Source: Acidimicrobiia bacterium (lineage in GTDB: Bacteria; Actinomycetota; Acidimicrobiia; Acidimicrobiales; Bin134). From it: a stretch of DNA of 64,000 nt. Both the position numbers and the translations under genes were made by a program. The notes beneath the pieces were generated by a model, which saw nothing but the letters and a program-made list of their open reading frames with translations, had not been told where the DNA came from and did no database searches. Positions within the stretch are counted from its first letter, which is position 1, and each line of letters opens with the position of its first letter. The DNA is taken from NCBI GenBank assembly GCA_022822265.1, contig JAJECA010000042.1, positions 1 to 64,000 of the forward strand. The letters are read 5' to 3'. Positions 1 to 64,000 of the stretch are shown here, piece after piece.

Positions 1-346
1 ATGGGTGGTCGACGATGTGCAGGTCCATCGCCTCCACGGCCGGCGCCGCCGCATCCCCATCTGGTTCGGCTGCGCCCATGGGTCTTTGGCCCCGGCTCGA
101 CGAGCAGCGCACTATGACGGCATCTATCCGATCGACACCGATGTCGAGGGCTTCAAGCGCATCGTCGACGTCGTGTTCGAACAGCGGGGCTCGCTCGAGG
201 GGTTCGACTTCGCCTGCCCGGCCCACCCCAGCATCGACACCGCCCCATTCGCCGAGGCCGGCGCAACCTGGCTGCTCCACGCCTTCTGGCCCGGCAATAC
301 CCCAGACCAAGTCCTCCGCTTCATCACCCGGTTCGCTAAGGGATAG
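1..346 (+). CDS. LLM-class flavin-dependent oxidoreductase, C-terminal part (truncated by window edge)
   Basis: An open frame enters from the left edge (first full codon at base 2) and ends with TAG at 344-346. The residues following an RIPIWFGC segment (around base 52) resemble the last beta strand, helix and loop region of luciferase-like monooxygenases: an xxPIWFG strand, then AARRAAHYDGIYPI, where the substrate-binding barrel closes, and a final TPDQVLRFI helix. Such enzymes use FMN or F420 for hydride transfer on diverse substrates. The start and the catalytic N-terminal half lie outside the window, so substrate and cofactor cannot be judged. Three further genes of this superfamily occur in the window (10749, 11885 and 33486). 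Confidence 0.7.
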   Translation, partial: WVVDDVQVHRLHGRRRRIPIWFGCAHGSLAPARRAAHYDGIYPIDTDVEGFKRIVDVVFEQRGSLEGFDFACPAHPSIDTAPFAEAGATWLLHAFWPGNTPDQVLRFITRFAKG

Positions 347-347
347 G

Positions 348-425
348 GCGCTGGACCTTGTTGCAGCAGGCGACGCCCAACGAGTGGTCGGCCAGCAGCT
401 TGGCGGCGTGCTTGGGCCGTGCAGG
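348..425 (+). pseudogene. Fragment of a DUF2384 (MbcA/ParS/Xre-type) antitoxin gene
   Basis: Directly after the LLM stop codon, a plus-strand frame reads RALDLVAAGDAQRVVGQQLG. This is the signature segment of the DUF2384 antitoxin domain (consensus close to RPLDLLAxGDxxRVxxLL). It has no start codon of its own and the similarity fades after about 25 codons. The DNA from about 354 to 394 is nearly identical to 4668-4708, inside the intact gene at 4529-4741, differing at two bases in the core. I read it as the relic of a duplicated or recombined antitoxin gene that now marks the left edge of the low-GC island. Confidence 0.5.
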
Positions 426-435
426 GTGTCGTGGT

Positions 436-705
436 TTACAGGTAGGCGTCGAGCGCGTCTCGGATGACTTGGCTCTCGGTCTTGTCGTCGGTTGCTGCCC
501 GCTTCTTGATCCGCTTCTTGTAGCTGGGAGGAGCGCGGAATGTGTACACCTCGGCCCGCGCCTCTCCGATTCTCGGTGAGCGACGGCGCGTCCGCTTGAT
601 CTTGGTGAGTTCGTCGGGTGTGAACTCGCGATTCTCGAAGTCCGCTGCAACAGACTTGATCTCATCACCGGTCAAAGTCCTGTCCGCCTTAGCCTCGTTG
701 CTCAT
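436..705 (-). CDS. Ribbon-helix-helix / CopG-type DNA-binding protein (antitoxin-like)
   Basis: An 89-residue basic protein. The start at 705 was chosen because GGGGAG lies about 6 bases upstream; the longer upstream extension has no site. The N-terminus (about 1-35) is acidic and helical. The C-terminus carries a short beta segment (AEVYTFRAPP) followed by SYKKRIKKRAATDDKTESQ and a final VIRDALDAYL helix, which fits an RHH fold in which the strand reads DNA and the helices dimerise. Proteins of this type are usually toxin-binding autorepressors. No recognisable toxin lies downstream, where only the DUF2384 relic is found. A 33-bp near-perfect palindrome 52 bases upstream of the start is the likely self-operator. 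The exact family is uncertain. Confidence 0.6.
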   Translation of the reverse strand: MSNEAKADRTLTGDEIKSVAADFENREFTPDELTKIKRTRRRSPRIGEARAEVYTFRAPPSYKKRIKKRAATDDKTESQVIRDALDAYL

Positions 706-756
706 GGTCGCTCCCCAGTGAGGTAGGCGCGGAAGACCGGACCGACTCGAATGTCT

Positions 757-789
757 GCACTGCTTAAGCGTAATACGTCTAAGCAGTGC
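757..789. promoter_or_regulatory. 33-bp palindromic operator upstream of the RHH gene
   Basis: The arms GCACTGCTTA and TAAGCAGTGC are perfect inverted repeats of each other, and the inner CGTA/TACG also pairs around a single central A; only the two-base AG/TC steps break the symmetry. It sits 52-84 bases upstream of the RHH start codon, and the low-GC interior could hold the promoter -10 region. An autoregulatory binding site for the RHH dimer is the obvious inference. Confidence 0.55.
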
Positions 790-949
790 TTGGATCGTCT
801 CCTTGCGTGCTCGCATGCGGCCGGGGGGTGGTTGCAAGGAGTCGTTTTTGGGGTTGCAAGCCGCTCGCGGGCAATGTCGGTCCTGCGGTGGATAGCCCGC
901 TGTCGAAGAGTCCCGATCCAATTGTCACCGCCGTCCGTACTCTTTGACT

Positions 950-1153
950 ATGGGGTTGTCGATCCTCTTACGCCTGCTGCCGAGACAAGCGAGACAGTGG
1001 ATTGCTGTCGTCCTGGCGCTCTTGATGCTCTATGTGTCGCCTGTGCGCGACTGGGTGATCGACCGCTATGTCAGTCTCTCGGAAAGAAGGATCGATCGTT
1101 TCATGGAGCACATGGAAGATGCCCCCATCAATGGGGCCCCAGTGTCTGAATGA
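950..1153 (+). CDS. Small single-pass membrane protein, hypothetical
   Basis: A 67-residue frame starting at ATG 950 (a TTG two codons earlier is also possible). Residues 14-28 (WIAVVLALLMLYVSP) form a transmembrane segment after an arginine-rich start, which predicts a cytoplasmic N-terminus. A charged tail follows (DWVIDRYVSLSERRIDRF and MEHMEDAP). No clear ribosome binding site is seen, but leaderless starts are common in Actinobacteria. It lies alone between the divergent RHH gene and the DUF3644 gene. I do not recognise a family; the hydrophobic core and sensible composition argue for a real gene, but only weakly. Confidence 0.4.
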   Translation: MGLSILLRLLPRQARQWIAVVLALLMLYVSPVRDWVIDRYVSLSERRIDRFMEHMEDAPINGAPVSE

Positions 1154-1303
1154 ACCACGCAGAGCTGGAGCAAGTGTCTTATCTACCCCCCACAATGAGT
1201 GCCCAAGCTGTGGTGTCCTCGCATGAATCGCGGGGCTGTCAGTCGCCGTGGCATTCATTTGTAAATCGGGGGCCGGCAATTGCGATCAAGGTACCGTGAC
1301 CGA

Positions 1304-2584
1304 ATGTCCCAGCCCCCGAGTGAAGCGGACGTTGAACTTGCTAGAGAACTTCTTGCGCTATGGGATAACGGCAACGGAGTTTCCAAGAGCCAGTTGGAAC
1401 GAGAGACTTGGGATGACGGGTCTTCTCATGGCCGGAGGTTCGACCGCTTCATCCGGGGAACGCTTGGTGTAGAGACATCGCGGCGCTCGCGGCAGACAGA
1501 TCGCATCGCCGACCTCGAGACACAGATCGTGTCGCTCGGTGCACACCCCGTCGGTGCAAAGAAAGTCGAATGGCAGGTCCAGCTACTACATGCCAGGGCT
1601 TCATGCCTCGAAGCGCTGCGCATCTGGAACGACCCAACGAGCGCGTTTCGAACCGGAGCATTCTCGCTGCTGTTCGTCACCGCATGGAACAGTCTTTCGT
1701 TGGCGCTGCTTCAGCGTGAGGGCAAGGAATGGAGGCGTCTTGACTCGTCTGGTCAACCAACTCTCATTGATGGCACCGAGCAGTCGCTGGACACGCTTGA
1801 ATTGATTGGCAGGGCATTCGCCGATTCTGAGTACCGCGGCATCCGGGAGAACCTTGCACGTTGGGTCGAGATTCGGAACGCTGTCGCGCATCGGCACCTT
1901 CCTTCACTCGACCACGTTGTCATTCCACTGGCACAGGCAGGGCTGCTAAGAACCGAGGCGGTCCTTGTGGACGTCTTCGGTGCCGAATACGCGTTAGGAG
2001 AGAAGCTCTCAGTGCCATTGCAACTCTCAGGTTTCCGGGATCCCGGCGTGCTTGGATCACGTAAAAAGCTCCAAGCATCACTGCCGCTTGACGTACAAGC
2101 AGTGCTTACCCGAGCCTACGAAGCGAGTGCTGACCTCCTCGCAGACCCCACATACATGATGCGTGTCGCCTTCATCCCCGCTGTACCGGCTTCGGGGAGA
2201 AGTCCCGATGTTGTGTCGTATTTCGTTCGACCCGACGAAGTGCCCACGGAACTCGAAGAAACCCTCGACAGATATGTGATTCTGACCAAACCGGCAGCTC
2301 GCCATAATTCCATCGCTACACAGGTCATCAAGGAGGTGCAACGACGGACTGGTTTCAAGCTCAACACGAACCAGCACGCGCAGTTGACAAGGACTCTGGG
2401 GGTGCGACCCGAACGCGGCGAACCGGACGGGACGTTGGACATCAAGTACGTGGAGTACATCATGAGCGTAAAGCGCTACCTGTACAGCCAAGCCTGGATC
2501 GACCTGCTTGTGGAAAAGCTCTCGACTCCGGAGGGGTTTGAAGAACTGACTGGCGCCCCGCCGGTGAGAATTGACACGACCTGA
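1304..2584 (+). CDS. DUF3644-like protein with HEPN RNase motif
   Basis: A 426-residue protein (start ATG 1304; an upstream in-frame TTG at 1282 is less likely). Residues about 92-225 resemble the DUF3644 domain: a SLLFVTAWNSLSLALLQREG helix typical of the family, then EIRNAVAHRHLP at about 190-200. RNAVAH fits the R-x4-H (RNxxxH) signature of HEPN ribonucleases. The N-terminal 90 residues look like a helical DNA/RNA-associated region, and the C-terminal 170 residues are not recognised. HEPN proteins act as RNases in abortive infection, toxin-antitoxin and restriction-linked defence. GC is clearly lower than in the flanking core genome, which suggests transfer. It converges with a second HEPN-motif gene 67 bases away. 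Confidence 0.65.
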   Translation: MSQPPSEADVELARELLALWDNGNGVSKSQLERETWDDGSSHGRRFDRFIRGTLGVETSRRSRQTDRIADLETQIVSLGAHPVGAKKVEWQVQLLHARASCLEALRIWNDPTSAFRTGAFSLLFVTAWNSLSLALLQREGKEWRRLDSSGQPTLIDGTEQSLDTLELIGRAFADSEYRGIRENLARWVEIRNAVAHRHLPSLDHVVIPLAQAGLLRTEAVLVDVFGAEYALGEKLSVPLQLSGFRDPGVLGSRKKLQASLPLDVQAVLTRAYEASADLLADPTYMMRVAFIPAVPASGRSPDVVSYFVRPDEVPTELEETLDRYVILTKPAARHNSIATQVIKEVQRRTGFKLNTNQHAQLTRTLGVRPERGEPDGTLDIKYVEYIMSVKRYLYSQAWIDLLVEKLSTPEGFEELTGAPPVRIDTT

Positions 2585-2651
2585 CCGAGTCCCTGCAAAA
2601 GACAACGACCGCAGCGCACTATCAAGAGGCCTGCCTGTGTGGCGAATAGCC

Positions 2652-4241
2652 TTAGTCAGCTAGGCCGAGCAGGTCTGCGAACTCATACGGCTTGAGATTC
2701 GACGCTGTGTCGAGCACGATTCTGGCTCTGGCAGCTAGTTCGAGTGGTCGGCATTCTTGAAGAACTGCCCCTCGGACAATTCGGTCGATACCCGCTCCGA
2801 GTAGTGGTACTGCGGTGCGGAGTGTGGCAGCGAGTGTGGTTGAGTTGGTGGCGGCGTTATGCAAAACGAGATTGCGCACTCGGTAGAGGCGCCTGATAAC
2901 TCGCCTCACATGTTCCTCAACGTCGGCAAGACCTGAAAACGGGGTGGTGAGGATTCGGTGCATTCGATCTGCCCCTGCCTGGTCTGATGGGTCTGGGAAT
3001 GACACCGGCGAAGCGTGGAGGAGGTTGGCCATCAAGCCAGCACGCTTGGTATTCGTCTCAGCGTTTTCGATTTCGTCCCTGGCAGAGGGGTCAGATCCAT
3101 GTGCCTTGTAGCTATGAGCCAATTCGGTCAGTTCGGCGCGGACAAACGAGCAAACAATGAGCGGTGCGAGCCGATCCGCAGCATGCACCTTGCCTCGGTC
3201 GCCGGGTCCGGTGAGAAGTGTCTCTACTGCTGCCCACGCACCAGAGACAGCGGCCGACGGTGACCCCAAATCGACCGGGCCGAGTAGTTCAAGCGACGCG
3301 TCGATCTGAGGTTCTACCGATGCCGTGATGGGCTCCTCGCGCCGGTACAGAACGGGAATTTCGAGTCCTCGTCTAGGACGAAGGCGAATGCGAGAGAAAT
3401 CATGACTGCCTTGGGATACCCATGCGTGCTTCATCGGCTCGAGGTGTTCGTCTCTGCCTCCTAGCGTGATGCGCGCTACATAGCGGTCGACTCGGTCAGC
3501 AGCGATGTCAACGGCAGCAGCTGGATCGCGTGCCTTGACAGAAAACCGAAGGGCTCCGGCAAGTCCAGCCACCGGTCTCCTGGAGTGTGGAGACAGAATC
3601 TCGCTGGCCTCCCCGGGACTTAGCCATTCTGGTATTTCCCATACTTTCTCGGTCGCAGTCCTCAGAGGTGTGATCACCTGAAAACTCTGCAGTGGCTGCG
3701 TAGACCTTTCGTGGGCGTCGCCTATCAGATCACCAAGAGTGCGCGTCTCTGTTTCATGCTTCAGATGGAACGTCCACCAACGGTGCAGGTATTGGGGGCT
3801 GAAGCCCCGGCTCAACATGTGAGCTGAGATCGCTCGGGCGACCCGCTCGGTACTGAATGCTGTCGTTTCTTTGCCGTCTAGCGCGGAGGCCCAGCGGGAG
3901 AGATAAGTGTCTTCCGCCGAGTCGGCAATCTGACGCACGATAGAGACTTCGTGGGAGCCGGCTACAAGGTCTGCTCTCAAGGCAGTCTGAAGCACCTGCC
4001 GTGATTCTCGGGTGCCGATTCCCATGTCAGGTCCGAGCGTCTCCAATAGGGATGCCTTGAACCAGTTGACGGATTCTTGTGTGAGCGCGCCGTTCGCGAC
4101 TGCTTCCGTCGCTTCGACCAACTCGTGCAAGCTCGCACAGGCGCCAACATCCCAGAGCCTCCGCTGCCACAATGTCTCGCCAGCAAAAAAATCCAGCAAG
4201 CGTGCCGAGACAGAGTGATCAAAATCTGTTCCAGCCAGCAT
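2652..4241 (-). CDS. Large hypothetical protein with C-terminal HEPN-like motif (defence-type)
   Basis: A 529-residue soluble protein. The last third is helical and contains RLYRVRNLVLHNA (about 451-463), a good match to the RNxxxH HEPN active-site motif with the frequent LYRxRNxxxH context of ApeA-like and related abortive-infection proteins. A further basic helical segment follows. Residues 1-330 match nothing I recognise. They hold no Walker or nuclease motif that I can see and may be a sensor. An AGGAG lies about 14 bases upstream of the ATG, which is rather far. Low GC and the neighbouring TA genes fit a defence island. Its convergence with the DUF3644/HEPN gene suggests a joint cargo, though not an operon. 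Confidence 0.5.
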   Translation of the reverse strand: MLAGTDFDHSVSARLLDFFAGETLWQRRLWDVGACASLHELVEATEAVANGALTQESVNWFKASLLETLGPDMGIGTRESRQVLQTALRADLVAGSHEVSIVRQIADSAEDTYLSRWASALDGKETTAFSTERVARAISAHMLSRGFSPQYLHRWWTFHLKHETETRTLGDLIGDAHERSTQPLQSFQVITPLRTATEKVWEIPEWLSPGEASEILSPHSRRPVAGLAGALRFSVKARDPAAAVDIAADRVDRYVARITLGGRDEHLEPMKHAWVSQGSHDFSRIRLRPRRGLEIPVLYRREEPITASVEPQIDASLELLGPVDLGSPSAAVSGAWAAVETLLTGPGDRGKVHAADRLAPLIVCSFVRAELTELAHSYKAHGSDPSARDEIENAETNTKRAGLMANLLHASPVSFPDPSDQAGADRMHRILTTPFSGLADVEEHVRRVIRRLYRVRNLVLHNAATNSTTLAATLRTAVPLLGAGIDRIVRGAVLQECRPLELAARARIVLDTASNLKPYEFADLLGLAD

Positions 4242-4272
4242 GGCGTGTATATACTGCTCCTAGGTCTACAAA

Positions 4273-4304
4273 GGGGGAATCGTCCCGTCAGGGGCGGTTC
4301 CCCC
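4273..4304. repeat. Perfect-armed hairpin upstream of the HEPN gene
   Basis: The arms GGGGGAA and TTCCCCC flank further pairs (CG/CG and CCC/GGG) around a GTCA loop. On the plus strand it is followed by TGGTTCATTTTT, so it may be a terminator for plus-strand transcription. On the minus strand it lies 32-63 bases upstream of the HEPN gene start and would be in its leader or operator. The region 4242-4528 otherwise holds only a 36-codon minus-strand frame (4309-4419, starting MSGMRVVVF) that I cannot assign. Confidence 0.4.
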
Positions 4305-4425
4305 TGGTTCATTTTTCGGGCTCTTCCCTGCTAGATGAAAGAGCCAATTTGAACCCAGCTTGTCCAGCACGGGCAATCCTCTTCTTATCGGTGAAGACCA
4401 CGACCCTCATGCCAGACATGGCTCC

Positions 4426-4517
4426 AAAAAATAAACCCCCGCCTGCCCTGCAACGCAGGCCAAGCGGGGAAGATTGAGGCCACCCTAGCCGAGCACTTGG
4501 GCAATCACAATGGAATA
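4426..4517. repeat. Dispersed hairpin repeat, copy 1
   Basis: About 92 bases similar to 5950-6040. It starts with an A-run (a T-run on the minus strand), then an interrupted GC-rich hairpin (CCCCGC...GCGGGG, 4437-4469), then a conserved tail ending in CACAATGGAATA. On the minus strand it has the layout of a rho-independent terminator, though no gene ends just before it there. It lies just upstream of the DUF2384 gene. In one plus frame both copies read as similar peptides, GQAGKIEATLAEHLGNHNG here, so a decayed short coding unit is an alternative. Confidence 0.55.
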
Positions 4518-4528
4518 CTGGAGACCGT

Positions 4529-4741
4529 ATGGAGAGCTGGAGCGACACAGATCGGCTCTCAGAGCTTCCTGCGGTCGTCGGCCTGGCCCGAACGGTCATT
4601 AGTGATGATGCAATAGAACTCTGGTTGCGCTCACCCAATCCTGATCTCGGCTACGAGAGGCCGCTTGACCTTGTTGCAGCAGGCGACACCCAACGAGTGA
4701 TCGGCCTGCTGCTCGCCCTGGCCGAGGGCGTCACCACTTAG
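4529..4741 (+). CDS. DUF2384 (MbcA/ParS/Xre toxin-binding) antitoxin-like small protein
   Basis: A 70-residue frame from ATG 4529 to TAG. Residues 30-70 (LWLRSPNPDLGYERPLDLVA, then AGDTQRVIGLLLALAEGVTT) match the antitoxin Xre/MbcA/ParS C-terminal toxin-binding domain (DUF2384), which contacts a RES-domain NADase toxin. The usual N-terminal helix-turn-helix is absent; the protein is about half the normal length. No RES-domain gene follows. It may be a solitary antitoxin or a remnant. A short part of the same sequence is repeated at 348-400, so the pair brackets the two HEPN genes. Confidence 0.6.
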   Translation: MESWSDTDRLSELPAVVGLARTVISDDAIELWLRSPNPDLGYERPLDLVAAGDTQRVIGLLLALAEGVTT

Positions 4742-5058
4742 GCGTAGGGCAACGAGAGTTGTCAGCCGAGCAGTTTGAGACCGCATCACTTGGGCGAGGC
4801 GGGTCGCCGATCTTCTGCTTTCCTCTTGCGCCATCTGCCCAAAATTCCCCATGAGTCGGGAATGAGGCCTCGGTTCGCGATGACTGCTGGCAGCACCTTG
4901 GGCATGGGGTATTCGTCCTCGCTGTGGTCGTTTACCGGGGGTTCGGCGCTCATGTCATCAGGCTATCTGCAAGAGCCGGTTCGCCTGATTCCCTCCGGCC
5001 ATACCAAGACCCCACCTCTTGGTGGGAATTCCCTTAGAGCCGCATATCGTGTTCTTGC
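4742..5058. other. Intergenic stretch between antitoxin-like gene and zeta-toxin gene
   Basis: About 317 bases. The only plausible coding element is a minus-strand frame of 55 codons at 4786-4953, listed separately. I see no tRNA, IS end or clear terminator here. The final part, before the zeta gene ATG at 5059, holds a short inverted repeat (CCCACC...GGTGGG, 5022-5033) that could be an operator. Confidence 0.4.
4786..4953 (-). CDS. Short hypothetical protein (55 aa)
   Basis: ATG at 4953, TGA at 4786. The product starts MSAEPPVNDHSEDEYPMPKV and continues with LPAVIANRGLIPDSWGILGR and a basic tail ending RRPASPK. The composition is protein-like, with an acidic N-terminus, a hydrophobic middle and a basic C-terminus. 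It is divergent from the zeta-toxin gene, whose start lies 105 bases away. I do not recognise it, and chance cannot be excluded at this length. Confidence 0.35.
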   Translation of the reverse strand: MSAEPPVNDHSEDEYPMPKVLPAVIANRGLIPDSWGILGRWRKRKAEDRRPASPK

Positions 5059-5820
5059 ATGGTCACCAAGCAGATCTTTGTGATTGCTGGCCCTAACGGT
5101 GCGGGAAAGACCACGTTTGCGATGAGGCACCTGCGAAGCGAAGTGCCTGGTCTGCACTTTGTCAATGCCGATCTGATTGCTGCTGGATTGTCGCCACTTG
5201 ATCGCGGTATCGGTGTGGAAGCCGCAGCTGCCCGGCTGATGGTAGCCAAGATCAACCGTCTGGCTGCTCAGGGGTGCAGCTTTGCTTTCGAGACCACTCT
5301 GGCGGGCCGTAGCTACTTGAGGCGCATCGATCGGTGGCGACGAGACGGCTACCGAGTGGTGTTGGTCTATCTGAGTCTTGGTAGCCCCGAGGATGCTGTG
5401 CAACGGGTAGCAGAGCGGGTAAGGCAGGGGGGCCATCGGGTGCCTGAAGATGTGATTCGCAGGCGCTTCGACGCTGGACTGAGGAACTTGCATGAGATCT
5501 ACATGGGTAGGGCTCATGAGTGGAGAGCGTTGGACAACACTGGACCGGAGCCGCTGCTTGCCGAACAAGGCATGAATCCAACTGAGCCGAGCGATACCCA
5601 CCAGGAGGGCTTCGCCGACCACCCTCCTGTCTTGCGCGGCGAGGAGTTGACCGAATCCATCTTGCGGTCTCTGAGAATGGCTGCCAAGGAAGCGCATCTG
5701 TTGGCACATCAAACCGGCACGGGGGTGGTGACACGACGCAATGGCAAGGTGGCAGTCGTGCCTCCCGACCCAGCCATGTACGAAGACCTCATCCCGCCCC
5801 CCTTCCAAGCGAGCGACTAG
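5059..5820 (+). CDS. Zeta-toxin family kinase fused to a C-terminal antitoxin-like domain
   Basis: A 253-residue protein. Residues 1-165 are a zeta-toxin/AAA_33 P-loop kinase: Walker A GPNGAGKT (11-18), NADLIAAGLSP (36-46) for substrate binding, FAFETTLAGRSY (75-86), and GGHRVPEDVIRRRF (124-137), the typical conserved basic stretch. Such kinases phosphorylate UDP-N-acetylglucosamine or other nucleotide-linked small molecules and poison growth. After a hydrophilic linker (165-190), residues 195-240 (ESILRSLRMAAKEA and RRNGKVAVVPPDP) resemble, as I recall them, the small proteins usually encoded next to such kinases as separate antitoxins. The gene therefore looks like a fused toxin-antitoxin. 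Start ATG 5059; no strong Shine-Dalgarno. Confidence 0.75.
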   Translation: MVTKQIFVIAGPNGAGKTTFAMRHLRSEVPGLHFVNADLIAAGLSPLDRGIGVEAAAARLMVAKINRLAAQGCSFAFETTLAGRSYLRRIDRWRRDGYRVVLVYLSLGSPEDAVQRVAERVRQGGHRVPEDVIRRRFDAGLRNLHEIYMGRAHEWRALDNTGPEPLLAEQGMNPTEPSDTHQEGFADHPPVLRGEELTESILRSLRMAAKEAHLLAHQTGTGVVTRRNGKVAVVPPDPAMYEDLIPPPFQASD

Positions 5821-5881
5821 GGGCACTCAGCAGGGCTCAGAGGCGTTGTCGCCGCATGGTCTGAGGGCAGCCAAAGCACGC

Positions 5882-5926
5882 TTCAAGTGCCGAAAAACTG
5901 ACGTTTGAAGTGCTGAAAAACAGACG
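5882..5926. repeat. Two direct repeats of 22 bp with 23-bp period
   Basis: TTCAAGTGCCGAAAAACTGACG and TTGAAGTGCTGAAAAACAGACG are spaced 23 bases apart and differ at three positions. They lie between the zeta-kinase gene and the hairpin repeat. The period equals that of the array at 6912-7026, though the sequences differ. They may be a protein-binding site pair. Confidence 0.45.
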
Positions 5927-5949
5927 CATCGACGACGGGCGGGCCGGCG

Positions 5950-6040
5950 AAAAAATAGCCCCGCCATGCCCTGCGGAACAGGGCAGGCGGGGAAGTACGA
6001 GGTCACGGTAGCCGAGCACATGGGCAACCACAATGGAATA
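5950..6040 (-). repeat. Dispersed hairpin repeat, copy 2; likely terminator for the minus-strand higA gene
   Basis: The hairpin 5959-5992 has a 14-bp stem (CCCCGCC and TGCCCTG against CAGGGCA and GGCGGGG, one bulged A, loop CGGAA). On the minus strand it is followed by a T-run, the layout of an intrinsic terminator, 90 bases beyond the higA stop. Compared with copy 1 (4426-4517) the hairpin arms have drifted while the flank GCCGAGCAC.TGGGCAA.CAC is retained. One plus frame from ATG 5966 reads MPCGTGQAGKYEVTVAEH, aligned to copy 1 with conservative changes only. Confidence 0.6.
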
Positions 6041-6081
6041 TCGGCTGGCCGCGGTGTTGGTGGGGTCGACGACTGTGCCAG

Positions 6082-6372
6082 CTAAGTGGCCTGGGGCGCA
6101 GTGGGCAGAGCTTCCACGGCCTTGCCGACTTCTTGGGCGGCAACCGCCAAGTCGTGCTGGGTTTGCAGGTTCATCCAGAACTGGGGCTCAACGTCGAACC
6201 AGTGCCCGAGTCGAAGCGCCGTATCCCCGGTGATCGACCGCTTTCCGGCAACGATCTGAGACACGCGATTGGGCGGCACGGCGATCTGGCAGGCGAGCTC
6301 GGTCGGCGTGATGCTGAACTCCTCTAACTCGCCCTTCAACACCTCTCCTGAATGGACCACTCGTCGCAACAT
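6082..6372 (-). CDS. HigA/VapI-family antitoxin (helix-turn-helix)
   Basis: A 96-residue Xre-type protein typical of HigA antitoxins: HSGEVLKGELEEFSITPTEL at the N-terminus, then the helix-turn-helix with the hallmark NRVSQIVAGKRSITGDTALR (about 38-57), and the C-terminal RLGHWFDVEPQFWMNLQ helix of the family. HigA represses its own operon and neutralises the mRNA-cleaving toxin HigB, which normally lies immediately upstream. Here upstream there is only a terminator hairpin and a HicB-type gene, so higB is missing. An orphan regulator, or a remnant of a decayed TA locus. Confidence 0.88.
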   Translation of the reverse strand: MLRRVVHSGEVLKGELEEFSITPTELACQIAVPPNRVSQIVAGKRSITGDTALRLGHWFDVEPQFWMNLQTQHDLAVAAQEVGKAVEALPTAPQAT

Positions 6373-6395
6373 TCCTCACTCCCGGTTTCACGCCC

Positions 6396-6426
6396 AAAGA
6401 AAGACCCGGCCCTCATGGAGCCGGGT
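6396..6426 (-). terminator. Intrinsic terminator after the HicB-type gene
   Basis: On the minus strand the arms ACCCGGC and GCCGGGT enclose a 9-base loop and are followed by a T-rich run (CTTTCTTT). It separates the HicB-type gene from higA, so these two are probably not co-transcribed. Confidence 0.65.
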
Positions 6427-6451
6427 GGGTGCCTTCAATGTATCACGTCAA

Positions 6452-6673
6452 CTAACCAACTTCGATCTCAATTTGGGTCACATAGATCTCCTGGCTCAGC
6501 CGCCGCTCGATCTCATCGTCATGTGAGCTCTCAAGGAACAGCGTGAGTGCTTCTGCAAGGTTGTCTCGTGCCTCGGTGACCGTCTCTCCCTGGCTTGCGA
6601 CATCGACCTTCGGGCAGAACGCCACGTAGCCGTCGCCCTCGCGTCCGACTATCGCGGTGAAACGTCTGCTCAC
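6452..6673 (-). CDS. HicB-like antitoxin, orphan
   Basis: 73 residues with the partial RNase H-like fold of HicB antitoxins: FTAIVGREGDGYVAFCPKVD (first two strands), VASQGETVTEARDNLAEALT (the family-typical helix), then LFLESSHDDEIERRLSQEI and a final beta strand. HicB binds and inhibits the double-stranded-RNA-binding-fold toxin HicA. No HicA-like frame lies on either side: a terminator follows directly and the upstream stretch is non-coding. It lacks a C-terminal DNA-binding domain. A complete hicBA pair exists at 12888-13390, so cross-talk is conceivable. Confidence 0.8.
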   Translation of the reverse strand: MSRRFTAIVGREGDGYVAFCPKVDVASQGETVTEARDNLAEALTLFLESSHDDEIERRLSQEIYVTQIEIEVG

Positions 6674-6911
6674 CTCACACCTCCTGTGCGACTTCGCCGA
6701 TCACCGTACCGAGCATTAAGGCGCGCTGCGTGGCCAATTGCTTGCACTAATCTGCACGGCGTACGCCCTTGATAGCCTCTCCCCTCTGCGGTGAAGCGAC
6801 CTTGGGCATTGCTGGCCGGGGGGTGGTGGGCTGGAGCTCAAGCCGCCACCCCCAGGGCCTTATCCTCTCCATCTGCCCCGCCGACATCGCCTTGAGCTGA
6901 ACCCGCTCCAC

Positions 6912-7026
6912 ATTCTGCGGGTTGGAAGTCCCACATTCTGCGGGTTGAGATTCCCACAAACTGTAGGCTGGTTATCCAACATTCTGCGGGGTAAAATGTC
7001 CACATTCTGCGGGGTAACTTCTGTTT
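6912..7026. repeat. Five tandem 23-bp direct repeats (iteron-like) upstream of the DUF4143 ATPase
   Basis: Units begin at 6912, 6935, 6958, 6981 and 7004, exactly 23 bases apart. The core ATTCTGCGGGKT is kept in four units; the third is degenerate (AAACTGTAGGCT). The unit ends are close to TCCCAC or TCCAAC. The array ends 29 bases before the ATG at 7056. Two TTACAAT elements (7034-7040 and 7049-7055) lie between array and gene and could be -10 boxes of a nearly leaderless transcript. A 23-bp period puts sites about two helical turns apart, suited to cooperative protein binding. The rest of 6674-6911 shows nothing I can assign. Confidence 0.8.
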
Positions 7027-7055
7027 TATGAGGTTACAATGATTTTCCTTACAAT

Positions 7056-8327
7056 ATGAGCAGCACTCTTACACCCGATGGATACCGACCGCGCATCGCT
7101 GAGAGCGCTGTCGCTGAAGCGCTGTCGTATATGCCGACGATTGTCATTGAAGGCCCCAGAGGTTGTGGAAAGACCTGGCTCGCCCGCCACTTCGCCCGGA
7201 GCGAAGTGCTGTTTGACCAGGATCTCGACGCCCGGATCTCAGTGTCGGCCGCGCCGGGCGAGATCCTCAGAGGTGAGGAACCTCGCCTGTTGGATGAATG
7301 GCAGCTTGCCCCCGAAGTCTGGAACCAGGTCCGCCACGCCAGCGACGAAGGACACGACACCGGAAAGTTCATCCTCACAGGGTCTGCAATTCCCCCCGAT
7401 GATGTGACGAGACACTCAGGGGCTGGCCGAATCACGCGAGTACGACTTCGGCCCATGTCGCTGTTTGAGACAGGCGAGTCCGCTGGTGAAGTGTCGATCG
7501 AAGACCTGTTGAACGGGATGCCAGTTGCAGTAGCTCGCCCAGAGATTTCCTTCGAGCAAATCGTGGATGCTGTCTGCCGAGGTGGATGGCCTCGCATGTT
7601 GGGTGAATCCGTGCGGACAAGCCAGCAATTTCTGACCGACTACCTCGACGAGATTTGCCGGACAGACATCACCGCGGTCGACGGAGTGGCCCGCGACCCC
7701 ATCAGATTGAGGCGGCTGTTGGAGTCCCTGAGCCGAAATGTGGCCACAACCGCGTCCTACTCAACCCTCGCAAAGGACATCAACGGAGAAACAGGCATAA
7801 ACCGAGAAACCGCTTCCGAATACCTGAGGTCGTTGGAGCGGCTTTATGTGGTGGAGGACGTGCCCCATTGGTTCACCCACCTGAGGTCGCGAGCCCGGTT
7901 GCGAAATTCGCCCAAGCGGCATTTTGTCGATCCCTCGCTGGCCGCAGCCGCCCTCCGTGCCACTCCCGACAGGCTTATCAGGGAGTTGGACGCCTTTGGA
8001 TTCTTGTTTGAGTCGCTAGTTGTGCGAGATCTGCGCATCTACGGTCAGGCAAACGACGCCGACGTCTACCACTATCGAGACAGCGACAATCTGGAGGCCG
8101 ACGCCATCATCGAGGCCCGGGACGGACGGTGGATCGCCGTTGAAGTCAAGCTCGGTGGCCAGCAGTGGATCGACGAGGCCGCCCAATCCCTGCTCCGCCT
8201 CAGGAACAAGGTGGACACCGACCGGGTGGGCGAGCCGGCCAAGCTGTTGATCATCACCGCCACCGGCTACGGCTACGACCGACCCGACGGCACAACCGTC
8301 CTCCCCATTACCGCCCTCGGGCCGTAA
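7056..8327 (+). CDS. AAA_14/DUF4143 ATP-binding protein
   Basis: 423 residues in the standard family architecture. An N-terminal AAA_14 P-loop domain has Walker A GPRGCGKT (33-40), LLDEWQLAPEVW as Walker B-like segment, and FILTGSA as sensor strand. A middle winged-helix region (SYSTLAKDINGETGINRETA) is followed by DUF4143, which ends in a nuclease-like core: NLEADAIIE (345-353) then WIAVEVKLG (359-367), resembling the ExxD...ExK pattern of PD-(D/E)xK enzymes. The biological role of this widespread and often horizontally moved family is unresolved. No Shine-Dalgarno precedes the ATG. The 23-bp repeat array just upstream suggests tight regulation or a self-binding site. Confidence 0.85.
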   Translation: MSSTLTPDGYRPRIAESAVAEALSYMPTIVIEGPRGCGKTWLARHFARSEVLFDQDLDARISVSAAPGEILRGEEPRLLDEWQLAPEVWNQVRHASDEGHDTGKFILTGSAIPPDDVTRHSGAGRITRVRLRPMSLFETGESAGEVSIEDLLNGMPVAVARPEISFEQIVDAVCRGGWPRMLGESVRTSQQFLTDYLDEICRTDITAVDGVARDPIRLRRLLESLSRNVATTASYSTLAKDINGETGINRETASEYLRSLERLYVVEDVPHWFTHLRSRARLRNSPKRHFVDPSLAAAALRATPDRLIRELDAFGFLFESLVVRDLRIYGQANDADVYHYRDSDNLEADAIIEARDGRWIAVEVKLGGQQWIDEAAQSLLRLRNKVDTDRVGEPAKLLIITATGYGYDRPDGTTVLPITALGP

Positions 8328-8336
8328 CTCGAACCG

Positions 8337-9656
8337 CTAGTACCGGGGGCGGGGGGAGATGGCTAGGGAGAGGGCTACTGCCAATACGGCGGCTCCGGCG
8401 CCTAGGAGGTAGGAGTTGGCTAGGGAGGTGCCGGTGATGTCGGTGCCGATCACTATGACCATGGTCTGCATGCCGGTGGTCACGCCCACCTGGGTGAGGG
8501 TGCCCCGCATGCCGGAGGCCACGCCGTAGTCCTCGGGCTCCACCGCGTCGGATGCGGTGGTGGTGAGCGACGGGAGCTGGATGCCGTGGCCAAAGGCCAC
8601 CACGAACAGCCCCGCCACCGTCCAGCCCAGCGAGGCCTGCCAGGCCGACAGGGCGAAGAACACCATGCCCACCGCCAAGATCGACGAGCCGACCGCCGGG
8701 GTCATGCGGGCCCCCATGCGGGGATGGATGTAGCCCCCGGCGAACGTGCTCACGCTAAAGGTGGCGGGCCGCACCGCCAATAGCAGCGTTGCCGCCCCCA
8801 GACCCCAGCCCAGCCTCTCGGTGAACAGGAACGGGGTGATCACCAGACCGCCCATGAAAGCGAAATTGGCCAGCGTCGTCACCCACAGCGGAATGCTGAA
8901 ATTGCGCCTTCGCAGGTAGTCCATTCGGATTAGCGGCTCAGGCACCCGCCGCTCGATCAGGGCGAACACCCCCAGCAGCGCAACCCCGATGCCCATCAGC
9001 CCTGCGCTAGCCGCCACCGACACGCTGTCGTTTCCCAGAAGCGTCAGCCCCACCAACATCAGGGCCACGGCACCCGACAGCGTGAGGCCTCCCCAATAGT
9101 CGACGGCCACATCCAGGCCGCCGCCCATGGGCCGAACCACCACCGCGCTGGAAACCAGCCCGAACACCGCGACCGCCCCGAAGAAGGCGAACACCCACCG
9201 CCATCCGAACTGCTCGACGATTTGGCCGCCCACTATCAGCCCCAGCGCGGGAGCCCCGGTGAGAGCCGACTGATACCACCCAATGGCCCGCGAACGGGTG
9301 GCCAACGGAAACGCCAACAGCACCATGGCGGTGCCCGCGGCGGTGGTCGCCCCGTTGGCCGCCCCGGCCGCAACCCTAAACCCGATGAGGCTCTCGATGT
9401 TCCAGGCCAACCCGCTGAGGGGGGTCACCACCACCAGCATCACCGCCGCGGCCAAAAAAACTCGGCGGTGGCCGTAGATATCGCCCAGCTTGCCGCTCAG
9501 CGAGGTAGACACCGCCGCCGCCAAAATGGCCCCGGTCACCGTCCAGCTGGCCGCGTCGGTTCCGGTGTTCAGGTCGCGGGCGATGTCGCCCACGGCCACC
9601 GCGATCACCGTCAAGCTCATGCCCACGCCGAACTGCACGGGGACGATGGCCGCCAT
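8337..9656 (-). CDS. MFS transporter (drug exporter type)
   Basis: 439 residues, strongly hydrophobic with about 12-14 membrane segments. The loop after segment 2 has the MFS signature GKLGDIYGHRRVF (about 55-67). Residues 130-150 (QSALTGAPALGLIVGGQIVE) match the antiporter motif C (GxxxGPxxGG-like) of proton-driven drug exporters of the DHA2/EmrB kind. It converges with the DUF4143 ATPase (9 bases). Upstream it follows the esterase gene in the same frame; a sequence of charged residues (DDRYRFRL) precedes the ATG without an alternative standard start, so ATG 9656 is the best choice. Substrate unknown. Confidence 0.85.
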   Translation of the reverse strand: MAAIVPVQFGVGMSLTVIAVAVGDIARDLNTGTDAASWTVTGAILAAAVSTSLSGKLGDIYGHRRVFLAAAVMLVVVTPLSGLAWNIESLIGFRVAAGAANGATTAAGTAMVLLAFPLATRSRAIGWYQSALTGAPALGLIVGGQIVEQFGWRWVFAFFGAVAVFGLVSSAVVVRPMGGGLDVAVDYWGGLTLSGAVALMLVGLTLLGNDSVSVAASAGLMGIGVALLGVFALIERRVPEPLIRMDYLRRRNFSIPLWVTTLANFAFMGGLVITPFLFTERLGWGLGAATLLLAVRPATFSVSTFAGGYIHPRMGARMTPAVGSSILAVGMVFFALSAWQASLGWTVAGLFVVAFGHGIQLPSLTTTASDAVEPEDYGVASGMRGTLTQVGVTTGMQTMVIVIGTDITGTSLANSYLLGAGAAVLAVALSLAISPRPRY

Positions 9657-9719
9657 CAGGCGGAACCGGTAGCGGTCGTCGTAGCCGACCGCGGCGGTGC
9701 TCAGGGCTTCACGCCGAGC

Positions 9720-10655
9720 TCAAGACGACAGCGCGGCCTTTGCCGCCGCGGCCGCGGTCTCCTGGGCGGCCACTGCGCCGGGGATGGCCAGGGTCATGCC
9801 GAAGAAACCGTGGAACATGCCGTCGTAGCGGTGCACCTCACAGGCCACCCCGGCCTCCTGGAGCGCAGCCCCGTAGGCCTCGCCCTCGTCGCGCAAAGGG
9901 TCGTACTCGGCGGTGATCACACACGCCGGGGGCAAACCGCTGAGGCTGTCGGCCTTGATGGGCGAGGCATAGGGGTGGTTGCGGTCGGCCACATCGGCGT
10001 ACTGGTCGTAGAACCAGTCCATCGACTCCTTGGTGAGGAAGTAGTCGAAGCCGTTCTCGGTCTGCGACGGCCAGGCGTTGGAGTCCATGTCGCAACAGGG
10101 ATACACCAGCAGCTGATGGGCGATGGCCGGGCCGCCCCGGTCTCGGGCCATCTGGGCCACCACTGCGGCCAGGTTGCCCCCGGCGCTGTCGCCGGCCACC
10201 CCCAGCCGGGAGGCATCGGCGCCGATATCGGCCGCGTTCTGGGCCACCCACTGGGTGGCGGCGTAGCAGTCCTCGGCCGCAGCCGGGAACTTGGCCTCCG
10301 GGGCGAGGCGGTAGTCCACCGACACGAACACCATGCCGGTGCGGTTCACCATCTCGCGCACCTGTCCGTCGTGGCTGTCGATGCCGCCGATCACCCAGCC
10401 CCCGCCGTGGAAGAACACCACCACCGGGCGGGCCTCATTTGTGGCGTCGGCCCAGTAGATGCGAATGGGCAGCTCGGTGCCGTCGGGGCCGGCGATCACC
10501 CGGTCTTCGGTGCGGGCCACATCCTCCACCGGCATGTCGCCGAGCTGCATGCGGTTGCGCAGCTCCACCGCGGTCATCGAGGCGATGCCCGCAAAGCTCA
10601 CGCCGTTTTCTTCCATCATGTCCATAACGGCCTTGGCGGCCGGATCTAGTGCCAT
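9720..10655 (-). CDS. Alpha/beta hydrolase, hormone-sensitive-lipase family esterase
   Basis: 311 residues from ATG 10655. Oxyanion-hole motif HGGGW (83-87) and nucleophile elbow GDSAGG (155-160, Ser157) are those of the HSL/bacterial family IV esterases. The remaining triad is Asp252 (AEYDPLRDEG) and His282 (GMFHGF). Such enzymes hydrolyse short to medium acyl esters in the cytoplasm. The MFS exporter follows downstream with a 63-base gap and may be co-transcribed. An LLM oxidoreductase is divergently oriented 93 bases away, and the shared intergenic region must hold both promoters. Confidence 0.92.
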   Translation of the reverse strand: MALDPAAKAVMDMMEENGVSFAGIASMTAVELRNRMQLGDMPVEDVARTEDRVIAGPDGTELPIRIYWADATNEARPVVVFFHGGGWVIGGIDSHDGQVREMVNRTGMVFVSVDYRLAPEAKFPAAAEDCYAATQWVAQNAADIGADASRLGVAGDSAGGNLAAVVAQMARDRGGPAIAHQLLVYPCCDMDSNAWPSQTENGFDYFLTKESMDWFYDQYADVADRNHPYASPIKADSLSGLPPACVITAEYDPLRDEGEAYGAALQEAGVACEVHRYDGMFHGFFGMTLAIPGAVAAQETAAAAAKAALSS

Positions 10656-10748
10656 GGCCCGCACACTAACCGAGCCCAATGCGCCTGCTTGGGGTCGCGC
10701 CGTTTACCATCGGCCCCGGAACTGCGCCGCACACACAAGGGGAATGGC

Positions 10749-11861
10749 ATGGAGTTTGCGATGTTCTACGAGATTCCGGTGGCTCGGCCCTGGACTCGTG
10801 AGAGTGAGTACAACGCCTACCAGAACACCATCGAACAAGCCGTTCTGGGCGACAAGATGGGCTTCCACTCGTTCTGGACGGTGGAGCACCACTTCTTGGA
10901 GGAGTACTCCCACTGCTCCAACCCCGAGGTGCTGTACGGCCACATCGCGGCGCTCACCGAGAACCTGCGGATCGGCTACGGCGTGCGGCTTCTGCCCAAG
11001 CCCTACAACCACCCGGTGCGCACGGCGGAGTCGGTGGCGGTGCTCGACCTCATCAGCAACGGGCGGGTGGAGTTCGGCACCGGCCGCTCGTCCACCCGGG
11101 CCGAGCTGGAGGGCTTCAACATCCACCCCAACGAGACCCGGGCCCAGTGGGACGAGGCCCTGCGCCACATCGTGGGCTGCTGGACCAACGACGAGTACGA
11201 GTTCGAGGGCGACTACTGGTCGATGCCCAAGCGCCGGGTGCTGCCCAAGCCCCGCCAGGATCCCCACCCGCCCATCTGGGGGGCCACCAGCTCGGTGCCC
11301 GGCCACTACGAGATCGGCAAGCGGGGCATCGGGCTGTGCTCGTTCACCGTGGGCCAGCCGCCCGAGGACCTGGCCGAGCGGCTCGAGGCCTTCCGCAAGG
11401 GCCACGCCGACTGCGACGAGCCGGTGGGCGCGTTCCGCAACGAGCGGGCCGCCACCTTCACCATGGTGCACTGCAACGAGACCAACGAGAAGGCCCGGGC
11501 CGCCGCCGAGGAGTCGTTCGTGTGGTATCCGGGCTACGGGGGCGGGCTCATCGCCTCGGTGGCCGACTACCTGGCCGACCTGGAGGTGGCCGAGCTGGGC
11601 ACCTACGAGTACACCGGCGATGCGGCCAAGAGCCGCGACGAGGGCCTTTTGGGCCAGATCACCATGGACTACATCTGGGAGTCGGGCGCCGCGGTGATAG
11701 GCGACCCCGACCGGTGCGTGGAGATCGCCAAGCGCTACGAGGCGGTGGGCTGCGACCTGTTGTTCTGCCTGTTCAACCCGTACAAGATGGCCCATGAGGA
11801 TGTGATGACCTCCATCGAGCTCATGGGCAAATACGTGATCCCCGAGTTCAAGAAGAGCTAG
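10749..11861 (+). CDS. LLM-class flavin/F420-dependent oxidoreductase
   Basis: 370 residues, start ATG 10749 (MEFAMFYEIPV), a common first beta strand of this family; the preceding frame is non-coding leader. A TIM-barrel luciferase-like monooxygenase: ESEYNAYQNTIEQAVLGDKM, then FHSFWTVEHHFLEEYSHCSN with the conserved EHHF, YGVRLLPKPYNHPVRTAESV as the barrel strand next to flavin, and GRVEFGTGRSSTRAE for phosphate binding. It forms a likely operon with the next gene (23 bases). Typical for actinobacterial degradation of aliphatic or terpenoid compounds, but substrate and cofactor (FMN or F420) cannot be told from sequence. Confidence 0.9.
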   Translation: MEFAMFYEIPVARPWTRESEYNAYQNTIEQAVLGDKMGFHSFWTVEHHFLEEYSHCSNPEVLYGHIAALTENLRIGYGVRLLPKPYNHPVRTAESVAVLDLISNGRVEFGTGRSSTRAELEGFNIHPNETRAQWDEALRHIVGCWTNDEYEFEGDYWSMPKRRVLPKPRQDPHPPIWGATSSVPGHYEIGKRGIGLCSFTVGQPPEDLAERLEAFRKGHADCDEPVGAFRNERAATFTMVHCNETNEKARAAAEESFVWYPGYGGGLIASVADYLADLEVAELGTYEYTGDAAKSRDEGLLGQITMDYIWESGAAVIGDPDRCVEIAKRYEAVGCDLLFCLFNPYKMAHEDVMTSIELMGKYVIPEFKKS

Positions 11862-11884
11862 CGCACAACTGACAGGAGGCGGCC

Positions 11885-12859
11885 ATGGCCCTGCTCAACA
11901 TCCGCTACGACTTCCGCTGCCCGGACATCTGCCCGGTGCCGGTGGAGGAGCTGTACCACGCCGCCATCGAGCAGGCGGTGTGGGCCGAAGACTTGGGCTT
12001 CGTGTCGGTCACGCTGTCGGAGCACCACGGCTCCGACGACGGCTACCTGCCCTCGCTGGTAGCGCTGGCCTCGGCCATCGCCGCTCGCACCGAGAACATC
12101 CACATCATGCTGGCCGCGCTCATCGCCCCCATGCACGACCCGCTGCGGATCGCCGAAGACCTGGCCGTGCTGGATCGGATCAGCAAGGGCCGCATCAGCG
12201 TGACGGTGGCCGGGGGCTATGTGCCCTCCGAGTTCGAGATGTTCGGCCACACCACCGGCGACCGGGTGCGCCTGACTGTGGAGATGGTGGAGACCCTCAA
12301 GGCGGCGTGGACCGGGGAGCCGTTCGAGTTCCGGGGCCGCACCGTGCGGGTCACCCCCACCCCCTATCAGAATCCCCGGCCGGCCATCTGGCTGGGCGGC
12401 AGCGGCGAACCGGCGGCCCGCCGGGCGGCCCGCATCGCCGACGGGTTCCTTCCCACCATGCCCGAGTTCTGGGACTTCTACCGCGACGAGGTGATCAAGC
12501 TCGGCGGTGACGATCCCGGCCCGGCCACCTCCGGCGGCGTCGGCTACCTGCACATCACCCATGACCCCGATGCCACCTGGGCCCAAGTCGCCCCCCACGC
12601 CCTCCACGAGATGAACGCCTACGGCCAATGGGCCGCAGAGTCCGGCGCCGCCACCGGCTACGAGCCCGTCAACGACGCCGACACCCTCCGAGCCATGGGC
12701 ATGCACCACCTCATCTCCCCCGCCGAGGCCATAGAGATGATCCAGTCCATGGGCGACTTCGACGCCTTGATGTTCCACCCCCTAATGGGCGGCCTAGACC
12801 CCGCCCTATCCTGGGAAAACCTCCGCCTCTTCGAAACCGAGGTACTGCCCCACCTTTAG
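11885..12859 (+). CDS. LLM-class flavin/F420-dependent oxidoreductase
   Basis: 324 residues; AGGAGG 7 bases upstream of ATG 11885 fixes the start. The barrel elements are VSVTLSEHHGSDDGYLPSLV (SEHHG motif), IMLAALIAPMHDPLRIAEDL, DRISKGRISVTVAGGYVPSE (phosphate loop) and PAIWLGGSGEPAARRAARIA (late strand). Together with the preceding gene it could form a two-enzyme oxidation step or two steps of one pathway. It ends 28 bases before the converging hicA gene. Confidence 0.9.
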   Translation: MALLNIRYDFRCPDICPVPVEELYHAAIEQAVWAEDLGFVSVTLSEHHGSDDGYLPSLVALASAIAARTENIHIMLAALIAPMHDPLRIAEDLAVLDRISKGRISVTVAGGYVPSEFEMFGHTTGDRVRLTVEMVETLKAAWTGEPFEFRGRTVRVTPTPYQNPRPAIWLGGSGEPAARRAARIADGFLPTMPEFWDFYRDEVIKLGGDDPGPATSGGVGYLHITHDPDATWAQVAPHALHEMNAYGQWAAESGAATGYEPVNDADTLRAMGMHHLISPAEAIEMIQSMGDFDALMFHPLMGGLDPALSWENLRLFETEVLPHL

Positions 12860-12887
12860 CGGCCTCTTGGGAAAGAGCCCCAATAGC

Positions 12888-13112
12888 TCAGTCGGCTTTC
12901 AGCCAGTCTTCGCGGGGGATTCCCGCCTGGCTCAAAAGCCGCCTCAGCAAGCCGACCCCGATCTCTCCGATGTGCTCATTGGGGATGATGAGAACTTGAT
13001 CACCCTTGAACATTCGATCGTGCTTAGCCCCAGGTCGAGGCCCTTGCCATCCGAGGCCGCGCATCTTTTTGATGAAGTCGGTTCGGCTGATCGGCGTGAG
13101 CCGACGGCTCAC
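12888..13112 (-). CDS. hicA: HicA-type mRNA interferase toxin
   Basis: 74 residues with the double-stranded-RNA-binding-like fold of HicA: RTDFIKKMRGLGWQGPRPG, then the AKHDRMFKGD strand containing the catalytic histidine, and a C-terminal VGLLRRLLSQAGIPREDWL helix, the near-universal end of the family. It cleaves mRNA and is held inactive by HicB. The start codon overlaps the end of hicB by 4 bases, so translation is coupled with antitoxin first, as is common. It converges with the LLM gene. Confidence 0.88.
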   Translation of the reverse strand: MSRRLTPISRTDFIKKMRGLGWQGPRPGAKHDRMFKGDQVLIIPNEHIGEIGVGLLRRLLSQAGIPREDWLKAD

Positions 13113-13390
13113 GGGTCGAGAGTGAGTCTGATACCGCCCATCTCGGGGATGTCGTCGGCACCGAGTTCCAACTTGAGAAGTACCCAGTCCACCAGCGCCG
13201 ACTCCAATTCTTCCTCGGCTTCTTCAGGCGTTGAACCACTGGCCCACACACCCCTCGTGCCTGGCACAGAGGCATAGAACTCATCTGAGTCCTCAAGTCG
13301 CTCGATGCGGGCCTGCTGTCTAGCTGCCTTGGCCCAAATCTCGACCTGTTGATCCAACTCATGGCTGCGATCAATCAAAGGGGCGTTCAT
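13109..13390 (-). CDS. hicB: HicB-type antitoxin
   Basis: 93 residues. The typical HicB core is YASVPGTRGVWASGSTPEEA followed by EEELESALVDWVLLKLELG. The N-terminal 40 residues (LDQQVEIWAKAARQQARIER) are a helical extension. The fold sequesters HicA by covering its active site. It is the first gene of the pair and starts only 13 bases after the proline iminopeptidase stop, so the TA pair may be read from the upstream operon as well as from an internal promoter. Confidence 0.85.
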   Translation of the reverse strand: MNAPLIDRSHELDQQVEIWAKAARQQARIERLEDSDEFYASVPGTRGVWASGSTPEEAEEELESALVDWVLLKLELGADDIPEMGGIRLTLDP

Positions 13391-13403
13391 TGCTCAGATC
13401 CTA

Positions 13404-14357
13404 TCAATGCCCGGCAAGAAATCGGTTGGTCGCATCGACAGCCGCCTCGACCATTGCCGGTTCTCCGGCAAGATGGCCGGCGTCGACGACGATGAGTTCG
13501 CTGTCGGGCCAGGCGTCGGCAAGCTCCTGGGCGGTGGCGATCGAGGCGCTGTGGTCGAGCTGACCGTGGATCAATACCGCCGGAATGCCGTGCAGTTGGT
13601 GGACGTTGCGGATGATCTGGCGGGGTTCGAGCCAGGCCCCGTGATGGAAGTAGTGGGTGACGATGCGGGCGAAGGCCATGCGGAAGCGAGGATCGTTGTA
13701 TCGGGGATTTGGCTCGGCACCTGAAACCACTGCGTCCTCCCACCGACACCACTCAGCGGCAGCTTGCTCGCGAACGCTGATATCGGGGCTGTTCAGCAAG
13801 CGGTAGTAGGCGGCAACGAGATCGTCATCTCGGCCGCTGTCCCCTGCACCGGCACGAAACCGCTCCCAGTCGTCCGGAAAGATGCGGCCAGCCCCTTGGT
13901 ACAGCCACTGGATCTCATCCCGATCTGAAGTCGTCACTGCCAGCAACACAATCTCTGACACTCGCTCGGGGTGCTGCTGGCCGTATACGAGTGCGAGCGT
14001 CGATCCCCAGCTGTTGCCAAAGACAAGCCACCGGTCGATCCCCAGATGGGACCGAAGAGCCTCAATATCCCGCACCAAATGGTCAGTGGTGTTTTGATCG
14101 AGGCTCGTGTCGATGTCACCGGCATGCGGAGTGCTGCGGCCCGAACCCCGCTGATCGAACAGCACAATCCTGTAGACGGAAGGGTCGAAGAACCGCCGAT
14201 GCGTGGGGGTACAGCCGCTCCCCGGCCCGCCATGCACCACCAAAGCAGGCTTGCCCTCTGGGTTGCCACAGACCTCCCAATAGACACTATGGCCGTCGCC
14301 GACGTCCAAATGGCCAGCCTCGAATGGCTCAATCTCCGGGAAGAGCCCTGCCACCAT
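13404..14357 (-). CDS. pip: Proline iminopeptidase (peptidase S33)
   Basis: 317 residues, the normal size. It removes N-terminal proline from peptides. HGGPGSG (42-48) forms the oxyanion hole and is a family hallmark; DQRGSGRSTPH (68-78) is almost invariant in Pip; the nucleophile is Ser116 in GNSWGS. Asp in HGQLDHS and His in DAGHLAG complete the triad. The ATG follows the TAG of the sulfotransferase without a gap, so it is the third gene of an acyl-CoA dehydrogenase/sulfotransferase/pip operon. Cytoplasmic, no signal peptide. Confidence 0.93.
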   Translation of the reverse strand: MVAGLFPEIEPFEAGHLDVGDGHSVYWEVCGNPEGKPALVVHGGPGSGCTPTHRRFFDPSVYRIVLFDQRGSGRSTPHAGDIDTSLDQNTTDHLVRDIEALRSHLGIDRWLVFGNSWGSTLALVYGQQHPERVSEIVLLAVTTSDRDEIQWLYQGAGRIFPDDWERFRAGAGDSGRDDDLVAAYYRLLNSPDISVREQAAAEWCRWEDAVVSGAEPNPRYNDPRFRMAFARIVTHYFHHGAWLEPRQIIRNVHQLHGIPAVLIHGQLDHSASIATAQELADAWPDSELIVVDAGHLAGEPAMVEAAVDATNRFLAGH

Positions 14358-15623
14358 CTATCCCTCAGAGGGGACTTCGTAGCGCTCGGTGTAGGGGGTG
14401 AACTGCTGGCGGACTTCTTCGGCTGAGAGGCCGAACTGGTCGAGGGTGTAGCGGTGGCGGCCGAAGCGGTCTTGGGGGTTTTCCTCCATCCAGGCGGCCA
14501 TCTTGCGCCGGCCTAGATCGTCGAGCTCCATGTTGAAGTGGCGGTAGATGCGCTCTACTGAGCCCACGGGGTCGTCCATCAGCTCGGCGTACTGGAGATC
14601 GAACACGGTGTCGTCTGGGCCTCGCCGGTCCCGGAACTCGGTGCCAGCCTTGATGCCGTGCAAACACTTGTCCTTCCAGATACGGCCTACTGCGTTGAAG
14701 TCCACCTTGTCGGTGTTGGTGGCGTGGAGGGTGCAGTTGAGGCTGGCCACTGAACCGACCACCTTCAGCGGATCGCGATGGGTCCACACCACCCGGGCAT
14801 CGGGGTATACCCCATACAACGCATCCAAGTGCCACATGTGGCCTGGCGTTTTCAGTGACCACCGGTGGGTGGGGATGCCCGATTGCAGCACCTGCAAGCA
14901 CAGTCGGTGGAACTCATAGGCGGGCACCATGTCGCAGGTCTCGAACCAGGCGCCGTAGGTGTTGAATGTGCCCTGGGTCTCGAAGTGGATCGACTTGAAC
15001 TCCCCGCCCAGAAGCGTCACGCACTCAGTGGGCAGCGTGGCAGCCATCGGGTGCATGGCCTGCACCTTGGGGGCCAGCTTGGCCAACTGGCCCGAACCCT
15101 TTACCGATTCGGCAATGCGGGGGTCTTCTCGGTGATTCGACAGCGTGGGGGGCGGGGCCACTACCCCGCCCTCCCAGCCCAACAGCGACCGGTTCATCGG
15201 ATCGAGATCCAGCAGATTGCTGAGCAAGGTGGTCCCGGTGCGGGGCAGGCCGGTTACCACGATCGGGGCAGTCACCTGCTCTTTGGCCACCTCAGGGTGC
15301 TGGTTGGCCCAGTCCACCACCCGCAACCGCATCTGAAGCGTGGAGTCGATGAGGCCTCCCAGGATCATTCGGCCCAACTGGCTCGGATTGCCCTCGTCAT
15401 TGATCGAGTCCACCAAGATCTCGAATCCCTCTTGCCAGCCGTCGGGGCCGAAGTCGTCGAGCTTGGCCGACTCTTGGGCCTTGCTCACCAAGGCGTCGGC
15501 ACTGAGCCGCCCATGGCTGGGTCGAATGCGGCGAACGGAGCGGCCATAGCTGTTCATCGCCCGCACCACCATCGGAAGAGACGACTTGTCGCTGGCCCGG
15601 ACGTCTCGCTTGGCATCGCTCAT
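14358..15623 (-). CDS. Sulfotransferase family protein (PAPS-dependent)
   Basis: 421 residues from ATG 15623; the frame continues upstream only as an artefact of high GC. The 5'-phosphosulfate-binding loop is VTGLPRTGTTLLSNLLDLD (123-141). The 3'-phosphate-binding segment VVWTHRDPLKVVGSVASLN is also clear. Proteins of this sulfotransferase_3-like type transfer sulfate from PAPS to hydroxyl groups of lipids, steroids or glycans; they are abundant in marine and mycolate-type Actinobacteria. It lies 35 bases downstream of an acyl-CoA dehydrogenase and abuts pip. The acceptor cannot be predicted. Confidence 0.88.
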   Translation of the reverse strand: MSDAKRDVRASDKSSLPMVVRAMNSYGRSVRRIRPSHGRLSADALVSKAQESAKLDDFGPDGWQEGFEILVDSINDEGNPSQLGRMILGGLIDSTLQMRLRVVDWANQHPEVAKEQVTAPIVVTGLPRTGTTLLSNLLDLDPMNRSLLGWEGGVVAPPPTLSNHREDPRIAESVKGSGQLAKLAPKVQAMHPMAATLPTECVTLLGGEFKSIHFETQGTFNTYGAWFETCDMVPAYEFHRLCLQVLQSGIPTHRWSLKTPGHMWHLDALYGVYPDARVVWTHRDPLKVVGSVASLNCTLHATNTDKVDFNAVGRIWKDKCLHGIKAGTEFRDRRGPDDTVFDLQYAELMDDPVGSVERIYRHFNMELDDLGRRKMAAWMEENPQDRFGRHRYTLDQFGLSAEEVRQQFTPYTERYEVPSEG

Positions 15624-15658
15624 GGTGGCGTAGGGTAACGCCCCAATGCCGTTTGGCC

Positions 15659-16744
15659 TTAGGCGGTGCCGGTGGCGAGGGCTTCGCCGATGCGCAGGAG
15701 TTGGGCGGTGGACCCGCCCAGTGAGAGCTCTAGGTGCTTGGCCCACACGTAGTAGCGCCACAGGGGGTAGTCGCGGTCTACGCCCATGCCGCCGTGGAGG
15801 TGCTGAGCGGCGTTGGCAACCCGCTGGCCGCCGTCGGCGGCCCAGTATTTGGCCACGGCTACCTCGGTGGACGCCTCTAACCCCTGGTCGAGGCGCCAGC
15901 AGGCTTGCAGCGCGGTGAGGCGGATGGCCTCGGTGTCGATGTAGGCGTCGCCCACCCGCTGGCCCACGGCCTGGAAGGTGGCGATGGGACGGCCGAACTG
16001 CTCCCGCTCGCTGGTGTAGGCCGCGGTCAGCCGCAAAGCCTCGCTCACCACCCCTACGGCCACCGCGCTCAGCGCGGCCGTACAACGCTGCACCAGCCAA
16101 TCCACCGCCTCTGCGCCGGAACCCAGCCGATCGGCGGGCGCATCAGCCAGCACCAACTTGCCCTCGATTAGGCCAGAGGTGGCCTCCTGGGGCACAACCT
16201 CCACCGATGGGGCGGCGTTGTGTACCAAGAACAGCCCGACGCCGTGACTCGTGGATGCGGGAACCAAAAAACAGTCGGCCTGATCGGCGAACGGGACCAT
16301 CTCCTTGGTGCCGCTCACCGTCCAGCTATCGCCAGCCGCCACCGCCGTGGCCGAGGGTTCGCCGGGGTCGCGACCCGGCTCCACCAGCGCAGGCGACACC
16401 AGCGCCGATCCGGTGGCCATCTCCGCCAGCAGATCCTCTTCGGGATCGAACTCGGCCACCGCCATCGCCGCCACCGGCGCCAAAAACGGCACCCGGGCGG
16501 TGGTGCGCCCGATTTCCTCCAACATCAGGCAGGTGGCCAGAAAGCCCAACCCGCCCCCGCCGCACTCCTCGGGCAACGACACGCCCACCAGCCCGGCGTC
16601 GCTCAGCTCCTCCCACACGTAGTCGTCGTGGGTCAGGCCATCGGCCTCCAAATGCTTGTGCCGCTCGGGGGTCGAGAGGTCGCCCAAGATCTGGGCGCTC
16701 AGATCGGCAACCGCCTGCTCCTGCTCTGACAGGGAGAAATCCAC
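15659..16744 (-). CDS. Acyl-CoA dehydrogenase-like protein (short type)
   Basis: 361 residues from GTG 16744 (MDFSLSEQEQAVADLSAQIL, the usual ACAD beginning). It has the three-domain ACAD order: N-terminal helices ending in GLVGVSLPEECGGGGLGF, a central beta domain (SWTVSGTKEMVPFADQADCF), and a C-terminal helical domain with EREQFGRPIATFQAVGQRVG and QHLHGGMGVDRDYPLWRYY. This short type, with HGGMGV, resembles the partner subunit of alpha2beta2 heterotetrameric ACADs used in actinobacterial steroid side-chain oxidation. FAD-dependent alpha,beta-desaturation of acyl-CoA is therefore likely, perhaps only as part of a heteromer. It is divergent from the glutaminyl cyclase gene by 47 bases. Confidence 0.88.
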   Translation of the reverse strand: MDFSLSEQEQAVADLSAQILGDLSTPERHKHLEADGLTHDDYVWEELSDAGLVGVSLPEECGGGGLGFLATCLMLEEIGRTTARVPFLAPVAAMAVAEFDPEEDLLAEMATGSALVSPALVEPGRDPGEPSATAVAAGDSWTVSGTKEMVPFADQADCFLVPASTSHGVGLFLVHNAAPSVEVVPQEATSGLIEGKLVLADAPADRLGSGAEAVDWLVQRCTAALSAVAVGVVSEALRLTAAYTSEREQFGRPIATFQAVGQRVGDAYIDTEAIRLTALQACWRLDQGLEASTEVAVAKYWAADGGQRVANAAQHLHGGMGVDRDYPLWRYYVWAKHLELSLGGSTAQLLRIGEALATGTA

Positions 16745-16791
16745 CGGCCAAGTGTGGCACCCCTCTGTGCTGGGGGCGTATTTGAGCAAAA

Positions 16792-17913
16792 ATGGCGGCT
16801 CTGACAGGTACCCGCAGGTTCTGGACGGCAATCTGGCTGCTGACCGCGATCGCCCTTCTGGCGGCTTGCGGCACCGACGCGCCCCCGCCTGCGGCAACCC
16901 CTGAGACCGCAGCGCCGTCTGAAGCCCCGACCTCCCCTCTACCCACGCCCCTCCTCACCGCGCCCCCCACCGCCGAGCAGACCACCATCTCGCCCACCGC
17001 AAGGCCCACAGCCAATCCTCCCGCATCGGAGATCCCGACCCCCGCCCCCACACCGCCGCAACCCACCGCTGATCCCTCAACCGACTCCACCCCGGAGCCC
17101 ACTGCCTCACAGACAACCGCCCCACCCACCCCGCGACCCACCACTCGGCCAAGCCCCGAGCCGACCACCCTGACTCCCGCATACACCCCCGAACCGCCGT
17201 CGCAGTCCCCCACCTGGTCGGGAGCACTGACCTATGAGGTGGTGGCCTCCCACCCTCACGACACCTCGTCGTTCACCCAAGGGTTGCTGTGGTCCGACGG
17301 CCTGGTTTATGAGAGCACCGGGCTGCGAGGGCAATCCGTCCTCCGAGCGGTGGACTTGCCCACCGGTCGCGTGCTCCAAGAAACCGCCGCCGATCCCCAG
17401 CACTTCGGGGAAGGCTTGGCCCTGGTCGACGACCAACTCATCTGGCTCACTTGGCAAGCCGGCACCGCCGGGGTCTACTACCAGGACACCCTTGAGCAAA
17501 CCGGCAGCTTCACCTACTCCGGCGAGGGCTGGGGTTTGTGCCACGACGGCATCCGGCTGGTGATGAGCGATGGGTCGAACACGCTCACCTTCCGCCACTC
17601 CAGCACCTTCGAGGTGCTGGGATCAGTGCCGGTAACCCGAGCCGACGGCACCCCGGTGAACCGGCTCAACGAGCTGGAGTGCGTCGGCGACGACGTGTGG
17701 GCCAACGTCTGGCTCACCGACCGGATCGTGGTGATCAACCCCGACACCGGCGCGGTCATCGCCGAGGCCGACATGGCCGGGATCATCAGCCCCCACCCGG
17801 CTGATGCCGACAGCAACGACGTCCTCAACGGAATCGCCTATCGACCCGACACCGGCACGTTCCTCATCACCGGCAAGCGCTGGCCTGCCATCTTCGAGGT
17901 CCGCTTTGAGTAG
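16792..17913 (+). CDS. Glutaminyl-peptide cyclotransferase family lipoprotein
   Basis: 373 residues. An N-terminal lipoprotein signal (TAIWLLTAIALLAACG) places the lipid-modified Cys at 26. Residues 30-140 are a Pro/Thr/Ser-rich linker typical of exported actinobacterial lipoproteins. The C-terminal half (about 150-373) is the five-bladed glutamine cyclotransferase domain: HPHDTSSFTQGLLWSDGLVY is the family hallmark, followed by STGLRGQSVLR and LNELECVGDDVWANVWLTD, which carry conserved residues. It would convert N-terminal Gln to pyroglutamate on exported proteins. Its stop overlaps the start of the DUF429 gene. Confidence 0.88.
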   Translation: MAALTGTRRFWTAIWLLTAIALLAACGTDAPPPAATPETAAPSEAPTSPLPTPLLTAPPTAEQTTISPTARPTANPPASEIPTPAPTPPQPTADPSTDSTPEPTASQTTAPPTPRPTTRPSPEPTTLTPAYTPEPPSQSPTWSGALTYEVVASHPHDTSSFTQGLLWSDGLVYESTGLRGQSVLRAVDLPTGRVLQETAADPQHFGEGLALVDDQLIWLTWQAGTAGVYYQDTLEQTGSFTYSGEGWGLCHDGIRLVMSDGSNTLTFRHSSTFEVLGSVPVTRADGTPVNRLNELECVGDDVWANVWLTDRIVVINPDTGAVIAEADMAGIISPHPADADSNDVLNGIAYRPDTGTFLITGKRWPAIFEVRFE

Positions 17914-18619
17914 CGCACCGCTGGTCGCCGGGGTGGACGCGGCCAAGGGCGGATGGGTCATGGCGATTGCCGCCACCGCACCGGGCTCGCCGGTGAAGTT
18001 CTCGGTGTGGCCGTCGTTCGCCGAGGTATGGACCGAAGCCCGGCGCCAAGCGCTGTCGGCCGTTGGCGTGGACATGCCCATCGGCCTCCCCGGCCAAGAC
18101 CGGCGCCAATCCGACATCCAAGCCCGAGAGCTCCTCGGCCCCCGCCGTTCCTCTCTGTTCTGGACCCCGCCGCTATGTGCGCTCAACGCCGCCGACCACG
18201 CAGAGGCCAACCGGCTGTCCAAAGAGAACACCGGCCGGGGCCTGTCAATCCAGGCATTCCACCTGCTGCCCAAAGTACGGGAAGTGCGAGCCGTGCTGAC
18301 CCCAGAAGACCTCTCTCCCCAGGCCCAGCCCCAGGCCGCGGAAGTCCACCCCGAGACCAGCTTCGCCGTGCTGGCCAGCCAGCCCATGTCGGTGTCCAAA
18401 CGCCAACCGGCCGGACAGGCCGAGCGCATGGCTGCGCTGGCACCAGAATTCGACAACCTGGGCCCAGCTCCCCCATCCCTACCGGGCGCGACCCCCGACG
18501 ACCTGCTCGACGCCGCAGCCGCGGCCTGGACCGCCCGGCGCATGGCCGCCGGCTCAGCCATGACGCTGGGGCCAGAAGAAACAGATGCCACCGGCTATCC
18601 GATGGTCATCTGGGCCTGA
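17906..18619 (+). CDS. DUF429 protein (predicted RNase H-like nuclease)
   Basis: 237 residues from TTG 17906, which overlaps the stop of the preceding gene by 8 bases, arguing for coupled translation. LVAGVDAAKGGWVMAIAAT at the N-terminus carries the first acidic residue of the RNase H-like fold, and AVGVDMPIGLPGQDRRQSD is the second motif of the family. The middle segment WTPPLCALNAADHAEANRLS and EVHPETSFAVL (acidic) complete it, and DDLLDAAAAAWTARR ends it. Function is not experimentally established for the family. It converges with the gene at 18627. Confidence 0.78.
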   Translation: MSSAPLVAGVDAAKGGWVMAIAATAPGSPVKFSVWPSFAEVWTEARRQALSAVGVDMPIGLPGQDRRQSDIQARELLGPRRSSLFWTPPLCALNAADHAEANRLSKENTGRGLSIQAFHLLPKVREVRAVLTPEDLSPQAQPQAAEVHPETSFAVLASQPMSVSKRQPAGQAERMAALAPEFDNLGPAPPSLPGATPDDLLDAAAAAWTARRMAAGSAMTLGPEETDATGYPMVIWA

Positions 18620-18626
18620 TCGAGAA

Positions 18627-19649
18627 CTACGCCAGCTCGGTATAGCCCGGGGTCTCCAGGTGGGGGGTCTTGAGGTAGACCTTGGCCTCGGGCGAGCCCT
18701 GGAAGCGGCCGTGGCTCCAGCGCACCTCCACATGGCCGTCCACATGCACCGGGGTGTCGGTGTCCTTGACGATCAGGTCGCCCCGCCAGCGCACCACCGG
18801 CTGCACCCGGGCCTCGGGCCACACGTCGAACGACTTGAACGCGAACCGCTGGCGGAAATCCCACGGGGTGTCCACCCGATAGCGCACCGGGCGGCGGCGG
18901 TGGTCGGTGCCCAACACGAAATAAGGCGCAGGCTGAAGCCGCAGCAGACGCCACAGCGCCTCCTCCCGGCGAGTGGCCCGATGGCCCAACGCCTTCAGCC
19001 ACCGCTCGGCTGAGGCGTGCGACACCGCCACCGAGAACCAATGGGCCGGCTCCGCCAACGGCTCAGGCCAGCGACGAGCAAAAGGCCGCTTCAGCCGCTT
19101 GTGCTGGTCGGCATTCAGGTCGGTCACCGATGGCGGCAGGTCTTCGAAGCCCTCCTCATTGCCCACCAGATACTCCCGAGCCGCTCTGTAAAGAGCCTGG
19201 TATTCGGCCAGGGCAACTTCGGCGTACCAGTCCCCCGTCGTCCCCTGCCTCTGCGCCAATAGCCGATCGAACAAGTGCCCCGGCGACACGTTGTGCAGCA
19301 GCCTCGACCCGTACTTGCAGCTCACCAAATAAACGTGGTCGATCCGCAAATCAGCCGGCGTCTGCTCATAGGAGGGCGCCTGGTGCGGCCCCTTCCACTC
19401 CACCCGCTTGGGCCGCCGATCCCGCAATCCGTCTTCTGCGGCCGCAAAAGCCACGCCGTTGGCCCACGCCTCCTCAAACTGCACCCCGTGCTTGCCGTCG
19501 GCCCGAGCGGCAATCAGCTTGTCGTAGTGCCGTTGCTCCACCCCCACCATCGCCTCAGGGCAAACGGCCAGCGCCTCGTCCACCGATGCCAATCCGAGCA
19601 TCCCCAGCCCGGTGACAATCTCGGTTATCTCGGTTCGAAGCGAAGCCAT
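18627..19649 (-). CDS. Conserved hypothetical protein with possible PD-(D/E)xK-like core
   Basis: 340 residues from ATG 19649. I do not recognise a named family. It is rich in Trp, Arg and aromatic residues. The segment ADLRIDHVYLVSCKYGSRLL (about 97-116) places an Asp before a beta strand ending SCK, the layout of a PD-(D/E)xK nuclease core with Ser in place of the second acidic residue, and an earlier RVEWKG could supply another Glu. This is a suggestion only. The C-terminal half has many paired beta-strand-like stretches (VRYRVDTPWDFRQRFAFKSF). Soluble, no membrane segment. Its promoter region faces carD. Confidence 0.6.
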   Translation of the reverse strand: MASLRTEITEIVTGLGMLGLASVDEALAVCPEAMVGVEQRHYDKLIAARADGKHGVQFEEAWANGVAFAAAEDGLRDRRPKRVEWKGPHQAPSYEQTPADLRIDHVYLVSCKYGSRLLHNVSPGHLFDRLLAQRQGTTGDWYAEVALAEYQALYRAAREYLVGNEEGFEDLPPSVTDLNADQHKRLKRPFARRWPEPLAEPAHWFSVAVSHASAERWLKALGHRATRREEALWRLLRLQPAPYFVLGTDHRRRPVRYRVDTPWDFRQRFAFKSFDVWPEARVQPVVRWRGDLIVKDTDTPVHVDGHVEVRWSHGRFQGSPEAKVYLKTPHLETPGYTELA

Positions 19650-19794
19650 CTCCGCCCATCTTGGTCGCTGGACCGCATCGGTGCATGCAGTCCTACGGAA
19701 AACCCGACCCGAGCGCTGTGTTCTCAGACAAGATGCCAAACGCCGTCAATTGATGGCATCCTTAGGAGGTTCCCCTGAGCCCCCTCGGAGCACA

Positions 19795-20274
19795 ATGACG
19801 TTCAAAAAAGGTGACAAGGTCGTCTACCCCCACCACGGCGCCGCAACTGTGGTCAAGCGGGAGATGAAAGAGGCCTTCGGGGAGAAGACCGAGTACCTGG
19901 TGCTGCGCATGGCCCACGGGGAGATGGTGCTATCGGTGCCCGTGGCCAAGGCCGAAGAGGTGGGGATGCGCTGGCCCATCTCCACCGAAGACGTGGAAGA
20001 CCTGTTCGAGGTGCTCCGCAAGCGGGATGTGCGAGAGCCGGCCAACTGGAGCCGCCGGTTCAAGAACCACCAGGAGAAGCTCAAGTCGGGCGACGTCTAC
20101 CAGGTGGCCGAGGTGGTGCGGAACCTGGCCCTGCGAGACCAGAGCAAGGGACTGTCGGCCGGCGAGAAGAGCCTGTTCACCAAGGCCCGCAACGTGCTGG
20201 TCTCGGAGTTGAGCTTCTCCCTCAACGTCTCCGAGGACGAAGCCCTAGACAAGGTGGAGCAGGCCCTGTCCTGA
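19795..20274 (+). CDS. carD: CarD-family transcriptional regulator
   Basis: 159 residues, typical size for actinobacterial CarD. The N-terminal RNA-polymerase-interacting Tudor-like domain is MTFKKGDKVVYPHHGAATVV, with EYLVLRMAHGEMVLSVPVAK following. The C-terminal helical DNA-binding domain contains WSRRFKNHQEKLKSGDVYQV and AEVVRNLALRDQSKGLSAGE, nearly invariant in the family. It binds the RNA polymerase beta subunit and stabilises open complexes, chiefly at rRNA promoters. CGGAG 5 bases before ATG 19795 supports the start. A GGGGGA/TCCCCC inverted repeat at 20282-20304, after the stop, may be a terminator. Confidence 0.95.
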   Translation: MTFKKGDKVVYPHHGAATVVKREMKEAFGEKTEYLVLRMAHGEMVLSVPVAKAEEVGMRWPISTEDVEDLFEVLRKRDVREPANWSRRFKNHQEKLKSGDVYQVAEVVRNLALRDQSKGLSAGEKSLFTKARNVLVSELSFSLNVSEDEALDKVEQALS

Positions 20275-20338
20275 CTCCCCAGGGGGAAAAACAAGCTTCT
20301 CCCCCCCACCCAGTCGACGAGTACGCTTACCCCCAACA

Positions 20339-20413
20339 CGGGCTGTGGCGCAGCTTGGTCAGCGCACCTGCTTTGGGAGCAGGGGGTCGCCGGTTCAAAT
20401 CCGGCCAGCCCGA
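20339..20413 (+). tRNA. tRNA-Pro (anticodon TGG)
   Basis: A full cloverleaf of 75 bases: acceptor CGGGCTG/CAGCCCG, D stem GCGC/GCGC, anticodon stem CCTGC/GCAGG with loop TTTGGGA (anticodon TGG), 5-base variable loop, T stem GCCGG/CCGGC with TTCAAAT loop, discriminator A. The 3' CCA is not encoded. Confidence 0.97.
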
Positions 20414-20475
20414 CACTGGTAGCCCCACGCCGGCGACACGAAAGCCGGCAAAACCAGACCACCTAGAATGCGGCC

Positions 20476-21966
20476 ATGTCCGCCGCTCCCAGCTTCTTCG
20501 ACGAGGCTGTTGATGAGCAGGGGCGGACTCGGGATCACTATCGGCCGGTGCAGGAGTGGTTCGACCGGCTGTCGCTGGAGCAGGTGAAGGCGCTCGAAGA
20601 GCAGCGCAATGAGTCGTTCCGCCGCCAGGGGATCACCTTCACGGTGTACGGGGGCGACGAGGGCACCGAGCGCACTTGGCCCATGGACCTGTTCCCCCGG
20701 GTGATCGACGCTGAGGAGTGGGCCATGCTGGAGCGGGGGCTGATCCAACGGGTCACCGCCCTCAACCGGTTCCTCGACGACATCTACGCCGGCGAGCAGG
20801 CCATCATCCACGACGGCATCGTGCCCCGCCGGCTCATCACCTCGTGTACCGGCTTCGAGCGCGAGGCCATGAACGTGGCCGTCCCCATGGGGGCTCGCTG
20901 TCTGGTGGCCGGCATCGATTTGGTGCGCGACGGCGACGGCGCCTACCGGGTGCTGGAAGACAACCTGCGCAACCCCAGCGGCATCTCCTATGTGATCGAG
21001 AACCGGGCCGCCATGACCAAACTGCTGCCCGCCGCCTTCTCCGATCTGGCGGTTCGCTCGGTAGACCACTACGGGCGCTCGCTGCTGCGGGCTCTGCGGT
21101 CCATCGCCCCGCCCGCCTGCGGCGACGACCCCACCGTGGCGGTGCTCACCCCCGGCATCTTCAACTCGGCCTACTTCGAGCACGCCTTTCTGGCCCGCAG
21201 CATGGGTGTGGAGTTGGTGGAGGGGCGCGATCTGGTGGTGGACGACCATGTGGTGGCCATGCGCACCACCCGGGGCCTGGAGCGGGTGGACGTGATCTAC
21301 CGCCGCATCGACGACGCCTTCTTGGATCCGGTGGTGTTCAACCCCCAGTCCACCCTGGGGGTGCCCGGCCTGATGGCCGCCGCCCGGGCCGGCACGGTGT
21401 CGATTGCCAACTCGGTGGGCAACGGGGTGGGCGATGACAAGGCCGTATACGCCTATGTGCCCGACATGATCCGCTACTACCTGGGCGAGGAGACGATCAT
21501 CCCCAACGCCGACACCTACCTGTTGTGGGAGGAAGACCAGCGGGCCGAAGTGCTGGAGCGCATGGACCAGCTGGTGGTGAAGCCGGTGGCCGAGTCGGGG
21601 GGCTACGGCATCGTGATCGGTCCCAAGGCCACCGACGCCGAGCTGGCCGAGGCCCGCCAGAAAATCCTTGACGACCCTCGCAACTGGATCGCCCAAGAGG
21701 TGGTGAACCTGTCCCGGCTTCCGGCGTGGGCCGGCGATCACTTCGCCCCCCGCCACATCGACCTGCGCCCGTTCGTGTTGAGCGGCGAGCAGGTAGAGGT
21801 GATCCCCGGCGGGCTCACCCGAGTGGCGCTGCGGGAGGGATCGCTCATCGTCAACAGCTCCCAGGGCGGCGGCTCCAAAGACACGTGGGTTCTGGGCAGC
21901 CCCGACCCCAACGATCCAGAAGTGCTGGGCAACCCCGGCCAGCTTGATCAGGCAGCCCAAAGCTGA
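20476..21966 (+). CDS. Circularly permuted type 2 ATP-grasp protein
   Basis: 496 residues. The family is recognised by FFDEAVDEQGRTRDHYRPV at the N-terminus, QGITFTVYGGDEGTERTWPM, the strongly conserved PFDLFPRVI-like stretch (here MDLFPRVIDAEEWAMLERGL), DNLRNPSGISYVIENR, and PKATDAELAEARQKI, followed by ATP-binding residues near LVVKPVAESGGYGI. These proteins are predicted peptide or amide ligases, always found with alpha-E and transglutaminase-like proteins in a conserved cluster, as here. The stop overlaps the next start (TGATG). The substrate is unknown; a peptide-modification role was proposed from context in the literature. Confidence 0.92.
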   Translation: MSAAPSFFDEAVDEQGRTRDHYRPVQEWFDRLSLEQVKALEEQRNESFRRQGITFTVYGGDEGTERTWPMDLFPRVIDAEEWAMLERGLIQRVTALNRFLDDIYAGEQAIIHDGIVPRRLITSCTGFEREAMNVAVPMGARCLVAGIDLVRDGDGAYRVLEDNLRNPSGISYVIENRAAMTKLLPAAFSDLAVRSVDHYGRSLLRALRSIAPPACGDDPTVAVLTPGIFNSAYFEHAFLARSMGVELVEGRDLVVDDHVVAMRTTRGLERVDVIYRRIDDAFLDPVVFNPQSTLGVPGLMAAARAGTVSIANSVGNGVGDDKAVYAYVPDMIRYYLGEETIIPNADTYLLWEEDQRAEVLERMDQLVVKPVAESGGYGIVIGPKATDAELAEARQKILDDPRNWIAQEVVNLSRLPAWAGDHFAPRHIDLRPFVLSGEQVEVIPGGLTRVALREGSLIVNSSQGGGSKDTWVLGSPDPNDPEVLGNPGQLDQAAQS

Positions 21967-22985
21967 TGCTGGCCCGCCACGCCGAAGACATGTTCTGGGC
22001 CGGCCGCTACTTGGAGCGCGCCGAGGACACCGCCCGAATGGTGCGGGCCACCCTGCTCAGCACGGTGGCCGAGCCCCCGGCCCAGGCCATCGACCGAATG
22101 CAGAACCTGATCAGCACGCTGCGATTGGAAGTTCCCGCCCCCGCCGAAGACGTGGAAACCATGGCCGAGAGCCTGACGCCGTCGCCGCCGATGCTGCGGA
22201 GCGAGGCCGGACTGGGCATCGACGTGCAGGCTGCGGCCACCCGATTGGTGGTGGCCCCCACCATGGCCGGTTCGGTGGCGTTTTGCATCGGCCGCACCAG
22301 GGAGAACTTCCGATCCTTGCGAGACCAGATCCCGTCGGAGCTGTGGGAACAGATCAACGAATTCCACCTGCGGCTCCGACAAGACGACTTCCCCGCGGCC
22401 ATGGAGCAAGACCCGTTCCAAACCCTCGACTTCATCCGGGTGAGCTGCCAGTCGCTCACCGGCGTGATCAGCTCGTCTATGGCCCAGGGCGAGGGCTACC
22501 GGTTCCTGGTGCTGGGCCAGATGCTGGAGCGGGCGCTGATGACCTGCCGCCTGATCAGCGTGCGCTACCCCGAGCACGACGGATCGTCCTACGACGAGAT
22601 GGCCCTCACCCTCCGGTCGGTGTCGGCCTTGGAGGCCTATCAGCGGGCCAGCCAGTCGTCCCCGTTGGGCTCTGACGTGGCCCGGTTCCTCATGGTGAAC
22701 GACTCATTCCCCCGGTCGGTGCTCTATTGCCTGCGATTGAGCGAGACCCAGGTGGAGGCACTGGCCGCCAACGGCCGGCCCCCGCCCCTCCAACGGTTGG
22801 GGCAGCTCCGCTCCGAGCTGGAATACACCGACTTCGACACCATGGTGGCAAACCTGCCCAGCCATCTATCCGCCCTGGAAGCAGGGGTGCGCCACGTGGC
22901 CGACCTGGTGAGCGGCTACTTCTTCCGCAACGCCGAGGCATTCGACCTCCACAGCCAAGCCATCACACCGGGAGTGTCGTCGTGA
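21966..22985 (+). CDS. Alpha-E domain-containing protein
   Basis: 339 residues, almost all helical. The N-terminal MLARHAEDMFWAGRYLERAE (with conserved N/D-x-FWxGRYxER) is the alpha-E signature. Further conserved pieces are FRSLRDQIPSELWEQINEFH and LVLGQMLERALMTCRLISVR. No catalytic motif is seen; alpha-E proteins are thought to assist the partner ATP-grasp ligase. Translation is coupled on both sides: one base overlaps the ATP-grasp stop and four bases the transglutaminase start. Confidence 0.92.
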   Translation: MLARHAEDMFWAGRYLERAEDTARMVRATLLSTVAEPPAQAIDRMQNLISTLRLEVPAPAEDVETMAESLTPSPPMLRSEAGLGIDVQAAATRLVVAPTMAGSVAFCIGRTRENFRSLRDQIPSELWEQINEFHLRLRQDDFPAAMEQDPFQTLDFIRVSCQSLTGVISSSMAQGEGYRFLVLGQMLERALMTCRLISVRYPEHDGSSYDEMALTLRSVSALEAYQRASQSSPLGSDVARFLMVNDSFPRSVLYCLRLSETQVEALAANGRPPPLQRLGQLRSELEYTDFDTMVANLPSHLSALEAGVRHVADLVSGYFFRNAEAFDLHSQAITPGVSS

Positions 22986-23932
22986 GGCTGGACATCTGCT
23001 ACCGCACTCGATTCGCGTTCGACGCTCCGGTGCGGGAGTCCCAGAACGAGATGCGGGCCTGTCCGGTGTCCGATGAGCGCCAGCAGCTTCTGAGCTACCG
23101 GGTGATCGTGGAGCCGTCGGCCAGGATGCTGTCGTTCACCGACTACTGGGGCACTCGGGTAGACCACTTCGGCGTCACCGATACCCACACCGCCCTCGAG
23201 GTGACCGCGGAGGCCTCGGTGGAGACCCAAGACCCGCCGCCAGTCTCCACCGGGCCGCCCCTGGAGACGCTGAAGGAGTCGGAATTCCGAGACGAACACG
23301 AGGAGTTCCTCAAGCGCAGCCACCACACCGACTGGAACGACGACCTAGCCCAGGCGGCCCGCAGTCTCGCCGAGGCCAACGGGCAGGACGTGGCGGGCGT
23401 GGCGATGGAAATCCATCAGTTTGTGGGCGACAAGCTCTCCTATGAGCCCGGCGCCACCGACATCGGCGAACCCATTGCAAACATCGCGGCCAAGGGGGTG
23501 GGCGTTTGCCAGGACTACGCCCACTTGGCCGTGGCCCTGTGTCGGAGCATCGGCATCCCGGCCCGCTATGTGTCGGGCTACTTGTTCTCCAGCAACGACC
23601 GCACCGGCAGCATCGACGGCGATCTGGTGAGGGTGCAGACCCACGCCTGGTTCGAGGCGGCCATCCCTGGCCTGGGCTGGCTGCCGCTCGATCCCACCAA
23701 CGGACTGCCGGTGGGCCGCCAGCACGTCAAGATCGGCCACGGCCGCGACTACGACGATGTGCCTCCCCTTCGGGGCGTCTACTCCGGTCCAGGCACGCCA
23801 ACGGTGGATGCGTCAGTGGAAATCCGCCGGATGGACCCGGCCCGCCAATCGCCCACGCCGATGCAGCCCTCGCTCCTGCGGACCGTGCAAGCCCCCCGCA
23901 CCCGACAACAGCAGCAGCAACAACAGCAGTGA
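22982..23932 (+). CDS. Transglutaminase-like cysteine protease-fold protein
   Basis: 316 residues from GTG 22982, within the stop of the alpha-E gene. An N-terminal beta region (LDICYRTRFAFDAPVRESQN, the bacterial transglutaminase N-domain) precedes the transglut core with catalytic Cys176 (GVGVCQDYAHLA), His221 (QTHAWFEA) and Asp237 (PLDPTNG). It ends in an unusual run of eight glutamines encoded by CAG/CAA just before the stop. It may hydrolyse or transfer amide bonds made by the ATP-grasp partner. No signal peptide is seen, so it is cytoplasmic. Last gene of the three-gene operon. Confidence 0.92.
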   Translation: MRLDICYRTRFAFDAPVRESQNEMRACPVSDERQQLLSYRVIVEPSARMLSFTDYWGTRVDHFGVTDTHTALEVTAEASVETQDPPPVSTGPPLETLKESEFRDEHEEFLKRSHHTDWNDDLAQAARSLAEANGQDVAGVAMEIHQFVGDKLSYEPGATDIGEPIANIAAKGVGVCQDYAHLAVALCRSIGIPARYVSGYLFSSNDRTGSIDGDLVRVQTHAWFEAAIPGLGWLPLDPTNGLPVGRQHVKIGHGRDYDDVPPLRGVYSGPGTPTVDASVEIRRMDPARQSPTPMQPSLLRTVQAPRTRQQQQQQQQ

Positions 23933-23981
23933 GCGGCGAGCAGCGCTAGACGCGGGCTTCGAGCCTGTCGAGGCGGCCGCC

Positions 23982-24857
23982 CTAGATCCGGGCCTCGCGC
24001 ACATCCAGGCGCCGGAGCATCTCGTCGCCCACGAAGTTCAACGCCATCAGCGTGACGAACATCACCCCGCCGGTGATCAGGGCGATGTGGGGGGCGTCCT
24101 CCAGCCTTCCCTTGCCGGAGGACAAGATGTTGCCCCAGGTGATGCTGGGCGAGCCCACGCTCACCCCGATGAACGACAGGCTGCCCTCGGCGATGATCAC
24201 GATCCCCATGGCCAAAAAGGCGATCGAGGCCAGCGCCGGCACCACGTTGGGCATCACTTCTCGGAACAGCAGTCGGGGCCACCGGGCTCCCATCATGTCG
24301 GCCACGGTCACGAATTCCCGAGCGGCGAACCGCAGCGCCTGGGCCCGGGCAATGCGGGCGATGGCCGGGATCGTCAAGATGGTCACGGCGATGGTCACGT
24401 TGATGTAGCTCTGGCCGAGCATGGTCACGATGAACAGGGCGAACACCAGAGCGGGAAGGGCCAGCGCCACGTTGACCACGCTGCTGACACCCAGGTCGAT
24501 CCACCTGCCGAAATAGCCGGCCACCACTCCCAGCACCCCGCCCACCACGATGCCGATGCCCACCGCGGGACCGGCGATGGACAGCGACAGCCGACCGCCC
24601 CACACCGAGCGGGCGAACATGTCCCGGCCGAGCTGATCGGTGCCGAACCAGTTCGACCACGACGGGCCCTCTTCGGGCGGCCCCGACAGCGGTTTGTGGG
24701 GGTCGTCGATGAATCCCAGCCACGGGGCCAGCACGGCGCTGGCGATCACCAAAACCAGCCATCCCAACGACAGCCAGAGGGCGACATTGTGACGGCGCTG
24801 CCGAGGGGCGATTTCGGGCTGGGAACCCGTCACGGCGGTAGTGGCAACGTCGGTCAT
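23982..24857 (-). CDS. Peptide-type ABC transporter permease (DppC/OppC-like)
   Basis: 291 residues with six predicted membrane helices after a 25-residue cytoplasmic start. WFGTDQLGRDMFARSVWGGR is the hallmark of DppC/OppC permeases. The EAA loop is DMMGARWPRLLFREVMPNVV, which docks the ATPase. The start overlaps the dppB-like stop by 4 bases (ATGA). Last gene of the transport operon; no ATPase gene follows, and the next gene converges from the other strand. Confidence 0.92.
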   Translation of the reverse strand: MTDVATTAVTGSQPEIAPRQRRHNVALWLSLGWLVLVIASAVLAPWLGFIDDPHKPLSGPPEEGPSWSNWFGTDQLGRDMFARSVWGGRLSLSIAGPAVGIGIVVGGVLGVVAGYFGRWIDLGVSSVVNVALALPALVFALFIVTMLGQSYINVTIAVTILTIPAIARIARAQALRFAAREFVTVADMMGARWPRLLFREVMPNVVPALASIAFLAMGIVIIAEGSLSFIGVSVGSPSITWGNILSSGKGRLEDAPHIALITGGVMFVTLMALNFVGDEMLRRLDVREARI

Positions 24858-25798
24858 TTTCGCCGTATCCGGGGGTCGAGCACTGAGTAGAGCAGATCGA
24901 CCAACGTGGTCACGGTCACAAAGACCGCCGCGATCAGCGCCACCAGAGTCTGGACCAGCAAGAACTCCCGGGCCGCCACCCAGCTAACCAGCAGCGACCC
25001 CACCCCGTCGAGGTCGAACAAGAACTCCACCACGATGGCGCCGTTCACCGCCTGGGCCGCCTGGATGCCGAAAATGGTCAACAGCGTGAAGCTCGAGGGG
25101 CGCAGCACATGGCGGATGAGCACGTGGCGGACCGGAAGGCCCTTGGCCCGGGCGGTTCCCACGAAGTCCTCCTGCAGGGTGCCGATGACATCGGTGCGCA
25201 GCAGTCTCAGATAGACGGGCAACAACCCGGCGGCCAGCGTGATCGAGGGAAGGAACATCACCCTGAAATGGGCCCCCAACCCTTCGGATATGGGCTGGTA
25301 GCCGCTCAAGTCGAACCAGTCGAGCCTCACGGCGAACACCAAGATCAGCACCAGTCCGAGCACGAACACCGGGACAGACAACAGCGCGAACGCCCCCCCG
25401 CTGGCGATCTTGTCGATCACCGTGTTCTGCTTGTATCCGGTCCACAGGCCGAGCGGAATGGCCGCCCCCAGCGCCAGAACCTGGGAGTAGGCCAAAAGGA
25501 GCAGGGTTCGGGGCAGCGCGGTGTTGAGGGCCTCCCCGAATGACCGACCCGTCAGGTACGACTTGCCGAAGTCGCCGGTGAGCACGTCGCCGCCCCACTT
25601 GGCCCATTGCACGATGACCGGTTCGTCCAGGTTGCGATCCTGTTCGCATTCGGCGATCTGCTCTTCGGTGGCGGCCCCGCCGAACGCGGCCACGCACGGG
25701 TTGCCGGGCAGCAGGTTCAGCATCCAGTAGAACAGCAGCGTTACTGCCAGCACGACCAGGGCCAGCTGAGCCAAGCGCGTTCCGAAGAACCGGAGCAC
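24854..25798 (-). CDS. Peptide-type ABC transporter permease (DppB/OppB-like)
   Basis: 314 residues from GTG 25798 (MLRFFGTRLAQLALVVLAVT, the usual DppB beginning with a first membrane helix). The EAA loop is TARAKGLPVRHVLIRHVLRP. The periplasmic loop after helix 1 has two Cys (NPCVAAFGGAATEEQIAEC), a common variant. It pairs with the downstream DppC-like permease to form the channel for oligopeptides or similar solutes. It follows the second binding-protein gene by 52 bases. Confidence 0.92.
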   Translation of the reverse strand: MLRFFGTRLAQLALVVLAVTLLFYWMLNLLPGNPCVAAFGGAATEEQIAECEQDRNLDEPVIVQWAKWGGDVLTGDFGKSYLTGRSFGEALNTALPRTLLLLAYSQVLALGAAIPLGLWTGYKQNTVIDKIASGGAFALLSVPVFVLGLVLILVFAVRLDWFDLSGYQPISEGLGAHFRVMFLPSITLAAGLLPVYLRLLRTDVIGTLQEDFVGTARAKGLPVRHVLIRHVLRPSSFTLLTIFGIQAAQAVNGAIVVEFLFDLDGVGSLLVSWVAAREFLLVQTLVALIAAVFVTVTTLVDLLYSVLDPRIRRK

Positions 25799-25850
25799 TG
25801 GCCTATCCTGCCCCTGGCCCGTTATCGCCCTTCTACGCCGAAACCGGCTG

Positions 25851-27659
25851 CTACTGCTCGATCCAGGTCTCGCCCAAGAAGACCCTGCCGCTGAAGACCC
25901 TCTCGTGTCTCGCTCCGTCGTCGAGGGTGAGGTTGTCAACCCCGTGCACATGGTCGTGGGCGGCCAACAGCCAGTTGGAGTTGTAGAACCAGATGTAGTG
26001 GACGTTCTCGCCAAACTCGCGGTTGATGTCCTCGGCTATCTCCCTTTGCCGATCGAGGTCGTCGGTGAGCAGCGCTTCGTCGAGAGCCGCATCGATCCCC
26101 GGGTTGTTGATGCGGCCGAAGTTCAGCGCGATCCCCAGGCCGAACTTGCTGTGCCACCAAACTCGCTCGGTGGCCACGCCAAAGCCCTCGTGCTGTCGCC
26201 ACAAGAACGCGGTGAAGTTGCCGAACACCGCGTTGGTGATCAACTCGGCTTGGTCCACCTGGGTGATATTCACGTCGAGCCCGCAGTCGCCCCACATAGT
26301 GGCGATCAACTCGGTGCTGAGGAGGTTGGCCGGGTCGTTGGTGGTGCCCAATTCCACGTTGGTTATGCCCAGGCGGGCAATGGTGGCGCTACCAGCGCCG
26401 GGGTCGTAGGCCGGGAATCCGGTTTCTTCCAGATAGCCGGGGGTCCCGGGCGAGAACGGGCCGTTGTCCGGTGCCTGCCCATCCCAGCGAAGGGTGCTGT
26501 AGGTCTGTCGGTCGGTGCACTGGGCCAGCGCCTGGCGGAACTCCACGTTGTCGAACGGGGCCCGAGAGTTGTTCAGCAACAGGTAGGTGGTCTCTGCGTA
26601 CCGATCTGCCTGCCAGAAGGTCTTGAACTCCTCGTTGTAGTCGTCGACTCTGAGCCCTTCGTTCACACTGCTGGCATCGAGGTCGCCCGACCGCAGGGCG
26701 GCATACCGGGCATCGGTGTCGGGGATTGGCCGGAACTCGATGGCATCCAGATAGGGAAGCTGGCGGCCCTCTGAGTCGGTGCGCCAGTAGTTGGGGTTGC
26801 GCACCATCCGGGTCACCTCGTTGGGAATCCACTCGTCCAGCATGAACGGGCCGGTCCCAATAGGGTTGCGGGCGGCCTCCTCTTGGCCCAGGTCGTGCAT
26901 GGACGGCGCCCCGAAGTAGCCGAGATGGCTGGTCAGGAAATTGGGGAAGGTGGCATAGGGCCTGCCAAACACCATCTCTATGGACACATCGTCCACGATG
27001 TCGATGGACTGGATCTCCCAATCGGTGACAAAAATGCCGGTGAGGGTTCCCTTGGCCTGCTCCTCGAAGTGCCGCTTCAGCGCGGCTGCGTCCGCCGGCG
27101 TCCCGTCGTGGAAGAGGAGTCCTGGACGCAAGGTCAGGGTCCACTCGGTGAAGTCGTCGTTGGAGCTGAAGCTCTCCAGCAGGTTGGGGAGAATCCGGCC
27201 GTCGTCACCCTCGATGGTCAGCGTTTCATACATCGCCCGGAACAAGATGTGGCCCGACACCGCGGCCTGGGCGTTGACCGGGTTCAACCCGTTGGTGGTC
27301 TCAGCCTCCAACCCCACCACCAGAGTGCCCCCGTACTGGGGCTCCACCGCCGCCTCGGGTGCTTCGGGGGCCTCGGCTTCGGGGGCGTCCGCAGTCTCCT
27401 CGGGTGCCGCGGCGTCTTGTTCACCGTCATCGCCGGTGCTGGGCTCGGGCGCATCCTCGCCGTCTTCGCTGGGCGCCGGGGCAGCATCGCCGTCGCCTGA
27501 GGGGGCTTCGGGGGCGGCGGTTGCCTCCGCGGCCACGCCCCCGCCGTCGTCATCGTCGTCGTTCCCGCCACCGCAGGCTGATGCCACCAGGGCCAGCACA
27601 CAGAACAAAGCCAGCCAGCGCCACCGCGCCGGCTTCGAAACCCGCCAAGAAGCTGCCAT
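25851..27659 (-). CDS. ABC transporter substrate-binding lipoprotein (SBP family 5)
   Basis: 602 residues, ATG 27659 with a GGGGGG run about 8 bases upstream. Lipoprotein signal WRWLALFCVLALVASACGGG (lipid-anchored Cys). Then about 80 residues of very acidic Ala/Pro/Asp/Glu-rich linker. The mature domain is a dipeptide/oligopeptide-binding protein: QYGGTLVVGLEAETTNGLNP, LLESFSSNDDFTEWTLTLRP, NPIGTGPFMLDEW and FDNVEFRQALAQCTDRQTY are family motifs. Clearly a paralogue of the preceding gene (27722), colinear over almost the full length, so a tandem duplication. Confidence 0.93.
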   Translation of the reverse strand: MAASWRVSKPARWRWLALFCVLALVASACGGGNDDDDDGGGVAAEATAAPEAPSGDGDAAPAPSEDGEDAPEPSTGDDGEQDAAAPEETADAPEAEAPEAPEAAVEPQYGGTLVVGLEAETTNGLNPVNAQAAVSGHILFRAMYETLTIEGDDGRILPNLLESFSSNDDFTEWTLTLRPGLLFHDGTPADAAALKRHFEEQAKGTLTGIFVTDWEIQSIDIVDDVSIEMVFGRPYATFPNFLTSHLGYFGAPSMHDLGQEEAARNPIGTGPFMLDEWIPNEVTRMVRNPNYWRTDSEGRQLPYLDAIEFRPIPDTDARYAALRSGDLDASSVNEGLRVDDYNEEFKTFWQADRYAETTYLLLNNSRAPFDNVEFRQALAQCTDRQTYSTLRWDGQAPDNGPFSPGTPGYLEETGFPAYDPGAGSATIARLGITNVELGTTNDPANLLSTELIATMWGDCGLDVNITQVDQAELITNAVFGNFTAFLWRQHEGFGVATERVWWHSKFGLGIALNFGRINNPGIDAALDEALLTDDLDRQREIAEDINREFGENVHYIWFYNSNWLLAAHDHVHGVDNLTLDDGARHERVFSGRVFLGETWIEQ

Positions 27660-27721
27660 GACACGAACCCCCCATGTCACTCGTTGCCAAAACGTTAGCC
27701 CAGGAGGCGGATGCCTGCTCC

Positions 27722-29518
27722 CTACCCCTCGTCCAGCCAAGTCTCGGCCAAGAAGACCCGTCCGAGGAAGATCTTGGGGTGCGCTCCCCCTTCGGGCAGC
27801 GTGACGGTGTCGACGCCGTTCACGTGGTGGTGAGCGGCGATCAGCCACCGCGAGTGGTAGAGCCAGATGTTGTAGACACCCTCGGCAAACGCCCGGTTGA
27901 CCTCCTCGGCAAGCTCCCGCTGTCGCTCCTCGTCGTCGGTGGTGATCACTTCATCCAGCGCGGCGTCGATCCGAGGATCGGCGACGCGCCCGAAGTTGAT
28001 GGCCGGAACCGGGGGTGGCGGGCTGTAGCCGCTGTGCCACCAGAACCTCTCCATGGCCAGGCTGTACCCGCTGTGGTTGACCGCCACGAACACCGAGAAA
28101 TTCCCGAACACGGCGGTGGTCACCGCCTCGGTTTGGAGCATCTGGTTGATGCCCACGTCCAGCCCGCACTCGCCCCACATCTGGACGAGCAGTTCGGCTT
28201 GCAACAGGTCCAGCGTGGTGACGGTGGTGATGATGTCGAAGCTGGGCGCACCCAACCGCTCGAACACGGCCCGACCGGCATCAGGGTCGTAGTCGGGGAA
28301 TCCGGAGTCCTCCAGATGGCCGGGGGTGCCGGGGGAGAACGGGCCGCTGGCCGGAGGCTGCCCGTCCCACAAAACGGTGTTGAGAGTCTGCCGGTCGGTG
28401 CACTGGGCCAGCGCCCGGCGCATCTCCAGGTTGTCAAACGGCGGTCTCGAGGTGTTCATCAACACCGAGGTGGTGGCCGAGTACTGCCCACCCTGCCAGT
28501 AGGTTTTGAACCCCTCGTTGTACTCGTCGACGCGCCTTCCCCCGTTGTCGACGCTGGCATCCACGTCGCCAGCCCGAAGGGTGTTATACCGGCCCTCATC
28601 GTCTTCTATGGGGCGGAACTCGATGGCGTCGAGGTAGGGAAGCTGTCGTCCCTCGGCGTCGGTGCGCCAGTAGTTCGGATTGCGCACCAGGCGGGTCACC
28701 TCATGCTCAACCCACTCCTCCAGCATGAACGGACCCGTGCCGATCGGATTGCGGGCGCTGTCGGTGCCGAGGTCGTGCATGCCTGGCGACGCCAAAAAGC
28801 CGCCTGCGCTGGTGAAGCCGAGGGGGAAATCGACGAACGTCTTCCCCAGGTTTACCTTCACGGTCAAGTCATCGATGGCCTCGAAGCTCTGTATCTCGGC
28901 TTCTTCGATGGCCAGCCGCGACAGGGTGGCATTCCCCAACTCCTCCAAGTGGCGAACGAGGGCGGCCGAGTTCACCGGCAGGCCATCGTGGAACGTGATG
29001 CCCGGGCGCAGCGTGAACGTCCACTCGGTGTAGTCGTCGTTGGGGCTGAAGCTCTCCAACAGGAAGGGAATGGCCTCGCCATCAGCGCCTTCGATGACCA
29101 GGGGATCGTAGAGCTGCCGCAGCACGATGTGCCCCGACGTCGCCGCCGACGTGGTGATCGGGTTCCATCCCCCGGTGGTCTCTGACTCCAGGGCGAAAAC
29201 CAGTGTGCCGCCGTAGATCTCGTCGGGCTCTGATGGGGGCGGCTCTTCGTCCGGCAGCGTCGGGGCTGCGGAGGGCTCGGAGGGCTCCTCGTCGGCGTCG
29301 CGGCTCTCCTGATCGCCGGGTTGGTCGTCTTGGCTGTCGCTTGGCGGCGTGTCTGGGGCGTCTTCTGAGTCTTGGGACGGCGCCGACGCTGCGGGGGGCG
29401 ACGAGCCGTCGCCGGTGTCGTCATCACCGCCACAGGCCGACGCCAACAGTGCGAGCATGCAGATAGCGGCGAGCCACCGCCAACCCGCGCCCGTCATGCC
29501 CCGAGAACTTGCAGCCAC
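27722..29518 (-). CDS. ABC transporter substrate-binding lipoprotein (SBP family 5), tandem paralogue
   Basis: 598 residues. GTG 29518 was chosen because GGAGG sits 7 bases upstream and the resulting start (MAASSRGMTG) aligns with its paralogue's MAASWRV; an ATG six codons on is possible. Lipobox LALLASACGG, then an acidic Asp/Glu/Pro/Ser linker of about 80 residues, then the SBP_bac_5 domain (IYGGTLVFALESETTGGWNP, NPIGTGPFMLEEW, RNPNYWRTDAEGRQLPYLDA shared with the paralogue). First gene of the importer operon. Two binding proteins for one permease pair would widen the substrate range. Confidence 0.93.
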   Translation of the reverse strand: MAASSRGMTGAGWRWLAAICMLALLASACGGDDDTGDGSSPPAASAPSQDSEDAPDTPPSDSQDDQPGDQESRDADEEPSEPSAAPTLPDEEPPPSEPDEIYGGTLVFALESETTGGWNPITTSAATSGHIVLRQLYDPLVIEGADGEAIPFLLESFSPNDDYTEWTFTLRPGITFHDGLPVNSAALVRHLEELGNATLSRLAIEEAEIQSFEAIDDLTVKVNLGKTFVDFPLGFTSAGGFLASPGMHDLGTDSARNPIGTGPFMLEEWVEHEVTRLVRNPNYWRTDAEGRQLPYLDAIEFRPIEDDEGRYNTLRAGDVDASVDNGGRRVDEYNEGFKTYWQGGQYSATTSVLMNTSRPPFDNLEMRRALAQCTDRQTLNTVLWDGQPPASGPFSPGTPGHLEDSGFPDYDPDAGRAVFERLGAPSFDIITTVTTLDLLQAELLVQMWGECGLDVGINQMLQTEAVTTAVFGNFSVFVAVNHSGYSLAMERFWWHSGYSPPPPVPAINFGRVADPRIDAALDEVITTDDEERQRELAEEVNRAFAEGVYNIWLYHSRWLIAAHHHVNGVDTVTLPEGGAHPKIFLGRVFLAETWLDEG

Positions 29519-29542
29519 CAAGGAACCTCCCGTCACAAACGG

Positions 29543-30535
29543 TTAGAAGCGTAGTTCAGGCGAGAGGTAGGTGTTTCTTATCCGCTCTCCGAATTCAGGC
29601 CGATACAGTGCGCCAGGCCCGTCGGGCACTGCTACGCCCCTCCGGGCGCAGTCCTCAGTCATCGTCGCGATAAGAGTTGGCTCGTCGAGGTCGTCCAGGT
29701 GCTTGTCGTACACCTCGGCCTCTTGGGCGTCGTCGAACACAAAGGCCTTCCAAGACAGCGACACCCGCACTTCGTTGAAGTCACGGTGCACGGGCTCGTG
29801 GCCGGGCTCTTCGATGATCCACTGGCGATCGGGGGTGAGCGTGATGGTGGCGTCGAATCCGTACTTGACGTAGTCGGCTTCGGCGCCGATCGACTCCACC
29901 CGATGGGGCATGTAGTCGTTGTCGCCCATCACCCCGTAGTTGTAGGGCGGTTTCACGGTCACCATGTCGCCGTCCCATCCTTCGGGCCAGTAGGTGAACT
30001 CCCCGCCGACGCCCTCGTAGTACCAGCACACCGCGGTGGCGATCTGCACCCGCCAGCGGTCGAAGCACCCCGAGTGCATCATGCAATTGAGCAGCCAGGT
30101 GGGGTAGTCGTCTCGGCTCACCCCCCGAAAGGCGGGAATGTCGGTGTGGCGGGCGTACTGGCCGCTTGGGGCGTTGATATTCACATAGGTGAAATAGGGC
30201 CTCACCACCTCGGCGCCGTAGAGCTCTTGGGCGGCTTCGATGAACCGGGGGTTGTTGACGATGGTGTCGGCACCCTCCACGGCCTGGTGTTCGGCGCCCC
30301 AAGTGGTGCGGAACACCGGCGGCACCCGGGGCTCGCCGTCAACCACATCGACGAACGGGGGTACGTCGCCGGTGCGGGCTCCGGCCCGCAGCGCAGCCCG
30401 GCTCTCGACGAATTCCGCGCCGGCCAGCGTCAGCGGGTGGGGCGACTGCCGCTGCAAGATTCCCAGCAGCACATCGGGGTCTTCCAGGGACTGTTCCATG
30501 ATGACCGGCGGCCGGGGCAGCGTCGTCGTGCGCAT
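29543..30535 (-). CDS. Putative 2-oxoglutarate/Fe(II) oxygenase-like protein
   Basis: 330 residues from ATG 30535. I do not know the exact family. The central part reads like a double-stranded beta-helix oxygenase: a YVNINAPSGQYARHTDIPAF segment with an HxD metal-binding pair (about residues 135-137), a possible distal His in YMPHRVESIG, and an Arg/Ser pair in NEVRVSLSWKAF that could bind 2-oxoglutarate. Its spacing supports but does not prove the fold. Soluble, no signal. It is divergent from the UGSC selenoprotein gene with 90 bases between the starts, so a shared regulatory region and related role are possible. Confidence 0.55.
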   Translation of the reverse strand: MRTTTLPRPPVIMEQSLEDPDVLLGILQRQSPHPLTLAGAEFVESRAALRAGARTGDVPPFVDVVDGEPRVPPVFRTTWGAEHQAVEGADTIVNNPRFIEAAQELYGAEVVRPYFTYVNINAPSGQYARHTDIPAFRGVSRDDYPTWLLNCMMHSGCFDRWRVQIATAVCWYYEGVGGEFTYWPEGWDGDMVTVKPPYNYGVMGDNDYMPHRVESIGAEADYVKYGFDATITLTPDRQWIIEEPGHEPVHRDFNEVRVSLSWKAFVFDDAQEAEVYDKHLDDLDEPTLIATMTEDCARRGVAVPDGPGALYRPEFGERIRNTYLSPELRF

Positions 30536-30625
30536 CGCGACACAATACGGCACGGGGTAGGGTGGACCGGAAGGTCTCGCTCGGGTTGCCCGGCGAGTCG
30601 ACCGGTGGATCACCGGGAGGAACTC

Positions 30626-31165
30626 ATGGAAACCACCACCATCTTGTTGCCCACCGGCGAGGTGAACGAGCCCGCCCAGCCGCTGGCCATACGCAAAGAC
30701 TCGCTGGCCGGCGCGACGGTGGGCATCATCGACAACGACATGTGGCGGTCTATGGCCATCATGGCCGACGAGCTGTCCCGCCAGTTGGTGGACAAGGCCG
30801 GGGCGGCCGGGGTGGTGGTTCGGGCCAGCGGCCCCATGCACGGCGCCGACCCCGAGCAGTATCGACTGGAGATGGAGGCCTTCCACAAAGAGGTCGACGC
30901 GGTGATCAGCGGCTTGGGCAATTGAGGCTCGTGTACGGCGTGGTGTATCCACGCCAGCAGCACGCTGGAAGCCATGGGGACTCCTGCGGTGGGCCTGGTG
31001 ACCGAGCAGTTCCGGGGCCTGGCCGAGGCCACCGCCCGGGGCCTGCGGGTGGACAACCAGCCGCTGATCGTGTTGCCGTCGGGCTACGACGAATGGGCGG
31101 AGGACGACATCAGGGCCGACATCGCATCCCGTCTCGACGACATCGTGGACGCGCTAGTGGCATGA
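30626..31165 (+). CDS. UGSC-family selenoprotein (in-frame TGA read as selenocysteine)
   Basis: 179 residues if TGA at 30923-30925 (codon 100) is read as Sec; GGGAGG lies 5-6 bases before ATG 30626. Upstream and downstream parts are in one frame with no other stop: ...VDAVISGLGN-U-GSCTAWCIHASSTLEA followed by MGTPAVGLVTEQFRGLAEAT. The U-G-S-C motif, the invariant context GTPAVGLVTEQF and a C-terminal helix match the UGSC family, which resembles the Sec region of glycine-reductase component GrdB (UGTCTRCG-like). A SECIS-type hairpin follows the TGA at once. Without Sec the gene would yield a 99-residue fragment lacking the motif. Function unknown; redox or reductive cleavage chemistry is suspected. 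A conserved partner gene follows after 40 bases. Confidence 0.9.
30926..30964 (+). promoter_or_regulatory. Bacterial SECIS-like hairpin of the UGSC gene
   Basis: Just after the TGA, GGCGTGG (30937-30943) and CCACGCC (30949-30955) form a perfect 7-bp stem with 5-base loop TGTAT; CGTG (30930-30933) can pair with CACG (30961-30964) below an internal loop. There are 18 bases between the UGA and the apical loop, and the loop has a G at its second position; both agree with the published bacterial SECIS consensus as I know it. SelB would bind here. Confidence 0.75.
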
Positions 31166-31205
31166 CCCGGCGGGTCGCCACCACAGGCAACCAGACAAAG
31201 GCGAG

Positions 31206-32252
31206 ATGACCCAGCAGGTTGACGTCGACGGCGGAGTCGACGAGGTAGAGGCCTACTTGCGAGAACGGGGCATGACCGACGGGCTGCCGGTTGTTCCCCC
31301 CACCCCCGAGCGGGTGGACGCCGCGGTGGCCGCCTCCGGGCTGCCGGCCGACCATGTGGTGAGCGACGTGCCCCCGCTGAACGCGCCGGCCACGGTGGAG
31401 AAGATCGCGGTCAACGCGGTGATGGCCGGCTGCTCGCCTGAGGCGATGCCGGTGCTGATCGCCGCCATCGACGCCTTCTGCGACCCGCAGATGAACGCCC
31501 ACGGGGTGCAGACCACCACCAACCCGGTGGGCCCGATGCTGGTGGTGAACGGCCCGATCCGGCATCGGTTGAGCTTCAACTTCGGTGCGGGTTGCTTCGG
31601 GCCGGGGGCTCACACCAACGCCACCGTGGGTCGGGCGCTGCGGCTGGCCTTGGTGAACATCGGCGGGGCCATCCCCGGCGAGGTGGACAAGGCCCCGCTG
31701 GGATGGCCCGGCAAGGCCACCTCGCTGTGCGTGGCCGAGAACGAAGAGGCTTCTCCGTGGCCGCCCTACCACGTGGACATGGGGTTCGACGCCGACGACG
31801 ATGTGGTGACAGTGCTGGCGGTGAACGGGATGTGGCCCATCACCGACATGCACCACGAGCCCGACCAGGTGCTGCACCACGTGACCAACGGCCTGGCCAT
31901 CAGCGGTCCGTGCGGGGGCCATGACGCCCCCAACCCGTTCCCGACCGTGCTGGTGATGAGCCCGGTCATCGCCGAGATGGTGGCCAGCCTTCTGCCCACC
32001 AAACAGGAATTGCGGGAGCATCTATTTGCCGAGGCCCGCGTACCGCTGGACTTCTACCCTCCCTATCGGCGCCAGCCCACCAGAGACGTGCTGGAGAATC
32101 TCGGCGTTGCCATTGAGAACGACCGGGTGCCGATCGTGCCCTCCCCCGACTACTTCGTGATCCTGGTGGCCGGCGGTGCGGGCGGGCTCCAGTCGGCAGG
32201 GCTGTCGTGCATGCTGGGCATGCCCACGAGTCGGCTGATCGCCGCTGGTTGA
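31206..32252 (+). CDS. Conserved protein of unknown function, partner of the UGSC selenoprotein
   Basis: 348 residues, ATG 31206. The N-terminus (VEAYLRERGMTDGLPVVPPT, then PERVDAAVAASG) and LNAPATVEKIAVNAVMAGCS are features I associate with proteins commonly encoded beside UGSC genes, but no function is known to me. Conserved Cys residues occur in MAGCSPE, AFCDPQMNAHGVQT and FGAGCFGPGAHTNAT, plus GPCGGHDAPNPFP. These with His could bind metal or take part in redox chemistry with the selenoprotein. Same strand, 40 bases after the selenoprotein stop, so an operon. No membrane segment. Confidence 0.7.
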   Translation: MTQQVDVDGGVDEVEAYLRERGMTDGLPVVPPTPERVDAAVAASGLPADHVVSDVPPLNAPATVEKIAVNAVMAGCSPEAMPVLIAAIDAFCDPQMNAHGVQTTTNPVGPMLVVNGPIRHRLSFNFGAGCFGPGAHTNATVGRALRLALVNIGGAIPGEVDKAPLGWPGKATSLCVAENEEASPWPPYHVDMGFDADDDVVTVLAVNGMWPITDMHHEPDQVLHHVTNGLAISGPCGGHDAPNPFPTVLVMSPVIAEMVASLLPTKQELREHLFAEARVPLDFYPPYRRQPTRDVLENLGVAIENDRVPIVPSPDYFVILVAGGAGGLQSAGLSCMLGMPTSRLIAAG

Positions 32253-32301
32253 GCTTCGGCCGTTTCAGCTTCCGCCGGTTGGGCGGGGTAACCGGATCGG
32301 G

Positions 32302-32574
32302 TCAGTGGACCTCAAGGCCGAGTTGCTCGAAGATCTCGGCCCGGCGCTGCTCGTAGGTCTCCTCGTCCATTCCCCCGGACTGGTACTTCTCGCTCAGCAG
32401 GCGGAAGTCCTCATACAGCTCGGCTTCTGACTTTCCGTTTGAAGATGGGGCCTCAACCTCTTCCTCAAACGGGGCTTCAAGCTTGCCGTGGCGGCGGGCT
32501 TGCTTGGCCGCAGCCCTCTCGCGCTTGTTCTTTTCCCGCTGTCGCTTTTGAAAGCTCTCTGATCCTCGACCCAT
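32302..32574 (-). CDS. Small charged hypothetical protein
   Basis: 90 residues, ATG 32574. The basic first third (RGSESFQKRQREKNKRERAA and AKQARRHGKLEAP) looks like a nucleic-acid-binding or ribosome-associated tail. The acidic rest (EDFRLLSEKYQSGGMDEETY, EQRRAEIFEQLGL) resembles the short helical SHOCT-like module. No catalytic motif. Convergent to the UGSC-partner gene. Similar small proteins with a KRxREKxKxER start are frequent in bacteria, so a real gene is likely. Confidence 0.65.
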   Translation of the reverse strand: MGRGSESFQKRQREKNKRERAAAKQARRHGKLEAPFEEEVEAPSSNGKSEAELYEDFRLLSEKYQSGGMDEETYEQRRAEIFEQLGLEVH

Positions 32575-32670
32575 GGCAATCCCTAGTCAGACGTTGTTTG
32601 CGCAGAAATGCCATTCTACGCCCTCCCCTGGGCTTTTTGGCACATTTCCACCCAGTTGCATTTTGCCCGC

Positions 32671-33486
32671 TCAGGAGATGAACCGCTCCGCGAACCGCCT
32701 GAGTGAGTCAACCGCCTTGCTGGTGCTCTCCCATGGGGTTACCACCAGCCGGTGGGCCCCGGCGTCCTCCCAACGGCGCAGGTCGTCGAGCGTTTCGCAG
32801 CGCCCCTGGGCGGTGATCTCGATGTCGGGGGCGCCCAGTTCGGCCAGCCGATTGGCGGCGGCCCTCACCGACTCGAAGGAGTCGCCCATGCCCATCCACC
32901 CCTGGTAGCGGGCGGCCCGGCGCAGCGCGGCGTCGGACAATCCGCCCACCAATATCGGGGGATGGGGCTGCTGGACGGGCTTGGGCTCGAACGCCACCGG
33001 CTCGAAGTCGTAGAACTCGCCGTGGTGCTCCACCTCGGGCTCGGTCCAGAGCCGCACGCACACATCCAGGGCCTCATCCAGGCGCCGGCCCCGGGTGCGG
33101 GGGTCCATTCCCGCGGCGGTCCACTCGTTGCGCAGCCATCCCGCTCCCACACCGAACAGCGCCCGCCCGTTGCTCACCCGGTCGAGGGTGGCGAAACCCC
33201 GAGCGGTGGAGAACGGGTGGCGCAGCCCGGCCAGGTACACGTACACGCCAAGGTTGATGCGGTTGGTTTGGCCGGCCAGGTACGAGAGGTAGGCCGGGGC
33301 GTCGTACACCGGCACGGTAGCTGGCACATTGGGATGTTCGACGTCGCCCAGAGAGCCCTCCATCTCCACCGGGAACACCAGATGGTCGGCGATCCAGCAC
33401 GACTCGAAGCCGGCCTCATCGGCGGCCTGGGCCACCTCCACCCATGCCCCCGGGTGCAGCGAGATAAACGGAAACCCGAACTTCAC
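32671..33486 (-). CDS. LLM-class F420-dependent oxidoreductase (TIGR03619-like)
   Basis: 271 residues from GTG 33486 (MKFGFPFISLHPGAWVEVAQ). Barrel elements: ADEAGFESCWIADHLVFPVE (the DH[LV] motif of F420-type members), INLGVYVYLAGLRHPFSTAR, DRVSNGRALFGVGAGWLRNE (phosphate-binding loop, characteristic of this subfamily) and PHPPILVGGLSDAALRRAAR. F420H2 or F420 is the likely cofactor from the subfamily pattern, not proven. Its first bases are 60 bases from the divergent methyltransferase gene. Confidence 0.9.
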   Translation of the reverse strand: MKFGFPFISLHPGAWVEVAQAADEAGFESCWIADHLVFPVEMEGSLGDVEHPNVPATVPVYDAPAYLSYLAGQTNRINLGVYVYLAGLRHPFSTARGFATLDRVSNGRALFGVGAGWLRNEWTAAGMDPRTRGRRLDEALDVCVRLWTEPEVEHHGEFYDFEPVAFEPKPVQQPHPPILVGGLSDAALRRAARYQGWMGMGDSFESVRAAANRLAELGAPDIEITAQGRCETLDDLRRWEDAGAHRLVVTPWESTSKAVDSLRRFAERFIS

Positions 33487-33573
33487 CCTCAGCAACCTAG
33501 TGGTCGCCGTACGATGGCTAACCACGCCTGAGACCGGAGAGGGACCCTGGACCGCAAATTTGCCGCCGCCACC

Positions 33574-34290
33574 GTGAACAGCCTGGGCCTCGACGCCGAC
33601 ACTCGCCTGCTGGCGGTGTGCGCCGGCATTGAGGACTGGGAGCTGCTGACCTCACTGGGTTTCACCGACGTGGTGGTGTCCAACCTGGACGAGGCGTTCG
33701 CCCCGCTGGTTCCCGACGGCGCTTGGTCGTTGCAGGATGCTCAGGCATTGACTTTTGAAGACCGCTCTTTCGACTGGGTGTTCGTCTCTGAGGGGCTGCA
33801 CCACTGCCGCTCCCCCCACCAGGCGCTGGGGGAGATGTACCGGGTGTGCCGGGAGGGGATAGTGGCCATCGAGGCCCGCGACAGCGCGCTGATGCGGCTG
33901 GCGGTTCGGGCGGGCATGGCGGATGCCTACGAGTTGGCCGCGGTTACCGACCAGGGATTCCGCACTGGTGGGCTGGACAACACCAGCGTGCCCAACCACG
34001 TGTACCGCTGGACCGAGGCTGAGGTGGTCAAGACCCTGCGCTCATACGACCCCACAGGAGAGCCCCGCATCGAGTTCCGCTACGGCCTGCGCCTGCCCAC
34101 CGCCGAGGCCACCGGACGCCGCCGGCGTCTGGTCGGGAAGCTGGCCAAGCCCGCGCTCGCTGTGCTGTGTGCGGTATTCAGGCGCCAGCGGAACCAACTA
34201 GCGGTCATCGCCCGCCGCCCCGCGGAGTTGTACCCCTGGCTCCACCTGGTCAACGGCCAGGTCGAGTTCAACCCCGACTACTCGGGTTGA
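33574..34290 (+). CDS. Class I SAM-dependent methyltransferase (type 11-like)
   Basis: 238 residues from GTG 33574; an in-frame CTG at 33547, spaced 5 bases from a GGAGAGGG, would give LDRKFAAATVNSLGL and may be the true start. The Rossmann core shows LLAVCAGIEDWELLTSLGFT (motif I degenerate, CAG in place of GxG), SLQDAQALTFEDRSFDWVFV (motif II/III) and LHHCRSPHQALGEMYRVCRE (typical type-11 post-motif helix). The C-terminal part is basic (GRRRRLVGKLAKPALAVL). Substrate unknown. It overlaps the tail of the converging SDR gene by 13 bases. Confidence 0.72.
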   Translation: MNSLGLDADTRLLAVCAGIEDWELLTSLGFTDVVVSNLDEAFAPLVPDGAWSLQDAQALTFEDRSFDWVFVSEGLHHCRSPHQALGEMYRVCREGIVAIEARDSALMRLAVRAGMADAYELAAVTDQGFRTGGLDNTSVPNHVYRWTEAEVVKTLRSYDPTGEPRIEFRYGLRLPTAEATGRRRRLVGKLAKPALAVLCAVFRRQRNQLAVIARRPAELYPWLHLVNGQVEFNPDYSG

Positions 34291-35048
34291 GGCGGGGGCG
34301 AGCCTGCTCCCAGGCCGCCGTCGGCGGCGTAGTCGCCTCCGGTGCAATAGGAGGCTTGGTCGGAGGCCAGCCACACCACCAGGTCGGCCACCTCGCCCAG
34401 TTCGGCCATGCGCCGAAGCGGCACGGTGGCGCCGTAGTGGCGCTCGTAGTCCTCGTCTTCCCATCCCGGTCGGCGGGTCATCGCGGTGCGCAGCGCACCG
34501 GGCACCACCGCATTCACCCGGATGCCCAAGTCGGCCAGCTCCAGGGCCGCCGTGCGGGTGAGCCCCCGAATGCCCCACTTCGAGGTGGAGTAGGCCGGCA
34601 TCCCCACCGTGCCCTCGAAGGCGCTGGGCGAGCTCAGGTTCACGATCGACCCTCCCCCGCTCGACGCCATGGTGGGCGCGGCGGCCTGGATGCCCATGAA
34701 TGTGCCCACCAGGTTGGTGTCGATCACCTTGCGGAATTCCGCGGGATCGCAGTCCAAAATGGGCACCACCCGGGTGATGGCCGCGTTGTTGACCAAGATG
34801 TCCAAGCGGCCATCGGCGGTGGCCGCATCCACCGCAGCGGCCCATTGCTCAGCATCGGTCACGTCGAGTTCGATGAACTGCGCCCCGGCCTCGCCAGCAG
34901 CCGCGGCCCCGTCGTCCACCCGCTTGTCCGCCGCCGTCACCTGGGCCCCGGCTGCCACCATGCGCCGCACGATTTCGGCACCAAGGCCTCGGGCCGCGCC
35001 GGTGACCAGCGCCACCTTGCCCTCCAATGTCTTTGACATCTCCGTCAT
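34278..35048 (-). CDS. Short-chain dehydrogenase/reductase
   Basis: 256 residues. Cofactor motif VTGAARGLGAEIVRRM (TGxxxGxG), NNAA structural motif, catalytic Ser in VNLSSPSAFEG, and YSTSKWG (Tyr and Lys present). The substrate loop contains RPGWEDEDYERHYGATVPLR. The C-terminus is DYAADGGLGAGSPPPQPE. NAD(P)-dependent alcohol/ketone oxidoreductase of unknown substrate. Start ATG 35048, with an alternative ATG 35039. Confidence 0.9.
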   Translation of the reverse strand: MTEMSKTLEGKVALVTGAARGLGAEIVRRMVAAGAQVTAADKRVDDGAAAAGEAGAQFIELDVTDAEQWAAAVDAATADGRLDILVNNAAITRVVPILDCDPAEFRKVIDTNLVGTFMGIQAAAPTMASSGGGSIVNLSSPSAFEGTVGMPAYSTSKWGIRGLTRTAALELADLGIRVNAVVPGALRTAMTRRPGWEDEDYERHYGATVPLRRMAELGEVADLVVWLASDQASYCTGGDYAADGGLGAGSPPPQPE

Positions 35049-35087
35049 AGGGGGAACAGGCTACGCCGTTATGAGAAGTCGGCCGGT

Positions 35088-36353
35088 GTGAGCACGCCCG
35101 CATCCACTTCCACCGGCCGCCGATTGGGCGAACGGGAGTTCATCTGTTTCATCGCCATGATCAGCGCCGTGTCGGCACTGGCCATCGACACCCTGCTCCC
35201 GGCGTTCTCGGAGATGCGGGATGCGTTCAATCTGCCGGAGGACTCCACCGGCCTGTCGCTCACCATCACGCTGTTCTTCGTGGGCTCGGGTATCGGCAAC
35301 CTGGTTTACGGCCCGATGGCCGACGCTCTCGGTCGCAAGAGGATCCTCATCGGAAGCATGGTGCTGTACGGCCTGGCGTCGCTCATGGCCACCCTGTCGG
35401 TATCGCTGGGCATGCTCTATGTGAGCCGCTTCATCTGGGGTTTCGCCGCGGCCGGCCCCCGCACCGCCGCCCAGGCCATCGTGCGCGACTACTACTCCGG
35501 AGACGCCATGGCCCGGGTGATGACCCTGGTTATGGCGGTGTTCTTCTGGGCCCCGGTGGCCGGGCCGCCGCTGGGCAAGGGCCTGGTGGAGTTGGGCTCG
35601 TGGCGGTATGTGATGGCCTTCAGCGTGTTCACCGCCGTGGTGATCGTGGCGTGGTCGATGCGACTGGAGGAGACGCTGAAGCCCGAGCACCGGCGACCGC
35701 TGACCTTTCGCTCGACGATGGCCGGCTTCCGGTCGGTCACCACCCACCCAGTGACGCTGGGCTACACGCTGGCCACCATGTTCTGCGCCGGCGCCTTTTT
35801 CTCGTTCCTGGCCAGCTCCGAGCTGATCTTCGACGACGTCTTCGATCAGGAGCATTGGTTCGTCCCTTACTTCTCGATCATGGCGGCGGGCATGGGCCTG
35901 GTGACGCTGCTCAACAACCGGGCGCTGCACCGATTCCGGGCCCGCTCGGTGGCGCTCGGGGCGGGCTGTCTACAGATCTGCGCGGCGGCAACCATGCTGG
36001 GCCTGGCCCTGGCCGCCGGAGGCACGCCGCACTTCGTTCTGTGGATCACCATCTTCAGCCTGGCCAACGCCTGCATGGTGGCGTTTTTCCCCCTGGGCCA
36101 GAGCCTGGCGCTTGAGCCCATGGGCGAGATGGCCGGCACCGCCGCCGCCGTGCTCGGCTTCACCATGGCCATGATCGGCGCCGGCCTCGCCGCCATCATC
36201 GACCAGGCCATCAGCGGCTCGGTCACCCCCGTCGCCGTCGGCTACCTCGCCTACGGCACCGCCGCCCTAGCCTGCCAACTCTTCGCCCTCCACCACCAGC
36301 GAACCCAAACAATGGCACCCCGTACGGGATTCGAACCCGTGTTACCAGATTGA
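35088..36353 (+). CDS. Bcr/CflA-type MFS drug exporter; 3' end overlaps tRNA-Glu
   Basis: 421 residues from GTG 35088, twelve predicted membrane helices. FICFIAMISAVSALAIDTLL (helix 1 with family-typical AIDxLLPA), GPMADALGRKRILIGSMVLY (MFS signature between helices 2 and 3) and WAPVAGPPLGKGLVELGSWR (motif C) place it in the Bcr/CflA multidrug group. The final residues (TMAPRTGFEPVLPD) are simply the antisense reading of the tRNA-Glu gene, and the stop codon lies inside it, so the natural end of the protein is only a few codons earlier at about LFALHHQRTQ. Confidence 0.88.
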   Translation: MSTPASTSTGRRLGEREFICFIAMISAVSALAIDTLLPAFSEMRDAFNLPEDSTGLSLTITLFFVGSGIGNLVYGPMADALGRKRILIGSMVLYGLASLMATLSVSLGMLYVSRFIWGFAAAGPRTAAQAIVRDYYSGDAMARVMTLVMAVFFWAPVAGPPLGKGLVELGSWRYVMAFSVFTAVVIVAWSMRLEETLKPEHRRPLTFRSTMAGFRSVTTHPVTLGYTLATMFCAGAFFSFLASSELIFDDVFDQEHWFVPYFSIMAAGMGLVTLLNNRALHRFRARSVALGAGCLQICAAATMLGLALAAGGTPHFVLWITIFSLANACMVAFFPLGQSLALEPMGEMAGTAAAVLGFTMAMIGAGLAAIIDQAISGSVTPVAVGYLAYGTAALACQLFALHHQRTQTMAPRTGFEPVLPD

Positions 36354-36388
36354 GAATCTGGCGTCCTAGGCCTCTAGACGAACGGGGC
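36313..36388 (-). tRNA. tRNA-Glu (anticodon CTC)
   Basis: Cloverleaf on the minus strand: acceptor GCCCCGT/ACGGGGT (first pair G-U), anticodon stem CCAGA/TCTGG with loop TTCTCAA (anticodon CTC), T stem ACGGG/CCCGT with TTCGAAT, discriminator G, and an encoded CCA (36313-36315). The end of the MFS gene overlaps it on the opposite strand. Confidence 0.95.
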
Positions 36389-36453
36389 AGGAACGCCGCA
36401 GTGTACCGGCTGGGACTGGTTTTGGGCGATCCGAATAGGGAGCGCTCCTAGCC

Positions 36454-36837
36454 CTAGCGGAGATCGCGCCAAGCCCATTTGGCACCTCGCAGGAGAAGTT
36501 CAGGGTCACCGGTCCACAGGGTTGCCTCGTGGCTGACGGCGGTGGCGGCGGCGAATGCATCGGCGTAGGCCATGGGATGGTCGGCTTTGATCCGTGCCGC
36601 CTCCATGATCCGATCAGAACTGGGAACTTCAGCGACCACAATTTCGTGAATGTCGCGGACAGTTGCTAATGCGTCTTTTTCTCCAGCTCGTCGGCGGATG
36701 ATGTAGAACACTTCGCCCATATTGATCCAGCTGACCAATGGCTTCTGCTCCCCAAGCAGACCAGCTACCGCAGACGCGGCTGGCTCTTGGTCTTCGAGGT
36801 ATCTCAGAATTGCCCAAGAGTCCAGGACTGCTCTCAA
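36454..36837 (-). CDS. vapC: VapC-type PIN-domain ribonuclease toxin
   Basis: 127 residues. The PIN-domain acidic residues are in RAVLDSWAILRYLE (Asp6), WINMGEVFYII (Glu43), PMAYADAFAAATA (Asp94) and LWTGDPELL (Asp111). The residues ARIKADHPMAYADAFAAATA are typical. It would cleave RNA, often tRNA, when free of antitoxin. The start overlaps the stop of the AbrB-type antitoxin gene by 4 bases, so the order is antitoxin then toxin. Confidence 0.92.
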   Translation of the reverse strand: MRAVLDSWAILRYLEDQEPAASAVAGLLGEQKPLVSWINMGEVFYIIRRRAGEKDALATVRDIHEIVVAEVPSSDRIMEAARIKADHPMAYADAFAAATAVSHEATLWTGDPELLLRGAKWAWRDLR

Positions 36838-37064
36838 TAGCGGGCCTCGCGTTGTCGCTCGATACGCCGCTCTGTTTCCAGGTCTTCGCTTAGCCCGAGG
36901 CCGCGGAATCGACCCTTGAGCGATTCCGTGTCGCGCACCACACGCAGCCCAACATGGTCATCGCAGTCCCAGAAGCTCACTTCGTCCCCGGGCTCAATGC
37001 CATACCGGTCGCGCATCTCCTTAGGAATGACGACCTGCCCTTTGGCTCCAACCTTATAGGTCAT
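36834..37064 (-). CDS. vapB: VapB-type antitoxin with AbrB/SpoVT-like DNA-binding domain
   Basis: 76 residues. The swapped-hairpin AbrB domain occupies the N-terminus (MTYKVGAKGQVVIPKEMRDR, then YGIEPGDEVSFWDCDDHVGL). The basic tail (KGRFRGLGLSEDLETERRIE) wraps the toxin. It should repress its own promoter. A -10-like TATACT (minus strand, 37072-37077) ends 7 bases before the ATG, so the message is probably leaderless. Confidence 0.92.
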   Translation of the reverse strand: MTYKVGAKGQVVIPKEMRDRYGIEPGDEVSFWDCDDHVGLRVVRDTESLKGRFRGLGLSEDLETERRIERQREARY

Positions 37065-37071
37065 ACCACAG

Positions 37072-37077
37072 AGTATA
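37072..37077 (-). promoter_or_regulatory. -10 element of the vapBC promoter
   Basis: TATACT on the minus strand, seven bases before the vapB ATG. Transcription would begin at or next to the A of the start codon, in accord with the lack of a ribosome binding site. A leaderless mRNA is the inference. Confidence 0.5.
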
Positions 37078-37114
37078 ACTTGCCAAGTCGCATCAAACTA
37101 CGATGATTCCCCGA

Positions 37115-38182
37115 CTACGGGCGGGCTTGGTAGATGATGTTGGCGTTGGACTCGGTGACCCGCTCGAAGCTGGAGTATCCGGCGGCGGTGAAGACGTCTC
37201 GCATGGCGGCTTCGCCAGCTTGTGCACCCATTCCCAGCCCGACCGGCTGGGCCAAAGAACACGGGACTCAAAACACGGCCGACGCCCCATAAGACGTGGC
37301 CGCCATGGGGTTCTCGGTCAGGTTTCGGACGTGGCCGTCGAGTGCGAACGGCTCCACCATGAGCACCGAGCCGCCCTCGGCCAGCTGGTTGCGGGCGTGG
37401 GCGGCGATTCCCACCGGGTCGCCCATGTCGTGCAGGCAGTCGAGGAAGAAGATCACGTCGTAGGCGCCCTGGTAGCCCTTGGAGTCGGCCACTTCGAACG
37501 AGGCGTTGAGGAGCCCAGCGTTGGCGGCCAGCTCGGTTGCCTGGTCGATGGACGGGCCGTGGAAGTCGAAGCCGGTGAAGTGCGACTCGGGGTAGGCCGA
37601 GGCCAGGATCTGCACGGAGTCACCGCAGCCGCAGCCCACATCGGCGGCGGTGGCCCCGGCCTTGAGCAGTTCGTCGATCCCGTCGGCGGCGGGGATCCAC
37701 TCGTTGGCCAGGTACATCTCGTACTGGGGGCGGAAGAACCGGGCGGTGGAGGTGAACAGACAGGGGTGGTGGTCACCCCACGCCATACCGCCATCGCCCT
37801 GGAAGGCTTCAAGGATGCCGTCCATGTCGGCGAACATGGCCCGGAACATGCCGATGCCCCCGGCCAAGAACGCGGGGCTCACCTCCCAGGCCAGCACCGC
37901 GGCGGCCTCATCGGAGAGCTTGAACGTGACATCGTCGTCGCCCTGACCGTCGATCTCCACCAACTCGACGGCGGCCTGCTGGCGCAGCCACTCGGTGACC
38001 AGTCGAGGATGACAGCCGACGGCTTCGGCTAAGGCATCCGCCGTCATCGGCCCCGCCCCGGCCATGGCCTGATACAGGCCCAGCTCGTCGCCGATGTGGA
38101 CCATGGCCATGGTGGTAGCCCCGGCCATGTGGGTGGCCACCTCGCCGGCGATCTCGGTTACCCGCTCAATGTCGATGTCCAT
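37115..38182 (-). CDS. SAM-dependent methyltransferase, candidate selenoprotein (TGA at codon 305)
   Basis: 355 residues if TGA (37268-37270) is read as Sec, 304 if it stops. ATG 38182. Residues 1-95 form a winged-helix dimerisation part (DELGLYQAMAGAGPMTADAL, AEAVGCHPRLVTEWLRQQAA). The Rossmann domain has ADVGCGCGDSVQILASAYPE (motif I) and VIFFLDCLHDMGDPVGIAAH. After the TGA the same frame continues VPCSLAQPVGLGMGAQAGEA to TAG, with AAMRDVFTAAGYSSFERVTE, which is the normal conserved end of this family (Rv2258c-like proteins are about 350 residues). The context SAVF-U-VPCSLAQ gives UxxC, and homologues I recall carry Cys there (xxCTPxSLxQ). A SECIS-like hairpin follows the TGA. Nonsense mutation is the alternative. 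Confidence 0.75.
37233..37251 (-). promoter_or_regulatory. Bacterial SECIS-like hairpin of the methyltransferase gene
   Basis: On the coding strand CCCAGCC, loop GGTCG, GGCTGGG: a perfect 7-bp stem and 5-base loop starting with G. There are 23 bases between the UGA and the loop. Stem length and loop size equal those of the UGSC hairpin. It lies within the codons for LAQPVGLGM. Confidence 0.6.
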
Positions 38183-38230
38183 GTCAGTTCCTTCGCGGTG
38201 ATGTACCGGCTGGAACTCTAGGCGGTTGGG

Positions 38231-39100
38231 CTAAGTGGAATAGCGGCCAGTGGTGCGGCGCTTCCAGCCGGCGGCGCCAATGTTGCCGCCGTCCACATGG
38301 ATGGTGGTGCCGGTCACGAATCGGGACATGTCCCCGGCCAGATACACAATCGAGGCGGCGCAGTCATTTACTGAGCCGCCCTCCAGCCACGGCTGGGGGG
38401 CCAACTGCGATCTCTCGTCGGTGCTCTCGTCGCCGAGCATGCGCTCGCCCTCGGTGGGAATCACATCGGGGGCGATGCAGTTGACCCGGATGCCCGCCGG
38501 CGCCAACTCCAGCGACAGGCTCATGGTCAGGTTGGCCTGGGCCGCCTTCATGGCCGAGTAGATGGAAAAGCCGGGACCGGCCCGATGGGCCTCGATGGAG
38601 GTGACGTTGATGATCGACCCCCCGTCGCTCATCAAGGGAATGCAGCCTCGGATGAACCCGGTGACCTGGGTGAAGTTCTCGGCGATGAGCGCGGCCTCGC
38701 CCTTGAGGCTGATGTCGGCGAACGGGGAGTTGAACGTGCCCCCGGCGTTGTTCACCAGCACATCCACCCGGCCATAGGCCTCGCCCACTTCGGCCAGCCA
38801 GGCATCTCGGGGCTCGGGATGGCGGACGTCGAACAGCCCGGTCACACAGCGACGGCCCAGTGCCTCCACTGCGGCGGCGGTGCGGGCCATATCGTCGGCC
38901 TCCCGGTCGCAGATGGCCAGATCGGCGCCGAAGCGGGCCAGCGCCACCGCGGTGGCCGCCCCAATCCCCCGAGCGCCACCGGTGACGATGGCAACCTTGT
39001 TTGTGAGCAGCACGCTGGACGGATCCAACACGTTGTCATCGCCCCAAATGGGAGGCTTATCGCTCTCCAGTCCGCCCAAAGTCCATTCCCAATCAGTCAT
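38231..39100 (-). CDS. Short-chain dehydrogenase/reductase
   Basis: 289 residues from ATG 39100, overlapping the VIT gene stop by 4 bases. After a 40-residue extension with no motif (MTDWEWTLGGLESDKPPIWG), the SDR fold starts with KVAIVTGGARGIGAATAVAL. NNAG, INVTSIEAHRAG (Ser) and YSAMKAAQ (Tyr, Lys) complete the catalytic set, and the C-terminus shows TTIHVDGGNIGAAGWKRR. NAD(P)-dependent; substrate unknown. The pairing with a VIT transporter is probably only transcriptional. Confidence 0.9.
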   Translation of the reverse strand: MTDWEWTLGGLESDKPPIWGDDNVLDPSSVLLTNKVAIVTGGARGIGAATAVALARFGADLAICDREADDMARTAAAVEALGRRCVTGLFDVRHPEPRDAWLAEVGEAYGRVDVLVNNAGGTFNSPFADISLKGEAALIAENFTQVTGFIRGCIPLMSDGGSIINVTSIEAHRAGPGFSIYSAMKAAQANLTMSLSLELAPAGIRVNCIAPDVIPTEGERMLGDESTDERSQLAPQPWLEGGSVNDCAASIVYLAGDMSRFVTGTTIHVDGGNIGAAGWKRRTTGRYST

Positions 39101-39822
39101 ACTCCCACCCCCACTGCGGAGCCGATTCCGAATGTGACCCCTGCGGCCACAGCGACAAAGAGTAGGTGGCGCAACGCGCCCCGCAGGATCGACCGGCTGG
39201 TGGCCAGCGCCAGCGCACCGCCCACCATCACTGCCCCGACCGCCCCGAGTATGACCGATGCCACGATGGCGCCGTTGCCGCCGGTAAAGAACCAAGGCAG
39301 CAGCGGCAAGATGGCGCCGAGAGCAAAGGACACGAACGAGGACGTCGCCGCGAATAGCGGGTTGCCCAACTCATTGGGATCGATGCCCATCTCCTCTCGG
39401 GCGTGAACCTCCAGGGCCTTCTCAGGGTCATCCATGATGTTGGAGGCCATCTCCCGAGCCATATCGGGGTCTACTCCACGGGATTCGTAGATCTCGGCCA
39501 ACTCCTCAACCTCGTGCTGTGGGTTGCGAGTGTGCTCTCTTCGCTCCATCTCCAGCTCCCGTTCCAGCAGCTCTCTTTGGGCCTGCATGGACAGGTATTC
39601 TCCGGCACCCATCGAAATTGCCCCGCCTATGAGGCCTGCGATCCCGACCAGCTGTACGAGCCCTTGTCCCGACGCACCCCCGGCAAACCCCAAGATAATC
39701 GCCACGTTGGACACCAGGCCGTCGCTCACCCCGAACACCGCCGCCCGGTACCCGCCCCGAGTCACATTGCGGTGATGCCCCTCACCCAAATGCCCCGAAC
39801 CGCTGGGCTTTCTTGCAAACAC
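39097..39822 (-). CDS. VIT1/CCC1-family iron or manganese transporter
   Basis: 241 residues, GTG 39822. Membrane helix 1 with YRAAVFGVSDGLVSNVAIIL is the VIT family hallmark, followed by GGAISMGAGEYLSMQAQREL, the second hallmark helix. A long acidic cytoplasmic segment (RELEMERREHTRNPQHEVEE, YESRGVDPDMAREMASN) carries the metal-binding Glu/His/Met residues of the VIT membrane-bound domain. Three more membrane helices follow. It probably moves Fe(II) or Mn(II) out of the cytoplasm. Confidence 0.93.
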   Translation of the reverse strand: MFARKPSGSGHLGEGHHRNVTRGGYRAAVFGVSDGLVSNVAIILGFAGGASGQGLVQLVGIAGLIGGAISMGAGEYLSMQAQRELLERELEMERREHTRNPQHEVEELAEIYESRGVDPDMAREMASNIMDDPEKALEVHAREEMGIDPNELGNPLFAATSSFVSFALGAILPLLPWFFTGGNGAIVASVILGAVGAVMVGGALALATSRSILRGALRHLLFVAVAAGVTFGIGSAVGVGV

Positions 39823-39861
39823 AACCTCAACCTACCGTTTGAAGGGGCGCATTGGCGGTGT

Positions 39862-39891
39862 ATGGTAGAAAAATAAATTCAGTTCTACCAT
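39862..39891. promoter_or_regulatory. Palindromic operator of vapBC
   Basis: ATGGTAGAA and TTCTACCAT are perfect 9-base inverted repeats with an AT-rich 12-base spacer, 12 bases upstream of the vapB ATG at 39904. It is the expected target of the VapBC complex. The spacer (AAATAAATTCAG) could contain the -10 region, so binding would block transcription. Confidence 0.75.
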
Positions 39892-39903
39892 GAGAGAATT
39901 TCG

Positions 39904-40161
39904 ATGAGTCTCAATATCAAGAATGAAGAGACGTGCCGACTGGCCAGCGAGTTGGCCAATCTCACCGGCGAAACCATGACCGGCGCCATCACGGTGGCCC
40001 TGCGAGAACGCCTCGAACGCGAACAGCGCAGCCGCAGTGTTGAAGAACGCATGCAAGCGATGGAGGCCATTGCGGAGCGCTGCTCCAAGCTTCTACGTCC
40101 CGGGCCATCAGCAGTGGAACACGGCGACTTCTTGTATGACGAGCATGGGCTTCCCAAGTGA
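39904..40161 (+). CDS. vapB: VapB-type antitoxin (PSK-trans-factor family)
   Basis: 85 residues. MSLNIKNEETCRLASELANL followed by TGETMTGAITVALRERLERE is the signature of this family: an RHH DNA-binding start and a long helix. The tail (HGDFLYDEHGLPK) masks the toxin active site, and DFLYDExGLPK is nearly invariant. Overlaps the toxin start by 4 bases. Confidence 0.93.
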   Translation: MSLNIKNEETCRLASELANLTGETMTGAITVALRERLEREQRSRSVEERMQAMEAIAERCSKLLRPGPSAVEHGDFLYDEHGLPK

Positions 40162-40544
40162 TCGTGGACACATCGGCCGTGCTGGCCATCCTCTTCAAAG
40201 AGCCCGATTACGAGTACTACAAGAGAGCGGTTACGGAAGCCGAGCGCTGCCTCATGTCGGCTGCGAATTTCTTTGAGACCGCCATGGTGCTGGAAGCTCG
40301 TACCGGTATCGCCGGTGGCCATGAACTCGACCTCTTCATCGAAGAGGTTCCAATACAGCTCGTAGCGGTCACGCCTGAGCATGCCCAAGCCGCTCGCCGC
40401 GCCTGGCGGCTGTTCGGGAAGGGCAACCACCCCGCGGCCCTGAACTTCGGCGACTGTTTTTCCTACGCCCTGGCCAAGGAGACTCGGGAACCACTTCTGT
40501 TCAAGGGCAACGATTTCGCACTGACCGATGTCAAGGCTGCGTAG
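40158..40544 (+). CDS. vapC: VapC-type PIN-domain ribonuclease toxin
   Basis: 128 residues, GTG 40158. Full acidic set: MIVDTSAVLAILF (Asp4), SAANFFETAMVLEAR (Glu42), ALNFGDCFSYALA (Asp98) and LLFKGNDFALTDV (Asp116), each in its usual surrounding. FGxGNHPAALNFGDCFSYAL is typical of the PSK/VapC group. It is translated together with vapB and likely cleaves RNA. Confidence 0.93.
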   Translation: MIVDTSAVLAILFKEPDYEYYKRAVTEAERCLMSAANFFETAMVLEARTGIAGGHELDLFIEEVPIQLVAVTPEHAQAARRAWRLFGKGNHPAALNFGDCFSYALAKETREPLLFKGNDFALTDVKAA

Positions 40545-40563
40545 TCCGGCGGGTAACCCACGA

Positions 40564-41745
40564 TCAGGCCGCGCCTCGGGGGGCCAGCACTTCTTGTTCG
40601 TCGCCGTCGGCGTGAACGACCCAATTGTCGCCGCGGCGGACGAGCTCGGCGTCGGGTGCGCTCAGGTCGTCGTCCGCTCGGACCCAGCTCACTGCTTGGC
40701 TCATGGCCACTTCTACTAATCCTGCCCGACCCTCAGATATTGCCTCGGCGGCGGCTCGGCACGCCACCAAACCAGCCACTGGATCGGCGGCGGCATCGCC
40801 GACGAACCAGGGCAGTCCGCCAGACGGGTCCGGCAGCCATAGTCCCCCGCTCACCGCGGCGTCGTCGCCGAATCCGGCGCGGTTGTCGCCGTGGCCGGAG
40901 ATCGACACCCACACCAGTCCGGCGCTTTCGGCCACCTCCAGTGGGTGGATACCCCAGTTGGCCCACACTCGGGGTCGCAAACCGTCGACCACCACGGCCG
41001 ATTCCCGGCACAGATCCTGGAACCGGCGACGTCCGTCATCGGACCCCAGGTCGATGACCGTTTCCTGCTTGCCCTGGTTCAACCGCTCGTAGAACGCCGG
41101 CGAGCCATATCGGGCCCCGTCGGGGCGACCTGGTGCCTCTACCTTGACCACCTCGAACTCGAAGACGCCCAGCAGTGACGCGCACAGCGGCCCGGCCCAC
41201 AGCGAGCTCACATCCAGCACCTGTTTTCGGTCGGGCCCGGCCAGCCCGACGTCGGCAAACCGGCACGGCTCCTCCGGCGGTGGCGGCCTGACCACCTCCC
41301 CCACGGCCAAACCCAGCCATTCGGCCCGCTCCAACAGATCGGCCACCGGCCGTTCTCGCACCCCCGCGGCCACTGCCTCCCATATGTCGTGGTCGGAACC
41401 ATCCAACTCCAGCCAGGCGGGGACCGCTTCGGTGTCGCTGGTGCGGGCCAGCGATACTGCCAACACACCGTCGGCCGCCGCCACCATGTGACATGCGCCC
41501 CCCACTGACACAGAGCCCCTTCGACCACGGCCCACCAGTGCCGCCCGCTCTCCCAGAAAACCGGCGGCACCGCTTCTCAGCGGTTGACCGCACAGCCCCG
41601 CAATGTCGCTAACCACGCCGTCGAGCCGCTCCACCCAGCGCCCAGAGGCCACCGTTGGAGGCCCGTGCTCGGGTCCGCTCAGGCCCATCAAGCCCGACTC
41701 GGCCCAAACCAGCGCCGGATGGCGTCCGCTCAAGGTTGAATCCAT
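40564..41745 (-). CDS. CaiB/BaiF-type CoA-transferase family III protein
   Basis: 393 residues from ATG 41745. The C-terminal 210 residues have the family motifs VLDVSSLWAGPLCASLLGVF, FEVVKVEAPGRPDGARYGSP and AFYERLNQGKQETVIDLGSD, and later LVWVSISGHGDNRAGFG. The usual catalytic Asp site seems altered or lies in GDDAAVSGGLWL, which normally reads DxxxQAxSG. N-terminal 180 residues: a rearranged, less conserved half. It probably moves CoA between carboxylic acids in the cluster to its right. Divergent from the small gene at 41813. Confidence 0.78.
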   Translation of the reverse strand: MDSTLSGRHPALVWAESGLMGLSGPEHGPPTVASGRWVERLDGVVSDIAGLCGQPLRSGAAGFLGERAALVGRGRRGSVSVGGACHMVAAADGVLAVSLARTSDTEAVPAWLELDGSDHDIWEAVAAGVRERPVADLLERAEWLGLAVGEVVRPPPPEEPCRFADVGLAGPDRKQVLDVSSLWAGPLCASLLGVFEFEVVKVEAPGRPDGARYGSPAFYERLNQGKQETVIDLGSDDGRRRFQDLCRESAVVVDGLRPRVWANWGIHPLEVAESAGLVWVSISGHGDNRAGFGDDAAVSGGLWLPDPSGGLPWFVGDAAADPVAGLVACRAAAEAISEGRAGLVEVAMSQAVSWVRADDDLSAPDAELVRRGDNWVVHADGDEQEVLAPRGAA

Positions 41746-41812
41746 CACAACGCAGTTTGTACCTGTTGAGTCTGACGGGAAAAGATTGGAGGACATCTTT
41801 CGGGAGGTAGGG

Positions 41813-42118
41813 ATGGACCTGAAACCGGGTAGCCGCCTCAAGAGCTCGGTATGCGATACCGAGCTCATCGTGGTCAAAGCACCGAGCGGCGACATGGACA
41901 TCACTTGTGGCGGCGCGCCGATGGCCGATCCGGCCGACGCGGAGCGAAATGGCGAGGTTGCCGCCGGTGCTGCCGATGGCACCGCTCTGGGCAAGCGCTA
42001 TGTGAACGAAGACGAGTCCCTCGAGGTTTTGTGCACCAAACCGGGAGACGGCTCTTTGGCGCTGGGAGGCACTGCCCTCGGCCTGAAAGAGGCCAAGCCC
42101 CTCCCCGCCTCCGACTAG
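41813..42118 (+). CDS. Small conserved hypothetical protein linked to acyl-CoA ligase
   Basis: 101 residues; GGGAGGT 4-10 bases upstream of ATG 41813 makes the start clear. MDLKPGSRLKSSVCDTELIV starts a small beta-rich domain, with two Cys in VCDTE and ITCGGAPM, and VLCTKPGDGSLALGG near the end, so it could bind metal. Proteins of this size and sequence accompany acyl-CoA ligase genes in Actinobacteria as I recall, but their role is unknown. Followed 23 bases later by the ligase gene. Confidence 0.7.
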   Translation: MDLKPGSRLKSSVCDTELIVVKAPSGDMDITCGGAPMADPADAERNGEVAAGAADGTALGKRYVNEDESLEVLCTKPGDGSLALGGTALGLKEAKPLPASD

Positions 42119-42141
42119 TCAGGCCGTAGCGACATAGCCCC

Positions 42142-43641
42142 ATGAATCTGATGATGCTGCTGGAGATGGCCTCCAGCGGGTTCGGCGACCGCACCGCGGT
42201 CGGATCCCAAGGGCGGGGTATCACCTACGAGCAGCTCTTCCAGCGTGCCGGAGCCACCGCCGTGCGCTTCCGCGAGGCGGGAATCGACCGGGTCAGCATG
42301 GTGGACGTAAGCAGCGAGGCCCTGCCCATCGCCCTGTTCGGCTCGGCCTGGGCCGGGGTGCCCTTCGTCCCCCTCAACTACCGCCTGACCGTGCCCGAGC
42401 TGCGCCACCTGGCCTCAGAGGTGGCTCCGTCGGTCACGGTGTGCAACGACGACGCGGTGGCCGCCATCGGCGACCTCGACGGCGTGAAGGCCGTTGGGCG
42501 GCCCGACTTCTTGGCCCAGTGGGCCGAGGGAACCGCGCCGGACAGCGATTGGAACGTGGACCCCGAGGAAATCGCCATCCTCCTCTACACCAGCGGCACC
42601 ACCGGCGCCCCCAAGGCCGCGGTGCTGCGCCACCGGCATCTGGTGTCGTACATCATCGGCTCGGTGGAGTTCATGGGGGCGGCCGAGGACGAGGCCACCC
42701 TGGTGTCGGTGCCGCCCTACCACGTGGCCGGCATGGCCGCGATCTTGAGCTCGGTGTACGCCGGGCGCCGCATTGTGCAACTGCCCAATTTCGACCCCGC
42801 CGACTGGGTGAACCTGGTCCGGACCGAAGGGGTCACCCACGCCATGGTGGTGCCCACCATGCTGGCCCGCATCGTGGACCACATGGAGGAAATCGGAGGT
42901 GGGCTCCCCACGCTCCGGGCCCTGTCGTACGGCGGCGGCAAGATGCCCGCTCCGGTCATCGCCCGGGCCCTCGACGTGCTGCCCTGGGCCAACTTCGTGA
43001 ATGCCTACGGCCTCACCGAGACCAGCTCCACCGTGGCGGTGCTCGGCCCCGAGGAACACCGAGAGGCCCATCGCTCCGACGATCCCGCGGTGCGGGCCCG
43101 ATTGGGCTCGGCAGGTCGGCCGCTGCCCGCCATCGAGGTGGACATCCGCGACGAGGAGGGGAACCCGGTTGCCACCGGCACCTCCGGCGAGATCTGGGTG
43201 CGGGGCGAGCAGGTGTCGGGCGAGTATCTGGGGCGGAACTCCCGGGTGACTCCCGACGGCTGGTTCCCCACCAACGACGGAGGCTCGGTGGATGCCGACG
43301 GGTACCTGTTCGTGGAGGGCCGCATCGACGACATCATTGTGCGGGGCGGCGAGAACATCTCCCCCGGCGAGATCGAAGATGTGCTGTTGAGCCACCCGTC
43401 GGTGGCCGACGCCGCCGCCGTCGGCGTGCCCGACGAACAGTGGGGCGAAGCGGTGGCCGCAGTAGTGGTGGCGGCCAAGGGTCAAGTGGTTGATATCGCC
43501 GAATTGCAAGAGTTCGTGAAGTCCCAGATGCGGTCGTCACGCACCCCTGATCGCATCGAGCTGCGCGCTGAGCTGCCCTACAACGAGACCGGCAAACTCC
43601 TGCGCCGGATCCTGCGCGAAGAGCTCGCCGAAAGTCGCTGA
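42142..43641 (+). CDS. Class I adenylate-forming acyl-CoA synthetase/ligase
   Basis: 499 residues. Adenylation motifs: LLYTSGTTGAPKAAVLRHRH (AMP-binding P-loop, about 148-167), NAYGLTETSSTVAV (A5), DGWFPTNDGGSVDADGYLFV (A7) and GRIDDIIVRGGENISPGEIE (A8 hinge). The catalytic Lys of the last motif is in NETGKLLRRILREEL. It activates a carboxylic acid as CoA thioester to feed the beta-oxidation-type enzymes encoded next to it. Probably co-transcribed with 41813 and the crotonase gene. Confidence 0.93.
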   Translation: MNLMMLLEMASSGFGDRTAVGSQGRGITYEQLFQRAGATAVRFREAGIDRVSMVDVSSEALPIALFGSAWAGVPFVPLNYRLTVPELRHLASEVAPSVTVCNDDAVAAIGDLDGVKAVGRPDFLAQWAEGTAPDSDWNVDPEEIAILLYTSGTTGAPKAAVLRHRHLVSYIIGSVEFMGAAEDEATLVSVPPYHVAGMAAILSSVYAGRRIVQLPNFDPADWVNLVRTEGVTHAMVVPTMLARIVDHMEEIGGGLPTLRALSYGGGKMPAPVIARALDVLPWANFVNAYGLTETSSTVAVLGPEEHREAHRSDDPAVRARLGSAGRPLPAIEVDIRDEEGNPVATGTSGEIWVRGEQVSGEYLGRNSRVTPDGWFPTNDGGSVDADGYLFVEGRIDDIIVRGGENISPGEIEDVLLSHPSVADAAAVGVPDEQWGEAVAAVVVAAKGQVVDIAELQEFVKSQMRSSRTPDRIELRAELPYNETGKLLRRILREELAESR

Positions 43642-43674
43642 CTGCCTCCCGCGCTAGTCTGCGGTCACTCAGTA

Positions 43675-44730
43675 ATGGCTGCGCCAATCCAGACCACGGG
43701 CCTGGCTGAGGCCCTCGAACTCCTGTCCCACCCCTATGCCGGGGAGGACTTGGGCCTGGCTGACTGCCCGGTGATGCTCGTTGAGCTCACCGCCGCCGAC
43801 ATCTCGCAATGGCCTGACGACGAGATGGCCGATCTGATCAAGAGCGCCCCAGCAGTGATGGCAGCCTCGGTAGCCGCCGATCACGACCCCGCCGACGCTC
43901 CGAAGCTGGCCGAGCACTGCGCCGCCTTCGACATCGTGCTGGCCGCCGGCGATCTCCTCGTCCCGGCGGCCGTGCCCGCCGACGAGATCGGACTAATTGC
44001 CGCCGCAGCCACGGCATCGCCAGCCGCGGCGGTGGCGCTGGTGCAGCTTCTGCGACTGAGCGAAGGCCGAACCACCGCCGATGGGCTGGTGGCTGAGTCA
44101 CTGGCCTATTCCACCCTCCAGTCTGGCCCCCAGTTCCAGGGTTGGCTGGCCAGCCAGCCCACCCGGCTCGTTCCCAACAATCCTGAGCCCGCAGTGCAGG
44201 CCGAACGCGTCGGATCTACCCTGCGGCTCACATTCAACCGGCCCGAGCGCCACAACGCTTTCAGCGCCGAGATGCGCGACGGACTGGTCGAGCAGCTCCG
44301 GGCCGCATGGGCCGACCCCAGCTTGGACGGCATCGTGCTCGACGGTGCCGGACCCACGTTCTGCTCCGGGGGCGACCTGGCCGAGTTCGGCACCACCCCC
44401 GACCCCGGCACCGCCCACCGGGTCCGCTCGGTGCGCAGCGCCGCATTCTGGATCGACCGGCTGGGGGCCAAGACCCGGGCCATCGTTCACGGCACATGCG
44501 TGGGGGCGGGCGTGGAACTGCCTGCCTATGCCCACGACGTGGCCGCCTACCCCGATACCACCTTCCGCCTGCCCGAGGTGGCCATGGGCCTGGTGCCCGG
44601 GGCGGGCGGCACCGTCAGCATCGCCCGCCGCATCGGCCGCCAGCGCCTCTGCTACTTCGCCCTCACCAACACCGAGATCGACACCGCCACCGCCCTCTCC
44701 TGGGGCCTCATCGACCGCATCGAGGGCTAG
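43675..44730 (+). CDS. Enoyl-CoA hydratase/isomerase (crotonase) with N-terminal extension
   Basis: 351 residues. Residues 175-351 are the crotonase fold: RLTFNRPERHNAFSAEMRDG, oxyanion-hole strands TFCSGGDLAEFG and GTCVGAGVELPAY, and PEVAMGLVPGAGGTVSIARR. The catalytic Glu pair is partly present (GVEL, PEVAMG). The first 170 residues (IQTTGLAEALELLSHPYAGE onward) are another, degenerate crotonase-like region with acidic loops; it may be a pseudo-domain. Hydration or isomerisation of an enoyl-CoA. Tail to tail with the SDR gene, no gap. Confidence 0.85.
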   Translation: MAAPIQTTGLAEALELLSHPYAGEDLGLADCPVMLVELTAADISQWPDDEMADLIKSAPAVMAASVAADHDPADAPKLAEHCAAFDIVLAAGDLLVPAAVPADEIGLIAAAATASPAAAVALVQLLRLSEGRTTADGLVAESLAYSTLQSGPQFQGWLASQPTRLVPNNPEPAVQAERVGSTLRLTFNRPERHNAFSAEMRDGLVEQLRAAWADPSLDGIVLDGAGPTFCSGGDLAEFGTTPDPGTAHRVRSVRSAAFWIDRLGAKTRAIVHGTCVGAGVELPAYAHDVAAYPDTTFRLPEVAMGLVPGAGGTVSIARRIGRQRLCYFALTNTEIDTATALSWGLIDRIEG

Positions 44731-45468
44731 CTAGAACAGGCTGGGGACCCCGAGTTCGGTGCCGCCGGTGACGGGGAGGGTGGTGCCGGTGATGTAGGCG
44801 GCTTTGGGGGAGGCCAGAAACACGATGCCGTGGGCCACGTCTTCGGGCTCGCCCATGCGGCCCAGCGGATAGCGGCGGCCGAAGTCGGCCTTTTCCTCGG
44901 GGGTCATTGATGCGGTGAGGTGCATGGTGTCGATGGGGCCGGGGGCTACCGCGTTTACCCGTACATCGGGGGCGTACTCGGCGGCCAGGTCCCTGGTCAT
45001 GGCGATCACTCCGGCCTTGGCCGAGGCGTAGGCCACGTGGGGAGTGGTGAACCGGATGGCGGCCATGGAGGCCACGTTCACCACGTTGCCGCCGGCCTCG
45101 GCCAGCGCCGGATAGGCCCGGCGGATCAGCAGGAAGAACGACCGCAGGTTGGTGGAGAGCTGGTCGTCCCACTCCTCGGGGGTGATCTCGGAGGTGGGCT
45201 TGAGCACCCAGACCCCGGCATTGTTCACCAGCACGTCGAGTCGGCCGTAGGACTCCAGCGTGTCGTCGATGATCGCATGGGCATCGTGGGTGTCGCCCAC
45301 ATCGCCGCCCAGCCGAAGCGACAGGCCCTCCACCGCCTCCAGAGCCTCAACGTCGCGGTCGGCCCCGACGACGACCGCTCCCGCGTCGGCGAACAGCGCC
45401 GCGGTGCTCCGGCCGATCCCCCGAGCCGCCCCTGTGACGATCACCACCTTGTCGGCAAACTCGGCCAT
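44731..45468 (-). CDS. Short-chain dehydrogenase/reductase
   Basis: 245 residues. KVVIVTGAARGIGRSTAALF, NNAG, VNVASMAAIRF (Ser) and YASAKAGVIAMTRDLAAEYA (Tyr and Lys) are all intact. C-terminus TTLPVTGGTELG. Probably a hydroxyacyl-CoA or related dehydrogenase given the thiolase and acyl-CoA dehydrogenase directly upstream in the same operon (7 bases to the thiolase stop). Confidence 0.9.
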   Translation of the reverse strand: MAEFADKVVIVTGAARGIGRSTAALFADAGAVVVGADRDVEALEAVEGLSLRLGGDVGDTHDAHAIIDDTLESYGRLDVLVNNAGVWVLKPTSEITPEEWDDQLSTNLRSFFLLIRRAYPALAEAGGNVVNVASMAAIRFTTPHVAYASAKAGVIAMTRDLAAEYAPDVRVNAVAPGPIDTMHLTASMTPEEKADFGRRYPLGRMGEPEDVAHGIVFLASPKAAYITGTTLPVTGGTELGVPSLF

Positions 45469-45475
45469 ATCGCTG

Positions 45476-46633
45476 CTACAAGCGCTCGATGATGGTGACG
45501 TTGGCCTGCCCGCCGCCCTCGCACATGGTTTGCAGCCCGTAGCGGCCGCCGGTGCGCTCCAGCTCGTTCAGCAGGGTGGTCATGAGCCGGGCTCCGGTGG
45601 CGCCCAGCGGGTGGCCCAGGGCAATGGCCCCTCCATTGACGTTGACCTTCTCGTGGGGCACGTCGTGCTCTCCCATCCAGGCCAGCACCACTGAGGCGAA
45701 GGCCTCGTTGCACTCGAACAGGTCGATGTCGTCGATGGTCATGCCGGTGCGGGTCAAGGCGTACTCGGTTGCCGGGATGGGGCCGGTGAGCATGTAGATG
45801 GGGTCGGCGCCCCGCACCGACAGGTGGTGGAAGCGGGCCCGGGGCTTCAACCCGTGGTCGGCCACCGCCTGCTCCCCGCAGATCAAGATGGCACAGCCCG
45901 CGTCGGAGATCTGGCTCGACACCGCGGCGGTCAGCCGCCCGCCCTCGATCAGGGTGGACAAGCCGGCCATTTTCTCCAGCGTGGTGCCCCGCCGGATGCC
46001 CTCGTCGAACTCCAAGCCGGCCAGGGGCAGGATCTCATTTTCGAATCGGCCCTCGTCGGTGGCGGTGGCGGCCCGCTCGTGGCTGGCCAGCGCGAACTCC
46101 TCCATCTGCTCCCGGCTGATGTCCCAATGCTCGGCGATCATCTCCGCCCCCCGGAACTGCGAAACCTCCTGGGTGCCGTACCGGTCCACCCAGCCGTCGG
46201 AGCCGGTGAAGGGGTCGGGATCGGTAACCCCCACGTGCTCGGCCACGGTCATGGCCGCGCCAATCGGGATCATGCTCATGTTCTGCACTCCGCCGGCCAC
46301 CACCATGTCGTTCACGCCGGCCATCACCGCCTGGGCCGCGAAATGCACGGCCTGCTGGGCCGACCCGCACTGGCGGTCGATGGTGGTGCCGGGCACGTGC
46401 TCGGGCAGCCCGGCGGCCAGCCAGGCAGTGCGGGCGATGTCGCCGGCTTGGGGGCCGAGGGCGTCCACACAGCCGTACATCACGTCGTCCACCGCGGCCG
46501 GGTCGACACCGGTGCGATCAAGAAGCCCAAGGATGGGATGGGCGCCCAGATCAGCGGGATGGATCTCCGACAGGCTGCCGCCCCGTCGTCCCACCGGGGT
46601 GCGGACCGCGTCGATGATGTATGCCTCAGCCAT
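45476..46633 (-). CDS. Thiolase (acetyl-CoA acyltransferase)
   Basis: 385 residues. Catalytic Cys89 in TTIDRQCGSAQQAVHFAAQA, NVNGGAIALGHPLGATGARL containing the catalytic His, and CEGGGQANVTIIERL with the second Cys. The substrate-loop methionine-rich region (NMSMIPIG) is present. It cleaves 3-ketoacyl-CoA, the last step of a beta-oxidation cycle. Between SDR and acyl-CoA dehydrogenase genes on the same strand. Confidence 0.95.
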   Translation of the reverse strand: MAEAYIIDAVRTPVGRRGGSLSEIHPADLGAHPILGLLDRTGVDPAAVDDVMYGCVDALGPQAGDIARTAWLAAGLPEHVPGTTIDRQCGSAQQAVHFAAQAVMAGVNDMVVAGGVQNMSMIPIGAAMTVAEHVGVTDPDPFTGSDGWVDRYGTQEVSQFRGAEMIAEHWDISREQMEEFALASHERAATATDEGRFENEILPLAGLEFDEGIRRGTTLEKMAGLSTLIEGGRLTAAVSSQISDAGCAILICGEQAVADHGLKPRARFHHLSVRGADPIYMLTGPIPATEYALTRTGMTIDDIDLFECNEAFASVVLAWMGEHDVPHEKVNVNGGAIALGHPLGATGARLMTTLLNELERTGGRYGLQTMCEGGGQANVTIIERL

Positions 46634-46660
46634 GGCTGCTCCTCTTTCCGATACTTGAAA

Positions 46661-47851
46661 TCATCGCGGCTCCCGGGGAAGGCCCAAAACTCGCTCTCCG
46701 ATGATGTTTCGCTGAATCTCGTTCGATCCGGCATAGATGGTGTGGGATCTGCTGTACAGGAACGTGCGCTGCCAGGAGTCCAACGAGTAGTCCTCGCCAT
46801 CGTCGACAGCAACCGCCAGCGCGTCTGCCCCCCGCACGCCCACCATCAGCTCGCCCAGGGACCGATGCCAGTTGGACCACAACAGCTTGCCGATGGACAT
46901 CTCCGGCCCCGGCACCCCGCCGGCATCCACCACGGTGAGCATCCGCAGGTTGTTGTAGCGCATGATCTCCAGTGTGGCGTAGGCCTGGGCCAGCTCCTGG
47001 CGGACCACGAGATCACCGGCGGTGCCGTTGGCCCGGGCCTCGGCCAACAGGGCGTCCAGCTCTTGGCGGAAGTAGGTCTGCTGGCCCAGCGTTGATGCCC
47101 CCCGCTCGAAGGCCAGCGTGCCCATGGCCACCTCCCAGCCCCGGCCCACTTCCCCCACCACCAGATCGGCATCGGTCACCGCGTCGTCGAAGAAGACCTC
47201 GTTGAACTCGGTTCCGCCGGTGATCTGGACGATGGGGCGGATCTCGATCCCCGGCTGGTCCATCGGTACCAGCAGGTAGGAGAGCCCGGCGTGACGGGCA
47301 GAGTCGGGGTCGGTGCGGCACACCACAAAGCACCAGTCGGAATACTGGGCCAGCGATGTCCAGATCTTCTGGCCGTTCACCACCCAGCGATCACCGTCGA
47401 GCACCGCCTTGGTGCCCACATTGGCCAAATCCGACCCGGCATTGGGCTCAGAATAGCCCTGGCACCAGAACTCCTCGCCCGACAGGATCGGCGGCACAAA
47501 TCGCTCCTGCTGCTCGGGCGTGCCGTAGGCCACCAACGTAGGTCCCAACAAGGTGACCCCCATGTTGGGCAGCCGGCCCGGCGCCCGAGCCTCCACGTAG
47601 GTCTGGTGGAACAGCACCTGCTCCGACAAGCTGCATTCCCGGCCCCCCAAATGAGCCGGAAAGTCGATGCCCAGCCAGCCTCCCCCAGCCAGTTCTCGCT
47701 CCCAGGCAATCTGCACCTCCGCGGGAATGTCCTCCTGGCCCATGCCGCCCCGCCCTCGCAGCCCGGCAAATTCCCCCACCAAGTGCTCCTCCAGCCAGGT
47801 CCGCACCTCGTCGCGAAAATCCCGCTCTGCGGGGGTCAGGTCGAAATCCAT
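46661..47851 (-). CDS. Acyl-CoA dehydrogenase
   Basis: 396 residues. MDFDLTPAERDFRDEVRTWL start, GWLGIDFPAHLGGRECSLSE, FCQGYSEPNAGSDLA-type motif (here WCQGYSEPNAGSDLANVGTK), NGQKIWTSLAQYSDWCFVVC, and YAGSNEIQRNIIGERVLGLP at the C-terminus. FAD-dependent desaturation of an acyl-CoA; this type is common in actinobacterial steroid or branched-chain catabolism. It is the first gene of the minus-strand ACAD-thiolase-SDR operon, 27 bases before the thiolase. Confidence 0.95.
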   Translation of the reverse strand: MDFDLTPAERDFRDEVRTWLEEHLVGEFAGLRGRGGMGQEDIPAEVQIAWERELAGGGWLGIDFPAHLGGRECSLSEQVLFHQTYVEARAPGRLPNMGVTLLGPTLVAYGTPEQQERFVPPILSGEEFWCQGYSEPNAGSDLANVGTKAVLDGDRWVVNGQKIWTSLAQYSDWCFVVCRTDPDSARHAGLSYLLVPMDQPGIEIRPIVQITGGTEFNEVFFDDAVTDADLVVGEVGRGWEVAMGTLAFERGASTLGQQTYFRQELDALLAEARANGTAGDLVVRQELAQAYATLEIMRYNNLRMLTVVDAGGVPGPEMSIGKLLWSNWHRSLGELMVGVRGADALAVAVDDGEDYSLDSWQRTFLYSRSHTIYAGSNEIQRNIIGERVLGLPREPR

Positions 47852-47871
47852 CTGCCGGAAATCTACTGGCG

Positions 47872-47942
47872 GATGGGATCACTCCCCCAAGGCACAGGGG
47901 GAATGCAGATGGGATCACTCCCCAAAGCACAGAGGGGAGTCA
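47872..47942. repeat. Two tandem 35-36 bp units, each forming a hairpin
   Basis: Units 47872-47907 and 47908-47942 share GATGGGATCACTCCCC and have matching inverted arms (ACTCCCCC/GGGGGAAT and ACTCCCC/GGGGAGT). They fill the gap between the molybdenum oxidoreductase stop and the acyl-CoA dehydrogenase start, both on the minus strand. No T-run follows; a weak terminator or mRNA-stabilising element is possible. Confidence 0.6.
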
Positions 47943-49718
47943 GGCCTCGTCGGCTCTTACCTTGATGGTGTGCCAGCCGGTGGCGCCGTCGGGGGCGGGG
48001 TCGCTGATCTCGGAGGTTTGCGTGGTGTTGGTGCCGTCGGTGGCCCGCACTCGCACTTGGTGCTCGCCGGGGGTGGCGTTCCAGGTCACCATCCACTGGC
48101 GCCAGGAGTTGATGGTGGTCTCGCGGCTGAGCTCGGCCTCCACCCAATCCTCGTCGTCCACCTGCACTTCCACCTTCTCGATAGCCCGGCTGGGGGCCCA
48201 GGCCACGCCGGCAATTGCGGTGGGACCGGGGTCGATGGTGGAGTCCCGGCGGGGCACGTCGATGCGGGACTGGGTCTTGATCGGCCCTTCCTTCGACCAG
48301 CCGCGGGGAATCCAGTAGCCGTCGAACGCCTCCCAAGTGGTGAGCTCGATGTCCGACAGCCACTTGGTGGCCGACACATAGCCGTACAACCCGGCCACTA
48401 CCAGCCGGGCGGGGAAGCCGTGGGAGATGGGCAGCGGCTCGCCGTTCATCTGCACGGCCACCATGGCGACCCTTCCGTCGAGAGCCACCTCGGTGGGGAA
48501 GCCCGCCGTCCACCGGTCAATCGAACGGCCCACGATCTGGGTGGCCCTCGGCTGCACTCCGGCCTGGTCCAACACGGTGGCCAGCGGCACCCCCACCCAC
48601 TCGGCGTTGCCCACCAGGCGCCCGCCCACGCGGTTGGAAACACACGACAAGGTCACCTGCTCTCGAACCAGGCCCAGGTCGAGCAGCTCGTCGAAGCTGA
48701 TCTCCACCTCTCGGTCCACCATGCCGTGAATCCGCAGCGACCAGTCCGCCGGGTCTACCTGAGGGTACGAAAGGGCCGTGTCAATCAGGTAGAAGTCCTC
48801 GTTGGGGGTGATGAGCGGGGCTATCCCGGCGATGTAGTCGAAGTTGGGCTCCCTCACCGGTTCGGCGGTGACCGAGGGGGTGGGTTCAGCGGTGGGATCG
48901 GCCGTTGGATCGGCTCCCGGCTCGGCCGTAGCGTCCGGCGTCGCCCCTGGAGTGGGATCCATTTCGGCGGGCTCTGCCCCCGCCTGCTGGGTGGGAACCG
49001 GAGTGGTTTGGGCAGTCGGCGTGGCAATAGTGCGTCCTTGGAGGGCTTCGGCAACCCCCTCCCGGGCCCCTTCAACGGTGTCGCGCCGCCGCAGCCACCG
49101 CCCGAGCAGACCACCGGCCAGCGATGCCCCGGCCATTATGCCCACCGCCCCGACGAAGCGACGCCGGTCGTTGAAACGGCCCCGGCCAACCATCGGCACC
49201 GGTTGCGCTTCGGCATCGGCAGGCTCCTCGGCACCGGCAAACCGGGAGAAGAGGGCCAGCGCGTAAAGGCTCATGAACACCGCTATGCCGAAGGCCCCTG
49301 AAACCAGGCCCGACATCCAACCCAAACCGTCGCTGGACAAGGGGTTGCGGGCCGCGGCCCACCCGCCGACAACGGCGAAAACCACAAGTCCAGCGGGCAT
49401 CACCCACCAGCGCTTGCGAGAAGGCCAACCCAGCACCGCACCCAGCAGAATCGACACGATCACGATGCCCCACACCAGCGCCGGCTTCTGCGCACTACCC
49501 AGGGTGTCGATGGACCAGCGGGCGATGAAGCCAGGGGTGATGTCCACGATCTCCTCGGCCACCGAAACCACCAGAGACGGGATCTTGCGGCTCAGCCCCG
49601 ACAGGATCTCGCTCAAGCCCAACGCTCCGCCGGCGGCCACGATGCCAGCGGAGATCGCCTGGAACGGGGAAATGGCCGCTCGCCGCGGGGCTGAGGTGGC
49701 CGCTTCGGATTCGCTCAT
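47940..49718 (-). CDS. Membrane-bound molybdopterin-dependent oxidoreductase (sulfite-oxidase fold)
   Basis: 592 residues. The first 210 hold five predicted membrane segments (near 20-40, 80-98, 103-122, 137-160 and 188-207). Residues 225-290 are a Pro/Thr-rich linker to the extracytoplasmic side. The rest is the sulfite-oxidase-type Mo-pterin domain: LITPNEDFYLIDTALSYPQV, SFDELLDLGLVREQVTLSCV with Mo-ligating Cys359, WVGVPLATVLDQAG and GFPARLVVAGLYGYVSATKW, followed by an Ig-like dimerisation domain. Its Moco could come from the moa/moe operon at 55156-57920. Electron acceptor and substrate unknown. Confidence 0.93.
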   Translation of the reverse strand: MSESEAATSAPRRAAISPFQAISAGIVAAGGALGLSEILSGLSRKIPSLVVSVAEEIVDITPGFIARWSIDTLGSAQKPALVWGIVIVSILLGAVLGWPSRKRWWVMPAGLVVFAVVGGWAAARNPLSSDGLGWMSGLVSGAFGIAVFMSLYALALFSRFAGAEEPADAEAQPVPMVGRGRFNDRRRFVGAVGIMAGASLAGGLLGRWLRRRDTVEGAREGVAEALQGRTIATPTAQTTPVPTQQAGAEPAEMDPTPGATPDATAEPGADPTADPTAEPTPSVTAEPVREPNFDYIAGIAPLITPNEDFYLIDTALSYPQVDPADWSLRIHGMVDREVEISFDELLDLGLVREQVTLSCVSNRVGGRLVGNAEWVGVPLATVLDQAGVQPRATQIVGRSIDRWTAGFPTEVALDGRVAMVAVQMNGEPLPISHGFPARLVVAGLYGYVSATKWLSDIELTTWEAFDGYWIPRGWSKEGPIKTQSRIDVPRRDSTIDPGPTAIAGVAWAPSRAIEKVEVQVDDEDWVEAELSRETTINSWRQWMVTWNATPGEHQVRVRATDGTNTTQTSEISDPAPDGATGWHTIKVRADEA

Positions 49719-49859
49719 TTGTGCCTTCCGATCAGTATGTGGCCCGGGTGTTCATCATCCGGTTGCGTGGAACTAAGGCTATTGTGATTTTCCGCCATGT
49801 GGGTCACAAAAGGCCCACTACTGGAGCCGGATTGTGGAACTCTCGCCGATCATTATCCT

Positions 49860-50831
49860 ATGACGCCGTTGGAGGCCTTGGGCGTCGACCAGCGGTGGCG
49901 GGAGTTGGCCGAGCACCACCAGGGAAGACTGGGCCGGGTGGTGCAGGTGGACCGGGGAGAGTGCGAGGTGATGATCGACGACGGCCATGTCCGGGTTTCG
50001 TCCGATTCCCTCAGAGCTCAAGACGATGTGGCCCCGGTTACCGGCGACTGGATCACCGTCGTGCCCGGCCCCGACGACAGCCCCGTGGTCGAGCAGGTGC
50101 TGGAGCGGCGCACACTGGTGGTGAGGCGAGACCCGGCCGAGCACGCCCGGGCCCAGACGCTGGTGGCCAACGCCGATGTCGTGGGCGTGGTCCACGGCCT
50201 CGACCGGCGCATCAACCCAGCCCAACTGGAACGCTTTTGTGTGGTCGGCTGGCAGTCGGGCGCGGCGGTGGCGGTGATTCTGGCCAAAGCCGACCTCCGC
50301 CGCCATCCCGACCGAGATGCGGCCAAGGCCGCCGCCTTGGCCCCGGGGGCGACGGTGGTGGTCACCGCCGCGCTCCGGGGCGAGGGCCTCGACGACCTGG
50401 CCGCCCTGCTGGAAGGGGGCCAGACCCTGGCACTGCTGGGACCGTCGGGGGTGGGAAAGTCCACGCTGATCAACGCGTTGGTCGGCGACGAGGTGCAGGC
50501 CACCCAGGAGGTGCGGGCCGGCGACGCCCGGGGCCGCCATACCACCATTGCCAGGCGGCTCATTTCACTGCCCAGTGGCGGGGCAATAGTGGACACGCCC
50601 GGCATCCGAGCTGTGGGGCCGTGGGATGCGTGGGAGGGGTTGGCTGCGGCCTACGCCGAGATCGACGCCCTAGACGATGAGTGCCGCTTTGCCGAAGACT
50701 GCTGGCACCAGGGAGAGCCCGACTGCGCGGTGGCCGGCAATGTGGACCCCGGTCGGTTGCGGCGCTACCTGGAACTCGCCAATGAACTGGCCGACCAAGA
50801 CCTAGACCTCGCCCGAAGGCGACGCAAGTAG
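49860..50831 (+). CDS. rsgA: RsgA-like ribosome small subunit-dependent GTPase
   Basis: 324 residues from ATG 49860. Circularly permuted GTPase order: an N-terminal OB fold (GRVVQVDRGECEVMIDDGHV), G4-like AKADL, then G1 LLGPSGVGKSTLINALVGDE, G2 GRHTTIARRL and G3 DTPGIRAVG. The C-terminal zinc module has Cys-x5-Cys-x-His-x5-Cys (ECRFAEDCWHQGEPDC). It takes part in maturation of the 30S subunit. Stands alone, divergent from the molybdenum oxidoreductase. Confidence 0.93.
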   Translation: MTPLEALGVDQRWRELAEHHQGRLGRVVQVDRGECEVMIDDGHVRVSSDSLRAQDDVAPVTGDWITVVPGPDDSPVVEQVLERRTLVVRRDPAEHARAQTLVANADVVGVVHGLDRRINPAQLERFCVVGWQSGAAVAVILAKADLRRHPDRDAAKAAALAPGATVVVTAALRGEGLDDLAALLEGGQTLALLGPSGVGKSTLINALVGDEVQATQEVRAGDARGRHTTIARRLISLPSGGAIVDTPGIRAVGPWDAWEGLAAAYAEIDALDDECRFAEDCWHQGEPDCAVAGNVDPGRLRRYLELANELADQDLDLARRRRK

Positions 50832-50918
50832 CGAGCAGCGCCAACCGCAGGGGCAAGGCCACGCGTGTCGGACCTGACCAATTCACAGACCGACCGCGGG
50901 ATGCGCTAGAAAGCCCGC

Positions 50919-51749
50919 ATGCCGAGCGCAACGCCATTAGCCAACAAGATCGCGGCCGTCACCGGTGGGGGCGGGGGAATCGGGGGCGGAGTCTCCCGAT
51001 TGTTCGCCGAGGCCGGTGCCGCGGTGGTGGTCAACGACATCGACTCCGACCTGGCCAACGCCGCGGTGAGCGACATCACCGACGCCGGGGGACGGGCCAT
51101 CGCAGTGGTGGGCGACATCACCGACGCCGATGTGGTGGCCCAGTTCCACCAGGCCGCCGTGGACTTTGGCGACGGCCAAGTGGACGTACTGGTGAACAAC
51201 GTGGGCGACTACCGGCCGGGCCGGGGCACGTTCATCAGAACTGAAGAGGCCGACTGGGACGCCCAGATCAACATCACCTTCCGCCATGTGCTGCGCTGCA
51301 CCCGCGCCTTTCTGCCCACCATGGTGGAAGGGGGCGGGGGCACCATCGTGAACGTGTCCACGGTGGAGGCCATGCGGGCCATGCCCGGAATAGCGGTGTA
51401 TTCGGCGTCCAACGCCGCCATCATCGCCTTCACCCGATCCGTCGCCCTGGAGATGGCCGAACAGAACATCCGGGTCAACTGCATCGCCCCGGACATGGCC
51501 GTCACCCTGCAAACCCCCCTCGACATGATGCTGCGGGATCGCCCCCTCGAGCAGGTGTCCCGGAACATCCCCCTGTGCCGTTTCGGCAACCCCGACGACT
51601 TCGCCGAGGTGGCCCTGTTCTTGGCCTCCGATCAGTCCCGTTTCATGACCGGCCAGACCCTCCCCGTGGACGGCGGCACCATGACCGCCCAGGGCTGGTA
51701 CCGCAGAGCCAGCGGCCGCGGCTTCACCAACCTCCCCGACGCCCCCTAG
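50919..51749 (+). CDS. SDR-family protein lacking the catalytic lysine
   Basis: 276 residues. Cofactor loop TGGGGGIGGGVSRLF and NNVG are intact, and the Ser region (VNVSTVEAMRAM) is fine. The active-site segment reads VYSASNAAIIAF: Tyr161 is present but Asn165 replaces the Lys that lowers the Tyr pKa and binds the nicotinamide ribose. The C-terminus (GQTLPVDGGTMTAQGWYRRA) is normal. It may be a slow or non-classical enzyme, or a binding protein. The C-terminal end GGxxTAQGWYRR-like resembles the SDR at 38231. Confidence 0.85.
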   Translation: MPSATPLANKIAAVTGGGGGIGGGVSRLFAEAGAAVVVNDIDSDLANAAVSDITDAGGRAIAVVGDITDADVVAQFHQAAVDFGDGQVDVLVNNVGDYRPGRGTFIRTEEADWDAQINITFRHVLRCTRAFLPTMVEGGGGTIVNVSTVEAMRAMPGIAVYSASNAAIIAFTRSVALEMAEQNIRVNCIAPDMAVTLQTPLDMMLRDRPLEQVSRNIPLCRFGNPDDFAEVALFLASDQSRFMTGQTLPVDGGTMTAQGWYRRASGRGFTNLPDAP

Positions 51750-51763
51750 ACCTCTAGAGCCGC

Positions 51764-52873
51764 CTAGTCCAGGCCGTACTGGGGGAGGCGGCCGTTGGCG
51801 ATCATGGTGAGGCTGCCGGTGCCTGTCTCGTCGGGATCGTCGGTGGTGACGGTGACCGGGGCGATGCGGTGCATGGGCGTGAACACCTCGCCTGAGGCCC
51901 TCACCACATCGGCGGGATGGCTCACGTCCCAGATCTCGTGCTCGACATAGGACTCGCCCCGGTACACGCCGAGGCCGAGCTCGTCGTTCCACCCGCCGCT
52001 GTAGCCCAGTCCGGCCATGTCCACCGCCGATCCCAGCGGCGCCGAGCCGAGCCGCAGCGATCGCCCGTCGTCCAGGCTCACCGCCATGTCGGCCGATGAG
52101 AACCGCCGGGTGTCGGCGAAGAACTCCAACGACAGATCGGCCTGGGTCACGTGGCGGTCGACATCGGGGGCGTCCCGGTCTCGGATGAGCCCGGTGAGGT
52201 ACACCCTTTCCGACCCCCGCTCCATGATCTGCACGTGGCCGGCCCGGCGGTTGGTGGAGAAGAACAGGAAGTAGAACAGCGTGCCGGCCTCGCTGTGCTG
52301 TCGAGGCGGGCCGGTGACCGGCTCGGGGATACCCATCGACGGCCGCACTCCCCAAGAGTGGTCCCGACCGCCCCACCAGCCGTTCACTTCCAGCCCCTCG
52401 TCGCCGATGGTGACCCAGCCGTTTACCACGCCCACTTGGTTGAACCGCTGGTAGTCCTGGGTCACCCGGCCCCGCTCCCGCTCCACATGGGGCTTTTCGA
52501 TCTCCGGGGCCAGCTCGGCCCGCCACACCAGATCGCAGGCTATGGAGTGGTCGCCGGGGGCCAGGATCACCCGCAGCTCCTCCAGCGGGACCGTGGGCTC
52601 CACCCGCATCGGCCCCACCTCGGGCTCCAAGCGGGGGCGCAGCGCCCGCGACGCCCGCAGGTTGTGCTGGGTGCCGCCCCGCACCATCACCACCCCGCCG
52701 TCGATCACGTTCATGTTGTTGTACGAGCCCATGGTGAACTGCACCGCGGCCTGCCCCGCCGGGTCGTAGATGGCGAACCAGTAGCGGTCGAAGAACCGGG
52801 GGTCAGACGTGCCGACGTGCTCGAAAGGCTCGGCGATCTGGTGCCACAGGGTGTCGTCAAGGGGTCCAAGCAT
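51764..52873 (-). CDS. AttH/CrtC-like lipocalin-fold protein, hypothetical
   Basis: 369 residues, mostly beta. EVNGWWGGRDHSWGVRPSMG in the middle is the motif of the AttH-like and CrtC/tocopherol-cyclase-like double-calycin superfamily. Other features are YWFAIYDPAGQAAVQFTMGS near the start and HEIWDVSHPADVVRASGEVF near the end. The role of this actinobacterial group is unknown, but its steady pairing with a phosphotransferase-family gene (two genes upstream here) suggests modification of lipid or terpenoid compounds. Confidence 0.7.
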   Translation of the reverse strand: MLGPLDDTLWHQIAEPFEHVGTSDPRFFDRYWFAIYDPAGQAAVQFTMGSYNNMNVIDGGVVMVRGGTQHNLRASRALRPRLEPEVGPMRVEPTVPLEELRVILAPGDHSIACDLVWRAELAPEIEKPHVERERGRVTQDYQRFNQVGVVNGWVTIGDEGLEVNGWWGGRDHSWGVRPSMGIPEPVTGPPRQHSEAGTLFYFLFFSTNRRAGHVQIMERGSERVYLTGLIRDRDAPDVDRHVTQADLSLEFFADTRRFSSADMAVSLDDGRSLRLGSAPLGSAVDMAGLGYSGGWNDELGLGVYRGESYVEHEIWDVSHPADVVRASGEVFTPMHRIAPVTVTTDDPDETGTGSLTMIANGRLPQYGLD

Positions 52874-52875
52874 GG

Positions 52876-53244
52876 CTATTTCAGCCTTTCTATGGAGTCG
52901 TACAGATAGGCCCTCACCGCCGGTGACGACCCTGACCCGCTCATAATCTCATCAGTAAGCCGGGCCCGGAGGTCCCGGTGATACTCCTCGGCGGCGGCTA
53001 GTTCGGGCACGCCGGGAACAGCTTCGTCCAGCGCCGCGGGTTCGATGTCCAAGAGCTCTTCCAGCGCCCGGATATCGGCCACCAGATCGGGCAGTATGTG
53101 GGGCCATCGAGCCGCGGCGTTTTCAAGAGCGGCAGCCGCGTAGGTCACCTGCTCCTGGGAATAAGGGTCGGACACTTCGGGAGCCACCAATTCCACCAAC
53201 ACAACACGGGCGCCCTCGATCTGTTCGCTAAGTGTGGGCCTCAT
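52876..53244 (-). CDS. Small helical hypothetical protein
   Basis: 122 residues from ATG 53244, with an AGGAG about 5 bases upstream and a 4-base overlap with the phosphotransferase stop. All helical, no Cys or catalytic signature (MRPTLSEQIEGARVVLVELV, AAAALENAAARWPHILPDLV). It lies between the phosphotransferase and the AttH-like gene in a tight operon, two bases before the latter's start. An accessory subunit is conceivable. Confidence 0.7.
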   Translation of the reverse strand: MRPTLSEQIEGARVVLVELVAPEVSDPYSQEQVTYAAAALENAAARWPHILPDLVADIRALEELLDIEPAALDEAVPGVPELAAAEEYHRDLRARLTDEIMSGSGSSPAVRAYLYDSIERLK

Positions 53245-54245
53245 GTCAACTCCTCCTCGGTTTGGGCTAAGAGAACCTTGCCCAAGGCGCCGGTCCCCGA
53301 CCACACCCGCTGGGTGCGGCCATCGCAAAAGCTGCGTACTCCGGTCATGGCGATGGCGGCCAGCTTGTAATTGGCCAGAACTTGCCAAAACCGCAACGCG
53401 GCCCGATGCACGGTCCGCCCGGTGCGGTCCTCATAAGCCGACACCAGGTCTTCCACCTCCCACCGTCCCGGGATCAGGTGCTCGCGCCGGCGAATCGGGT
53501 TGGTCACCCATCCCACATCTTCTGCCGGGTCGCCGAGATGGACGGTCTCCCAGTCCAACAGCACCTGCACCTGGTCGCCGTCAAACAGCACATTGCCTGG
53601 TTTGACATCACCGTGGACCACCGCGACCTCACCGGGGTCCGGCCGGTTCCGTCGCAGCCACTGCTCAATTTCGGCCAGCACCGGTTGAGGCTCCAACGAC
53701 TGGCGCTCGATCACCGCAGCCCATTCGTCGATTGCCGCCTCCGCCGGATCGGCTGGCACGGCCAGCACATCGTTGAGCCCGGCAGCCCGCCAATCCAAGG
53801 CATGGATCTCGATCATCAAGTCCACCATCTGGGAGGCGATGCCCGCTCGGGTGTCCTCGTCGAACTGACTAATGCCCCCCTCCACAATGAAGTGGTCGTT
53901 GTGCCCGTCGTAGCGGGTCATCACCAGCGCGGGGCGGCCCAGTTCCGATCCGTCGGCGTCCAGCCACACCACCTCGGGGGCTCGGACCGGCTGGTCGTGC
54001 AACCGCCGCAGCACCTCGAACTCCACTCTGCGGTCGGTCTCGAGCACGCTGCCCACCGGATCGCGTCGAAGGAAGAGGCGGCGATGGTGCGACTTCCCGC
54101 CCTCTTCCCAGAACAGATCGAACGGCCAGTTCTCCCTCGACTGCCCGCCGGTGACCCGAGCCTCGCCCTCCACTCGCAGTCCATCGACATCCCCAAGGCG
54201 CCGCCGAATGAAGCCCTCCAGTGCAGCGTCGAATTCAGTGGTCAT
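53241..54245 (-). CDS. Aminoglycoside phosphotransferase-like (APH/ChoK) kinase
   Basis: 334 residues. Kinase-like fold: N-terminal LRVEGEARVTGGQSRENWPF, FLRRDPVGSVLETDRRVEFE (with a Lys/Arg in the ATP-binding place), catalytic loop VAVVHGDVKPGNVLFDGDQV (HGDxxxxN) and metal-binding VLLDWETVHLGDPAEDVGWV (DWE). This actinobacterial group phosphorylates small alcohols or is linked to lipid catabolism rather than drug resistance. First gene of a three-gene operon. Confidence 0.9.
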   Translation of the reverse strand: MTTEFDAALEGFIRRRLGDVDGLRVEGEARVTGGQSRENWPFDLFWEEGGKSHHRRLFLRRDPVGSVLETDRRVEFEVLRRLHDQPVRAPEVVWLDADGSELGRPALVMTRYDGHNDHFIVEGGISQFDEDTRAGIASQMVDLMIEIHALDWRAAGLNDVLAVPADPAEAAIDEWAAVIERQSLEPQPVLAEIEQWLRRNRPDPGEVAVVHGDVKPGNVLFDGDQVQVLLDWETVHLGDPAEDVGWVTNPIRRREHLIPGRWEVEDLVSAYEDRTGRTVHRAALRFWQVLANYKLAAIAMTGVRSFCDGRTQRVWSGTGALGKVLLAQTEEELT

Positions 54246-54275
54246 TGGCAGAGAAGTTACTGGCAGACCGAGATG

Positions 54276-54349
54276 TGGAGCTGAGCGGACTCGAACCGCC
54301 GGCCTCCTCGTTGCGAACGAGGCGCTCTAGCCAACTGAGCTACAGCCCC
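54276..54349 (-). tRNA. tRNA-Ala (anticodon CGC)
   Basis: Minus-strand cloverleaf of 74 bases: GGGGCTG/CAGCTCC acceptor with the G3-U70 pair that defines alanine identity, D stem GCTC/GAGC, anticodon stem CCTCG/CGAGG with loop TTCGCAA (CGC), T loop TTCGAGT, discriminator A. No encoded CCA. Confidence 0.97.
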
Positions 54350-54417
54350 AAAATTTCCAGTCAAGCCTAATGGGGACCGGGTCCCGGGCCGCGATCGGAA
54401 TCAGCAGTTGTCGAAGA

Positions 54418-54948
54418 TCAGCGCTGGCCGCCGGAGGCCACATCCCAGGAGCGGGGCTGCGAATCGTCGACGCCGACGGGATTGAGCCGATCTTCGCGGG
54501 TTCTCTGGTGCTGGACCAACATCATGGCGTAGCCCAGCAGCAGGGCGTCGATCAGCAGGTGGACCACCAAGGCGAAACCGCCCAGATAGACGGCGAAGAC
54601 GAAAGAGGCCAGCGCGCCCACGATGAGCGTCACCAAGATCCGGCGGCGACGGCGGCGGGCGTCGATCGAAGTCCGGGGGATGCCTCGATTCGAATTCGAA
54701 GCCATCTGATTAGCGTACACCCGAGGCGGCAAGGCGATATTGGGCCGAAGGGCCACCACCGGCGCGGCGGCCATGGCACCCCGCTCAGCCAGACGGGGAT
54801 GCACAGAGCGAAGGGGTGCGCGGAAACCCAACTGGGGCGTGCGCCGCCTGATCCCGAATTGGCCGTTGCGCGCCCGGCGGATCAGGGGCGGAATCAAAAA
54901 GGCAGCCCATGCAGCTGCCAAGATCATGAGCAACACTGATGTCACCAA
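54418..54948 (-). CDS. SepX/GlpR-like membrane protein
   Basis: 176 residues. One N-terminal membrane segment (VTSVLLMILAAAWAAFLIPP) followed by a basic stretch RRARNGQFGIRRRTPQLGF, a long hydrophilic linker, then RRRRRRILVTLIVGALASFV and GGFALVVHLLIDALLLGYAM, two closely spaced membrane helices. This is the layout of the actinobacterial divisome protein SepX/GlpR. Its position next to moaC-moaA-moeA also agrees with the sepX neighbourhood in Streptomyces as I know it. Sequence similarity is short, so function is tentative. Confidence 0.55.
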   Translation of the reverse strand: MVTSVLLMILAAAWAAFLIPPLIRRARNGQFGIRRRTPQLGFRAPLRSVHPRLAERGAMAAAPVVALRPNIALPPRVYANQMASNSNRGIPRTSIDARRRRRRILVTLIVGALASFVFAVYLGGFALVVHLLIDALLLGYAMMLVQHQRTREDRLNPVGVDDSQPRSWDVASGGQR

Positions 54949-55155
54949 TCTCGGGGGTCCCTTGCAGAATTAATGGTAAGCCGCATCAGTGCGCTCACTG
55001 GTGGATGGTCGCGCCCCCAGTCATAGCGAAAACTATCTGAACGCTTGATGGCCAGACGCCGACGGACATTACAGGGGGATAACACTTGTTACGGTTCTAC
55101 TACAGAAAGTCCACCCGCGCCACCCTGTCTACCACGGGAATTTAGGGGATGGCGC
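54949..55155. other. Intergenic stretch between moaC and the SepX-like gene
   Basis: About 200 bases, AT-rich for this genome. It should contain the promoter of the SepX-like gene (minus strand) and the end of the moa operon. I see no clear terminator hairpin and no conserved RNA. Confidence 0.3.
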
Positions 55156-55659
55156 TCAGTCGTCGTAGACCGAGTCAACATCCTCCAAACGCCTATAGGA
55201 GCCGGAGCGCCCTCCCGTCTTCTCCCACAGGGCGATCTCGCCAATGACCATCTCTTTGTCCCGCGACTTGCACATGTCATAGACGGTCAGCGCGGCCACC
55301 GAGCAGGCGGTGAGGGCCTCCATCTCCACCCCGGTCCGGTCGACCGTTTCCACCTCGGCCTCGATCTCGATGTAGGTGTCCTCGATCCTGAAGTTGACCA
55401 GCACTGCGCCCACCAACAGGGGATGGCACAGCGGGATGAGCTCGGGGGTGCGCTTGGCCGCCTGGATGCCCGCCACTCGGGCCACCGCCAGCACGTCGCC
55501 CTTGCCAATAGCGCCCCGGGCCACGGCCGAGGCGGTGTCGGTGCTCATGAAGACCTTGGCCCGGGCGATGGCCCGGCGGTGCGTGGGATCCTTGGGGGTC
55601 ACGTCCACCATGCGGGCCCGACCGAGGGGATCCAGGTGGGTGAACCCGACTTCGGACAC
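55156..55659 (-). CDS. moaC: Cyclic pyranopterin monophosphate synthase
   Basis: 167 residues from GTG 55659, one base after the moaA stop, preceded by a GGGGG run. Conserved MoaC segments: GFTHLDPLGRARMVDVTPKD, AARxGAIxKGDVLAVARVAG-type stretch (GAIGKGDVLAVARVAGIQAA), LIPLCHPLLVGAVLVNF (active-site His) and VDRTGVEMEALTACSVAALT, then the Lys/Asp motif DMCKSRDKEM. Together with MoaA it makes the first pterin intermediate of the molybdenum cofactor. Confidence 0.97.
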   Translation of the reverse strand: MSEVGFTHLDPLGRARMVDVTPKDPTHRRAIARAKVFMSTDTASAVARGAIGKGDVLAVARVAGIQAAKRTPELIPLCHPLLVGAVLVNFRIEDTYIEIEAEVETVDRTGVEMEALTACSVAALTVYDMCKSRDKEMVIGEIALWEKTGGRSGSYRRLEDVDSVYDD

Positions 55660-55660
55660 C

Positions 55661-56638
55661 TCAGCCCCCGATTTGTGACATCGATCGGCCGGGGCGGATG
55701 AAGTGCACTTGGTTGATGGCGTGGCCGGCCCACTTGTCCTTGACGACACCCGAGATGACCGCGGCGATCTCCTCGTCGCTGGCCCCTGAGCGCAGCAGCT
55801 CTCGAAGGTCGTGCTCGTCCACGGCGAACAGGCAGTTGCGGAACATGCCCTCGGCGGTGAGCCGCACCCGGTCGCAGCTGCCGCAGAAGGCGTCGGTCAC
55901 GCTGGCAATCACCCCGAACGAACCCCGCCCGTCGGCGTAGTGCCACACCGCGGCCGGCGAGTGGGAGCGCTCCACCGGGGCCAGCGGGAATACCTCTCCC
56001 ACTGTCGAGACGATCTCGTCAAGAGTGACCACCTTGTCGTTGCTCCACGACTGGTCGGCGTCAAGGGGCATGAACTCGATGAACCGGACCTCTACCCCTT
56101 TGTCCCGACCGAATCGGGCGAAGTCTGTGATCTCGTCGTCGTTGATGCCCCGCATCATCACCGCATTGACCTTCACCGGGTTCAAGCCGGCGGCCAAGGC
56201 GGCGTCGATCCCGTCAAGCACCCGGTCCAAGTCGTTGCGCCGGGTGAGTTGCTCGAACCGGTCGGCCCGGAGGGAGTCGAGCGAGATGTTGATCCGCCGC
56301 AGTCCTGCCGCAACCAGCTTGTCGGCCAGAAGGCCCAAGGTGGCGCCGTTGGTGGTGAGGGCCAAATCGACGCCCAACGCGGCCAGCTTCTCCACCAGCA
56401 CCGGCAGGTTGGCCCGCACGGTGGGCTCCCCGCCGGTGAGCCGAATGCTGTCGATGCCGAACCGATCGACCATGAGGGCGGCGATGCGCTCGATCTCCTC
56501 GAAGGTGAGCAGGTCTTCGCGGGGCAGCCAGTCGAGCCCGTCGGCGGGCATGCAGTACGTGCAGCGGAAATTGCACCGGTCGGTCACCGAAATGCGGAGA
56601 TCCCGGTGGACCCGTCCGAAGCCGTCGATCAGCGGCAC
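55661..56638 (-). CDS. moaA: GTP 3',8-cyclase (radical SAM)
   Basis: 325 residues from GTG 56638, five bases after GGGGGAG; upstream GTG/TTG codons are possible but poorly placed. Radical SAM cluster ligands Cys22, Cys26 and Cys29 (DRCNFRCTYCMP). SAM-binding RLTGGEPTVR and NISLDSLRADRF. The second 4Fe-4S cluster ligands are in AFCGSCDRVRLTAEGMFRNC. The C-terminal MSQIGG gives the double-Gly tail needed for activity. Part of plsY-moeA-moaA-moaC. Confidence 0.97.
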   Translation of the reverse strand: MPLIDGFGRVHRDLRISVTDRCNFRCTYCMPADGLDWLPREDLLTFEEIERIAALMVDRFGIDSIRLTGGEPTVRANLPVLVEKLAALGVDLALTTNGATLGLLADKLVAAGLRRINISLDSLRADRFEQLTRRNDLDRVLDGIDAALAAGLNPVKVNAVMMRGINDDEITDFARFGRDKGVEVRFIEFMPLDADQSWSNDKVVTLDEIVSTVGEVFPLAPVERSHSPAAVWHYADGRGSFGVIASVTDAFCGSCDRVRLTAEGMFRNCLFAVDEHDLRELLRSGASDEEIAAVISGVVKDKWAGHAINQVHFIRPGRSMSQIGG

Positions 56639-56714
56639 GCTCACTCCCCCATTCTGGCCGAACAAGCGGCCGAACACACTGTGGAAAGCCAATCCGGCTT
56701 CGTTGGGACGACAG

Positions 56715-57920
56715 CTAGCGCAGGATCAACAGCGACACCGGGTCGCCCTCATCGAGCCCGTCACCGTCGGGCAGCACCGCCAGGGCATCGGCTGCGGCCA
56801 TTGCTGACAGCTGGTGTGATCCTTGACCTCCGGCCGACCGGGCCAGGAACTCGCCGTCGGCGTAGTCCACTCGAACCCGGGCGAAGTGGGTCTTGCCATC
56901 GGGTCGGCGGCCCAGCGGTTCCGCCATGCGCCCCTTCACTGGCGGGCGATGCCATGACCCAGAGGGGTGGCCCATCATCTTGCGCAGACCGGGCCGGGCG
57001 AACAGCTCGAACGAGACCATAGACGACACAGGGTTGCCGGGAAGCCCGAACACCGGGATGCCCTGAACCAGACCGAAGGCCAAGGGCTTGGCCGGCTTGA
57101 TGGCTACCTGCATCCAGGACATGTCGCCGATCTCGTTGAGCACCTTTTTCACATAGTCGTAGTCGCCCATGCTCACCCCGCCCGAGGTCAAGAGGGCGTC
57201 GCACTTCTCCACGCCTGCCTGAAGGCCGGCGGCAATGTTGTCCTCGTCGTCGGCCAGACTGCCCAAATCCACCGGCTCGCACCCGGACTCGGCCAATAGC
57301 GCTAGCAGCGTGTGCCGGTTGGAATCGCGGATTTGTCCCTTCTCCAGCGGCTGCGGCCCCTCAACCAGCTCGTCGCCGGTGGACATGACCCCTACTCGAG
57401 CCTTCGGCCGCACCCTTACCTGGTACATGCCCAGGCTGGTGAGCACCCCCAGGTGCCCGGGGGTCAGAACCTCACCCGGACCGAATACCGTCTGGCCCAC
57501 AGTCAGATCCTCGCCGGCCCGCCGAATGTGGTTGCCCTCGGGCACCGACTGGGCCACGGTCACCTCGGTACCGTCGGCGCTTGTCTCGGTGAGCTCCACC
57601 ATCACCACTGCGTCGGCACCGGGCGGGATAACCGCGCCGGTCATGATGCGGGCAGCCTGTCCGGCGCCCACCGTGATGTCGGGCGGCACTCCGGCGGCAA
57701 TCGTGCCTGCGATGGCCAAAGTCGTCGGCGCATCAGCCACATCGGCCGACCGCACCGCGAAACCGTCCATCGCCGTGTTGTCGAATGGGGGCACCAACTC
57801 GGGCGCCACCACTGTCTCGGTGGTCACCAACCCTCGAGCGTCGCCAACGGCCACAGTGACCTCGTCCAGAATGCCGCATCCGGCCAGCACCCGCTCCTGA
57901 GCCTCAGTAAGTGGGATCAT
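56715..57920 (-). CDS. moeA: Molybdopterin molybdenumtransferase
   Basis: 401 residues from ATG 57920, which overlaps the plsY stop by one base (TGATG). MoeA motifs: PPFDNTAMDGFAVRSADV, GAVIPPGADAVVMVE, VGVMSTGDELVEGPQPLEKG, LLTSGGVSMGDYDYVKKVL and VFGLPGNPVSSMVSFELF. It inserts molybdate into adenylylated molybdopterin. The normal partner MogA/MoaB is not visible here. Confidence 0.97.
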   Translation of the reverse strand: MIPLTEAQERVLAGCGILDEVTVAVGDARGLVTTETVVAPELVPPFDNTAMDGFAVRSADVADAPTTLAIAGTIAAGVPPDITVGAGQAARIMTGAVIPPGADAVVMVELTETSADGTEVTVAQSVPEGNHIRRAGEDLTVGQTVFGPGEVLTPGHLGVLTSLGMYQVRVRPKARVGVMSTGDELVEGPQPLEKGQIRDSNRHTLLALLAESGCEPVDLGSLADDEDNIAAGLQAGVEKCDALLTSGGVSMGDYDYVKKVLNEIGDMSWMQVAIKPAKPLAFGLVQGIPVFGLPGNPVSSMVSFELFARPGLRKMMGHPSGSWHRPPVKGRMAEPLGRRPDGKTHFARVRVDYADGEFLARSAGGQGSHQLSAMAAADALAVLPDGDGLDEGDPVSLLILR

Positions 57921-58504
57921 CACCAAAGCGCCGGTTCTTCTCGCTTCCACATACGGCGAATGTTCTCATGGTGACGGGCGATAACCACCACCGCAACCCC
58001 GATAACCACCACCACCTCCAGTGCTGGCCAACCCTGAATGGCCACTGAGGCCGGTGCCGCGGCCACCGCCACCAGCGAGGCCGCCCCGGCCCGCTTGGTT
58101 GCAGCAAGGGCCACCGCCCACACCCCGATGAGGATCACCCCCACCACCGGGGTCAGCGCCAGCAGCATCCCCCCAAACGTGGCCACCCCCTTGCCCCCCT
58201 CGCGATAGCGGCCTAGGGGCACTATGTGGCCCACCACCGCGGCCGCCCCGCACACCGCTCCGATCAACTGGTCCCCGAAAATGAGCCCCAAGCCCGCAGC
58301 GATAAATCCCTTCCCAACGTCGCTGAGCAGCACCCAAGCCGCCGGCCACCGCCCCGCCACCCGGTACACATTGCTGGCCCCGGGATTATTCGACCCTTCC
58401 CGGGTCGGGTCGTGCCCCGTATACCTCCCCACCAAGAGCGCGCCCGGAAACGTCCCCCACGCATACCCGGCCAGCACAAGCCACCAAGCCCAGTCCACCC
58501 GCAC
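57920..58504 (-). CDS. plsY: Glycerol-3-phosphate acyltransferase
   Basis: 194 residues from GTG 58504 (an upstream TTG is less convincing). Integral membrane protein with five to six helices. GSNNPGASNVYRVAGRWPAA (motif 1, GSGNxGAxNxxR-like), VGHIVPLGRYREGGKGVATF (motif 2/3, GHxxP and GGKGVAT) fix the identity. It acylates sn-glycerol-3-phosphate with acyl-phosphate, the first step of phospholipid synthesis. Translation coupled to moeA. The promoter faces the FmdB-like gene 70 bases away. Confidence 0.95.
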   Translation of the reverse strand: MRVDWAWWLVLAGYAWGTFPGALLVGRYTGHDPTREGSNNPGASNVYRVAGRWPAAWVLLSDVGKGFIAAGLGLIFGDQLIGAVCGAAAVVGHIVPLGRYREGGKGVATFGGMLLALTPVVGVILIGVWAVALAATKRAGAASLVAVAAAPASVAIQGWPALEVVVVIGVAVVVIARHHENIRRMWKREEPALW

Positions 58505-58573
58505 ATCGTAGTGAAACGGACCAGAACCCCTCAGATAGCCAAAAAACAACCGCCACCCCTATCCTTAACTCTC

Positions 58574-58957
58574 GTGCCCGCCTACGACTACAGCTGCCAA
58601 ACCTGCGGCACCCGCTTCGAGGTCATCCAGTCGTTCTCCGAAGACACCCTCACCCGCTGTCCCGAAGCCGACTCCATCGCCAGCCCCGCGGCCTGCGCCC
58701 AGCCCGGCAAAGGCCAAGTATCCAAGGTGTTCAGCGTCCCCAGCATCACCTTCAAGGGCGACGGCTTCTACCGAAACGACAGCCGCTCGGGAGCCAAGTC
58801 GTCCACCATGGCCGGCTCGTCGTCCAACGGAGACAGCTCCAACGGCCAAGAAAAATCAGACTCGGCCAAGGCAGACGCGGCCAAGTCCGACAGCAGCTCA
58901 TCGGAGTCGTCGAGCCGCGAACCGGCCAAAGCCGCCTCCAGCTCATCCGACGACTAG
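58574..58957 (+). CDS. FmdB-like zinc-ribbon protein with long disordered tail
   Basis: 127 residues from GTG 58574. N-terminal MPAYDYSCQTCGTRFEVIQS is the FmdB/CxxC regulatory-domain start with the first Cys pair. The second pair is spread out (CPEADSIASPAAC), unlike the usual CPxCG, so zinc binding may be altered. KVFSVPSITFKGDGFYRNDS is the standard continuation. From residue 70 on it is a low-complexity Ser/Ala/Lys/Asp tail. Role unknown; these small proteins are common near nucleoside and folate genes. Confidence 0.85.
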   Translation: MPAYDYSCQTCGTRFEVIQSFSEDTLTRCPEADSIASPAACAQPGKGQVSKVFSVPSITFKGDGFYRNDSRSGAKSSTMAGSSSNGDSSNGQEKSDSAKADAAKSDSSSSESSSREPAKAASSSSDD

Positions 58958-58966
58958 TCGCCAGCC

Positions 58967-59761
58967 ATGCCCGAGATCGGCGTCATCGGCGGCTCCGGTC
59001 TCTACTCCCTTCTGGATGACGCCGTAGAAGTACCGGGTGACGACGCGTTCGGACCCCCGTCGGGGCCGCTCACCATCGGCTCGGTGGACGACATCGAGGT
59101 GGTGTTTCTCGCTCGCCACGGCCCCGGCCACCGCTATCCGGCCCACAAGGTCAACTACCGGGCCAACCTGTGGGCCCTGCGCCAAGCCGGGGTAAAGGCC
59201 ATATTCGGACCCAGCGCCTGCGGCTCGCTTCGCCCCGAGCTGGCCCCCGGCCACATCGTGGTGTGCGACCAGCTGGTGGACCGCACATCGGGCCGGGCCG
59301 ACACCTACTTCGACACCGTCACCAACCACGTCTCGCTGGCCGACCCCTACTGCGATGAACTCCGCCAGGCGCTGCTAAGCGCCGCCCGCGCCGAACAGAT
59401 GACCGCCCACGACGGGGGGACCATGACGGTGATCTCCGGCCCCCGTTTCTCCACCCGGGCCGAGTCGCGCTGGTTCAGCGACAGCGGCTGGGACGTGGTG
59501 GGCATGACCCAGTACCCCGAAGCCGCCCTGGCCGCCGAGCTGGGCATCTGCTACGCCACCGCCGCCCTGGTCACTGACTACGACGTGGGCCTGGATGACG
59601 ACCCCAACATCGAGCCGGTCACCCAAGACGAGGTGTTCGCCTTCTTCGCCCAGAACCTCGACCGGATGCGGGCCGTCTTGTTCGGCGCCATCCGCGCCGT
59701 GGCCGCCAACCTCCCCGACTGCTCGAGCCGGACCAACGGCATCGAGCCTCCCTTGCCCTGA
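58967..59761 (+). CDS. mtnP: S-methyl-5'-thioadenosine phosphorylase
   Basis: 264 residues. Nucleoside phosphorylase family 2: MPEIGVIGGSGLYSLLDDAV, VVFLARHGPGHRYPAHKVNY (phosphate-binding RHGxxH), MTVISGPRFSTRAESRWFSD and VVGMTQYPEAALAAELGICY (substrate-binding MT), then ALVTDYDVG. MTAP-type residues are seen rather than PNP-type. It splits MTA from polyamine or SAM-radical metabolism into adenine and methylthioribose-1-phosphate. Starts 9 bases after the FmdB gene, so co-transcribed. Confidence 0.93.
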   Translation: MPEIGVIGGSGLYSLLDDAVEVPGDDAFGPPSGPLTIGSVDDIEVVFLARHGPGHRYPAHKVNYRANLWALRQAGVKAIFGPSACGSLRPELAPGHIVVCDQLVDRTSGRADTYFDTVTNHVSLADPYCDELRQALLSAARAEQMTAHDGGTMTVISGPRFSTRAESRWFSDSGWDVVGMTQYPEAALAAELGICYATAALVTDYDVGLDDDPNIEPVTQDEVFAFFAQNLDRMRAVLFGAIRAVAANLPDCSSRTNGIEPPLP

Positions 59762-59837
59762 CCCTTTCCAACGACTCCCGCGGCCGCTAGCCTGAACGGC
59801 GCTTCCCCCGCTTCGAGCATGGCGAAGGCGCGCGCCG

Positions 59838-60479
59838 GTGGACGCATCTGCTGACAATGTGCACCAACCCCTCACCTGGCGGGGCTCGCTTCTGGGCCGG
59901 TTGCCGGGCGGGCGGCGCAGCTACTGGCTGGTGGTGGCCGCGGCCGCGGCGATAACCGGACTGGTGGTGGCCGCCATCGCCGTCATGGCCGGAGGCGGAC
60001 CCTCTTTGGGCCAGCTCACCCCGGTTGTGGTGGCCACCGAACCCATCGAAGCCGGACAACCGCTAGACGAGGCCAACACCGAGATCCGCCGGTACCCCGC
60101 ACTGGTGCTGCCTCCCGACGCCCTGGGTGCGCTGACCGGCGACGAGGTGGCCTCCGCGGCCCTCCATGTCGGCGATGTGGTGACCGCAACCCGTCTGGGG
60201 GGACTGACCATCGGGGACCGAACCGAGGTTGCCGTTCCCGCCCACACCGCAATGCCCCCGCTGGTGCCCGGCGACCGGGTGGACGTGCTGGTGACCCTGC
60301 CGATCACCGATGACCGCGGCGCCCAGTCGCAAGCCACCCTCACCGTGGCCACCGCGGCAGTGGTCACAAACAAGGCCGAGCACGCCGTCACCATCGCGGT
60401 AACCGGCCAAGAACTGCTCCCGGTGGCTTCCGCGGTGATCCAGGGCTCGGTGACGCTGGCCCTGGTGCGGCCTGGTTGA
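59838..60479 (+). CDS. SAF-domain protein (CpaB/FlgA-like), membrane anchored
   Basis: 213 residues, GTG 59838. Cytoplasmic basic start, one membrane helix (YWLVVAAAAAITGLVVAAIA), then a SAF domain: TPVVVATEPIEAGQPLDEAN, EVASAALHVGDVVTATRLGG. The rest (VAVPAHTAMPPLVPGDRVDV, LVTLPITD) resembles the CpaB/RcpC region that follows SAF. Such proteins belong to Flp-type pilus assembly, but no other pilus gene is nearby, so the role is open. Confidence 0.8.
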   Translation: MDASADNVHQPLTWRGSLLGRLPGGRRSYWLVVAAAAAITGLVVAAIAVMAGGGPSLGQLTPVVVATEPIEAGQPLDEANTEIRRYPALVLPPDALGALTGDEVASAALHVGDVVTATRLGGLTIGDRTEVAVPAHTAMPPLVPGDRVDVLVTLPITDDRGAQSQATLTVATAAVVTNKAEHAVTIAVTGQELLPVASAVIQGSVTLALVRPG

Positions 60480-60491
60480 GGAGCGACGCCG

Positions 60492-61328
60492 CTAGCGCAC
60501 CGAGGCGGCTATGAGGCTGAGCACGAGCAGGGCCACCAATATCCGGTACACCGCAAACGGACCGAAGCTGCGGGTGCGCACCAGGGCCAAGAGCCCCTTG
60601 ACCGCGGCGAAACCGGTAACAGCCGACGCTGCGGTGCCCCACGCGAACCCGGCTCGGGCATCGGCGGGGATGCCTCCCCATCCGCCGATGTCGATGAACT
60701 CATACACGCCGGCACCGGCGATCACCGGCACGCTCATCAGCATGGCCAGGCGGGCGGCGGCCTCGCGATTGAAGCTGAGCAGGCGCCCGGCGGTGATGAT
60801 CACTCCCGACCGCGATACTCCCGGCTGAAGCGAGCAGGCCTGGGCCAGCCCCAGCCCCAGCGCGTCGCGCACCCCGAACTCACCCACATCTCTCTGCCCC
60901 GTGCGCCGGTCCGACCACCACAGCAGAACACCGAATGCCGCCAGCATCACCGCGGTGAGCCAAACCTCGTCGTCGGCCTCGTCGATCACCGATCGCAGCC
61001 CCACGCCCACCGCGGCGGCCGGAATGGTGGCCAGAACCAGCAGCCACCCCAGCCGGCCCTCGTCGGTCATCGGGGCCTGGCGCCGGGTCACCGCGGAGAT
61101 CCCGTCTCGCACCAGCGCCCAAACCTCTCGGCGCAGGCAGGCCAACAACCCCATCAGCGTGCCCAAGTGAAGTGCCACGTCGAACGCCTTTTTGAGATCG
61201 TCTCGGCCCTCGAAATCGCTCCAGTCGGCCAGCCAGGGAATGATCTGGAGGTGCCCGCTGGACGACACCGGCAGGAACTCGGTCAGCCCCTGGGCGATGC
61301 CCAACAAAATGGCGTGCAGGACCGACAT
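60492..61328 (-). CDS. uppP: Undecaprenyl-diphosphatase (BacA type)
   Basis: 278 residues, eight or so membrane helices. Motif 1 GIAQGLTEFLPVSSSGHLQI and motif 2 LGLGLAQACSLQPGVSRSGV (PGxSRSG) hold the catalytic Glu, His, Ser and Arg. FNREAAARLAMLMSVPVIAG is the usual next helix. It recycles undecaprenyl phosphate for cell-wall synthesis and may give bacitracin tolerance. 24 bases downstream of tldE on the same strand, so likely the last gene of that operon. Confidence 0.96.
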   Translation of the reverse strand: MSVLHAILLGIAQGLTEFLPVSSSGHLQIIPWLADWSDFEGRDDLKKAFDVALHLGTLMGLLACLRREVWALVRDGISAVTRRQAPMTDEGRLGWLLVLATIPAAAVGVGLRSVIDEADDEVWLTAVMLAAFGVLLWWSDRRTGQRDVGEFGVRDALGLGLAQACSLQPGVSRSGVIITAGRLLSFNREAAARLAMLMSVPVIAGAGVYEFIDIGGWGGIPADARAGFAWGTAASAVTGFAAVKGLLALVRTRSFGPFAVYRILVALLVLSLIAASVR

Positions 61329-61352
61329 GGCCTTGTGGCCTGGGGCTAACCC

Positions 61353-62699
61353 TTAGGCACCGGACATGGTGACTTCGGCCACCACCAGCGACACCCCCGC
61401 CGAGCTCATGGGCAGCCAAGTGAGGTCGGACCCCACCGCGGCCACATCGAGCAGCATCCGCTGGAGGGTGGAGGCGATGGTGATCTCCCTCACCGGCTCG
61501 GCCAATGCGCCGTTGCGGATTCGAAGCCCCTCGGCGCCGGTGGAGAAGTCGCCGCTCACCGGGTTGACGCCGGAGTGCAGGCCCGACACTCCCTGCACCA
61601 GCACCCCGTTGTCGATGCCGGCAATGAGCTCTTCGGGCGGTTGGTCGCCGGGTACCAGCGACAGCGCTTGGCAGCCCACCCCGGGGGTGCTGGCGTATCC
61701 CCGAACAGCCGAGCCGGTGGAGGCCGATCCCGACCGCCGCCCGGTGTAGCTGTTGTGCAGGAATCGCTCGAGCTGGCCGCCGCCAATAAGCAGATTGCGC
61801 CGGGTGGCCAAGCCCTCGCCGTCGGCGTCGGAGGCGGTGAAGGCCTCCGGGTTGGTGGGATCGTCCACCAGGGTGACGTTGGGCGCGGCCACTTGGTCGC
61901 CTAGGCGGTCGGCAAACAGCGACCGGCCCTTCAGCACCGCCTCGCCCGACAGGGTGCTCCCGATGATGCCCAGAAACTGGGCAGTCACGAACGGGTCGAG
62001 CACCACGGTGACCCTCTCGGTGGGCGGCTGGGTGGCGCCCAGCATCCGAGTGGCCCGCTCCACCGCGTCTTTCGCCGCGACCGCCACATCAAGGGTGCTG
62101 GGCTCTCGGCCCACCGAGAAGCCGAATCCGGTCTGAGTCTCGTCGCCTTCAGAGGCCAGTGAGTAGGCGGTTAGGTAGCAGGATGTGTCCCGTCCCGTAC
62201 TGCGGATTCCGGTGGTGGTGGCAATGGCGTCGGCGCTCAGGGCATCGCCGTAGTCGGCCGACTCCACCCCCACGATGCGGGGGTCGCCGGCCTGCACCGC
62301 CCGCTCCAGCTCCAGGGCCATATCGATCTTGGCGTCGGTGCCGAACTCCAGCAGGGCCTCGTTGTAGAGGTCGAGTTCCGGGGGCTCCACTCCGTCGGGC
62401 TCAGCCAGGCCGAAGAACTCGTCGGGGGAACCGAACACGGTGTTGTCGCGGGCCTCGGCCAGGGTCTCTTCCAGAACCTCGGGATCGAGGGTGCCGGCGT
62501 GGGCAAATCCCTGGCGGTCGTCGGCGATCACCCGGATGCCCACACCCTGTGATTCGGCCACCGACAGCGACTCGATCTCGCCCTCATACACCCGCACCTC
62601 GGTCTCCTGGCTGTGGCCGACCACCGCCTCGATCTGTTCGCCGTCGCGGCCCCAGCCCACGATGCGCTCAGCGATCTCCAACAGTTCCTCAGGATTCAT
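61353..62699 (-). CDS. pmbA: TldE/PmbA-type metalloprotease partner subunit
   Basis: 448 residues. The family is recognised by ETEVRVYEGEIESLSVAESQ at the N-terminus, GVGIRVIADDRQGFAHAGTL, TGFGFSVGREPSTLDVAVAA and the C-terminal GLHSGVNPVSGDFSTGAEGL, which is the most conserved stretch. As usual for TldE it lacks the HExxxH metal motif of TldD. The heterodimer degrades unfolded peptides and processes RiPP-type precursors. Stop of tldD and start of this gene are 39 bases apart. Confidence 0.95.
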   Translation of the reverse strand: MNPEELLEIAERIVGWGRDGEQIEAVVGHSQETEVRVYEGEIESLSVAESQGVGIRVIADDRQGFAHAGTLDPEVLEETLAEARDNTVFGSPDEFFGLAEPDGVEPPELDLYNEALLEFGTDAKIDMALELERAVQAGDPRIVGVESADYGDALSADAIATTTGIRSTGRDTSCYLTAYSLASEGDETQTGFGFSVGREPSTLDVAVAAKDAVERATRMLGATQPPTERVTVVLDPFVTAQFLGIIGSTLSGEAVLKGRSLFADRLGDQVAAPNVTLVDDPTNPEAFTASDADGEGLATRRNLLIGGGQLERFLHNSYTGRRSGSASTGSAVRGYASTPGVGCQALSLVPGDQPPEELIAGIDNGVLVQGVSGLHSGVNPVSGDFSTGAEGLRIRNGALAEPVREITIASTLQRMLLDVAAVGSDLTWLPMSSAGVSLVVAEVTMSGA

Positions 62700-62738
62700 A
62701 CGACGACCTCGTAGATGTATGGCCGCGGTGGGCGGGGG

Positions 62739-64000
62739 TCACGCCGCGGTTCCGCCGATGGTCATCGACGCCACCCGAAGGGTGGGAGTTCCGTCGCCCA
62801 CTGGGACGCCCTGGCCGTCTTTGCCGCAGGTGCCCGGCGATCCCATGGCGAAGTCGTTGCCCAGTACCTCGATGCCGGAAAGCACCTCGGGGCCGTTGCC
62901 GATGAGATTGCCCTCTCGGATGGGTGCGCCGATCTGGCCGTTCTCGATCAGGTAGGCCTCGCTCATGCCGAAGACGAAGTCGCCGGTGGCGGTATTCACC
63001 TGGCCGCCGCCCAAGTGGGCCACGTATACGCCGCGGTCGGTGGCGGCGATGATGTCTTGGGGATCAGCGGTGCCGTTGGCCAGATAGGTGTTGGTCATCC
63101 GCACCATGGGCAGGTGCTGATAGCTCTGGCGGCGGCCGTTGCCCGAGCTCTCCCGGCCCTCCTTGCGGGCCCGCAGCAGATCCCACATGTAGTCGGTGAG
63201 CACGCCGTTCTCGATGAGCACGTTGCGCTGGGCGGGCCGGCCCTCGTCGTCGATGGCATAGGCCCCCCACTCCCGGGCCATGGTCCCGTCGTCGATGAGG
63301 GTGACCTCGGGGTGGGCCACCTGCTCGCCCACCCGGTTGCGGAACACCGATGCCTGCTTGGCCACCAAGTCGGCCTCCAGCCCGTGTCCGCAGGCCTCGT
63401 GGAACAGCACGCCCCCGCCGCCGGGTCCGATCACCACCGGCATCGAGCCGCTGGGCGCCGGCTGGGCGGCCAGCTTGGTGAGCGCCCGATTGGCCGCGGT
63501 GCGAGCCAGCTCGTCCACCTCGTATTCGTCGAACAGCTCGAATCCGATGGGGCGGCCCACGCTCTCAAACCCGGTCTGCATGCCGGTGTCGCCCATCGCC
63601 ACACACGACACCGCGAACCGGGTGCGAACCTGGTCGTCGCCGGCCAGCAGCCCGTCGCTGTTGGCCACCAGAATACGGCGGCGCCCATCCGCGTAGCGGG
63701 CCGACACCTGGGTAATGGCCGAGCCCGCCGCCCGGGCGGCCTCGTCGGCCCGGCCCAAGAGATCCACCTTGGTGGCTTTGGCCACGGTCTCGGGCAGCAC
63801 CTCGATCTCGTTGGGCGACGGAGCGTCAACCCGGTCGAGCGCCACTACCTGGTGGCCCCCACCGCCGCCTCGGGCTGCGGCCGCCGCCGCCCGGGCCGCT
63901 TTGGCCAATCCTGCCTCGGTCAGGTCGGACGTGTGGGCAAACCCGGTGGTCTCCCCTACCACCACGCGGATTCCCGCCCCCCGGGTTCGCCCCGAGCTCA
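62739..64000 (-). CDS. tldD: TldD metalloprotease (5' end outside window)
   Basis: The open frame continues through the right window edge; the in-frame codons before 63965 (RTRGAGIRVVVGETTGFAHT) are coding in homologues, so the true start is beyond 64000. The metal-binding HExxxH is in GGGVLFHEACGHGLEADLVA. SVFRNRVGEQVAHPEVTLID and MVRMTNTYLANGTADPQDII, then FGMSEAYLIENGQIGAPIRE, are typical. C-terminus MGSPGTCGKDGQGVPVGDGT normal. Zinc-dependent and works with TldE. Over 400 of about 480 expected residues are present. Confidence 0.96.
   Translation of the reverse strand, partial: SSGRTRGAGIRVVVGETTGFAHTSDLTEAGLAKAARAAAAAARGGGGGHQVVALDRVDAPSPNEIEVLPETVAKATKVDLLGRADEAARAAGSAITQVSARYADGRRRILVANSDGLLAGDDQVRTRFAVSCVAMGDTGMQTGFESVGRPIGFELFDEYEVDELARTAANRALTKLAAQPAPSGSMPVVIGPGGGGVLFHEACGHGLEADLVAKQASVFRNRVGEQVAHPEVTLIDDGTMAREWGAYAIDDEGRPAQRNVLIENGVLTDYMWDLLRARKEGRESSGNGRRQSYQHLPMVRMTNTYLANGTADPQDIIAATDRGVYVAHLGGGQVNTATGDFVFGMSEAYLIENGQIGAPIREGNLIGNGPEVLSGIEVLGNDFAMGSPGTCGKDGQGVPVGDGTPTLRVASMTIGGTAA

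Follow-up and report, generated by a model that had tools for sequence, protein, structure and literature searches.

The window, a stretch of 64,000 nucleotides from an Acidimicrobiia bacterium (contig JAJECA010000042.1), very probably carries a selenoprotein gene of the UGSC family, a reading to which we assign a probability of about 0.97 on the strength of the sequence. The gene lies at 30626..31165 on the plus strand and encodes 179 amino acids followed by a TGA stop codon, with a further in-frame TGA at 30923..30925 that would be read as selenocysteine 100. The UGSC family itself has been known since 2008, when, in the Global Ocean Sampling study, a 'UGSC-containing' family with 255 Sec sequences and a likely thioredoxin-like fold was described (PMC2398784). 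These proteins were among the commonest selenoproteins of ocean metagenomes at that time, and a function is still lacking in a review from 2026, which lists UGSC without a function among the selenoproteins with a thioredoxin-like fold (PMC13188914).

The UGSC gene and its selenocysteine codon

The TGA at 30923..30925 is the sole interruption of the frame from 30626 to 31165, with colinear reading on either side of it. The first-pass annotation had joined both parts into one gene, and this join, together with its coordinates, is borne out by the Pfam model PF24696 (UGSC), which spans the TGA and matches residues 6-178 of the joined protein with 114.8 bits (gathering cut-off of 25 bits) and an E-value of 5.9e-33. 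The ATG is preceded by a Shine-Dalgarno-like GGGAGGAA at 30615..30622 on the same strand, and the genuine stop is a second TGA (31163..31165, plus strand), in keeping with the end of the Pfam match at residue 178. The joined product starts as METTTILLPTGEV...DAVISGLGN-U-GSCTAWCIHASSTLEAMGTPAVGLVTEQF... and ends as ...DALVA before the stop, and around the selenocysteine it reads ...VDAVISGLGN-U-GSCTAWCIHAS...GTPAVGLVTEQF....

The likeness to the known family comprises the full-length profile match, the interchange of Sec and Cys, and the naming motif, U/C-G-S-C with Sec or Cys in first place, which is found here as NUGSCTAWC. The third cysteine lies at +7, where the motif continues with TAWC, whereas it lies at +6 in UGSCTSC members. 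Among NCBIfam models, NF041046 alone was listed as matching the protein at E-values up to 1; it gives 81.8 bits, under its equivalog cut-off of 125, and the protein is therefore regarded as a divergent UGSC member, which by its sequence belongs to the broader Pfam family and is not filed as an NF041046 equivalog. Among 16 orthologues, the frame is intact and the TGA invariant, with a pN/pS of 0.132 before the TGA and 0.096 after it, values indicative of purifying selection on both sides. It had also been anticipated that a standard gene caller would split this gene after 99 residues. The TGA is indeed preceded by 99 codons, and a relative with TGA at the same site, found 4.4 kb from selB on plasmid pFER4 of Paracoccus ferrooxidans (locus L138, 6372-6941), has been annotated in two pieces, as the hypothetical proteins E3U26_23345 and E3U26_23350.

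With regard to the decoding machinery, the genome (3.48 Mb in 64 contigs, 94.7% complete) contains SelA (1.1e-97), directly followed by an ORF that appears to encode SelB, and SelD (1.6e-106), which has an in-frame TGA of its own within GAGUAGKLG. A tRNA-Sec with the anticodon TCA is located on the SelA/SelB contig. The first-pass annotation had named the sel genes as a check on its reading, and an absence of Sec machinery or a conserved tryptophan or stop use of UGA in relatives as what would refute it. The machinery proved to be complete, and the natural replacements at the TGA column are cysteines, with no tryptophan among the relatives read. In the phylum sample, Cys occupies the site in L082, L098, L101 and L102, the last three of which form a clade nested among Sec forms in the tree. 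The plasmid-borne relatives of Variovorax, Natrinema, Arthrobacter, Embleya and Halorientalis have Cys there as well. Furthermore, the genetic code is unaltered, since TGA terminates 51 of the 110 long ORFs in the pieces of the genome that were read.

A putative SECIS hairpin is located at 30937..30955 (plus strand), starting 11 nt past the TGA codon, with a 7-bp stem (30937-30943/30949-30955) and the loop UGUAU; the region 30923-30975 folds with -23.7 kcal/mol (z of -2.66). The arrangement is that of a bacterial SECIS element, a hairpin soon after the UGA with a G in the apical loop. When the pairing positions were held fixed, 38 distinct Sec genes paired at 6.7 of 8 positions, where synonymous codon choice would give 4.9. 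For four Cys genes the value was 3.0, with 3.1 expected, and the SECIS hairpin is thus absent from the Cys homologues. In 14 genes, hand-chosen as representatives and leaving out a non-fitting paralogue on contig C29, 91.1% of the cells were paired and four pairs had changed on both sides, with a covariation score of 0.315; shuffled versions gave 0.092 (0/500), and slid versions did not exceed 0.081. Minimum free energy, compared with synonymous shuffles, did not separate the Sec from the Cys genes (mean z of -0.63 and -0.85, respectively), unlike the comparison at fixed pairing positions. The C29 paralogue (locus L012, contig C29 62699-63139) has kept its TGA and, like all of its orthologues read, is devoid of the standard hairpin, with 3 of 8 pairs; it may have another, unusual SECIS form.

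It seems highly improbable that the TGA is a genuine stop, leaving a 99-aa truncated protein or a pseudogene, or that it is read as tryptophan. Standard gene callers terminate at this codon and TGA is a common stop in the genome, but the purifying selection that continues past it, the covarying SECIS element, the cysteines that take its place in relatives, with no tryptophan in those read, the complete Sec machinery and the presence of a TGA in all six paralogues argue otherwise. Both readings, as a stop or as tryptophan, were rejected on the grounds of these cysteines, the selection, the covariation and the use of TGA elsewhere in the genome.

UGSC paralogues and their partner protein

Six UGSC genes are present in the genome, every one with a single internal TGA. 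They appear as separate deep clades in the tree; their placements are unsure because several of the branches are long. The other five paralogues score between 68.9 and 124.8 bits with NF041046. This six-fold expansion, with a TGA in every copy and spread over six deep clades, is new here. UGSC genes occur in 19 of the 22 genomes of the genus, mostly in 5-6 copies and with a TGA in nearly all of them, and one congeneric match without TGA (L070) reflects an assembly gap, with N at the motif. SelA is found in 21 of these 22 genomes, and its absence from G003, which has UGSC, is probably an assembly gap. Three congeneric genomes (G002, G006 and G016), smaller at 1.8-2.2 Mb, contain SelA and gave no UGSC match. 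Among the 396 genomes sampled across the phylum, UGSC scores above the cut-off in 27, in most cases with a single TGA. The nearest named genomes that carry the window gene are metagenome assemblies of Acidimicrobiia, one of them Candidatus Poriferisocius aerobius, and this name, together with the oxygen-dependent enzymes around the pairs, suggests that the host would be sponge-associated and aerobic.

A second gene, for an orphan family protein of 348 amino acids, lies 40 nt downstream of the UGSC gene on the same strand (31206..32252, plus strand). It has no match in Pfam, even at an E-value of 10, nor in NCBIfam or among PDB sequences. The genome contains exactly six paralogues of it, one beside each of its UGSC genes, and such a dedicated partner is another new observation. 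Over 82 UGSC loci, the partner adjoins on the same strand in 81, upstream in 44 and downstream in 37, and the independent cases are fewer than 81 because many of the loci are close orthologues. The sole exception among the 82 is a close relative in Chloroflexota (L047), which lacks an adjacent partner. The tandem spans Actinomycetota, Proteobacteria and haloarchaea, including plasmid loci. Conserved in the partner are Asp25-Gly-Leu-Pro, Cys76 (97%), Arg143 (100%), Asp161 (97%), Lys170 (93%) and Glu178 (99%). In the 2008 paper, UGSC was found once fused to a domain called 'Unknown_1' (PMC2398784), which is likewise a conserved uncharacterised companion of UGSC.

With regard to its ancestry, the partner was compared with GrdE, GrdC, UGSC and GrdB, and a relation to any of them was rejected for lack of similarity (HHalign E-values of 0.1-0.62). 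Its predicted structure has no trustworthy match to a known fold (best Foldseek value of 0.036, best Z of 4.4), and the best Foldseek similarity, that of 0.036 to cyclic amide hydrolases, is non-significant. In the loci L048-L052, two partner copies lie behind UGSC; in L048 (6464-8530), L050, L051 and L052 these are diverged tandem copies, the second of them without the conserved Cys of GAGCFGPG, which suggests a heterodimer.

Relation of the Sec domain to GrdB and PrdB

The first-pass annotation had likened UGSC to GrdB in its Sec region, and this likeness holds in a profile comparison. Aligned by HHalign with a profile of GrdB and PrdB-like sequences drawn from the same phylum, the UGSC profile matches over 93 columns with a probability of 94.7 and a single-pair E-value of 5.8e-8, Sec being placed on Sec. 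Masking the Sec column in both profiles still gives 1.2e-7, whereas the controls fail, with 0.02 for a reversed UGSC profile and 0.26 or worse for twelve column shuffles. Separately, the paralogue C5 matches the curated GrdB model TIGR01917 around the Sec with an E-value of 0.004; the best paralogue reaches 16.1 bits, far from the equivalog cut-off of 602.2 bits and from a full-length match. The profile comparison thus shows the Sec domain of UGSC to be homologous to that of GrdB/PrdB (PF07355, TIGR01917), in which the Sec has the same place, with a Cys, a helix and E..GIPTV behind it. No relation between UGSC and GrdB has been proposed in the portions of the literature covered by our search, outside of which lie most subscription journals, and we regard the alignment as new. 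One of the comparison sequences is a PrdB-like selenoprotein gene (L111 1393-2628, contig C27 at about 19.5-20.8 kb) with an in-frame TGA in TPV-U-PLCTRTVC.

An AlphaFold model of the window protein, built from 10 sequences with Cys in place of Sec (pLDDT of 88.6), predicts a five-stranded doubly wound Rossmann-like domain in which residue 100 opens the helix that comes after strand three. This model, also new, differs from the thioredoxin fold suggested in print, which it does not support. Among solved structures, it comes closest to flavodoxin-like, TIR and receiver domains (Z up to 10), matches that reflect a common fold and say nothing of function. A search of PDB sequences with UGSC gave only weak FtsZ matches (0.058), which are taken to reflect the shared Rossmann-like fold, and a GrdB sequence had no match among solved structures.

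GrdB and PrdB need a pyruvoyl partner, GrdE or PrdA. UGSC, unlike GrdB, is devoid of the large N-terminal part, and it further differs from both in its aerobic-type catabolic surroundings, in a partner unrelated to GrdE or GrdC and in the lack of a detected GrdE/PrdA: the PF09338 model found none in this genome and 21 relatives. The control genomes were also without this family, and the model does match an ORF in the GrdE position in L117.

Neighbouring genes and a proposed mechanism

The six pairs of this genome are surrounded by luciferase-like monooxygenases, CoA transferase III, P450, hydantoinase, amidohydrolases, SDRs and enoyl-CoA hydratase, and over 54 loci the commonest neighbours are SDR (10) and CoA transferase III (8). 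In Variovorax and Roseovarius, the pair has a thioredoxin reductase gene (trxB) beside it, and the gene order in Arthrobacter is trxB-trxA-partner-UGSC. Additionally, TrxR-like FAD proteins with a CxxC lie behind the pair in an Acidimicrobiia clade (L048/L050/L052) and in L166. TrxR-type genes number only 1-3 per genome, so that chance would rarely place them beside 5 of about 52 loci (about 6e-5, a rough value; the plasmid loci had been read before the count was planned). No trxA or trxB was found near the window pair or the other five pairs of this genome. The presence of trxB or a TrxR-like gene beside the pair in five lineages, once with trxA, is new and is shared with grd operons, where trxA2-trxB3 have been reported (PMC3510511); betaine reductase receives its electrons from TrxA/TrxB (PMC8547467).

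The mechanism that we favour, at little better than even odds, is that of a thioredoxin-dependent GrdB-like (seleno)reductase in which the partner supplies the substrate site and which serves aerobic CoA-linked catabolism. At the UGA at 30923, the hairpin 11 nt behind it would let SelB and tRNA-Sec insert selenocysteine into a predicted single Rossmann-like domain, where it would head the helix that follows strand three at its N-terminal end. UGSC and the 348-aa partner would form a two-subunit enzyme, as their near-invariant adjacency suggests, with the substrate held by Arg143, Cys76, Asp161, Lys170 and Glu178 of the partner. The Sec would then attack the bound substrate or take over a group from it, as proposed for GrdB, after which Cys103 would resolve the selenosulfide and thioredoxin and thioredoxin reductase would re-reduce the enzyme, a step suggested by the trxB/trxA genes that other lineages have beside the pair. 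Within aerobic CoA-linked catabolism, the enzyme may reduce a small organic acid or an amine, and the six paralogous pairs could serve six substrates. Since GrdE/PrdA was not found in this genome or 21 relatives and the partner is unrelated to GrdE and GrdC, one cannot simply assume the C-N cleavage known from glycine reductase. Against this mechanism stand the lack of trxA/trxB near the pairs of this genome, the absence of a detected GrdE/PrdA, the unrecognised fold of the partner and the Chloroflexota locus without an adjacent partner.

The same thioredoxin genes would also suit a thiol peroxidase, and UGSC might be a thiol oxidoreductase of thioredoxin type, be it a disulfide reductase, a peroxidase or a repair enzyme, whose targets would be proteins or peroxides and for which the partner would be a substrate or client. 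We consider this unlikely: the UxxC motif and the thioredoxin-like fold given in both publications (PMC2398784, PMC13188914) fit it, but the predicted fold is doubly wound and Rossmann-like, the profile relation is to GrdB/PrdB, the conserved residues of the partner form an enzyme-like set and the neighbours are catabolic. These neighbours, notably the hydantoinase, amidohydrolase and CoA transferase genes, are in turn compatible with a non-redox pair, for instance a lyase or isomerase that uses Sec solely as a nucleophile, as is the weak, non-significant Foldseek similarity (0.036) between the partner model and cyclic amide hydrolases. Such an enzyme seems just as doubtful, given that the resolving Cys three residues past the Sec is retained throughout and that trxA/trxB adjoin the pair in several lineages.

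Returning to the thioredoxin-dependent reductase, a broader and more tentative proposal, held at somewhat less than even odds, is that UGSC and its partner represent a new, widespread class of two-subunit thioredoxin-dependent (seleno)reductases, a simplified glycine-reductase-like system without the pyruvoyl subunit, which would attack organic substrates in aerobic bacteria and archaea and exist in six substrate-specific versions in sponge-associated Acidimicrobiia. The near-obligate partner, the homology to GrdB/PrdB and the adjacent thioredoxin genes turn UGSC into a concrete, testable enzyme, and the plasmid-borne Cys forms of culturable Arthrobacter, Roseovarius, Variovorax and Natrinema allow it to be studied without selenium chemistry.

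Further genes were observed near the pairs. An ORF of 328 amino acids (29543-30529, minus strand) is divergent from the window UGSC gene; it has no Pfam match at an E-value of 1 and by eye resembles an iron/2-oxoglutarate oxygenase. In L139 and L141, from a haloarchaeon and Arthrobacter, an annotated phosphosulfolactate synthase is found near the UGSC pair. Beside the window pair, the minus strand (23982-29536) encodes an ABC transporter of the oligopeptide type, which includes two binding proteins of the SBP_bac_5 family. A binding protein of this family also occurs near the Chloroflexota relative L047, and these neighbours may point to the substrate of this UGSC subfamily.

Follow-up and report, generated by a model that had tools for sequence, protein, structure and literature searches.

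The window analysed here, the whole stretch of 64,000 nucleotides, carries on its minus strand an open reading frame for a SAM-dependent methyltransferase (37115–38182) with a single in-frame TGA. The frame, with the ribosome-binding-like sequence AAGGA just upstream, starts with ATG at 38182, meets TGA at codon 305 (37268–37270), continues for 50 sense codons and ends at TAG (37115–37117). Reading through the internal TGA gives a protein of 355 residues, and this frame is exactly the one described in the original prediction. A gene caller ending frames at UGA would make the methyltransferase 51 residues too short. When the codon is read as selenocysteine (Sec), it forms a U-V-P-C motif with Cys308 (37259–37261, minus strand).

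An SDR-family oxidoreductase gene (38231–39103, minus strand) lies directly upstream on the same strand, 48 nt away, and is linked to the methyltransferase gene in 17 of 17 carriers; the two look like one transcription unit. The upstream block as a whole (38231–39822, minus strand), consisting of the SDR gene and a gene for a VIT1/CCC1-like membrane protein, was likewise found in 17 of 17 carriers. Directly behind the methyltransferase gene is an AbrB-like and PIN-domain pair resembling a toxin–antitoxin system (36454–37064, minus strand). This pair was dropped as a candidate partner, as it adjoins the methyltransferase gene in only 1 of the 16 other carriers (L133).

The same window contains a gene for a UGSC-family selenoprotein (30626–31165, plus strand) with Sec at TGA 30923–30925, confirming the neighbouring UGSC gene that had been cited in favour of Sec decoding in this organism. 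Its match to NF041046 (E value 6e-23) scored 81.5 bits, below the model cut-off of 125, indicating a divergent member. A U-x-x-C motif and a 7-bp/5-nt hairpin 3′ of the UGA are shared with the methyltransferase gene; the protein itself belongs to an unrelated and already known family. The gene about 40 nt past it (31206–32252) had no Pfam or NCBIfam match.

The Sec machinery of the host was searched in the genome, and all the components sought were found, in agreement with the original prediction. These were selA (405 bits, cut-off 268), selB (273.8 bits, cut-off 242.25), a tRNA-Sec gene (67.5 bits, cut-off 47) with the anticodon TCA as determined by ARAGORN, and a selD gene on the same contig that itself has an in-frame TGA (L097, G000:C11:115856–116800) and hairpins 3′ of its own UGA. 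Across 22 genomes of the genus, tRNA-Sec was found whole or in part in 20, selA in 21 and selD in 21; among the last, 20 genomes have a Sec-type selD and one has a fragment beginning after the site. The tRNA-Sec match begins at the first base of the contig in two assemblies (G252:C3 and G401:C183), indicating assembly breaks, and tRNA-Sec may thus look missing from assemblies that have it when a contig starts inside the gene.

The methyltransferase protein matched two Pfam models above their cut-offs, the Rv2258c-like winged helix PF21320 (HTH_65; 35.9 bits, cut-off 24.1) and the class I methyltransferase domain PF13847 (55.4 bits, cut-off 27). An AlphaFold model with Cys substituted for Sec had a mean pLDDT of 92.7 and matched Rv2258c (5f8e_B; Z 39.9, rmsd 2.0 over 344 residues) and TnmJ (8g5s_B; Z 39.4, rmsd 2.4 over 351 residues), followed by small-molecule methyltransferases of the COMT type from plants and natural-product pathways (Z 25–28). 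These full-length model matches, together with the two domains, bear out the assignment to the Rv2258c-like family: the modelled protein is a full-length Rv2258c/TnmJ-like class I SAM-dependent methyltransferase of the COMT fold. In the model, Sec305 lies within the helix of residues 294–311. The equivalent region of COMT-type enzymes contributes to the wall of the substrate pocket. A helix at a comparable place in the COMT-type enzyme RedM forms the active-site wall opposite the interdomain helix, and the catalytic base in this fold is usually His (PMC10784701). His251, in the motif D-C-L-H-D, was placed as the COMT catalytic His, and His251-Asp252 is conserved. The order of motifs suggests that Sec305 would face the substrate pocket and that His251-Asp252 probably still acts as the general base. 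The genomic context of distant homologues gave no hint of the substrate. FmtB of Bordetella was dropped as a functional guide, its paper having Rv2258c solely in the reference list.

The codon at position 305 was compared among relatives at several distances. A genus-level search found the methyltransferase gene in 17 of 22 genomes of this marine actinobacterial genus; 11 of these carriers have TGA at codon 305 and the other 6 have TGC, with no third codon, and the aligned stretch around this codon is free of gaps. Among the best 80 homologous loci, the codon is TGC in 68, TGT in 9 and TGA in 3, so that Cys occupies the Sec position in 77 of 80, and the 3 TGA loci are members of the same genus. 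When 20 diverse homologues with 44–55% identity were aligned, drawn from Pseudomonas, Nitrospirota, Zixiibacteriota, Acidimicrobiia and others, Cys305 proved invariant, as did P307, S309, C184, C249, H251 and D252. The Sec position holds Cys in the Mycobacterium protein Rv2258c but not in TnmJ. The expectation that homologues carry Cys where this gene has TGA was therefore borne out, and further TGA members were found in the genus. No TGA member outside the genus was found in 395 sampled genomes of the class and 396 of the phylum, nor among the best 80 homologous loci. Of the proposed UxxC motif, the presence of U-V-P-C stood, and Cys308 is kept in 17 of 17 genus carriers; the Cys three residues after the Sec position is not kept in the wider family, where most members have Asn, Ala or Val. 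A thioredoxin-like redox pair is thus not implied for the family as a whole.

The TGC genomes of the genus generally also possess the Sec machinery, and loss of Sec decoding therefore does not explain the Cys alleles. The occurrence of Cys alleles of the same gene in Sec-decoding relatives would fit a UGA that serves mainly as a regulatory switch, with a truncated, inactive protein at low selenium and a full-length enzyme at high selenium, and any Sec gene acts partly in this way. However, the residue replaced by Sec is an invariant Cys, probably structural or in the active site, which makes a chemical role the simpler explanation, and a primarily regulatory function appears improbable.

A candidate bacterial SECIS hairpin, CCCAGCC-GGUCG-GGCUGGG, follows the TGA at 37233–37251 on the minus strand (7 bp; loop GGUCG at 37240–37244; −14.2 kcal/mol). 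The perfect 7-bp/5-nt hairpin of the original prediction was thus found, with one correction: the distance of 23 bases given there is that from TGA to the loop, and the stem begins 16 nt 3′ of TGA. Bacterial SECIS elements have been defined by an apical loop of 3–9 nt, an upper stem of 4–16 bp, G in loop position 1 or 2, a UGA-to-loop distance of 16–37 nt and an energy of at most −7.5 kcal/mol (PMC13188914). A hairpin with all of these features was present in 11 of 11 TGA genes (−9.6 to −14.2 kcal/mol) versus 2 of 6 TGC genes (P = 0.006 by Fisher's test; in this as in the rank testing, related genomes count as independent). Every TGA gene has GGUC or GUC in its loop, whereas a different loop or stem is seen in the majority of the TGC genes in the genus. 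The protein sequence QPVGLG by itself favours a hairpin at the SECIS site, and about 25% of the codons in the genes of the window have a hairpin passing the same scan. Given this background and the kinship of the genomes, the hairpin supports the Sec reading and is insufficient alone. An Rfam search of the region at a permissive threshold gave no match to a SECIS model and one chance miRNA match only.

A rival reading, in whose favour the modest hairpin evidence counts, has the UGA decoded by one of the usual near-cognate tRNAs (those for Trp, Cys or Arg). The genome has tRNA-Sec(UCA), SelA, SelB and a Sec-type SelD, and the sole alternative residue found at codon 305 is Cys. Cys is the classic partner of Sec. 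Both observations argue against near-cognate read-through, which we regard as very improbable.

Selection on the two sides of the TGA was analysed in the 11 TGA genes only. The dN/dS ratio was 0.044 over the 50 codons 3′ of the TGA versus 0.097 over the 304 codons 5′ of it, and the 3′ part showed ample synonymous change (pS 0.347, pN 0.020). Beyond the terminal stop codon sequence similarity is lost, with unrelated DNA right after it in several carriers. The rival named in the original prediction was a nonsense mutation of TGC or TGT to TGA, which would leave a truncated enzyme and a decaying remnant. TGA is indeed one base from the Cys codons, but the 11 genomes retain it without gaps or further stops in genes that differ from that of the window by up to about 13% of nucleotide sequence, and dN/dS is lower after the TGA than before it. 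Since purifying selection acts on the 50 downstream codons in the TGA carriers, the nonsense-mutation reading fails and keeps hardly any probability. A sequencing or assembly error has practically no chance of being the cause: although drafts assembled from metagenomes make up most of the set, the identical codon occurs in 11 separate assemblies.

The conserved TGA, the matching Cys in homologues, selection after the TGA, the machinery and the hairpin together support reading the UGA as Sec, and on computational grounds Sec decoding is close to certain. We infer that the locus is very probably a selenoprotein gene in which UGA 305 is recoded as Sec to give a 355-residue methyltransferase of the Rv2258c/TnmJ type. 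The findings that could have spoken against Sec did not appear: homologues carry Cys or TGA at the position, the codon is not a sequencing error, and selB and tRNA-Sec are present.

In the proposed mechanism, SelB and tRNA-Sec would recode the UGA at codon 305, aided by the hairpin 16 nt downstream, and Sec would stand in for the invariant Cys in the helix of model residues 294–311. If placed at the pocket, it would be a softer, more nucleophilic counterpart of Cys. Sec might contact the substrate, bind a thiophilic acceptor in the manner of ArsM or form a redox pair with Cys308. It is possible, though rather doubtful, that Sec does work in the active site, for instance as a selenolate binding or activating an acceptor of thiophilic character (As, Hg, Se, Te or a thiol).

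The history of the Sec and Cys alleles was examined with two trees. In the tree of the methyltransferase gene itself, the TGA genes fell into two groups and a single origin was not rejected (p-AU 0.165). The second tree was built from the 1.5 kb upstream, a stretch linked to the methyltransferase gene in all carriers that takes in the SDR gene and a portion of the gene beyond. Here TGA and TGC rows interleaved and 4 changes were required; a single origin was rejected (p-AU 0.0005). This adjacent-gene tree speaks against a clean lineage history of the TGA, and repeated Sec/Cys exchange, or recombinational replacement between alleles in either direction, is therefore likely. The residue after codon 305 is Val or Ile in all TGA genes and Thr in all TGC genes, and codons 304–306 read TTT-TGA-(GTC/ATA/ATT) in all of the former and TTC-TGC-ACC in all of the latter (L100, L125–L136, L101–L104). 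The flanking codons switch along with Sec and Cys as if a whole block were exchanged. One assembly (G404, with 6% contamination) had two copies of the Sec methyltransferase gene (L125 and L137), one of them cut by a contig end, probably reflecting a strain mixture.

The closest known structures, Rv2258c (PDB 5F8C/5F8E/5F8F) and TnmJ (8G5S), share with this protein about 30% identity, the fold over the full length (Z about 40) and the winged-helix and class I methyltransferase domains (HTH_65 and Methyltransf_31), whereas both are ordinary 20-amino-acid proteins without Sec. The literature search found no described Sec member of the Rv2258c/TnmJ-type family and no report of selenoproteins in Acidimicrobiia. 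A 2026 inventory of prokaryotic selenoproteins, comprising 119 families or subfamilies, includes ArsM, ArsM fusions, MduS, methyltransferase/UXPK-star and a methylated-DNA methyltransferase, and has no entry for an Rv2258c-like enzyme or one of the COMT type (PMC13188914 Table 1), consistent with the statement in the original prediction that no Sec-containing member of this group had been described. The Sec-containing arsenite methyltransferase ArsM (NF008823) is likewise SAM-dependent and has the motif UxxG (PMC13188914); it belongs to another family, in contrast to the UxxC motif and COMT-type fold found here, and the protein did not match its model (NCBIfam, E ≤ 0.01). MduS and methyltransferase/UXPK-star combine a methyltransferase domain with two Sec residues, arranged as CxxU in MduS (PMC13188914), whereas this protein has one Sec, in UxxC, and no added domain; it had no NCBIfam match to either. 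A selenoprotein described as a SAM-dependent methyltransferase was predicted in the algae Ostreococcus and Thalassiosira (PMC2375036). The algal protein is eukaryotic, with a eukaryotic SECIS; what it shares with the protein here is Sec and its prediction as a SAM-dependent methyltransferase. With no such enzyme in the inventory and TGA found only in the genus, the gene represents, as far as the literature searched shows, a previously undescribed Sec form of an established methyltransferase family.

Most known selenoproteins are thiol-redox enzymes. Sec in a widespread family of small-molecule methyltransferases adds chemistry seldom tied to selenium, and the Sec form singles out the Cys that is invariant in many ordinary relatives as a probable functional residue. 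If Sec does work in the active site, non-redox Sec catalysis would reach beyond ArsM to the large COMT-type fold, and natural Sec and Cys alleles would have been exchanged inside one genus. In close genomes, with proteins 88–97% identical, this gene next to its SDR neighbour encodes Sec in some and Cys in others, with the machinery generally kept. Such alleles in close relatives provide an unusually clean natural experiment on the benefit of selenium to an enzyme.
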